DNA of 37,308 nt from Prolixibacteraceae bacterium (GTDB lineage: Bacteria; Bacteroidota; Bacteroidia; Bacteroidales; Prolixibacteraceae): contig JAFGAF010000392.1 of NCBI GenBank assembly GCA_016933815.1, forward strand, positions 1 to 37,308. Reading direction: 5' to 3'. The notes beneath the pieces were generated by a model. That model saw only the letters and a list, made by a program, of their open reading frames with translations, did no database searches and was not told the DNA's origin. Both the position numbers and the translations under genes were made by a program. Shown here in pieces: positions 1 to 37,308 of the stretch; within the stretch, counting starts at the first letter, position 1, and each line of letters begins with the position of its first letter.

Positions 1-429
1 GCCATTGCATCGGCATTTATCAATTATAAAAACAGAATCGACTCACGTTCGGTAATTGCCGGAAACAACAACAACAACAACAACAACTCATCAACAAGCC
101 CACGCCCAAGTATTCCCTCACCTACTATATCGCAAACTACAAACAGTGGCAATTGCTCCGATACAATACAACCAATATCCGAAAAAGTTAAAAATGGCAC
201 ATGGTACGCCTGCCAAATATTAGCCAGTCGGAAACTGTTCGAACGTAACAATAAAGTATTTGATTCGGTAAACAGCAATATCTATGTGCTGTTCGAAAAC
301 GGTTTATATAAGTATTATACCGGTGTTGAACAAAACAAACAAAGCTCAATTGATGTTTTAAAAAATATGCAAAAAACAATTTTTAAAGAATCATTTTTAG
401 TAGTATTCAACAACGGAAAAAAACAATAG
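1..429 (+). CDS. N-acetylmuramoyl-L-alanine amidase, C-terminal part (partial at the 5' edge), Asn-rich linker plus SPOR-like C-terminal domain
   Basis: Frame 1 is open from base 1 to TAG at 427-429: AIASAFINYKNRIDSRSVIAG-N8-SSTSP...NGTWYACQILASRKLF...VLFENGLYKYYTGV...FLVVFNNGKKQ. It resembles the end of an Amidase_3 domain followed by a SPOR-like tail. It is absent from the ORF track because it has no start in the window. Confidence 0.72.
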   Translation, partial: AIASAFINYKNRIDSRSVIAGNNNNNNNNSSTSPRPSIPSPTISQTTNSGNCSDTIQPISEKVKNGTWYACQILASRKLFERNNKVFDSVNSNIYVLFENGLYKYYTGVEQNKQSSIDVLKNMQKTIFKESFLVVFNNGKKQ

Positions 430-1065
430 AAATAAATAAAAACAAGCTCAATTTTTGTAAAGCACAAAACAACAACCCAATAGCAAAAAATGTATTGCAC
501 AACACATAAGCATAGAAGATTAAAATATAAAGCAGTATCAAAAAAACCACTTTTTTTCTTTACAAAAACTATACAGCAATTTTATTGATCTTTTAAATAT
601 TTGTTAAAAAAAATAATTGTGTTTACAGTTAGTTTGCGTTAAGCTAACACTAAAAGCAACTATCATAGGGTATAATGCTTGTTTACTTGCATTAAAATTG
701 CAAAGCAAATTTGTTTCTAATTATATATTATTAAATTAAAATGTTAATTATAAATAATACATAGCTCTTTACAGTTAATATAATTCTAACACCAAAAGAA
801 TCAACTTGTCGAAGACTTTAAAAAAATGAATTAAGAATCAAGACATTAATCAAAAAATTAAACACATATAATTGTATATCAGGCTATTATGAATTTACTT
901 TAAAATTAAATTTTATAAATACTGACACACACAACGTTGCAAATATTTTCAAAAAAACAAGTGGATTTAAATTTTTTTTTCATGTTTTTTTTTCACACTT
1001 TTGTGCGAGAATTACAACCAACACATAATTTCTAATTGCTAAACTAAAGTATTGCATAACCCAAA

Positions 1066-2496
1066 ATGAGTAAGAATCATCACCAAATATGGAGTGATTG
1101 TTTGTCGATTATAAAAGACAATGTACAACCAATAAGTTTCCGTACTTGGTTCGAACCAATCAAACCAATGAAACTTGAAGGCGACATACTAACCATTCAA
1201 GTTCCGAGTCCGTTCTTCTATGAATACTTAGAAGAGCAGTATATTGATATTCTTCGCAAAACACTCAAAAAAACCATTGGCAACAATGCCAAATTGGAAT
1301 ACAATGTAGTGATGAGCGACCATCAACAAAGCAGTGGTTCATACACGGTAAATTACCCGACCAACAACAATGTAAAATTAAACAACAGGCCGGTTTCGGT
1401 TCCTTTAAAAACAGATTCCAATACAATTAAAAACCCTTTTGTAATTCCGGGCATTCAAAAATTACACATTGACCCGCAACTAAAAAAAGACAACACCTTT
1501 GAAAACTATGTTGAAGGAGAATGCAACCGATTAGCGCGTTCGGCTGGTTATGCAGTAGCCCAAAACCCGGGTGGCACAGCATTTAATCCTTTAATGATTT
1601 ACGGCGACAGCGGTTTAGGTAAAACCCACCTTGCCCAGGCAATTGGAATTGAAGTAAAGGAACGTTTTCAGGATAAAGTTGTGCTCTATGTTAATGCCAA
1701 TAAATTTATCACACAATATTCCGAAGCAACACGTAACAATACCCGCAATGATTTTTTACATTTCTATCAAATGATTGATGTATTAATTATTGACGATGTA
1801 CAAGAATTCGCAGGCAAAGAAAAAACACAAGAAACATTCTTCCACATTTTTAATCACTTGCACCAACTTGGGAAACAGCTTATTTTAACATCCGACAAAT
1901 CGCCAATTGAGATAAAAGGCATTGAACAACGTTTATTGTCGCGCTTTAAATGGGGACTTACAACCGACTTGCAAGCACCCGATTTCCAAACAAGGTTATC
2001 GATTTTAAGGAAAAAAACATACAAAGACGGCCTTACTATGCCCGACGATGTATTGGAATATATTGCAAAGAATATTGAAACCAACGTACGCGAACTCGAG
2101 GGAGCATTAATATCGCTACTGGCACAATCAACATTAAACAAACGCGAAATCACTATCGATTTGGCCATTGAACTGATCAATAAAATAATCAAACAAAGCA
2201 AACACGAAATTACGATCGATTATATCCAAAAGACAGTTTGCGATTATTTTAACATGCCATCCGATTCGTTACAATCGAAAACAAGGAAACGCGAAATTGT
2301 TCAAGCCCGCCAAATAGCAATGTTTTTCTCAAAAACACTCACCAAATCGTCGCTGGCATCAATTGGTGCTCAAATTGGGCACAAAGATCATGCTACTGTA
2401 CTGCATGCATGCAAAACGGTAAACAACTTAATTGATACCGATAAGCAGTTCAGAAACGACATTGAAGAAATTGAAAAACGACTAAAAGTACAATAA
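1066..2496 (+). CDS. dnaA: Chromosomal replication initiator protein DnaA
   Basis: N-terminal domain IWSDCLSIIKDNVQPISFRTWFEPI, Walker A GDSGLGKTH, Walker B VLIIDDVQ, domain IV QIGHKDHATVLHACKTV. Confidence 0.98.
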   Translation: MSKNHHQIWSDCLSIIKDNVQPISFRTWFEPIKPMKLEGDILTIQVPSPFFYEYLEEQYIDILRKTLKKTIGNNAKLEYNVVMSDHQQSSGSYTVNYPTNNNVKLNNRPVSVPLKTDSNTIKNPFVIPGIQKLHIDPQLKKDNTFENYVEGECNRLARSAGYAVAQNPGGTAFNPLMIYGDSGLGKTHLAQAIGIEVKERFQDKVVLYVNANKFITQYSEATRNNTRNDFLHFYQMIDVLIIDDVQEFAGKEKTQETFFHIFNHLHQLGKQLILTSDKSPIEIKGIEQRLLSRFKWGLTTDLQAPDFQTRLSILRKKTYKDGLTMPDDVLEYIAKNIETNVRELEGALISLLAQSTLNKREITIDLAIELINKIIKQSKHEITIDYIQKTVCDYFNMPSDSLQSKTRKREIVQARQIAMFFSKTLTKSSLASIGAQIGHKDHATVLHACKTVNNLIDTDKQFRNDIEEIEKRLKVQ

Positions 2497-2502
2497 ACAC
2501 CT

Positions 2503-2532
2503 AAGCAGATCAATAATGATCTGCTTTTTTTT
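2503..2532 (+). terminator. Rho-independent terminator downstream of dnaA
   Basis: AAGCAGATCA-ATAA-TGATCTGCTT followed by a T-run. Confidence 0.88.
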
Positions 2533-2545
2533 AGTTTTTTGCAAC

Positions 2546-3403
2546 ATGATTTTTCTGTGGTTAAGCATCCTTTCTTCTTCGTTAATTTATGTGTTGTTTA
2601 AAATACGTAAACAGCTGGGTATTAATCTAACAGCAATTATCATTATCAACTATTTATTTGCTTCTTTATTTGGTGTGCTTGTTTTCGGTTTCAATAATAC
2701 AATTACTGCCCTTAAAAACTCAAACTGGGGCTGGATGGCCTTAATCATTGGCGTTTTTTTTGTAGTAATGTTTTACCTCATTGGAATTTCGACGCAAAAA
2801 GCAGGCATCGCAATCAGCACAATTGCAACCCGAATGTCAATGATCATTCCCATTTCTGTTTCTGTTTTTATATTTAACGAATCGTTGAGCATTAGCAAAG
2901 CATTAAAAATATCCATTGCGCTATTTGCTGTTTTATTAGCTATTTATCAACCAATTAATAAAACTAAAAAAATAAGCCTGGCCTTATTACCTTTAATTTT
3001 ATTTATAGGTTCAGGCAGCGTCGATACTTTGGTGAAAACAGCTCAGCACATTTTTGTTCCATCAAACGAAGTAACATTTTTTTCAACTGTATTATTTGCC
3101 ACATCGTTTTTGGCATCGTTGTTTTTACCCTTTCTAACACCTGACAATCGGGTTAGTTTTCACACACGAACAATTGTTGCAGGCATTATTTTGGGTGCAG
3201 CCAACTTTGGATCATTGTATTTTTTCATGAACGCTTTGCACCACAGCAAGCTCGACAGTTCCATTGTTTTTGGAATTAACAATCTGGCAATTGTAGCAAT
3301 TTCGTTAACTTTAGGATTTTTAATATTCAAAGAAAAACTTAGTACAATAAATATAGTTGGGATAATACTTTCGTTAATCAGCATAGCACTTTTAAGCTTT
3401 TAA
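2546..3403 (+). CDS. EamA/DMT-superfamily membrane transporter
   Basis: About 10 hydrophobic segments and a C-terminal EamA-like half (LGFLIFKEKLSTINIVGIILSLISIALL). ORF track start 2516 lies in the dnaA terminator, so the next ATG at 2546 (MIFLWLSILSS) is preferred. Confidence 0.75.
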   Translation: MIFLWLSILSSSLIYVLFKIRKQLGINLTAIIIINYLFASLFGVLVFGFNNTITALKNSNWGWMALIIGVFFVVMFYLIGISTQKAGIAISTIATRMSMIIPISVSVFIFNESLSISKALKISIALFAVLLAIYQPINKTKKISLALLPLILFIGSGSVDTLVKTAQHIFVPSNEVTFFSTVLFATSFLASLFLPFLTPDNRVSFHTRTIVAGIILGAANFGSLYFFMNALHHSKLDSSIVFGINNLAIVAISLTLGFLIFKEKLSTINIVGIILSLISIALLSF

Positions 3404-3404
3404 C

Positions 3405-4007
3405 ATGCAAACCGACACATACAATACCATAAAATTGCCTTCGGAAGGCCTTTTCAAAGACAAAGGGAGCAAATTTTTATCATTTGCCTACCCTATCCGT
3501 TCCGAAGATGAAGTAAAACCAATTGTGCAGGAATTAAAAAAACAACACCACAATGCCCGACATCATTGCTTTGCCTACAGGCTGGGCTATGTAGGCGAAA
3601 GCTATCGTGCCAACGACGACGGAGAACCTTCGGGCACTGCAGGCCGGCCAATATTAGGTCAATTGCTCAGCCACAACATTACCAATGTTTTAATTGTTGT
3701 TGTTCGCTATTTTGGCGGAACATTGCTTGGCGTTAGCGGGTTGATCAATGCCTATAAAAATGCCGCAAACGATGCAATTATCAATGCACAAATCGAAGAA
3801 AAAATCATCGAAGACCAATTCAGGCTTACCTTCGATTATCATTTACAAAATATGGTGAACAAAACAATGAAAGATTTTGGCATTGAATTGGCAAACAGCT
3901 CATTCAGCACCAACTGTTGCTATACAATAGCAATAAGGCAAAACGATTGCGAACAAGCACTTGCAGCCTTAGGCAAACTCGATGGGCTTCAGGTTGAGCG
4001 CCTTTAA
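3405..4007 (+). CDS. YigZ/IMPACT family protein
   Basis: KGSKFLSFAYPI...HHNARHHCFAYRLG...NDDGEPSGTAGRPILGQL...NVLIVVVRYFGGTLLGVSGLINAYKNAA is the UPF0029/YigZ signature. Confidence 0.93.
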   Translation: MQTDTYNTIKLPSEGLFKDKGSKFLSFAYPIRSEDEVKPIVQELKKQHHNARHHCFAYRLGYVGESYRANDDGEPSGTAGRPILGQLLSHNITNVLIVVVRYFGGTLLGVSGLINAYKNAANDAIINAQIEEKIIEDQFRLTFDYHLQNMVNKTMKDFGIELANSSFSTNCCYTIAIRQNDCEQALAALGKLDGLQVERL

Positions 4008-4088
4008 AAATATGTTATTAAAAACAAAAAAAACTATCAAAATCAATAATGATTTTTATAATTTAACAACCTATAAAAAAACAATAAA

Positions 4089-5000
4089 ATGCATAAAAGT
4101 AGTTTAATTTCAATAACCGATTTCAGCAAGCATGACTACCTAAAAATCATGAAATTAGCTGCCGAATTCGAGCAAAATCCCAACCAAAATCTTTTAAACG
4201 GCAAAGTAGTTGCGTCGTTATTCTTCGAACCATCAACACGCACCCGCTTAAGTTTCGAAACAGCCATACTTAGGCTAGGCGGCCGAATTATTGGTTTTAG
4301 CGACTCGTCATCGTCGAGTGTTACCAAAGGCGAGACACTGCACGATACCATAAAAATGGTTAGCAATTACGCCGACCTAATTGTGATGAGGCATCCGCTC
4401 GAAGGTAGTGCGCGTTATGCAAGCCAGGTATCTTCGGTGCCAGTTATCAATGCTGGCGATGGAGCCAACCAGCACCCTACCCAAACCTTGCTCGACATGT
4501 ATTCAATTATTAAAACCCAAGGAAGGCTCGACAACATTAATATCTTTTTGGTTGGCGATTTAAAATATGGACGCACCGTTCATTCTCTTCTGCAAGCATT
4601 ATCAGTTTTCGAGAATCCGATTTTTAACTTTATTGCCCCACCCGAGCTGAGCATGCCTGTAGAGTACAAAAAATTCCTCGACCAAAAGGGAATCCGTTAT
4701 TTCGAACATACCGAATTTACCGACATTATAAGTGAAGCCGATATTATTTACATGACACGTGTTCAAAAAGAACGCTTTACCGACCCGATTGAATACGAGA
4801 AAGTTAAAAATGTGTACATACTCAAAAACAAAATGCTGGCCAATACCAAACCGAGTATGCGCATCTTACATCCGCTGCCACGCATTAACGAAATACATAC
4901 CGATGTTGACAGTAACCCACAAGCTTACTACTTTAAGCAAGCCCTAAACGGTGTTTTTACCCGTGAGGCAATTATTACCCATATTTTAGGTTTAAAATAA
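4089..5000 (+). CDS. pyrB: Aspartate carbamoyltransferase catalytic subunit
   Basis: [43 protein letters not shown]. Confidence 0.97.
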
Positions 5001-5012
5001 ATCAAAACAATC

Positions 5013-5465
5013 ATGGACAAAGCATTACAAGTTAGCGCCATAAAAGACGGCACAGTAATTGACCACATACCGGCCAACAGGCTTTTCGAAGTTATCAACA
5101 TACTGCAACTCCATAAATGCATGGAAATGATCACCTTCGGAACCAACCTCGACAGCAAACAGCTTGGCAAGAAAGCCATCATAAAAGTATCGAACCGTTT
5201 TTTTAAAGAGAAAGAGATTGATAAAATTGCACTAATTGCCCCTCATGCAAAGCTAAATACAATAAAAAACTACGAGGTAGTAGAAAAAAGAGTTGTTGAA
5301 ATACCCGACGAAATTATAGGTATTGCCAACTGTTTCAACCCAAAATGCATCACCAATCACGAGAAAATTGAAACACATTTTATGGTCGTATCGAAGAAAC
5401 CCATTGAGCTTAAATGCATGTTTTGCGAAAAAATCACCAACGAAAACCAAGTTGTTATTAAATAG
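5013..5465 (+). CDS. pyrI: Aspartate carbamoyltransferase regulatory subunit
   Basis: VSAIKDGTVIDHIPA start and C-terminal zinc site CFNPKC...LKCMFC; immediately follows pyrB. Confidence 0.97.
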   Translation: MDKALQVSAIKDGTVIDHIPANRLFEVINILQLHKCMEMITFGTNLDSKQLGKKAIIKVSNRFFKEKEIDKIALIAPHAKLNTIKNYEVVEKRVVEIPDEIIGIANCFNPKCITNHEKIETHFMVVSKKPIELKCMFCEKITNENQVVIK

Positions 5466-5474
5466 CATACATAT

Positions 5475-5930
5475 ATGAATATCGAAAAAATATTAAAAGA
5501 AATATCTGAAATAATAAATTCAAACCAAAACCGCAACGATATTTTACAAAGTGTTGCCAAGCTCTTAAAAACCGAAGTAGCTCATTACAATTGGGTTGGT
5601 TTTTATATTTTCGACAAGCAAAGCCAAACATTGATACTTGGCTCCTATGTTGGCAAAGCAACCGAACACACCCACATACCCATTGGCAAGGGCGTTTGCG
5701 GTCAAGTTGCGCAAAACAAACAAACCATGATTGTGCAGGATGTTTCGGCCATTGACAACTACATTGCTTGCAGTCTCGATGTTTTGTCCGAAATTGTTGT
5801 TCCCATTATTCTTAACAACGAGTTTGTAGCCGAAATAGATATCGATTCGCACGCGCAAGCGCCTTTTACCAGCGCCGACAAAGAATTGCTTGAACAAATT
5901 GCACTAATGCTTACGCATCTTTTTGTTTGA
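5475..5930 (+). CDS. GAF-domain protein, free-methionine-(R)-sulfoxide reductase-like
   Basis: NWVGFYIFD...IPIGKGVCGQVAQ...DNYIACSLDVLSEIVVPI...AEIDIDS resembles the YebR/fRMsr family. Confidence 0.85.
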   Translation: MNIEKILKEISEIINSNQNRNDILQSVAKLLKTEVAHYNWVGFYIFDKQSQTLILGSYVGKATEHTHIPIGKGVCGQVAQNKQTMIVQDVSAIDNYIACSLDVLSEIVVPIILNNEFVAEIDIDSHAQAPFTSADKELLEQIALMLTHLFV

Positions 5931-5959
5931 GTTACGCAGAATAATTAAAACAACGGCCT

Positions 5960-8047
5960 ATGTGCATATTCCAAACCAAATATCTGCTTGTTTTATTTTC
6001 ACTCTTATTAATCAATTCCCATAGTCTTTTTGCCCAAAGCATTAACGGGCAACTTACCACCAGCGACCAATATACAAGAAAAGCAATAGAACTTGTAGCC
6101 GAAGGGCAAACCGAACTTGCACGCAACGAAATCCCAAAAGGAATTGAACTGGCAAAAGAAGAGATGAATGCCCACAACGAAGCTATTCTCAACTACTTAT
6201 TGGCCGATTGCCACTACTATGAAAATAACTTTAGAACAGCCATTGAATTATATACTGAAACTACTAAAGCTTTTGAACAACTTCACGACACAGTTTATTG
6301 GCTTCGAAGTTTAAACAGCATAGGTCTAATTCATAATCTTGAAGAAAACAACAGTGAATCGCTCAAGTTCCTGACCCAAGGAATTGAAATTGCCAATCAA
6401 GTTAAACATCCCAACTACGACATTCTGCACCAAAAGCTTATGATATTAACCAATATTATAAACGTTTATAATCAAACCAACGATTTTGAAAAGGGCATCA
6501 AAATAAGTAACGAAGCAATTGGAATTGCTTTACAAATAAACGATTCGACCCGCTTAGGAAATTTATACAACGCGCTTGGCATATCGCATCGAAAAATGGA
6601 TGAAACCGACAAAGCCATTTCTTATTACGAAAAAGCCGGCAAAATTTTCAATCAACTCAACGATCAATTCACCTATTCATTTGTACTGAACAATATTGCA
6701 AGCCTATACGAATACAGGAACAGCAACGATTCAGCACTTTACTATTACACCCTGGCACACAATGGTTTTAAAGCCCAAAGCTATCCTTTTGGAATTGCAA
6801 AAACCGAATATGGTTTAACTGCTATTTATGCTCTTGAGAACAAAATGCAAAAAGCGCAACAGCATTTCGAGAATGCAGTAAAAACAGCCTCTGAATACAA
6901 TTTCAACGATATACTTATCGATGTTTTATTCGATTTTTCGGAATTTGAATACAACAATCAGAATTACAAAAATGCTTACCAATTGATTAAACAATACCTC
7001 ACTTTAAACGACAGCATTTATTCCATTGAAAAAGAAAAAGAAATTGCCAATTTGAAATCGAAATACGAATTAAGTATAATCGAAAACGAATTAAACAATC
7101 TTAAATCGGAAAATTTGAAGCAAACTTATAACATGTCTCTCAAAATAAGACAGTTTCAAATTGCACTCATTTTTATTGTTTTTTTAATAGCAATTGCAGC
7201 CACTATTTTCATTTATTACAGGCAAAAGAATAAAGCGAATATGTTATTAGCTGAAAAAAACATTCAAATTGAAAAACAAAACGACAAACTGATTAAAGCA
7301 AATGCCGAAACCGAAAAAGCCAACAAAAAGCTACAACAATCGAGGCACGAGCTAATGTTATCGAACCAACTAAAAGACAGGTTCTTCTCGGTTTTGGCAC
7401 ACGATCTGCAAAATCCTTTTCATCACGTAATAGGGTTCAGCAAACTGCTATCGGATTATTACGATACACTTAGTGCCGAAGAAAGAAAAAATATGGCTAC
7501 CGACATACACCAATCAACAACAAACATTAACCAACTGCTCGACAATTTATTGGAATGGAACAAGGCACAAACCGGCGATTTTAGTTTCAATTGCGAAAAT
7601 GTAATTGTAAACCAATTAATTGACAACAGCATTACACTATTATCAACTGCTGCCAGAAAGAAATCAATTGAGTTAATTAAAGTTTACACCGATGAGGTTC
7701 AAATAAAAGCCGACACAAAAATGCTCGAAACAATTTTTCGGAATTTACTCAATAACAGCATAAAATTTACCAACATAGGAGGTAAAATAAAAATTGACGC
7801 CTACACCGACGACGAAAACTTTTATGGAAAAATTGAAGATAACGGAGTTGGAATTGATCCAAAACAACTAAAAAAACTATTCAGGATCGATTCAAAATTT
7901 AAAACTAACGGAACAGCCAACGAGAAAGGTACCGGGCTGGGCTTAAACATTTGCTACGAATTCATAAAGTACCACAAGGGAAAAATATGGGCAGAAAGCA
8001 CGCCCGGGAAAGGCTCAACATTTTATTTCTCAATACCAAAAAGCTAA
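5960..8047 (+). CDS. TPR-containing sensor histidine kinase (signal peptide, TPRs, one TM segment, HisKA, HATPase)
   Basis: N-terminal signal sequence, TPR-like helices, TM QIALIFIVFLIAIAATIFIYY, H-box FFSVLAHDLQNPFHHVIGFSKLL, N box RNLLNNSIKFTN, DNGVGID and GTGLGLNI. Confidence 0.93.
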   Translation: MCIFQTKYLLVLFSLLLINSHSLFAQSINGQLTTSDQYTRKAIELVAEGQTELARNEIPKGIELAKEEMNAHNEAILNYLLADCHYYENNFRTAIELYTETTKAFEQLHDTVYWLRSLNSIGLIHNLEENNSESLKFLTQGIEIANQVKHPNYDILHQKLMILTNIINVYNQTNDFEKGIKISNEAIGIALQINDSTRLGNLYNALGISHRKMDETDKAISYYEKAGKIFNQLNDQFTYSFVLNNIASLYEYRNSNDSALYYYTLAHNGFKAQSYPFGIAKTEYGLTAIYALENKMQKAQQHFENAVKTASEYNFNDILIDVLFDFSEFEYNNQNYKNAYQLIKQYLTLNDSIYSIEKEKEIANLKSKYELSIIENELNNLKSENLKQTYNMSLKIRQFQIALIFIVFLIAIAATIFIYYRQKNKANMLLAEKNIQIEKQNDKLIKANAETEKANKKLQQSRHELMLSNQLKDRFFSVLAHDLQNPFHHVIGFSKLLSDYYDTLSAEERKNMATDIHQSTTNINQLLDNLLEWNKAQTGDFSFNCENVIVNQLIDNSITLLSTAARKKSIELIKVYTDEVQIKADTKMLETIFRNLLNNSIKFTNIGGKIKIDAYTDDENFYGKIEDNGVGIDPKQLKKLFRIDSKFKTNGTANEKGTGLGLNICYEFIKYHKGKIWAESTPGKGSTFYFSIPKS

Positions 8048-8048
8048 A

Positions 8049-8246
8049 TCAGTTCTCAGGTTTAGGTTTCACATGGCTCCTGTCTCTCTTCATTGGTACA
8101 ACTACAATTTCGGAGTTACAATTCCAACATTTATAAATACGGCACGACACACATGCAAAGCAATTGGAACAAACCCGTTCAAGATCTTGTTCCAAATATC
8201 GATGACCACACTTGTTGCATGTAATCCAATGCTCATTCTTTTCCAT
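8049..8246 (-). CDS. Small Cys-rich zinc-ribbon protein
   Basis: MEKNEHWITCNKCGHRYLEQDLERVCSNCFACVSCRIYKCWNCNSEIVVVPMKR; four CxxC pairs. ATG at 8246 is preferred over the upstream TTG at 8252. Overlaps the end of the GNAT gene. Confidence 0.65.
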   Translation of the reverse strand: MEKNEHWITCNKCGHRYLEQDLERVCSNCFACVSCRIYKCWNCNSEIVVVPMKRDRSHVKPKPEN

Positions 8247-8694
8247 CCTCAATCACTTTTAATAATTCAATTCTCGACTCAAATTCAGGTTCTTTCGCTT
8301 CGAAACCAATTATCGAAAAACCATTTTTCAATGCAAAACGAAGCATGTTAACATGTTTGTTTCGGGTTTTAAACCTAATTGACCTGAAAAATTTCATTCG
8401 TGCTTGTTCTTCAAGTTTATTTAACAAGCCCAAAGCCACTCCTTGGTTACGAAAAGGAGGCAACACAGCTCCAAGCCACGAATAAACCGACCCGTCGAAA
8501 TAACGATTATATGCAACTTTACAGCCGATAATTTTACCGGCATATTCAGCCACAATAATAATCGATTCGACATTGGCAAGGCGATTTAAAATCATTTCGA
8601 CTGAGAATTCACCATCGAATTCAGGTATTTGGTTCAACAAATCAGCCACAACATCAATTTCTGATTTTGAAAGTAAACAATACTTTATTCCCAT
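8233..8694 (-). CDS. GNAT-family N-acetyltransferase
   Basis: IIIVAEYAGKIIGCKVAYN...WLGAVLPPFRNQGVALGLLNKLEEQAR...FKTRNKHVNMLRFALKNGFSIIGFE. ATG at 8694 (MGIKYCLLS). Confidence 0.85.
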   Translation of the reverse strand: MGIKYCLLSKSEIDVVADLLNQIPEFDGEFSVEMILNRLANVESIIIVAEYAGKIIGCKVAYNRYFDGSVYSWLGAVLPPFRNQGVALGLLNKLEEQARMKFFRSIRFKTRNKHVNMLRFALKNGFSIIGFEAKEPEFESRIELLKVIEDGKE

Positions 8695-8740
8695 AAAAAA
8701 ACAGGTTTTAAATACAGTAAAAACGACAAACAAATAAGCT

Positions 8741-8748
8741 CAAAAATA
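8741..8748 (-). promoter_or_regulatory. Candidate Bacteroidota -7 element for the GNAT gene
   Basis: CAAAAATA on + equals TATTTTTG on - (TAnnTTTG); no clear -33. Confidence 0.35.
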
Positions 8749-8831
8749 TACAGCCAAAGCATTAAAAACAATACATTTCAATTGATCAATCATTTTTCGA
8801 TTATTTAACAGCCCAAGTTATTGAATATTGT

Positions 8832-8839
8832 TAAATTTG
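8832..8839 (+). promoter_or_regulatory. Candidate -7 element for nadC
   Basis: TAAATTTG matches TAnnTTTG, 21 bp before ATG 8860. Confidence 0.45.
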
Positions 8840-8859
8840 CAGCCTCAAATATCAAAACA

Positions 8860-9702
8860 ATGGATAATAGCATATTACAACAAATCGACAGCATTATTGA
8901 AGCCGGCTTAAAAGAAGACATCAATACCGGCGATATTACAAGCAATTTATTAATTCCGGCCGAAAGCAAATGTACAGCCTACATGGTTGCAAAAGCCGAT
9001 GGTATTATAGCCGGCTTGCAAGTTGCCGAAGCCGTTTTCAAAAAACTCGATCCAAAAATGAGCTTCAAGTATGAAGTTAACGATGGACAAAAAATAAAAA
9101 ATGGCGATTTAATATGCACTTTTACCGGCACCTACCGTGCAATACTAACAGGCGAAAGGCTGGCCCTAAACTTTTTGCAACGCATGTCGGGCATAGCTAC
9201 CGAAACCGCAAAATATGTTGAAGCAGTTAAAGGTTTCGACACTAAAATACTCGACACACGCAAAACCGTGCCCGGATTGCGCTTGCTCGACAAATATGCG
9301 GTTAAAGCCGGAGGAGGAACCAACCACCGCATTGGACTTTACGATATGGTTATGATTAAAGACAACCACATTAGCGTAGCAGGCAGCATTAGCAAAGCCG
9401 TTGAAGCAATACGGCCAAACATTCCTGCCAACATGAAAATTGAGGTTGAAACAACTACCATCGACGAGGTAAACGAAGCCTTAGAAGCGGGTGCCGATAT
9501 TATCATGCTTGACAACATGGATAACGAAACCATGGCAAAAGCTGTAGGAATCATAAACGGAAAAGCAAAAGTAGAAGCATCGGGCAATATGAGCCTGAGC
9601 AGGGTTTGCGAAGTAGCAGCTACCGGTGTCGATTTCATTTCAATTGGAGCCTTAACCCACTCGGTGACAGCACTCGACATCAGTCAAAAAATAAAAGCAT
9701 AA
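8860..9702 (+). CDS. nadC: Nicotinate-nucleotide pyrophosphorylase (carboxylating)
   Basis: GERLALNFLQRMSGIAT, DTRKTVPGLRLLDKYAVKAGGGTNHRIGLYDMVMIKDNHI. ATG at 8860 is preferred over TTG 8821. Confidence 0.96.
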   Translation: MDNSILQQIDSIIEAGLKEDINTGDITSNLLIPAESKCTAYMVAKADGIIAGLQVAEAVFKKLDPKMSFKYEVNDGQKIKNGDLICTFTGTYRAILTGERLALNFLQRMSGIATETAKYVEAVKGFDTKILDTRKTVPGLRLLDKYAVKAGGGTNHRIGLYDMVMIKDNHISVAGSISKAVEAIRPNIPANMKIEVETTTIDEVNEALEAGADIIMLDNMDNETMAKAVGIINGKAKVEASGNMSLSRVCEVAATGVDFISIGALTHSVTALDISQKIKA

Positions 9703-9706
9703 GCCA

Positions 9707-10453
9707 ATGCCAAACCTGGTAATCGACATTGGCAACACGCGTACAAAAGTTGCAGTATTCGAAAACAACCGAATGCTAAAAAGCAGCTTAACCGAGTCGC
9801 TTACCAACGAATACATTGAGCAATTTGTTGCCAATTTTTCTGAAATCAATAATGCCATAATTTCGTCGGTTCGAAACAACACAAGCGAAATTCAGCAAAT
9901 TATTTCAAAGCATGTGGCACACACCCTGGTACTCGATCACAATACACCCATACCCATCGAAAACCTATACCAAACACCGCAAACCTTGGGCAAAGACAGG
10001 CTTGCCGCTGCAGTTGGTGCCAATTACCTCTACCCCAACTCAGACCTGTTAATTATTGACGCAGGAACAGCAATTACCTACGATTTTGTTAACAACAAAA
10101 ACCAGTATAAGGGTGGCTTTATTACTCCGGGACTGAATATGCGTTTTAAAGCCTTGCACCAATTCACACAAAAATTACCGCTGTTGCAAGCATCGGAGCC
10201 ACAAAAATATGAAGGCATCAATACCGAAAGCTCGATTATTGGCGGAATTCAATACGGAATTGAAGGCGAAGCCAAACAAATAATTGAGCATTTCAAACTG
10301 AACACCAACAAATTAATGATAATTTTAACAGGAGGAGACACAAAGTATTTTGAAAAATTATTAAAAAATTACAAATTTGTAGCCCTTGAAATAATCCTGT
10401 TAGGATTAAATATCATATTAGAATTCAATAAAATACATAACAATAAAAAATAA
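9707..10453 (+). CDS. coaX: Type III pantothenate kinase
   Basis: LVIDIGNTRTKVAVFE, LGKDRLAAAVGA, LLIIDAGTAITYDFV, GGFITPGLNMRFKALHQFTQKLP. Confidence 0.95.
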   Translation: MPNLVIDIGNTRTKVAVFENNRMLKSSLTESLTNEYIEQFVANFSEINNAIISSVRNNTSEIQQIISKHVAHTLVLDHNTPIPIENLYQTPQTLGKDRLAAAVGANYLYPNSDLLIIDAGTAITYDFVNNKNQYKGGFITPGLNMRFKALHQFTQKLPLLQASEPQKYEGINTESSIIGGIQYGIEGEAKQIIEHFKLNTNKLMIILTGGDTKYFEKLLKNYKFVALEIILLGLNIILEFNKIHNNKK

Positions 10454-10516
10454 CTATAAAATGTTGGCATGTAATTTGTTTTTACACATGCAAAATAAAT
10501 AAGAAATAAGAGAATT

Positions 10517-12121
10517 ATGAAAGCGATCAAAACATCAGTTATTGTTGTACTTTTAGCCACCATATCGATGGTAAGCTTTGCACAAAGAACCATTACAGGG
10601 GTTGTTTACAACAATGGTACTCCGGCAGCAGGGATACTCGTTGAAGCACACCGTACGAGCGATAGTTTCTTTACCGGTTTCGACGGCGTTTACAAAATTG
10701 AAGTATCTGAAAAAACTAAGTTTATTAAGTTTACTTTTCTCGAAGAATCAAAAAAAGTAAACATGGAAGACATCACTTCCGATCAATTTAATTTTAGCTG
10801 GGATGGAGCTGAAATTCCCGATGGAATGGACGAACCGGGTGCAATTCTAAAAACACTCGAGGAACTTCAAAAAGATCGCGACTCGGAATTCCTCAGCAAC
10901 TATTCGTTGTACCGCGAGTTTCTTAAACAAAACGATATCAATTCAGCGCTCCCTCATTGGAGAATTGTTTATAAGATTTATCCAAAATCGACTACTCAAA
11001 TCTATATCGATGGTTTGAAAATTATGGAAAGCAAAATGAATGAAGCCATGATTACCGAAACCAAAAAAGCCTACCTCGATACCATGATGATGATTTACGA
11101 TAAGAGGATGAAACATTTCGACAGTGTTGGCGAATTAATGGGACGCAAAGCTGCCAAATACCTCGAAGTTGTTTTAACACTCGATTTAAACGAAGATGAA
11201 TTAATCGAAGCCATCAAAAAAGGTAACGGATTTGCCGAAAAATCAATCAACGAATCGAAAAGCAAAACCGAGCCTGCAGTGTTAGTGCTTTACATGCAAT
11301 CGACCCGTCGTTTGTATTCGGTTCACGAGTACAACCAAACTACAGTTCTCGAAAACTACGAGAAGGTAATGAGCCTGCTCGATGAGCAAACAAAAGACGC
11401 GGAGACAAAAGAAAAAGCCGAACAAGCACTTCCTTTAATTGAACAAATTATGGAAGGCAGTGGTGCTCTCGACTGCGAATCGATGGAAAAAATGTACAGC
11501 GCCAAGTTCAACGAAAATCCAAACGATGTTGACCAAATCAAAAAAATGTTGCGCATGTTCCGCAAAAGCAACTGCGAAAACGACTTGGTTGTTTCAATGT
11601 CGGAAAAACTTTATAAACTTGAGCCATCGGCCGAATCGGCTTACAACATGGCTCGCATGTTTTTGAAAAAAGAAGAACACGATAAGGCTTTTGAATATTA
11701 CGAAAAAGCTTATACCGAAGAAACCGACAACGATTTAAAAGCAACTTATTATTACGAAGCCGCAGCATTAGCTCTTCAAAAAAATATGTTGCAACGTGCT
11801 CGCGACCTTGCCAAACAAGCAGTAAAAATTAAATCGGATTACTGCGAAGCCTACATGTTAATTGGCGAAATATATGGTCAAGCCAGTAAAGATTACAGCT
11901 CCGACGATTTTGAACGTAGCACAGTATTTTGGGTAGCTGTTGATTACTTCAAAAAAGCAGCCGGTTTCGAGAATTGCAAAAACGATGCAAACAGTAAAGT
12001 ACGTTTTTACGAAAGCTACTACCCCAGCAAAGACGAAGCATTCTTCAGAAGTTTGAACGCAGGCGACTCACACACTGTTGGTGGCTGGATTAACGAAACA
12101 ACCAAGGTTCGTGTTAAATAA
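10517..12121 (+). CDS. Secreted protein with N-terminal carboxypeptidase-regulatory-like fold and C-terminal TPRs
   Basis: Signal peptide MKAIKTSVIVVLLATISMVSFAQ, then ITGVVYNNGTPAAGILVEAHRTSDSFFTGFDGVYKIEV, then TPR motifs (AESAYNMARMFLKKEEHDKAFEYYEKAY). Confidence 0.8.
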   Translation: MKAIKTSVIVVLLATISMVSFAQRTITGVVYNNGTPAAGILVEAHRTSDSFFTGFDGVYKIEVSEKTKFIKFTFLEESKKVNMEDITSDQFNFSWDGAEIPDGMDEPGAILKTLEELQKDRDSEFLSNYSLYREFLKQNDINSALPHWRIVYKIYPKSTTQIYIDGLKIMESKMNEAMITETKKAYLDTMMMIYDKRMKHFDSVGELMGRKAAKYLEVVLTLDLNEDELIEAIKKGNGFAEKSINESKSKTEPAVLVLYMQSTRRLYSVHEYNQTTVLENYEKVMSLLDEQTKDAETKEKAEQALPLIEQIMEGSGALDCESMEKMYSAKFNENPNDVDQIKKMLRMFRKSNCENDLVVSMSEKLYKLEPSAESAYNMARMFLKKEEHDKAFEYYEKAYTEETDNDLKATYYYEAAALALQKNMLQRARDLAKQAVKIKSDYCEAYMLIGEIYGQASKDYSSDDFERSTVFWVAVDYFKKAAGFENCKNDANSKVRFYESYYPSKDEAFFRSLNAGDSHTVGGWINETTKVRVK

Positions 12122-12695
12122 GAAAAAAATAAAACATATCAAAAGTTTAAGCATTGCAACTACCTGGTTAGTTGCAGTGCTTTTTTTGTCATGCCAAAAC
12201 AACAACATCGACAAAATAAGATCGTTTTCGCACCCGCCGGGCTCACCAAGTTTAGTAGCCAACGATGTAGAACTGCTGTTTTCCGATTCGGCAAAAATCA
12301 ATTTCATGTTAAATGCTCCTCTGGTTAAAATTTTCGACGATGTTGACGATCCCTACAAAGAATTCCCCGAAGGCTTTGTTATTACGCAATTCAATAAAAA
12401 CAACGACATAACATCATACATTAAAGCCGATTACGGAAAGTATTACGAGAAAAAATCGATTTGGGAAGCTAGGCAGAACGTTGTTGCCGTAACCGAAACC
12501 AACGACAGTCTTTTAACCGATATTCTTTTCTGGGACGAAGAAAAAAATCAAATCTATTCCGATCAATTTGTAAAATTCATTCAAAATGAGGATATTATAA
12601 CAGGTATCGGATTTGAGTCGGATTTACAAATGCAACGATGGAAAATCAAAGAAATCAAGGGTACCATTTTGGTTGAAGTTGAAGAAGAGGAATAA
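12111..12695 (+). CDS. lptC: LptC-like (LPS export periplasmic) lipoprotein
   Basis: Lipobox VLFLSC followed by NDVELLFSDSAKINFMLNAPLV...ITSYIKADYGKYYEKKSIWEARQNVVAVTETNDSLLTDILFWDEEKNQIYSDQFV. GTG start at 12111 is proposed and overlaps the TPR gene by 11 nt. Confidence 0.8.
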   Translation: MLNKKKIKHIKSLSIATTWLVAVLFLSCQNNNIDKIRSFSHPPGSPSLVANDVELLFSDSAKINFMLNAPLVKIFDDVDDPYKEFPEGFVITQFNKNNDITSYIKADYGKYYEKKSIWEARQNVVAVTETNDSLLTDILFWDEEKNQIYSDQFVKFIQNEDIITGIGFESDLQMQRWKIKEIKGTILVEVEEEE

Positions 12696-12697
12696 TC

Positions 12698-13960
12698 ATG
12701 AGCGCTCCTGTTATCATTCTTATTACAATTATATTCTCGGCTTTTTTCTCGGGAATGGAAATAGCATTTGTTTCGGCCAACAAATTGAGCCTCGAAATGG
12801 ATAAAAAGCAAGGCAACCTAACTGCCGGAATTCTAAACATATTCACTTCGAACCCGGGACAATACATAGCCACAATGTTGGTTGGCAACAACATTGCTTT
12901 GGTAATTTACGGTATGGCAGTTGCGCGTTTACTTGAACCGCAATTAGAATCATTTATCGATTCCGATATATTAATTCTTCTTATAAACACATTATTATCA
13001 ACCATCGTAATTCTATTTACCGCCGAATTTCTGCCCAAAACGCTTTTCAGGTTCAATGCAAACGGATTTTTAAAAGCGTTCTCGTTACCGGTTCTGTTCT
13101 TCTATATAATATTGTACCCTGTATCGCATTTTTCGATGTTCGTTTCAAAAAAAATGATTAGTTTGTTCTTCAAAACCAAAATAAATAGCGATAACGAAAA
13201 CAAGGTATTCACCAAAGTTGATTTAGACCACTACATCAATCAACCCGATAACCCGCAAATGCAAAACAATACCGAAGATGAAGAAACCGAAATTACCCTT
13301 TTTAAAAATGCGCTCGATTTTTCAAACATAAAAGTACGCGACTGTATGGTTCCGCGAACCGAAATACAAGCTGTTGACGAAGAAACCCCACTTGAACAAA
13401 TACGACAACTGTTCATTAAAACAGGTTACTCAAAAATATTGGTTTATCGCGAATCGATCGACAACATTATTGGCTACGTTCACACTTTACAAATGTTCGA
13501 CAATGCCAGCGATATAAAAAAATTGATCAACGCAATCTCAATTGTACCCGAAACCATGTCGGTTAGTAAACTGCTGGGCATTTTCACCCAAAAACGAAAA
13601 TCAATTGCGATAGTTGTTGACGAGTTTGGCGGCACATCGGGCTTAATAACCACCGAAGATATTTTAGAAGAAATTTTTGGCGATATTGAAGACGAACACG
13701 ATGTTGACGAACTGGTAACAAAACAAATTAAAGATAACGAATGGATACTTTCGGCCCGCCACGAAATAAACTGGCTGAACGAAAAGTATCATTTTAACCT
13801 CCCCGAAAACGACGAATACGATACTTTAGCCGGCTTAATTATCGACAAATGCGAAAGTATTCCGAAAATAAACGCCTTAATTAACATCGAAAACTTCGAA
13901 TTCAGGGTATTAAAAGCCTCAGACATAAGGATTGAACTGGTTTTAATGAAAATATTTTAA
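12698..13960 (+). CDS. CNNM/CBS-domain protein (hemolysin C / CorC family)
   Basis: N-terminal DUF21/CNNM membrane domain (IIFSAFFSGMEIAFVSANKL), CBS pair (VRDCMVPRTEIQAVD; VVDEFGGTSGLITTEDILEEIFGDIEDEHD), CorC_HlyC C-terminus. Confidence 0.92.
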   Translation: MSAPVIILITIIFSAFFSGMEIAFVSANKLSLEMDKKQGNLTAGILNIFTSNPGQYIATMLVGNNIALVIYGMAVARLLEPQLESFIDSDILILLINTLLSTIVILFTAEFLPKTLFRFNANGFLKAFSLPVLFFYIILYPVSHFSMFVSKKMISLFFKTKINSDNENKVFTKVDLDHYINQPDNPQMQNNTEDEETEITLFKNALDFSNIKVRDCMVPRTEIQAVDEETPLEQIRQLFIKTGYSKILVYRESIDNIIGYVHTLQMFDNASDIKKLINAISIVPETMSVSKLLGIFTQKRKSIAIVVDEFGGTSGLITTEDILEEIFGDIEDEHDVDELVTKQIKDNEWILSARHEINWLNEKYHFNLPENDEYDTLAGLIIDKCESIPKINALINIENFEFRVLKASDIRIELVLMKIF

Positions 13961-14064
13961 GAGAATACAATTCAAGAATATTTTACATTAGGATACAAAC
14001 CTAAAATTATTATCTTCGTAGCTCGAAATTTTAAACCATTTATAAGTAAAATAAATAAGTACAA

Positions 14065-16179
14065 ATGGCAACTTTACAGAAACTAAGAGACCGTGCAGGT
14101 TTGTTGATAGCCATAGTGATATTTGTCGCTTTGGCAGCTTTTATTTTAGGCGATTTACTACAATCGGGAAGTTCAGTTTTCATGGGAAAACAAATGGAAA
14201 TTGCAGAAATTGACGGAGAATCAATCGAGTATCCCGAATTTCAGCAACGATTTGATCAAATTGCCAACATATACAAACAAAACAATCAAACCAACACCCT
14301 TGACGAAAATGCTTATCAGCAAATTTTAAATCAAACTTGGGAAACATTAGTTAACGAAACCCTTATGGGCGAAGTTTATCAAAACTTAGGCATTGAAGTA
14401 ACATCCGACGAAATGTTCGAAATGGTTCAAGGTAATAAACTTCATCCAATTATTGTTCAGGTTTTTGGCAACCAACAAACCGGCGAAGTTGACAAAGCTC
14501 AGGTAATTCAATTTTTGAAGTACTTGCAAGACAACCCCGACGCTCCGCAAATGGAAAGCTGGTTGAATATTGAGCGCGAAGTAATGAAGGCAAAACTGAA
14601 CACAAAGTACACCGACCTTGTGGGTAAAGCCCTCTATGCAAACTCGCTACAAGCGAAACAAAGCCTTGCAGTTAAGGAAAAAGTAGCTAACCTTCAGTTC
14701 ATACAGAAGAAATTTAATAGCATAGCCGACAGCACTGTTACTTTTACCGAAAGCGAATTGAAAGATTACTACAACAAAAACATCGATCAGTACAAGCAAG
14801 ATGCACAAAAAACCATTAACTACATTGTTTTCAATATTGTACCATCGGAACAAGACGAAAAAGATGTTGAAAAATGGATCAACGATATTAAACGCGAATT
14901 CGAAAATGCTACCGACAACGTTCAGTTTGTGAACATGAATGCCGACAACCGTTTCGACGATGTTTACACTAAAAGCGACATGCTTAGTGAAGAGCTTTCT
15001 GCTTGGGCATTTTCAGCTGAAACCGGCGAAGTTTATGGCACCTACCGCGAAGGAAATGTTTACAAATTAGCTAAACTGAACGATACAATGTTGTTGCCCG
15101 ACTCGGTAAAAGCAAGTCACATTCTCATTCGTGCCGAAAATGCAAACGAAGCTCAAATGGCTTTTACTGTTGCCGACAGCCTTAAAAATGCAATCGAAAA
15201 CAAAGCAGTAAGTTTCGAACAAGCTGCAAAAGATAATTCACAAGACGGATCGGCTGCAAACGGTGGCGACCTTGGCTGGTTTGGACGTGGCGTTATGGTA
15301 GCTCCTTTCGAAAAAGCTGCTTTCAGGGCCGAGCTCAACGAAGTGGTTATGGTACAAACACAATTTGGCTTCCACTTAATTAAAGTAACTGCCCAAAGCA
15401 AAAAATCGAAACACGTACAATTGGCAATTCTCGACCGTGAAATTGTTCCAAGTACTGCTACCTACCAAAAATTGTATTCCGACGCAAGTAAGTTTGCCGC
15501 CGAAGCCACTAACCTCGAAGGCTTTAACACAAAAGCCGATGAAATGGGCTTAAGCAAACGTGCTGCCGTTATCAAAGAAAACGATCGCCAGATTACAGGT
15601 TTAGGTGCATCGCGCAACCTCGTCAGGGCTGCCTTTATCGATAGCAAAGTTGGCGATTTAGTAAGTGGCACCGACAATTCACCTGTTTTCGAAATCGACA
15701 ACAAATTTGTTGTTGCTGCTCTTGTCTCAAGCCAAAAAGAAGGTAACCAGCCTTTCGATGCAGTAAAAGCCAGAGTTGAAAACGAAGTAATTAAAGATAA
15801 AAAGAAAGCAATGCTTTTGGCCGATTTCACAAAAGCGAAAGCTGCCAGCATTGAAGAAACAGCTCAAAACCTTGGATTGGAAGTTGAATCGGCTAACGGA
15901 TTTAATTTCAATTACGGATCGGTTAATGCTATAGGTTACGAACCATCAATCAATGGTGCTGCTTCGGCCCTCGAAGTTGGAGTACTTTCGAACCCGATTG
16001 CAGGCCGTAACGGTGTTTACTTTATTAAAATAACCGAAATTAACGGACAAACCGAAGAAACAATTGAGCAAGAAAAAACCGCATTGTACGAGTCGTCGAG
16101 CTACAGAGCAAATTTCCAAGCCTTGCAAGCCATCAAAAACAATGTCGAAATTGTTGACAAACGTTCGAAGTTTTACTAA
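14065..16179 (+). CDS. SurA/PpiD-like membrane-anchored peptidylprolyl isomerase
   Basis: N-terminal TM anchor, SurA_N-like region, parvulin domain VKASHILIRAENA...GGDLGWFGRGVMVAPFEKAAF...QFGFHLIKV. Confidence 0.93.
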   Translation: MATLQKLRDRAGLLIAIVIFVALAAFILGDLLQSGSSVFMGKQMEIAEIDGESIEYPEFQQRFDQIANIYKQNNQTNTLDENAYQQILNQTWETLVNETLMGEVYQNLGIEVTSDEMFEMVQGNKLHPIIVQVFGNQQTGEVDKAQVIQFLKYLQDNPDAPQMESWLNIEREVMKAKLNTKYTDLVGKALYANSLQAKQSLAVKEKVANLQFIQKKFNSIADSTVTFTESELKDYYNKNIDQYKQDAQKTINYIVFNIVPSEQDEKDVEKWINDIKREFENATDNVQFVNMNADNRFDDVYTKSDMLSEELSAWAFSAETGEVYGTYREGNVYKLAKLNDTMLLPDSVKASHILIRAENANEAQMAFTVADSLKNAIENKAVSFEQAAKDNSQDGSAANGGDLGWFGRGVMVAPFEKAAFRAELNEVVMVQTQFGFHLIKVTAQSKKSKHVQLAILDREIVPSTATYQKLYSDASKFAAEATNLEGFNTKADEMGLSKRAAVIKENDRQITGLGASRNLVRAAFIDSKVGDLVSGTDNSPVFEIDNKFVVAALVSSQKEGNQPFDAVKARVENEVIKDKKKAMLLADFTKAKAASIEETAQNLGLEVESANGFNFNYGSVNAIGYEPSINGAASALEVGVLSNPIAGRNGVYFIKITEINGQTEETIEQEKTALYESSSYRANFQALQAIKNNVEIVDKRSKFY

Positions 16180-16195
16180 CAGATTCATATATCGT

Positions 16196-16235
16196 AAAAA
16201 AGCTGTATTGGCATTTGCCGGTGCAGCTTTTTTTT
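16196..16235 (+). terminator. Rho-independent terminator downstream of the PPIase
   Basis: AAAAAAGCTG ... CAGCTTTTTTTT. Confidence 0.85.
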
Positions 16236-16299
16236 GTTTTTACGCAACCTTTTCTTATCGCAAAAAATCATATAACTGTTGATTTAAAAAGGGAAAACT

Positions 16300-16971
16300 A
16301 TGAAACGAAAAGTATTTATTTTACCGCTATTGCTACTCATGGCATTTATGCTATCGTGTAGCGAAAACGAAGATGAAGGTTACTCGCTGGGCAAAATTTG
16401 GATCAGCATGGGATTGGTTGACACCATTAACACCATGGGATACGACTTTGTTATTTACACCGACAATGGCGATACACTGCTGCCTGCGGCCAATGCCGTT
16501 AAACATTTTGAAACATTCAACCAACAACGCGTAATTGTGAACTACACCAAACTTGGCGACATGGGCGACTCGTCGAAAGTGTATTATGTAAAAATAAACA
16601 AGCTCGACAATGTGCTTTACAAACAAATTGTTGAACAAAGCAAAATAAGCACCGATAACCTGGGCGCCGATCCGGTAAACATTACCGATATGTGGACAAA
16701 TAAAAACATGTTAAACATTGAATTTAGCTATTGGGGCGAATACAAAACCCACCTGATTAATCTTGAGTTGATCAATAACGAGTCGGAACATGCCGAACTT
16801 ATTTTCAGACACAATAGTCAAAACGACAATCTGAGCTACTATTACAATGCTATTGTTACTTTTAACCTTGAAAAAATTAAAATTGAAGGACAAAACGAAC
16901 GAAACTTTATTGTAAAATGGACAGATTACAATGACGAAGAGCACGAAATGAACGGAACATTAAAGTACTAA
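16300..16971 (+). CDS. NigD-like lipoprotein
   Basis: MKRKVFILPLLLLMAFMLSC lipobox; YSLGKIWISMGLVD...YDFVIYTDNGDTLLPAA...QRVIVNYTKLGD resembles NigD N-terminal OB plus C-terminal domains. Confidence 0.75.
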   Translation: MKRKVFILPLLLLMAFMLSCSENEDEGYSLGKIWISMGLVDTINTMGYDFVIYTDNGDTLLPAANAVKHFETFNQQRVIVNYTKLGDMGDSSKVYYVKINKLDNVLYKQIVEQSKISTDNLGADPVNITDMWTNKNMLNIEFSYWGEYKTHLINLELINNESEHAELIFRHNSQNDNLSYYYNAIVTFNLEKIKIEGQNERNFIVKWTDYNDEEHEMNGTLKY

Positions 16972-16972
16972 A

Positions 16973-16999
16973 AGAGGGAGGCATTAAATACCTCCCTCT
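16973..16999. terminator. Bidirectional terminator hairpin between convergent genes
   Basis: AGAGGGAGG-N9-CCTCCCTCT perfect 9-bp stem between the NigD-like gene (+) and the receiver gene (-). Confidence 0.7.
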
Positions 17000-17063
17000 C
17001 CTCTCTTTTCCTAAACACCAAAAATGAAAAAACTACTCAAATCAACCACTCAAATCAACACAA

Positions 17064-17474
17064 TCAATTAATCGATTCGGGAAAACATAGTTCCCCACTG
17101 ATAATCTTTTCAATTGTATCGAACAGCTCATCGCTCACATCGGTTTTATTCACAAATCCCAAAAAACCCGATTCGATAAGCTGTGTCAAATATACTTTAT
17201 CTTGATACATTGTAATGGCAATAATTTTAATGCGTGGATACTCAAAATTTAACAATTTAGCTGCTTGAACACCATTCATTCCGGGCATTTCAACATCGAG
17301 CAAAAGCAACTCAACGCTGTGTAATTTATTGTATTTCAGCAATTCTTCACCCGACGAAAATTTTGCAACTACTTCGAACCTTTCGTCCGACTCGACAAAA
17401 GCACCCAAGCCTTCGAGAAAAGGAAGGTTATCGTCGCAAATAGCTACTTTAATTTTTCGGTTTAATGTTTGCAT
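17064..17474 (-). CDS. Single-domain (receiver-only) response regulator, NarL/FixJ-type receiver
   Basis: MQTLNRKIKVAICDDNLPFLEGL...LLLLDVEMPGMNG...IIAITMY...FVNKTDV keeps DD/D/T/K and stops where the HTH linker would begin. ATG at 17474. Confidence 0.88.
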   Translation of the reverse strand: MQTLNRKIKVAICDDNLPFLEGLGAFVESDERFEVVAKFSSGEELLKYNKLHSVELLLLDVEMPGMNGVQAAKLLNFEYPRIKIIAITMYQDKVYLTQLIESGFLGFVNKTDVSDELFDTIEKIISGELCFPESIN

Positions 17475-17494
17475 TATTCTGTATTTTCTATTTA

Positions 17495-17523
17495 CAAATA
17501 TACAGCGCTTGCACACAAACAAA
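17495..17523 (-). promoter_or_regulatory. Candidate Bacteroidota promoter for the receiver-only gene
   Basis: On -: TTTG(17523-17520)-N17-TATATTTG(17502-17495). The -7 is perfect; spacing is 2 nt short of 19. Confidence 0.45.
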
Positions 17524-17526
17524 ATA

Positions 17527-17558
17527 GGGCAAAATACTGATTAGGCAGTATTTTACCC
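17527..17558. repeat. Inverted repeat / hairpin between the two response regulator genes
   Basis: GGGCAAAATACTG-ATTAGG-CAGTATTTTACCC, 12 of 13 bp paired. Confidence 0.8.
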
Positions 17559-17595
17559 CACTTTGCCGTAAGGGTTTTCCCTGATTACACTAATA

Positions 17596-18240
17596 TTACA
17601 AATCGATTATTTTATTCTTTAGCGCAAAAATAATAAGACTTGTGCTATTTTTTGTTTTGGTTTTCTTCAATAAACGGCTTTTATGTGTTTCTACCGTTTT
17701 GGGACTTAAAAAAAGTTTGTCGGATATTTCGTTATTGGTCATACCTTGACAAATAAGCTTAAGCACATCCATTTCGCGTTCAGTAATATCGAGCTGTTGA
17801 ATAATTTTTTGTTTGGCTTCCATATTTGGAATGTTCAATATTACCTGCTGCAGCAATTTAGGTGAAAAGAAACTTTCGTTGTTCATAACATCTACAATTG
17901 CCTTTTCGAGTTCGTCGGTTGTAGCTTCTTTGAGCACAAAGCCCGAAGCTCCGGCTTTAATCATTTCGTAATAATATTTTTGATCGCTGTACATCGAAAG
18001 AGCAATAATTTTCAAATCGGGTTTTTTGATTTTGGCTTCGGTAGTAGCTTCAATCCCATTCATTTGCGGCATATTGATATCAATTAACACCAAATCGGGG
18101 TCGTAATCAAAAAGTGAATCTACAAAATCTTTTCCATTTGCAAATTCAGCAATAACATTAAACTGATCGTTAGCAGCCAATAAACTCTTTAGCCCTTCGC
18201 GAAAAAGAGTATGATCTTCGACAATTATAATATTAACCAT
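17596..18240 (-). CDS. LuxR/NarL-family response regulator
   Basis: Receiver IIIVEDHTLFREGLKSLL...VLIDINMPQMNGIEAT...ALSMYSDQ...FVLKEATT and HTH LTEREMDVLKLICQGMTNNEISDKLFLSPKTVETHKSRLLKK. Confidence 0.95.
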   Translation of the reverse strand: MVNIIIVEDHTLFREGLKSLLAANDQFNVIAEFANGKDFVDSLFDYDPDLVLIDINMPQMNGIEATTEAKIKKPDLKIIALSMYSDQKYYYEMIKAGASGFVLKEATTDELEKAIVDVMNNESFFSPKLLQQVILNIPNMEAKQKIIQQLDITEREMDVLKLICQGMTNNEISDKLFLSPKTVETHKSRLLKKTKTKNSTSLIIFALKNKIIDL

Positions 18241-18242
18241 AT

Positions 18243-20534
18243 CTAAACAGGTATTTCAATGTTAACAACTATGCCGGCCTGCGGCTGCTTTTTAAAGCTG
18301 ATATTCCCCCCCACCGAATTAATCCTCGACACCATATTGAACAAGCCCAAACCTTTCTTTTCTTCAATTTTTTGTTCGTAATCGAAACCTTGGCCATCAT
18401 CGATATAAATAACGAACAGCTTATGGGGTTCTTCAAATAGCGAAACAGATATATTGACAGCTTTTGCATGCTTTATTGTGTTGTTTATCAATTCGGTAAC
18501 AACTCGATACAAAGTTATTTCAATAATTTCGTTGTATCTTTTCGAAGTATTAAAACTGGTTGTGATGCTAATTTCGGTGTAAAGCGAAAGCTTTTCGATA
18601 AAGCTTTTTAAGGCATGTTCGAGCCCAAAATTGCGAAGGATATGGGGACTTAGGTTATTCGAAATTTCTTTTACGCCCGTAAGCGATTCGTTAATTAATT
18701 CAGAAAGTTTATTGAATGACTTACTTTCTTTTTCGCTTAAACTTGCATTTTTTAAGTTGTGCAAGTAAATTTTGCAAGTCGAAAGCAAAGGTCCCAAACC
18801 ATCGTGCAAATCTTTTGCAATACGGCCACGTTCGTCTTCTTCGGCTTTAACCGAAACGGTATAAACTTGTTTTTCGAGATTTTTACGGGCACTAATGTCG
18901 TTAAACGAAGTTACAACAGCACTTTGACCTTCGTAAACAATTGGCCGGCTACGCACTTCAATCGGAAAACTGCGCCCATTTTGGTTTCTGATCATGTACT
19001 CGGCAACAACTACGCGGCCTTTATCATGGCCTTCGACCTCGGAAGCTACTTTTTGCAATGCGTTTTGATCAAATAAAAAGTCAAAAAAGTTGATTGATCC
19101 AATATCGTTCGGATTGAGACCTGTCAAATCGTAAAAACGTTCGTTTGCCGAAAGGATTTTAAAATCGTGATTGTAGATAAAAATAGCATCGCTGGTATTA
19201 TTGTAAATATTGCGGAAATTAACTTCACTATTTTTTAAAGCTCTTTCGGCAATAACGAGGTTTGAAATATCGTAGCCTACACCTAGCAAGTATATTTTGT
19301 TGTTACGCTTGTAACTAATTGCCGAATTGTACAAAGGTATTCGCTGACCATTTTTGGTAATCAAATCGGCCCGATAATAAGCCGATCCTTTCTTATCAGA
19401 CAAAGCAATATTATCGGTATCGTTTTCATAATCGGCATTATCGAACAAACTGTTTGGATGAACTTTTTGAATTTCATCGGCAGTATAATCGCTCATTTGC
19501 AACAAACTATCGTTCCATTGAACCAACTTGTCGTAATTTTCAAAAACATAAAAAACACCTGGCATTGCCTCTACAAGGGTTTTTCCAAATTCACGTTCGG
19601 CCTCAATTTCTTTTTCAAATTCCTTTTGTTTCGAAACATCCTTAATGAGGAATTGCAAACGTCCGTCGGGCAGTTTATTGCCTTTAATAGTTATATCGCG
19701 AATATTTCCTTGTTTGTCGTAAACACGCCTTTCGGAAACTACTGTTTGTCCGCTTGCCAGTTCATCAAATTTCAATGGTTTGTTTATCAAGTCCTCGGGC
19801 ACAGTCATTTCAGCCAATTTACGACCAATTATCTCGTTATTATCATAGCCCGACATCAACCTGAAATTGTCGTTTACCAACAGTATCTGACCTTCGATAT
19901 TGGTAATAATCACCCCTTCGTTTGCCTGATCAAACAACAATTTATATTCTTCTTCACTTTTCTTCGATTCATCGAGCAAACGAATGTATGCCCCCTCGAG
20001 CCTGCCTACAATAAAAACAATGCTGTAACTGGCAATAAAATATGTTAATCCTACGGCAATCCAAAGCTTATTATTGCTCAGCATTTGCTCAACATCGAAA
20101 TTGTATTTAAGCACACCTGTTTGGAACAACAAGCCATAAGTGAAAAACACGGTGATGAGTATTGCCAACGAAGCGTAACCATAAGCCAAGCCAATAAATA
20201 ACGATGAAAAAACACTAACCAACAATAAAAAAACAACACCACTTGAAAGCAATCCGAAAAAATGTATTCCCGTAACAAAAAATACCAGCAATATAACAGC
20301 AGTAACTATTGCCTTTAATCGAAAATGAAAATTTCGGCGAAAAATAACTACAAAACAAAAGGCGACAAACAATACTATTTGGATTGAATAGTTAAAATCC
20401 CAGCCTGTAATAACTGAACGTGAGATCGATAAAATAATTAAAGGAATTGAGAAAATTAAATAAAAAACCATCAACAGGTCAACAACCTTATTTTTAATAT
20501 CTCCAATTTCGTTTAATCCGGTTTTTCTGAACAT
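18243..20534 (-). CDS. Membrane sensor histidine kinase, multi-TM N-terminus, about three PAS domains, HisKA_3-HATPase
   Basis: Hydrophobic N-terminus, PAS-like segments (NEGVIITNIEGQILLVNDNFRLMSGY; PGVFYVFENYDKLVQWNDSLL; SDAIFIYNHDFKILSANERFYDLTGL), H-box ERGRIAKDLHDGLGPLLS, NNTIKHAKA, DDGQGFD, GLGLFNM. Confidence 0.94.
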   Translation of the reverse strand: MFRKTGLNEIGDIKNKVVDLLMVFYLIFSIPLIILSISRSVITGWDFNYSIQIVLFVAFCFVVIFRRNFHFRLKAIVTAVILLVFFVTGIHFFGLLSSGVVFLLLVSVFSSLFIGLAYGYASLAILITVFFTYGLLFQTGVLKYNFDVEQMLSNNKLWIAVGLTYFIASYSIVFIVGRLEGAYIRLLDESKKSEEEYKLLFDQANEGVIITNIEGQILLVNDNFRLMSGYDNNEIIGRKLAEMTVPEDLINKPLKFDELASGQTVVSERRVYDKQGNIRDITIKGNKLPDGRLQFLIKDVSKQKEFEKEIEAEREFGKTLVEAMPGVFYVFENYDKLVQWNDSLLQMSDYTADEIQKVHPNSLFDNADYENDTDNIALSDKKGSAYYRADLITKNGQRIPLYNSAISYKRNNKIYLLGVGYDISNLVIAERALKNSEVNFRNIYNNTSDAIFIYNHDFKILSANERFYDLTGLNPNDIGSINFFDFLFDQNALQKVASEVEGHDKGRVVVAEYMIRNQNGRSFPIEVRSRPIVYEGQSAVVTSFNDISARKNLEKQVYTVSVKAEEDERGRIAKDLHDGLGPLLSTCKIYLHNLKNASLSEKESKSFNKLSELINESLTGVKEISNNLSPHILRNFGLEHALKSFIEKLSLYTEISITTSFNTSKRYNEIIEITLYRVVTELINNTIKHAKAVNISVSLFEEPHKLFVIYIDDGQGFDYEQKIEEKKGLGLFNMVSRINSVGGNISFKKQPQAGIVVNIEIPV

Positions 20535-20620
20535 ACTTAAGTATTAATTTTCAAACATCTTTTGAAATTTAGTGAAATTAATGTTTGAATCAAACCAGCG
20601 AGCAAAAAATTGTTTGATAT

Positions 20621-22066
20621 TTATTCGCGATCTCTTAAAATATTGAACAGTTTTCGCAAATCGATTAGTTTAACCATAAAAGCCAGCAGGAGTGCAGAAA
20701 TCAACATTATTACATATCCGGCTAAACGATGGCTTATTAAATGATTGGCAAAATACCCCAGAACAACAACCAAACCGGCAAAAACAGCAATACGAATAAC
20801 CGACAACCAGGGCACTTTAAACTTGAAAATATTCACCGCTATAAGAACCTGAGCCATTGCGGTTATTGATTGTGTGATAAGACTTATATAAGCTGCACCC
20901 AAGGCTTGAAACTTAGGTATAAAAAACAAATTCAATGTGATATTCAAAACCATTCCAACCGCTGCCATAATGTTTAATTGCCTGATACTGCCGTTGGCTG
21001 TTAAAAGGGTTCCAAAAATATATGTTGTTGATATTGGAATGAAACAAAACATTAATGCAGCAAAAATTGGAGCCGACTCTTCAGCATGGTCGTATTGCAT
21101 CCATTGCATGATATCGTTTTGATAAAAAAACGAAGAAATTGAAATGCTCAGCGAAATAAAAATAATAAGGCTGAATGCAAAGCTAACCATGTCGGCAATA
21201 CTTTGTTTTTGCTTAATCATGCGCGAAAAAATGGGCAAAAGCATGCCGGCAAACAAAACACCAAACATCGAAACAGCATCGAGTAACCTGAAACCATGTG
21301 CATATAGGCTAACCTGTCTTAAACCTTCGTCGTAGGGTAACAAACGCTCAATTAAAACCGTATCGAAGCGGTTATAAAATGCCATTAACAAAATCAGGAT
21401 TGCATACGGATATGTTTTTTTCAAAAAAACCAGGCTAAACCTCAAATTGAAAGTAAGTTTGATTTTTCCGGCTTTACGGAGAACAATCAAAAAGATAATT
21501 GCTGCCGCCATGAGGTACGATATAGTTTGCACATAAACAAACCATTCAATTTTAAATACCCCGTTTGTTACATTGGTAAACAACAATATTCCACAAATTA
21601 CGATCATAAAAAACCGATCGAGCACCGAAACCAGACTATCGGTTGTAAAAAGGTGCAATGCACTTAAATTGGAGCGCAAATACAAAATAAATTGCAGCAA
21701 GAACTGATTGATAATAAGGAAAATCAATAAATGAATTTGAATATTATTGTAACCAACAACTGCTGCCCATGTTAAACACACCACTGTATATACAATGGCA
21801 AGTGCGAGCTTTAATCCAAAAATATTGCCCAGGTGTTTAGGCAGCAAATGGTTATAACGGGCAATGTTCCTGTTGTTGTAATTGGTTATACCAAAATCAA
21901 GCAGTATGTTTAATGTTAACGAAAGTGCCAACAACGAGTAATACAAGCCATATTGGTCGCCGGTAACATTCTGTACAGTTCTGTCAATCCCAAAAAGCCA
22001 AAAAGGTTTTATGAGAACATTGATAGCCAGTAATAGAATCAGGTTGGTAAAAAACTTACGTTTCAA
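20621..22066 (-). CDS. Polysaccharide flippase (Wzx/MATE-like)
   Basis: About 12-14 TM segments, VTGDQYGLYYSLLALSLTLNILLDFGITNYNNRNIARY; FNRFDTVLIERLLPY-type region. Confidence 0.82.
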   Translation of the reverse strand: MKRKFFTNLILLLAINVLIKPFWLFGIDRTVQNVTGDQYGLYYSLLALSLTLNILLDFGITNYNNRNIARYNHLLPKHLGNIFGLKLALAIVYTVVCLTWAAVVGYNNIQIHLLIFLIINQFLLQFILYLRSNLSALHLFTTDSLVSVLDRFFMIVICGILLFTNVTNGVFKIEWFVYVQTISYLMAAAIIFLIVLRKAGKIKLTFNLRFSLVFLKKTYPYAILILLMAFYNRFDTVLIERLLPYDEGLRQVSLYAHGFRLLDAVSMFGVLFAGMLLPIFSRMIKQKQSIADMVSFAFSLIIFISLSISISSFFYQNDIMQWMQYDHAEESAPIFAALMFCFIPISTTYIFGTLLTANGSIRQLNIMAAVGMVLNITLNLFFIPKFQALGAAYISLITQSITAMAQVLIAVNIFKFKVPWLSVIRIAVFAGLVVVLGYFANHLISHRLAGYVIMLISALLLAFMVKLIDLRKLFNILRDRE

Positions 22067-22149
22067 TCTCTTTTCAGCATTATTTTACAATAACGCAAAG
22101 TAACAATCTTTAAGTATTATTTCCAATGATTATATTTTAAAAAATTAAA

Positions 22150-22176
22150 AGGGGCTAAACCTTAAAGGCCGCCCCT
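22150..22176 (-). terminator. Terminator hairpin downstream of the Oar-like gene
   Basis: On -: AGGGGC-N15-GCCCCT followed by TTTTAATTTTTT. Confidence 0.7.
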
Positions 22177-22201
22177 CATATTGTATGTAAAAACTTGCTG
22201 T

Positions 22202-25200
22202 TTATTTAAAGATATAACGCACGCCAAGCTGGAAGCTCCAAGTTTGGTTGTAATTATAATAAGTTGAATAAGATTCTGTTAAAAAGTTTCCATCGGCATC
22301 GGTAGCCATTGAAAAGCTTGGCACCTTATTATCATCATAGCCTTCGTAATTAAGTATTTGGCCGTCGTTAGCAGCAAACATATTCTTGCTTACACCCCAT
22401 TCATTATTGATCAAATTTCCAAAGTTTAGGATGTCAAGGCTTACTTGCAAGGTGTTTTTAGTTCCACCAACGTTAACTGTAAAATCCTGAGCAACACGCA
22501 AGTCGAACCTGTGTACCCAAGGAGCCCTGGCTGCGTATGCTTCGGCGTATCCTCCTTTGTTTTTAGTTAAGTATTTGTCTTGCTCCATAAACTTAAAAAA
22601 CGCATCCTCATCGGCTGAGCTAATAAAGTTTATTTCACCTTTTTCTTCGGGGATATAAATTAAATCAGTTGCATATCCATCGCCATTCATATCATTTGCA
22701 TAAGTAAAGCTATAGCCACCTGCAGAATAACCCGAATAAAACAAGTTAATGTTTGTAGCCATGTGGTTGTTGGCGTAAGGTAATTTGTATGAAACAGAAG
22801 CAATTGCTTTAGCTGGGATAACATATTGTGAACGTTGAACCCAAGGTATATGTGGTCCATTAACCTGAATAAGGCCATTATATGCAGATGCAGCATTACT
22901 ACCCGGCATACCTGAAACCTCTTTAGATTCGGTAAGGGTGAGTGCAGCCATTAAATTCAGATTCTTCACAGGCTCTGCATTTAGGGTTATGTTACCGGTT
23001 GCACCCCAACCTTCGTTAGTGTTTGTAAGCACATAGGCTGCCTTTGAAGTATATTCAATTTCACTAAGCTCAGGATAAATGTACCTATCATCAGCTCCTC
23101 TAAAACGCATCCAGTTATTATCAGGTTCTTTCAGGTTATAGTTTTTCAACATTACACCGTTGATGTTATTTGTATAGATACCTTCAATGGTAATAGAAAG
23201 AGGGAATGAAGCCGGCACATCAATATCTAAAGCCAAAGAAGTTTTCCAAACCTGAGGCATTTTGAAATTGGCATCAACGGCATTAATATCACGAGGTAGT
23301 GCTCCGTCTTTAGGAGTAATTGTATTTTGTAAATTCAGCCTGCGAATCATTTCATCAACATCGGTAATCATTGGTCCTGCTAATGTTTCAAGCACTGGAT
23401 CAACACTATCAACAGCGCCATCACCTTCTTTACTATATTTAGTAACAGCAGCATAACTACCTTGAACCATACCTGAATTGGTAGGCATATTGGTGAAAAA
23501 CACCAATGGCAATCTTCCGGTAAAAATACCTGTACCTCCACGTAGTTTCAATTTTTGGTCACCTGTTAAATCCCACGAGAAACCTGCACGAGGAGATAAT
23601 TGAACTTTTGCAGTAGGCCATACTCCTGTATCAATTTTCTTCCCACCAAAATCCAACTCATAAATAGCATTGTTCCTGATTAAATTATCAACATATCGTA
23701 AATAATCGGCACGTACACCATAAGTTAATTTAAAGAATTGAGAAAGGCTCCATTCATCTTGAGCATAAATACCTATTTGATTAAACGCAACTTCTGCTGC
23801 TGGATTGGTCTCCCCGTCGTAACCATATGTTAATGCAAAATCCCTTGGTGCAGCTTGATTCAGAAAATCGTCGAGACTGGCATAACGATAATAGCCTGTT
23901 CCATTTCGCATGTAAGAGTTATTGGCCATTTGGTGTTCAAAACCAACACCTGCAGTAATTTTATGGTTATCTAAATAAAATGTAGTGTTATTTGTAATGT
24001 TGAAAATATTGTTGTTCACACCGTTATTCCATGTAAAAAGCTCATAACCTGCAGATATATATGGTTCTAATATCTGTGTTCCATCATCATTTACTCCATT
24101 CATAATATCAATAAATGGGAAAGGCTCTGAGTTGGATCCACGTACATCGTTAATTTTTGTGTAAGTAGCAAGAAATTGGTTTGAGACTTTCTCGGAAAAA
24201 CGGCTGTTTAAATCGAGTGCAAAAGAATTTACAATATTATCGCTAGAATAAATCGAATTAGAAAAAGCCATAGAATATTGTGAAATTCTATTCATCGACC
24301 TGTTCCGAAAACCAGCATCGGTAGAATTACCATTAGTTTCATTCCATCCTTGATTTTTAGTATGATTATAACGCAAGCTCATTTTATTGGCATCGTTAAT
24401 GTTCCAATCGATACGGGCAAGTAGTTTCCTGTTGCTTTCATCGGCAGGATAATCAGCATAGGAGCCGGCATCGTATCCATAATTATCCATCAAATGTTTT
24501 TTAACTTTTTCCATATCCGACGTACTTGCACGCGAAAGCGACTGTTCTGTATTAGCTACACCGTTTTCCGATGGCCTCCAAGTTACAACCTGACCAGGAC
24601 GCACTTCGTATTCGCCGTTTACAAAAAAGAACAATTTATTTTTGATGATTGGACCACCAAATGTAATACCGTATGTTGTTCTAGACTCAATGTCACGTTC
24701 ACCAAAATCAACATCTCCGATTTTGTTTCCCCTCATATTCTGATTATTAAAATATGTATAGGCAGAACCTTTAAATGTGTTTGTACCCGATTTAGTAATT
24801 GCATTGATACCACCACCTATGAAATTAGTTTGACGAATATCAAACGGAGCAATCACTACTTGTACTTCTTCGATAGCGTCCAATGAGATAGGGTTTCCAC
24901 CTCCAGGCAAATTTGATGACAAACCAAAATTATTATTGAAGTTTGCACCATCAACAGTAAAGTTCGTTGAACGGCCATCGCCACCAGCAAAGCTCATTCC
25001 GTTGGCATAAGGCGACAAGCGCGCAATGTCGGAGATGCTACGGCTAATGGTTGGAACCATGCTCATTTGCTCATTTGAAATATTGGTTGTAGCACCTGTT
25101 TTATCGGTACCAAAAGCCGATGGCTTAGCACCAACAATCATTACTTCAACAACTTCGGTTACACTTTCGCGCAAAACGGCATTCAGTATAAACGATTCGG

Positions 25201-25504
25201 CAAGGTAAAGGGTTATGTCCTGATAGGTCATCGAAGTATAACCAATAAAACTAACTTTAACTTCGTACGGACCACCGGGTCGCATACCTTGCAGGTTAAA
25301 ACGACCTTCGGAATTGCTTATGGCCGCATATTGCGTCCCCGAAGGCTGATGCACAGCAATAACTGTAGCTCCGGGCAGTGGCGAATTATCATCGCTGTAC
25401 ACTTGCCCTTGCATGCTCGAGGTAGTAACCTGAGCAAATAACGATGCAGTACTCATCAGCACTGCAAAAAGCAAAATTGAAATTTTCTGAATTGATTTTT
25501 TCAT
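22202..25504 (-). CDS. Oar-like TonB-dependent outer membrane receptor
   Basis: Signal peptide, CarboxypepD_reg (MQGQVYSDDNSPLPGATVIAVHQPSGTQYAAISNSEGRF), plug (STNFTVDGANFNNNFG...GGGINAITKSGTNTFKGSAYTYFNN), barrel ending WSFQLGVRYIFK. Confidence 0.93.
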   Translation of the reverse strand: MKKSIQKISILLFAVLMSTASLFAQVTTSSMQGQVYSDDNSPLPGATVIAVHQPSGTQYAAISNSEGRFNLQGMRPGGPYEVKVSFIGYTSMTYQDITLYLAESFILNAVLRESVTEVVEVMIVGAKPSAFGTDKTGATTNISNEQMSMVPTISRSISDIARLSPYANGMSFAGGDGRSTNFTVDGANFNNNFGLSSNLPGGGNPISLDAIEEVQVVIAPFDIRQTNFIGGGINAITKSGTNTFKGSAYTYFNNQNMRGNKIGDVDFGERDIESRTTYGITFGGPIIKNKLFFFVNGEYEVRPGQVVTWRPSENGVANTEQSLSRASTSDMEKVKKHLMDNYGYDAGSYADYPADESNRKLLARIDWNINDANKMSLRYNHTKNQGWNETNGNSTDAGFRNRSMNRISQYSMAFSNSIYSSDNIVNSFALDLNSRFSEKVSNQFLATYTKINDVRGSNSEPFPFIDIMNGVNDDGTQILEPYISAGYELFTWNNGVNNNIFNITNNTTFYLDNHKITAGVGFEHQMANNSYMRNGTGYYRYASLDDFLNQAAPRDFALTYGYDGETNPAAEVAFNQIGIYAQDEWSLSQFFKLTYGVRADYLRYVDNLIRNNAIYELDFGGKKIDTGVWPTAKVQLSPRAGFSWDLTGDQKLKLRGGTGIFTGRLPLVFFTNMPTNSGMVQGSYAAVTKYSKEGDGAVDSVDPVLETLAGPMITDVDEMIRRLNLQNTITPKDGALPRDINAVDANFKMPQVWKTSLALDIDVPASFPLSITIEGIYTNNINGVMLKNYNLKEPDNNWMRFRGADDRYIYPELSEIEYTSKAAYVLTNTNEGWGATGNITLNAEPVKNLNLMAALTLTESKEVSGMPGSNAASAYNGLIQVNGPHIPWVQRSQYVIPAKAIASVSYKLPYANNHMATNINLFYSGYSAGGYSFTYANDMNGDGYATDLIYIPEEKGEINFISSADEDAFFKFMEQDKYLTKNKGGYAEAYAARAPWVHRFDLRVAQDFTVNVGGTKNTLQVSLDILNFGNLINNEWGVSKNMFAANDGQILNYEGYDDNKVPSFSMATDADGNFLTESYSTYYNYNQTWSFQLGVRYIFK

Positions 25505-25631
25505 GTGAATGAATTTAAGTAATTCGAATTTTTATGAATTTTGGCTAGTAAGTATTTATTTTTCAGTTCATTAACTATTAAATTTACATGCTACAAATTA
25601 AGCACTTAAAAGAACAAAACAAATAGTTCAG

Positions 25632-25646
25632 GCATATTATGTATGC
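25632..25646. repeat. Inverted repeat GCATA-N5-TATGC
   Basis: GCATATTATGTATGC read directly. Confidence 0.75.
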
Positions 25647-25711
25647 ATTAAATTATTAACATTTTTTTGCATAATTGTGAATAAAATGCGAGGCAAACAT
25701 GAGTTTAAACA

Positions 25712-25727
25712 GGCATAAACTTATGCC
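25712..25727. promoter_or_regulatory. Candidate operator palindrome GGCATAA-AC-TTATGCC
   Basis: Perfect 7-2-7 inverted repeat in the oar/S41 divergent intergenic region. Confidence 0.5.
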
Positions 25728-25862
25728 ATTGTGAAACATAGCAAAATGATTGAGGTAATTAAGATACAAAATAACAAACCATAAAATCACAAAAAAACCA
25801 CACATTTTAAAAATGAAAACATTCACCTCTGCAATATTGAAGCATATTCAGAACACAAAGGT

Positions 25863-25893
25863 TTTGTTACTGAAAAGAAACCTTTTATATTTG
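25863..25893 (+). promoter_or_regulatory. Bacteroidota housekeeping-type promoter for the S41 protease operon
   Basis: TTTG(25863-25866)-N19-TATATTTG(25886-25893), full match to TTTG/TAnnTTTG, 33 bp before ATG 25927. Confidence 0.75.
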
Positions 25894-25926
25894 CTTACTA
25901 TTATTTTTGAATCAAATCATCAACAA

Positions 25927-27531
25927 ATGAAGATATACATTCGGACAATATCACTTATCATTTCCCTCATTGTTTTATTTTCAAGCACTTATGCTGTTGA
26001 AGACCAATCGAGAAAATTTCAACGTTTATTGAGATTGATCGACAGCTTTTATGCCGACTCGACCGACCTCGAAAAACTAACCGAAGTTGCGATTATCAGC
26101 TTGCTTAGCGAACTCGATCCACACTCGGTTTATATTTCGAAGGACGAGGTGGAAAAAATGAACGAACCACTTCAGGGCAGCTTCGATGGTATTGGTATAT
26201 CATTCAACATATTACGCGACACCTTAATGGTGGTTCAAACCATTCCGGGAGGGCCATCGGAAAAAGTGGGTTTGCAGGCCGGCGACCGAATCATGTTTAT
26301 CGACAATGAACCTGTTGCCGGAATTGGGCTGACCAACCAAATGGTTTTCGACCGCTTAAGGGGCGAGAAGGGCACAAAAGTCAGCATTCGTATTCTGCGC
26401 AAAGGCGAGAAAAAACTGCTTGATTTTGTAATTATACGCGATAAAATACCCATTTTCAGCCTCGATGCATCGTATATGCTCGACAACAAAACTGGCTACA
26501 TAAAACTTAACCGCTTTTCGGCCACCACAACCGATGAGTTTGTTAAAGCCATTATCGATTTAAAAGCCCAGCACAAACTACAAAATCTGATACTCGACTT
26601 AAGGGGGAATGGCGGGGGTTACCTTAAATCGGCCCACGAAATATCCGATCATTTCCTTTCGGCACAAAAGCTCATAGTTTATACCGAAGGGCTTCGAAAT
26701 CCGAAGAAAGATTATTTGGCTACCACTGTAGGCGAGTTCGAAAACGGTAAACTTGCAGTTTTGATCGATGGTGGCTCGGCTTCGGCCAGCGAAATTGTTG
26801 CAGGCGCTGTTCAGGACTGGGACAGAGGAATCATAATCGGACGCCGTTCGTTTGGTAAAGGCCTTGTTCAACAGCCTTACTACCTCAGCGATTTATCGAT
26901 GATAAGGCTTACCACAGCCCACTATTACACCCCAAGTGGCCGATGCATTCAAAAACCTTACGAAAACGGAGTAAAAGATTACCGCAACGATTACATTGAA
27001 CGTGTAAACAGCGGTGAACTTTTTAACCGCGACAGCCTGCATGTTGCCGACAGCCTCGAATACAAAACCATTATCAACCAGCGCACTGTATATGGCGGCG
27101 GTGGTGTTATTCCCGATATTTTTGTACCAATCGACACCTCGTCGAACTACAGCTACTACAACCAATTGGTAAGGGCTAGTGTTGTAAACCAATTTGTAAT
27201 CGATTACATGGATAATAACCGCAGCAAGTTAATGCAGCAATATCCCAATTTTGAAGCCTATAAAGCCAATTATAAAGTTAGCAACGAAATGCTTGAACAG
27301 CTTTGGGCAAATGGCGATGAAAAAAATATTGAACGCGATGCAGCATCCATTGAATTTATTACCGACCACGCAAAAAGGCACATAAAAGCAATTATAGCCC
27401 GCGACTTGTGGAATTCGAGTGAATTTTACAGCATAATTAACGCTAACGATACCGTAATTCAAAAAGCACTCGAAATTATCAACAATGCATCGAAATACGA
27501 TGCCGTTTTGAAGGGCACGTACAATGAATGA
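25927..27531 (+). CDS. S41 family C-terminal processing peptidase (PDZ domain)
   Basis: Signal peptide MKIYIRTISLIISLIVLFSSTYAVE, DPHSVYISKDEVEKMNEPLQGSFDGIGISF, PDZ, GGSASASEIVAGAVQDWDRGIIIGRRSFGKGLVQ catalytic Ser/Lys region. Confidence 0.95.
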   Translation: MKIYIRTISLIISLIVLFSSTYAVEDQSRKFQRLLRLIDSFYADSTDLEKLTEVAIISLLSELDPHSVYISKDEVEKMNEPLQGSFDGIGISFNILRDTLMVVQTIPGGPSEKVGLQAGDRIMFIDNEPVAGIGLTNQMVFDRLRGEKGTKVSIRILRKGEKKLLDFVIIRDKIPIFSLDASYMLDNKTGYIKLNRFSATTTDEFVKAIIDLKAQHKLQNLILDLRGNGGGYLKSAHEISDHFLSAQKLIVYTEGLRNPKKDYLATTVGEFENGKLAVLIDGGSASASEIVAGAVQDWDRGIIIGRRSFGKGLVQQPYYLSDLSMIRLTTAHYYTPSGRCIQKPYENGVKDYRNDYIERVNSGELFNRDSLHVADSLEYKTIINQRTVYGGGGVIPDIFVPIDTSSNYSYYNQLVRASVVNQFVIDYMDNNRSKLMQQYPNFEAYKANYKVSNEMLEQLWANGDEKNIERDAASIEFITDHAKRHIKAIIARDLWNSSEFYSIINANDTVIQKALEIINNASKYDAVLKGTYNE

Positions 27532-28129
27532 TCAATTTTTGTTGTGGCTGAGCTCTAACTGGGTTGAAATTACCGGCTCGATACTTGGCATTTTATACGT
27601 TTTCTTTTCGATTAAACAAAACATTGCCACATGGCTGCTTGGATTGCTTACATCGCTGCTCTATTGCTACGTATTTTTTGTATCGAAATTTTATGCCGAC
27701 ATGGCCTTGCAAGTGTATTACGTGTGGGTTAGCATTTATGGTTGGGTAGTATGGGCAAAGGGTAAACAAACCGAAAGCGGAAAACAAACCCTACCGGTAA
27801 CAAGCATCATAAAGAACTTGTTTTATAAGCTCTCAATCATATCGCTATTACTTTGGATAGTGATTTACTTTGTTTTAAAGCATTTCACCGATTCACCTGT
27901 TCCGCTTGGCGATTCGTTTACAACAGCCTTAAGCATTGTTGCCACCTATATGTTGGCGCGCAAAATTATTGAACACTGGCTTATTTGGATTGTTGTCGAT
28001 TTTGTGTCGTTATTGCTTTATATATGGAAAGGCCTCTACCCTACCTCGGTAATGTTTGTAATTTACACCGCAGCAGCAATATGGGGCTACTTCGAATGGA
28101 AAAAAGGAATGCCAAACAATGAACGATAG
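27524..28129 (+). CDS. pnuC: PnuC-family nucleoside (likely nicotinamide riboside) transporter
   Basis: EITGSILGILYVFFSIKQNIATWLLGLLTSLLYCYVFFVSKFYADMALQVYYVWVSIYGWVVW; overlaps the S41 gene by 8 nt. Confidence 0.92.
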   Translation: MNDQFLLWLSSNWVEITGSILGILYVFFSIKQNIATWLLGLLTSLLYCYVFFVSKFYADMALQVYYVWVSIYGWVVWAKGKQTESGKQTLPVTSIIKNLFYKLSIISLLLWIVIYFVLKHFTDSPVPLGDSFTTALSIVATYMLARKIIEHWLIWIVVDFVSLLLYIWKGLYPTSVMFVIYTAAAIWGYFEWKKGMPNNER

Positions 28130-28655
28130 CATAAAAATAGTACTAACAGGTGCTGAATCGACCGGCAAAAGTACCTTAGCCCAAGGCCTTTCGGAACAAT
28201 TCAATGGTATTTATGTACCCGAGCTCGCCCGTAGTTATATCGAAAACCTTCAACATAAATACACTTATACCGATATCGAAGAAATAGCCAGACTTCAAAT
28301 TGAAAAAGAAAAGGGATTGCACAACAATCAACGATTTATATTTTTCGACACCTGGCTGATTATTACCAAGGTATGGTTCGATTTTGTTTATGGCAAACAC
28401 CCCTATTGGCTACACCAAGCTATCAGCAAAAGCAACATCGGCCTTTTTATTGTTTGTGATATTGACATACCATGGATGGAAGATCCCGTTCGCGAAAACG
28501 GTGGCGAGAACCGACAAAAATTGCACAATATTTATATTAGCGAACTCGAAGCCTACAACTTTAACTACAAAATTGTATCGGGCAACAACAACCAAAGGCT
28601 GCAAAACGCAACCGATATTGTAAATGATTTTTTGAAGACAAAACATTTAAGATAG
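28119..28655 (+). CDS. NadR-like P-loop ATPase / ribosylnicotinamide kinase domain protein
   Basis: IVLTGAESTGKSTLAQGLSEQF, VPELARSYIENL, FFDTWLIITKVWFDFVYG; overlaps pnuC by 11 nt. Confidence 0.88.
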   Translation: MNDSIKIVLTGAESTGKSTLAQGLSEQFNGIYVPELARSYIENLQHKYTYTDIEEIARLQIEKEKGLHNNQRFIFFDTWLIITKVWFDFVYGKHPYWLHQAISKSNIGLFIVCDIDIPWMEDPVRENGGENRQKLHNIYISELEAYNFNYKIVSGNNNQRLQNATDIVNDFLKTKHLR

Positions 28656-28676
28656 CACACTCAACAACAATACTTT

Positions 28677-29804
28677 ATGAAGATCATAATCGACAATAAA
28701 ATACCTTACATTAAAGGCGCTCTTGAGCCATTTGCCGAAGTTGTTTATTTGCCCGGCAAAGACACAAGCCCCGAAATAGTAAAAGATGCCGATGCAATAA
28801 TTACCCGCACACGCACCATTTGCAACGAAAATTTGCTTGAAGGATCGAAAGTGAAAATTATTGCTACAGCTACCATTGGCTACGATCATATTGACACCAA
28901 ATATTGCGAAGCCAAAGGAATTGACTGGACCAATGCACCCGGCTGCAACAGTTGGTCGGTAGCCCAATACATAATGGCTGCGCTGTATACGCTAGCCCAA
29001 AACAAAGGTTTCCAACTGCACAAAAAAACCATAGGCATTGTAGGTGCCGGAAATGTAGGTTCAAAAGTTGCATTCCTTTGCCAAACCATTGGCATGAAAG
29101 TGCTGATAAACGACCCGCCACGCCAACGTAACGAAGGTCAGGCAGGTTTTGTGTCGCTCGAAAAAATTAAGCAACAAGCCGATATTGTTACTTTTCATAC
29201 ACCGTTAACACGCAGCGGAAACGAAAAAACATTTCATTTGGCCGACACAGCCTTTTTCGAAAATTGCAGTCAAAAAATTGCATTCATCAACTCGTCGAGG
29301 GGCGAAGTGATGGATACACAAGCGGTTAAAATTGCAAAACAAAACGGAAAGGTTAGCGAATTAATTATCGATTGTTGGGAAAATGAGCCCAATATTGATT
29401 TGGAGCTAATGAATTTAGCCTTTATTACCACCCCACACATTGCTGGTTACTCGCGCGATGGAAAAGCCAATGGCACCAGCATGAGCGTTAAAGCACTCAG
29501 CAAAAAGCTAAATCTGGGAATCGATAATTGGGAATGCAAGAATGTTGAGCTGCCCGAAGAACCAATTATTACTATAAACGGAGCCAACAAAACTGAACAG
29601 GAAATAATTAGCCAAGCGGTACTGCATACCTATTCAATAATTGACGACAGTAAACGCTTAAAAGAATCGCCATCGACATTCGAAAAACAGCGTGGTGATT
29701 ATCCCGTAAGGCGCGAATTTCCATCGTATTCAATTCAAGCCACTAACGTGCCCGATAGCACATTGAACAAGCTGCAAATAATGGGATTCAATATAAACGA
29801 ATAA
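28677..29804 (+). CDS. pdxB: 4-phosphoerythronate dehydrogenase
   Basis: IIIDNKIPYIKGALEPFAEVVYLPG, TRTICNENLLEGSKVKIIATATIGYDHID, NAPGCNSWSVAQYI, GIVGAGNVGSKVA, C-terminal dimerization-like region. Confidence 0.93.
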   Translation: MKIIIDNKIPYIKGALEPFAEVVYLPGKDTSPEIVKDADAIITRTRTICNENLLEGSKVKIIATATIGYDHIDTKYCEAKGIDWTNAPGCNSWSVAQYIMAALYTLAQNKGFQLHKKTIGIVGAGNVGSKVAFLCQTIGMKVLINDPPRQRNEGQAGFVSLEKIKQQADIVTFHTPLTRSGNEKTFHLADTAFFENCSQKIAFINSSRGEVMDTQAVKIAKQNGKVSELIIDCWENEPNIDLELMNLAFITTPHIAGYSRDGKANGTSMSVKALSKKLNLGIDNWECKNVELPEEPIITINGANKTEQEIISQAVLHTYSIIDDSKRLKESPSTFEKQRGDYPVRREFPSYSIQATNVPDSTLNKLQIMGFNINE

Positions 29805-29810
29805 AATGCA

Positions 29811-29844
29811 AAAAGGCTGCCTCATCATTCTGTGGCAGCCTTTT
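29811..29844. terminator. Bidirectional rho-independent terminator between pdxB and the PEGA lipoprotein gene
   Basis: AAAAGGCTGCC-N12-GGCAGCCTTTT. Confidence 0.88.
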
Positions 29845-29850
29845 AATTTT

Positions 29851-30264
29851 TTATTCGTTTTCGTCTTCAATTAACTGATCAAAATCGCTGTTCGATGGTT
29901 CATCATCTGATTCGTCGGCCCGTAAACGATAAAAATGTGTTGGCTTGTATTTTAAAGCCCACAAAAAAGGCCAATAAAAAAATACGCCACCAATAATTGC
30001 GCCAACATCGGCCTCTTCGTTACGGCAAATAGTTGTGTAGAACGATTTGTAATCATCCTTTTCGAGACGTACAGTGGTACAACTGTAGAGAATTTTAGTA
30101 TCGGTCATTTCGTAAGGTGTTTGACCAACAGCCTCGCCGTTTAAATACAAATCGGCACCACTGGGATACGAATCGATAAGTGTTGTGCTGGCACAGCCCG
30201 ACAGTAAAACCACTGCCACTAGAGCTATTGCCATCAACTTGGTTCTTAAGGTATAAATTTTCAT
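29851..30264 (-). CDS. PEGA-domain lipoprotein
   Basis: Lipobox VVLLSGC; STTLIDSYPSGADLYLNGEAVGQTPYEMTDTKI PEGA motif; acidic tail. Confidence 0.85.
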   Translation of the reverse strand: MKIYTLRTKLMAIALVAVVLLSGCASTTLIDSYPSGADLYLNGEAVGQTPYEMTDTKILYSCTTVRLEKDDYKSFYTTICRNEEADVGAIIGGVFFYWPFLWALKYKPTHFYRLRADESDDEPSNSDFDQLIEDENE

Positions 30265-30493
30265 GGTTATAAATTTTTAAAAATTTTACTGCATTCGATT
30301 TACAATAATCGTACCGCGAACAAAAAACTTAAGCTAATGTAGCTCATTTTTGTTAAGTATAATAATTGAACCCCTTTTTAATTGAATTTTCCCCCTCACC
30401 TATTTTTTTTAGGGTTTTCTTTGTTGCATCACATCACCCTATAAAAAAGTTGTACAGTAAATATTTCATAATTAGTTTTTTTGGTTAATGATG

Positions 30494-30528
30494 AACTGCC
30501 GGCAAAATCACAATTTTTGCTGGCAGTT
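30494..30528. repeat. Long imperfect inverted repeat (hairpin)
   Basis: AACTGCCGGCAAAA-N7-TTTTGCTGGCAGTT, 13 of 14 paired; downstream of the NimA-like gene. Confidence 0.7.
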
Positions 30529-30552
30529 TCTGATTTGAACCATTTGTAAAAA

Positions 30553-31044
30553 CTACTGATGAATTTTTTTACATTTACCCGACCAATTTTCAATATCGAG
30601 ACGAATGATTTCGGTTCTATCGAATGATTTTTGGGCATATTTAAGTCCTACCTCCTTATCGCCGGGCGAATATTTATCAATGATCAGCTCCAATGCCTTC
30701 ATTCGTTCCGATTCAGACAAAGCTCGGCTTGCCTTGCAATTCAATATAATGCTCTCATATTCGGTTGTAAATTTTTCGGATATCACATTGGTTTTACCCA
30801 CCACACAAAACGAAACAGCGTTGTTATCATTAATACATTTTAGCTTTTGGCCTTGCTGAGCACAATGAATGTAAAGTGCTGATTTGCCGTCCCAAGCATA
30901 ATTTAGCGGTAGGCCATAAACGCCATGTTCATTGCAATACATCGATAACACGCCATATTCGCCTTGGCTTAACAGCTGAGTTGCCGCAGTTTGATCGAGC
31001 AAGCGATCTTGCCTGCGCACTGCTGAATTCGAATAATCCATCAT
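30553..31044 (-). CDS. Pyridoxamine 5'-phosphate oxidase-family (NimA-like) flavin-binding protein
   Basis: EYGVLSMYCNEHGVYGLPLNYAWDGKSALYIHCAQQGQKLKCINDNNAVSFCVVG. Confidence 0.87.
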   Translation of the reverse strand: MMDYSNSAVRRQDRLLDQTAATQLLSQGEYGVLSMYCNEHGVYGLPLNYAWDGKSALYIHCAQQGQKLKCINDNNAVSFCVVGKTNVISEKFTTEYESIILNCKASRALSESERMKALELIIDKYSPGDKEVGLKYAQKSFDRTEIIRLDIENWSGKCKKIHQ

Positions 31045-31071
31045 TGTAAATTACTGTTATTAAATAAAATA

Positions 31072-32307
31072 CTACTCCTCCGTTTCGTCAGCCTCTTCGC
31101 CAAACAGTTCATCTAGTTCTTGTTGTTCGGCAGCTTCGGCAGCAGTCTCTTCGGCTTGTTCGGCAAGTCGGGCCGAAATATCGTTCATAAACACCTGGGC
31201 AATTCCATAAGCAGGCAACTCACTTGTTCCATCGTTTTTATTGGTACAAGCCGTTACAACCAAATTGTATTCAGGACAAATAATAATTGCCGAACTGCCA
31301 CCAATAGTATTTCCTATTTGGGCAATAATCTTACGTTTTTTTGCGTCGTCGAAAACCATCCAACCAAAACTACGTCCGGTTTCGACACCGTTTGACAATT
31401 TGTGCGAATTAGAAAACAGGCCTATACTTTCTTCGTTAAAAAAACCTGGCGATAAAAGTTGGCAGGCAAAATGGTTTAAATCGTCGGCGGTTGAGAGCAA
31501 ACCATGCACAGGGCTAAGGGCTGTTAAGTTTAATTCGTTAGCATTGATCAAACGTGCCAGATAATCGAGCGTGTATGCTTCGCTTCGGTTTGGTACAATT
31601 AAAAAAGGATAATCGGCGCTGGTATTGCTTAAATTTAACGAATCGAGGATCATTTCTTTTAAAAGTTGATAGTAATGTTTTCCACAAATTTGCTCGGCTA
31701 CAATGCCCAACATAGCAGGTGCGTAATCCGAAACCTGAAAATAGGTGTCGGGTTCGTAAATAAGCGGAGAAGTATCGAACAGTTTTACATATTCGCGCAA
31801 AGTTTTCAAATTATCAAAATCGGCAAGACTTTCAATACGTGTTGGTTGTAGGCCTGCCGAATGTGTGCCCAACATCCTTAGGGTAAAATCGAAATCTTTT
31901 TGCGGATAATTTGGAATATAAGCATAGAAACTGCTGTCAACGTTTAATTTTCCTTGTTGCTGCAACAACGCAATAACAGCTGCGGTAAAAGTTTGTGCGG
32001 TATTACCAATTTTAAACTTCGTTTGTCGGGTAACAGGGGCATTCAGTTCCTTACTGGCCAAACCTGCCCCTTCGGACCATATAATTTCGTTATTAAGCGA
32101 AACCGAAACCGATATACCCGGGCTAAACGATGTTAGCAAAAAATTACGAATTAGATCGCGGCTTTCGGTAATTGGAGTTTTGTATTCGTTATTCACTAAA
32201 CGCAACGAAGTATCGGTTTTCTGACACGATAACGAAACTAAAAACAATACAACTATTGAAAATCTTTTTGCAAAAGAAACAAAATTCATGTGTAAAAAAG
32301 CATTCAT
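31072..32307 (-). CDS. Beta-lactamase-related (PBP4*/AmpC-fold) serine hydrolase-like lipoprotein, catalytic motifs not conserved
   Basis: Lipobox VLFLVSLSC; fold signatures VTRQTKFKIGNTAQTFTAAVIALLQQQGKLNVDSSF, GTHSAGLQP, PDTYFQVSDYAPAMLGIVAE, AQIGNTIGGSSAIIICPEYNLVV. The start could also be ATG 32289. Confidence 0.82.
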   Translation of the reverse strand: MNAFLHMNFVSFAKRFSIVVLFLVSLSCQKTDTSLRLVNNEYKTPITESRDLIRNFLLTSFSPGISVSVSLNNEIIWSEGAGLASKELNAPVTRQTKFKIGNTAQTFTAAVIALLQQQGKLNVDSSFYAYIPNYPQKDFDFTLRMLGTHSAGLQPTRIESLADFDNLKTLREYVKLFDTSPLIYEPDTYFQVSDYAPAMLGIVAEQICGKHYYQLLKEMILDSLNLSNTSADYPFLIVPNRSEAYTLDYLARLINANELNLTALSPVHGLLSTADDLNHFACQLLSPGFFNEESIGLFSNSHKLSNGVETGRSFGWMVFDDAKKRKIIAQIGNTIGGSSAIIICPEYNLVVTACTNKNDGTSELPAYGIAQVFMNDISARLAEQAEETAAEAAEQQELDELFGEEADETEE

Positions 32308-32331
32308 AATTAAATCGTTTATAATTATTTA

Positions 32332-32339
32332 CAAAACTA
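32332..32339 (-). promoter_or_regulatory. Candidate -7 element upstream of the hydrolase-like lipoprotein
   Basis: TAGTTTTG on - matches TAnnTTTG; no clear -33. Confidence 0.35.
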
Positions 32340-32355
32340 AAAATTTTAAAAAGGT

Positions 32356-34881
32356 TTATTTAAAAATATCGTTGAACAGCTTTTTGGCAGCATCTTCGAG
32401 TTCCTTGGGCGAACTGTTCTTTAACTGATTTATAACCTGCTGCTTGATCTTATCGTTATCGACAATTATCTCGGGTTTTTTGGCATCGCCTTTAACAAGC
32501 ATGCCCACGTCGATTTTTTGGATGCGCTCGTGCCCCGGCACGTATGCAATCATTGAAAGCAAATTATTCGACAACAACGACTTATCGACTGTAGCATCAA
32601 CCCTCAAATCGACAGTACCACCCAAGTTATAAGTTCCGCCAAGCCTTACCGGTTGCTGCATTACTTTTGTCGAAAAAGGTTCAATGTTCAGGTTTCCGTC
32701 TTTTATGGCATAATGAGCAGTAAAATTATCGACCTGAACATTTCGCAGTTTATTGGAGGCAATTACGGTGCTTAAATTTTTTAAAATACGGGCATCGACC
32801 AATTTTAGATTTTGTACAGTTAACGCCCCCTTTGCATTCAATTCCGAAGCAATTAGCTTTAAACTATCAGAAAGTTGGGTTTGCATATTCAGCTTGGTTG
32901 AGAAACTCCCTTGGCTCGATGCTGCAAAAGGCATGTATTTTTGCACAAGCGACAACTGGCGGTATGCTTCTTTTATATCGAAATTTTTAATGTCGAGAGT
33001 AAAATCAACATCGGGGTGCAAACGGCCATCGGCAATAGCTTTGCCGTCCATTTTCATCCTTCCTCCAATCATATCCATGTTTAAACCATTAAGATACAAG
33101 TGTTGATTTTTTAGCACAACATTGCCTTTTGTATTGGTAATGTTCATTTTATCGATAAGCATTTGCTTCACATCTGCATCGAAAACCAAATGCATTTTCT
33201 CGGGCAATTCAATCGGGCCGGTGCTTGCAGTTTGAGTCGAGTCGGTTTCGAGATACACCGATTTTACACTATCGGCCGGTTGATAAGCTGCCATAAACTC
33301 ATTTAAATCGAGCAATAACGACTGCCATTTAAGTTTTCCGTAAAGCTCACCACCTGCCCACATGTATGAAATCACATTATTCAACGAGCCACTTACGCGA
33401 AAATCGCTTCGGCCTATACGCCCTTGTAATCCGTCAACATCAACTGTTTCATTTTTAAGTTTTAATGCGGCATTACTAATTTCAACACCTTGCGGCACGC
33501 TACTATTAATTATATAGAATTTTGATAATCCGAGCTCACCTTCCGATTTGAAATTCTGGTAGCTTCCGCTTTCAATTGACGAGTAATTACCAGCGATGAT
33601 TGCATTTGCTGTTAACATGCCTTTAAGTTGTGTATCGCCAAGCGGAATAACTTTCGATAATGTTTCGAGATCGACCACCCCGTTGAACGACACATCGAGT
33701 TTAGGATCGGTGAATAACTGCGAAAACGCAGCTTGTAACGACAAAGGATTATCGGCCAAAAACATATCGAACTGTGAAATGCCCAATTCAACTTTATCGA
33801 GTTCGCCTTCGGGTTTAACTATTTCAGCTTTTAGCTTAACAATTTCGAGCCTGTCGGGCAATTCGGGATATTGAAGCCAGGCATTGCTTACATCAAAATT
33901 AACAGCTATTGAAGGATAAACATTGTTGTAATAAACCCCCAACAGCGAACCATCGAAATTTATGTTACCATCGGTTTTAACATTGGCCAGGTACTTTTGA
34001 TAGTCTTGTGGCACCAATTGAAGCAGCCGGGGCATGGAAATATCGGGCACATCGAATTGTATATCGAATAAAATTGAATCGCCGGGCATCGAAAAGCCGC
34101 CTTTTAAATCAAGCGGAAAGTTGTTCAACTTACTGCTGCCGCCTTCGAATTTAAAATCGAACTTATTTAAATCGGCATTTAATTTCGTATTAACAGCAGT
34201 CTCGAGGTTTTTCAAATAATAAACTTTGCCATAGCGGTAGTTTAGCGAAGGTGTGGCAATTTCAACATTCAACAAGGTGTTCATGCCTTGCATCTCGCCC
34301 TGCATTTTTCCGTTAACATCGTAAACTGCAAATTCGTAATCGGACGAACGGCTTAAATAAACCACATCAATATCGGAAAGTACAATGCTTTTCAAAAGCA
34401 ACTTTAGTTGTTGATCGGGTTCGTTTGTTGCAGTATTGCTTGTTTCTTTTTGAGAAAGATTGAGCGAATCGACATCTAAAGTCGTTTTTTGTTCAATTTC
34501 CCAGTTATAAGCGCCGTTGGTTCCGGCAATAAAATTCAGCTTACCATTACTAATTTCCAACGACTTAAGCAACACATCGGATTTACGCAAAACACTCATA
34601 ACATCGAGTGTTGCACTAAAATATCCAAAATACAACAGCGTATCGTTTTCGAACTGGTTTTTGCCTACAACCGAAATATTTTGAAATGTTGCAGTAAAAT
34701 CGGGGAATGAACGCAACAAAGCAAGATCGAAACTTTCGTAATTGATACGGGCATCGACCATTGTGTTTATTTTCTGCAAAGCCAATTGGCTAATTTTCTC
34801 TTTGTATAAAACAGGTACAACGAAAAACGCAGCCAATAAAAGCACGAATATTAAACCTAAAACTACCAAAAGCTTCTTCAT
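32356..34881 (-). CDS. AsmA-family protein
   Basis: N-terminal TM, NYESFDLALLRSFPDFTATFQNISVVGKNQFENDTLLYFGYFSATLDVMSVL; C-terminal AsmA_2-like VPGHERIQKIDVGMLVKGDAKKPEI. Confidence 0.88.
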   Translation of the reverse strand: MKKLLVVLGLIFVLLLAAFFVVPVLYKEKISQLALQKINTMVDARINYESFDLALLRSFPDFTATFQNISVVGKNQFENDTLLYFGYFSATLDVMSVLRKSDVLLKSLEISNGKLNFIAGTNGAYNWEIEQKTTLDVDSLNLSQKETSNTATNEPDQQLKLLLKSIVLSDIDVVYLSRSSDYEFAVYDVNGKMQGEMQGMNTLLNVEIATPSLNYRYGKVYYLKNLETAVNTKLNADLNKFDFKFEGGSSKLNNFPLDLKGGFSMPGDSILFDIQFDVPDISMPRLLQLVPQDYQKYLANVKTDGNINFDGSLLGVYYNNVYPSIAVNFDVSNAWLQYPELPDRLEIVKLKAEIVKPEGELDKVELGISQFDMFLADNPLSLQAAFSQLFTDPKLDVSFNGVVDLETLSKVIPLGDTQLKGMLTANAIIAGNYSSIESGSYQNFKSEGELGLSKFYIINSSVPQGVEISNAALKLKNETVDVDGLQGRIGRSDFRVSGSLNNVISYMWAGGELYGKLKWQSLLLDLNEFMAAYQPADSVKSVYLETDSTQTASTGPIELPEKMHLVFDADVKQMLIDKMNITNTKGNVVLKNQHLYLNGLNMDMIGGRMKMDGKAIADGRLHPDVDFTLDIKNFDIKEAYRQLSLVQKYMPFAASSQGSFSTKLNMQTQLSDSLKLIASELNAKGALTVQNLKLVDARILKNLSTVIASNKLRNVQVDNFTAHYAIKDGNLNIEPFSTKVMQQPVRLGGTYNLGGTVDLRVDATVDKSLLSNNLLSMIAYVPGHERIQKIDVGMLVKGDAKKPEIIVDNDKIKQQVINQLKNSSPKELEDAAKKLFNDIFK

Positions 34882-34922
34882 TACAGCAAAATTTATGTTT
34901 ACGATGAATAAAGCAAATACAC

Positions 34923-36182
34923 TTATTTTTTAAGCAACTCGAGGCGCAGCATATCGAGCGCCATTTGCGATGCCCTAATAATATTTCGTTCGCGGTTACG
35001 GGTAAAACTGAACTTCTGAGCGAATACACCTTCGGGCGTAGCCACTGCCACCCAAACCATACCTACCGGCTTTTCATCGGTTCCGCCATCGGGGCCGGCA
35101 ATACCCGAAGTAGCCACAGCATATTCGGCATCAAGTGCATTGCGAGCACCTAAGGCCATTTGGCAAACCACTTGCTCGCTTACCGCGCCATAATCGTCAA
35201 TCAACTGCTGATCGACCCCCAAAATATTCACCTTAGCCTCATTGGCATAGGCAACAATTGAACCTTTAAACCACCGCGAACTGCCGGGCTCGGAGGTTAT
35301 GCTGTGTGCAACAAACCCACCGGTACAACTTTCGGCCGTAGCCAAGGTTTTTTGTTTTAGCAGCAAAAGTTTGCCAACAACTCCGGCCAACGTATCGTCG
35401 TTATAACCAAAAATGGCATCGGGAATAATCAACATCAATTTTTCGATTTGTTGATTTACTTGTTCAGCCAAATCGGCCTCGCTTTGACCAAAAGCAGAAA
35501 ACCGCAGGCGAATTTGCCCCGGGTTTGGCAAATATGCCAGATGAATATTCTCGGGCAAAGCATCTTCCCATTCGTCGAGTTTTTCGGCCAGTTTCGATTC
35601 CGGAATGCCAATGGTAAGTACTGTTTTATGGTAAATTGCTCCGGCGCCGTTAATTTTGGCCAAACGGGGCAAAACATGCAGGCTCATGATGTCTTTCATT
35701 TCGTAGGGAACGCCGGGCATCGAAACAAAAATGGTTTCGTTTTGCTCGAACCACATTCCTGGAGCAGTACCTTGCGGGTTGAATAAAACCTGACAATTAT
35801 CGGGAACCATTGCCTGATCGTGATTAAGTTGACCAATAACCGGCATGTTACGCATCCTGAAAAAATCAACAATATGATCGAGCGTAGCTTGGTGCAAAAC
35901 CATTTTTGAATCGAAATATTCGCATAAAACCTTTTTGGTTCTATCGTCCTTTGTAGGACCGAGTCCACCGGTAATGAGCACCACATCGGCTCTTTTGCGT
36001 GCATCGTTCAGCGCGCTCACCAAATGGTCGGGGGTATCGGATATTGATGTAATTTGTTCAACTTTTACATTAATTGCGTTTAACTGGGAGGCCATCCAAG
36101 CCGAGTTGGTATCAACAATTTGACCAATCAGAATTTCGTCGCCAATAGTTATTATTTCTGCTCGTTTCACTTTTGGTATCAT
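34923..36182 (-). CDS. cinA: CinA-family protein with nicotinamide-nucleotide amidohydrolase (PncC-like) C-terminal domain
   Basis: AEIITIGDEILIGQIVDTNSAWMA, VLITGGLGPTKDDRTK, ATAESCTGGFVAHSITSEPGSSRWFKGSIVAYANEAK, TSGIAGPDGGTDEKPVGMVWVA. Confidence 0.96.
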   Translation of the reverse strand: MIPKVKRAEIITIGDEILIGQIVDTNSAWMASQLNAINVKVEQITSISDTPDHLVSALNDARKRADVVLITGGLGPTKDDRTKKVLCEYFDSKMVLHQATLDHIVDFFRMRNMPVIGQLNHDQAMVPDNCQVLFNPQGTAPGMWFEQNETIFVSMPGVPYEMKDIMSLHVLPRLAKINGAGAIYHKTVLTIGIPESKLAEKLDEWEDALPENIHLAYLPNPGQIRLRFSAFGQSEADLAEQVNQQIEKLMLIIPDAIFGYNDDTLAGVVGKLLLLKQKTLATAESCTGGFVAHSITSEPGSSRWFKGSIVAYANEAKVNILGVDQQLIDDYGAVSEQVVCQMALGARNALDAEYAVATSGIAGPDGGTDEKPVGMVWVAVATPEGVFAQKFSFTRNRERNIIRASQMALDMLRLELLKK

Positions 36183-36198
36183 TTAATAATTCAAGCAG

Positions 36199-36206
36199 CA
36201 AATATA
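36199..36206 (-). promoter_or_regulatory. Candidate -7 element upstream of cinA
   Basis: TATATTTG on - (CAAATATA on +). Confidence 0.4.
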
Positions 36207-36273
36207 AGAAAAGCAACGTTCACTATTTAATTAAAAAAGGTTAAGGTTTACACTGTATTGGATAAGTATATCT

Positions 36274-36308
36274 AAAAAAAAAGCTGCCGGAAAAGTACCG
36301 ACAGCTTT
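36274..36308 (-). terminator. Rho-independent terminator of the DUF4861 gene
   Basis: On -: AAAGCTGTCGG-N7-CCGGCAGCTTT followed by a T-run. Confidence 0.85.
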
Positions 36309-36333
36309 GTTTTATTCAGTTTACACTAATTGA

Positions 36334-37308
36334 CTAAATTGCAACTTCAACTTTTGCAGCAATTTGTTTTGCCTGTTTGTCGAGTTCAGCTTCGAAACTT
36401 TTGAAAGTAGCATATTTGGGATCTTGCAATTCCCAACCAGCCATAAAAAAGAATTCAATTTGGCTCGAAATATCGAAAGTTGTGTAATAAGTTTGCGTAA
36501 TGCCCTCACCTTCTTCGGGTGCGGTAAGCACTTCTATTTGCCTGTTAGGTACAATAATGGCCATGCCCAGCATTTCGCCGTTGTAAGCTTGTTTATCGTG
36601 CGTAAAAAAGTACGAAACATTTTCTGACGGAATGTAATACACATCGTTTGAATGAAGGTTTACGATACCTGCTACCAGTTTTGCATCGCCGGCATCGTCG
36701 ACATTAACCATGCTTTTATAGAAAGGTTTTCCGGCTTCGATACAAATGCGGTGACGAACTGAAATTAAGCGTCCTTCGATATTGATACGATCAAATTTGA
36801 ACTCGAGAACCGAACGCAAGGGGCCTTCAACAATTTGCTTATAAGTACCTTCGGCACCGGGGCCAATAGGGTAAAGCTTTTCGGCCGATTGCAATGCTAT
36901 ACCTCCGGCGCCCAACGAGTTGCCCACTTTGAGAATATCCATCCCCCATGCTTGCATTTCGTGGTACGAAGGGGCACCTTCGACACCAACTCCGTCGAGC
37001 ACCATTTCAGAAGTAGTTTTTCCCCATATGTCGAAACCGTTACGGGCATCGAAATAGTTACGAAAACCCACAACATCGTTTTCCCATCCGGGACCTTCGA
37101 ACTGAAAAACCTTTTGAGTGGTTTCTGAATCATTGTTTTTCAACCTGTCGGCACGGGTCAGCTCCTTCGATGCATCACTTATTTCGGCAAAGCGAATATT
37201 GGTTAGCGGTTTCATTGTAAGCAAATCGTCGGCAAGCCAATCGATTGTAAATGTAGCCGTTTCACCTGCTTTCAGATCAACTTGAGCAAAAAGCATGTCC
37301 CATTTGCC
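36334..37308 (-). CDS. DUF4861-family protein (partial, N-terminus beyond the window)
   Basis: FEGPGWENDVVGFRNYFDARNGFDIWGKTTSEMVLDGVG...YHEMQAWGMDILKVGNSLGAGGIAL. The frame stays open to the edge (GKWDMLFAQ), so ATG 37296 is probably internal. Confidence 0.82.
   Translation of the reverse strand, partial: GKWDMLFAQVDLKAGETATFTIDWLADDLLTMKPLTNIRFAEISDASKELTRADRLKNNDSETTQKVFQFEGPGWENDVVGFRNYFDARNGFDIWGKTTSEMVLDGVGVEGAPSYHEMQAWGMDILKVGNSLGAGGIALQSAEKLYPIGPGAEGTYKQIVEGPLRSVLEFKFDRINIEGRLISVRHRICIEAGKPFYKSMVNVDDAGDAKLVAGIVNLHSNDVYYIPSENVSYFFTHDKQAYNGEMLGMAIIVPNRQIEVLTAPEEGEGITQTYYTTFDISSQIEFFFMAGWELQDPKYATFKSFEAELDKQAKQIAAKVEVAI

Follow-up and report, generated by a model that had tools for sequence, protein, structure and literature searches.

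A putative pseudoenzyme lipoprotein family of Prolixibacteraceae related to LACTB-like serine hydrolases

The locus and its lipoprotein gene

The window, that is, the whole stretch of 37,308 nucleotides that was analysed, comes from a fragmented MAG of a Prolixibacteraceae bacterium (584 contigs, 81.6% complete). It carries a gene for a predicted lipoprotein, which lies between an AsmA-like gene, 48 bp away, and a gene resembling pyridoxamine-phosphate oxidases. The initial annotation had described the lipoprotein ORF as full length and intact, which it is, and its coordinates were exact; however, they were given for the plus strand with the coding strand unnamed, and the ORF actually runs on the minus strand. 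The features of the locus are as follows.

30553..31044, minus strand: pyridoxamine-phosphate-oxidase (Pyridox_ox_2)/Nim-like gene, 27 bp downstream of the putative pseudoenzyme gene and on the same strand
31072..32307, minus strand: putative pseudoenzyme lipoprotein ORF, 411 aa, intact from ATG to stop; alternative start Met7 at 32289
31075..31161, minus strand: acidic helical C-terminal tail (EQAEETAAEAAEQQELDELFGEEADETEE), family-variable; from sequence and the AF2 model
31222..32124, minus strand: PF00144 beta-lactamase/PBP domain, residues 62-362; profile match
31312..31320, minus strand: HxG position, Q330-I-G332, followed by NTIGG; translation and alignment
31726..31734, minus strand: YxN position, V192-S-D194; translation and alignment
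31861..31863, minus strand: His149 of LxTHxxGL, kept in the window protein and matching LACTB pocket residue H216; alignment
31993..32004, minus strand: SxxK position, N102-T-A-Q105; translation and alignment
32224..32307, minus strand: predicted signal peptide and lipobox VSLSC, with Cys28 as the probable lipidated residue; from sequence
32356..34881, minus strand: AsmA-like gene (named from its look), 841 aa, directly upstream; no Pfam or NCBIfam match
34923..36182, minus strand: CinA, 41 bp upstream of the AsmA-like gene and on the same strand

The N-terminus has the signal peptide and lipobox cysteine by which bacterial lipoproteins are recognized, and Cys28 is kept in 96% of the clade described below (by weight), so that the window protein is probably exported and lipidated. 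In Bacteroidota lipoproteins, an acidic signal after the cysteine is the rule for surface export. Residue +2 of the window lipobox is Gln, and the acidic signal is absent downstream of Cys28; because of this absence, the protein would be expected to face the periplasm.

The domain that follows is matched by PF00144 at 135.4 bits, against a Pfam gathering cut-off of 27, with an E value of 3.3e-39 and over most of the profile (14-315 of 329). Elsewhere, the same MAG has five further PF00144 matches, including one that falls at a contig end. Two of these proteins reached the full alignment, and both keep their motifs (SISK/YSN and SVGK/YSN).

Catalytic motifs and predicted fold

Discussions of proteins with the PBP/beta-lactamase fold nearly always treat them as serine enzymes. 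Homology and fold place the window protein in PF00144, yet it lacks the catalytic hallmarks, whether those of PBP/beta-lactamase enzymes in general, class C beta-lactamases, or LACTB. Where these enzymes have SxxK it reads NTAQ, the [SY]x[NT] position is V192-S-D194, and the [KH][ST]G-type position is Q330-I-G332. The register was taken from an alignment of 156 sequences, which shows no gap ambiguity at the motifs, and from a pairwise alignment to human LACTB. Translation and alignment thus bear out the three replacements that had been read from the letters at the outset.

The fold itself is, by prediction, intact: given the mature protein and 103 aligned sequences, AlphaFold (AF2) produced a model with a pLDDT of 95.4 and a pTM of 0.93. 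The best Foldseek match of the model in the PDB is human LACTB (E 1.3e-27, TM 0.77), followed by D-stereospecific peptidases, an FmtA-like protein, and the R61 DD-peptidase. A sequence comparison with PDB chains likewise puts human LACTB (PDB 7ulw, 7v21) first (E 2.7e-25), and its motif positions occur in the same order. These are 164-SISK-167, 323-YST-325, and 485-HTG-487, with H216, H222, and Y223 near the catalytic site (PMC9815587). LACTB keeps all three motifs and is active (PMC9815587, PMC2266909). In contrast, the window protein has NTAQ, VSD, and QIG in their place, carries a lipobox, and has no mitochondrial import.

Comparison with class C beta-lactamases (AmpC; NF033085) gives a similar picture. 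The fold is the same and there is a partial profile match, but this match reaches only 75.5 bits against a curated cut-off of 415, and the window protein is without equivalents of Ser64, Lys67, and Tyr150. Closer at hand are active LACTB-like PF00144 proteins of Bacteroidota, which by both profile score and tree are the nearest active relatives. Some of these share the lipobox. Unlike the window clade, they have all three motifs (SISK/YSS/HGGGSVGG) and the His/His/Tyr of the LACTB pocket, and they are without the fixed D222-T223, P365, and Y42 of the clade. In the phylum at large, many of the active PF00144 relatives have longer open frames, of 500-800 aa, with extra sequence.

A clade confined to one family in the sampled genomes

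Orthologues were collected by searching 149 relatives with the window protein and then by a profile search of 140 sampled Prolixibacteraceae genomes, with clade membership set at E <= 1e-60. Clade members were found in 75 genomes, which include 59 of the 103 good-quality genomes and 12 of the 23 genera of the family; named hosts such as Sunxiuqinia, Mangrovibacterium, and Gaoshiqia identify the family as Prolixibacteraceae. The nearest relative of the window protein is 49% identical to it. The gene is missing from about 43% of the good-quality genomes, and in two genus relatives it was undetected behind the AsmA-like gene; thus, the family can do without it. No clade member from outside the family appeared in the sampled genomes of the order (393), class (395), or phylum (396), and a spread beyond Prolixibacteraceae was therefore rejected. 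The best matches outside the family score at most 313 bits, compared with at least 380 bits for full-length clade members, and those whose motifs were read are of the active type. Since the order, class, and phylum genomes are samples, rare members may occur elsewhere.

Within the clade, Ser is found at position 102 in 12 of 75 members and Lys at position 105 in 3 of 75, and the two never occur together (0/75). The initial annotation would have been contradicted by orthologues that retain SxxK, and there are none. Tyr192 and His330 are likewise each absent from all 75. In contrast, relatives outside the clade (n=81) have the Ser/Lys pair in 79 of 80 readable cases, the Tyr in 81 of 81, and the His in 78 of 81. 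Position 105 of the clade is mostly Glu or Gln, and Lys occurs at position 330 in nine members, all of which are without the other two motifs. The HxG motif is replaced with respect to its His but not its Gly, as Gly332 is kept in 92% of the clade and G336 in 100%. Nor are the replacing residues themselves conserved, a point that the initial annotation had proposed to test for N, Q, and V; they vary from member to member. A pair consisting of E105 and Arg or Lys at position 330 spans the old active site in 38 of the 75 (a raw count). A swapped charge pair, E105-R/K330 in place of K-H, is not claimed, the tree-aware test being underpowered (8 pairs, p 0.25-0.375).

In a tree built with the catalytic columns removed, one branch (SH-aLRT 98) separates all clade rows from the others, so that there is one change of state, and the nearest neighbours of the clade are LACTB-like active proteins. 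The simplest history is one loss of catalysis followed by drift at the old active site.

Structural positions are retained in the clade. The active relatives have 31 positions with a conservation of at least 85%; 20 of these are kept in the clade and 11 are lost, the latter including S102, K105, H149, Y192, G268, Y312, G313, and H330. By the register of the pairwise LACTB alignment, H216, H222, and Y223 correspond to positions 149, 155, and 156. His149, although present in the window protein, is found in only 45% of the clade compared with 98% of active relatives; positions 155 and 156, where the active sister group has His (92%) and Tyr (100%), respectively, are lost. At the same time, the clade has newly fixed residues outside the motifs: Tyr42, Ile46, Asp222-Thr223, Asp232, Pro365, and Phe373. 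On the clade tree, the former catalytic columns undergo 16-30 changes, which places them at the 46th-87th percentile when all columns are ranked; the figures for D232, D222, and P365 are 1-4 changes (5th-13th percentile).

Purifying selection is evident in 55 close clade pairs, whose median dN/dS is 0.14 (0.08-0.32) compared with 0.065 in 30 active pairs; the pairs are not independent, and the window protein, with its own branch outside the measure, is in none of them. The clade is thus constrained, somewhat relaxed relative to its active relatives, and the value lies well below 1, as the initial annotation would have it. The same loss in 75 of 75 relatives, all in one family, suggests that the window protein is an old, maintained non-enzyme.

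Together, these results argue that the clade is a conserved family of pseudoenzymes whose ancestor was a LACTB-like serine hydrolase, and its members would have no hydrolase activity. Pseudoenzymes as a kind are already known. A clade of dead LACTB-like envelope lipoproteins, or of dead PF00144 lipoproteins generally, was not found described in the literature searched, whose coverage mostly excludes subscription journals, and its absence there is therefore a weak sign of novelty. Judged by its profile match alone, the window protein would be labelled a beta-lactamase or serine hydrolase. By the same token, PF00144 matches in Prolixibacteraceae genomes are by themselves no evidence of hydrolase or resistance function. 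A clade that is without all three motifs and is still under selection offers a clean natural test of the fold without catalysis.

Possible roles and the gene neighbourhood

The explanation that best fits the observations, to which we give a probability of about 0.6, is as follows. The ancestor would have been a LACTB-like serine hydrolase of PF00144, and a single loss of catalysis would have occurred in the common ancestor of this Prolixibacteraceae clade. Thereafter, the protein would have been kept as a folded non-enzyme, lipid-anchored and facing the periplasm, where it may bind another envelope protein or a peptidoglycan-associated component in a scaffold or adaptor role. The old pocket drifts and positions outside the motifs have become newly fixed, so that binding would most likely involve a surface different from the former active site. 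The pseudoenzyme lipoprotein proposed in the initial annotation is supported to this extent: no orthologue keeps SxxK, the domain has no substitute site, and selection is purifying. A related formulation, in which a dedicated non-catalytic PBP/beta-lactamase branch arose by one loss of the three motifs and serves as a Prolixibacteraceae envelope scaffold or receptor with a rewired active site (Glu/Gln for Lys, Arg/Gln/Lys for His), is tentative, with the odds somewhat against it.

The old cleft could instead have become a receptor, which binds a small ligand such as a muropeptide or D-amino-acid peptide uncut and reports or delivers it. As the predicted fold and the beta-strand glycines of HxG are kept, the cleft probably still exists. 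There is also a precedent for signalling by dead serine proteases in CspC of Clostridioides difficile, the fold of which is subtilisin-like. This pseudoprotease has been kept for non-catalytic signalling (PMC6636752), a possible working likeness to the clade but an analogy only, since fold and biology are unrelated. However, the positions lining the cleft (102, 149, 155, 156, 192, 268, 312, and 330) vary within the clade, unlike a site for a single ligand. This drift, and the variation of the replacing residues, argue against a single ligand being conserved there, and a receptor role of this kind is unlikely.

Still less probable is an enzyme whose catalytic residues have moved, giving new chemistry on the same fold. 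Several polar residues are newly fixed in the clade (D222, D232, Y42, K97, and K137), and position 105 is usually Glu or Gln. Nevertheless, the PF00144 domain of the window protein contains neither another SxxK, the only two in the protein being at residues 11 and 27 (signal peptide and lipobox), nor a new YxN. Its sole GxSxG, at residue 311, falls within a variable stretch. Two polar residues that are invariant, D276 and N356, occur in the active relatives as well and look structural. A different Ser, Lys, or Tyr in the active site would have told against the first reading of this protein, and the search for SxxK and YxN and the ordinary rates of change at the former catalytic columns give no sign of one.

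It is about equally improbable that the protein regulates an active LACTB-like paralogue by hetero-oligomerization. LACTB is the closest fold, and human LACTB forms filaments by way of a dimer interface and the L15 loop. In two genomes, a gene of the active sister group lies near that of the pseudoenzyme, at about 8 kb in G078 (about 5.0-6.2 kb and 13.9-15.1 kb) and at about 14 kb in G072, an arrangement that may go back to an old duplication. However, the active sister is present in only 18 of the 75 clade-bearing genomes, and regulating it cannot be the general function. Nor can the pairing be obligate, as near-complete genomes of Sunxiuqinia, Mangrovibacterium, and Gaoshiqia have the pseudoenzyme without the sister. 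Finally, a decaying pseudogene or a sequencing or assembly error, which a single MAG in this many pieces might suggest, is refuted by the 74 other members, some of them from isolates such as Sunxiuqinia and Mangrovibacterium, in which the frame is open and the losses are the same, and by the dN/dS of 0.14; the gene had rightly been taken for a maintained one.

For the proposed scaffold or adaptor, no partner can be named from the neighbourhood, as no neighbour is conserved across genera. The order of the AsmA-like gene followed by the pseudoenzyme gene is seen in all four genus genomes that have the pseudoenzyme. Two genus relatives (G005 and G007) have the AsmA-like gene with nothing pseudoenzyme-like behind it, and in another (G003) the contig ends there. 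Whereas CinA and the AsmA-like gene are the neighbours in the genus of the window, in Mangrovibacterium, Gaoshiqia, and genus g18 they are biotin-dependent carboxylase subunits, in Sunxiuqinia a C1-like peptidase, and in other genera an SDF symporter, a histidine kinase/regulator, and DUF4230. A conserved operon partner was therefore rejected.

Several features of these neighbours deserve mention in their own right. The AsmA-like protein belongs to an unannotated envelope protein family, as a search of 12 genomes turned up a relative in every one (29-50% identity outside the window genome). The Pyridox_ox_2 protein resembles the NimABCDEF 5-nitroimidazole reductases at 92.6 bits, far under the curated cut-off of 260, and thus a label of resistance gene would be unwarranted. 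In several genera, the pseudoenzyme gene lies at or near a cluster for a biotin-dependent carboxylase (biotin carboxylase, biotin carrier, and carboxyltransferase); of the six loci concerned (L133-L136, L141, and L142), five have the complete cluster, and this is perhaps the ancestral location of the gene.
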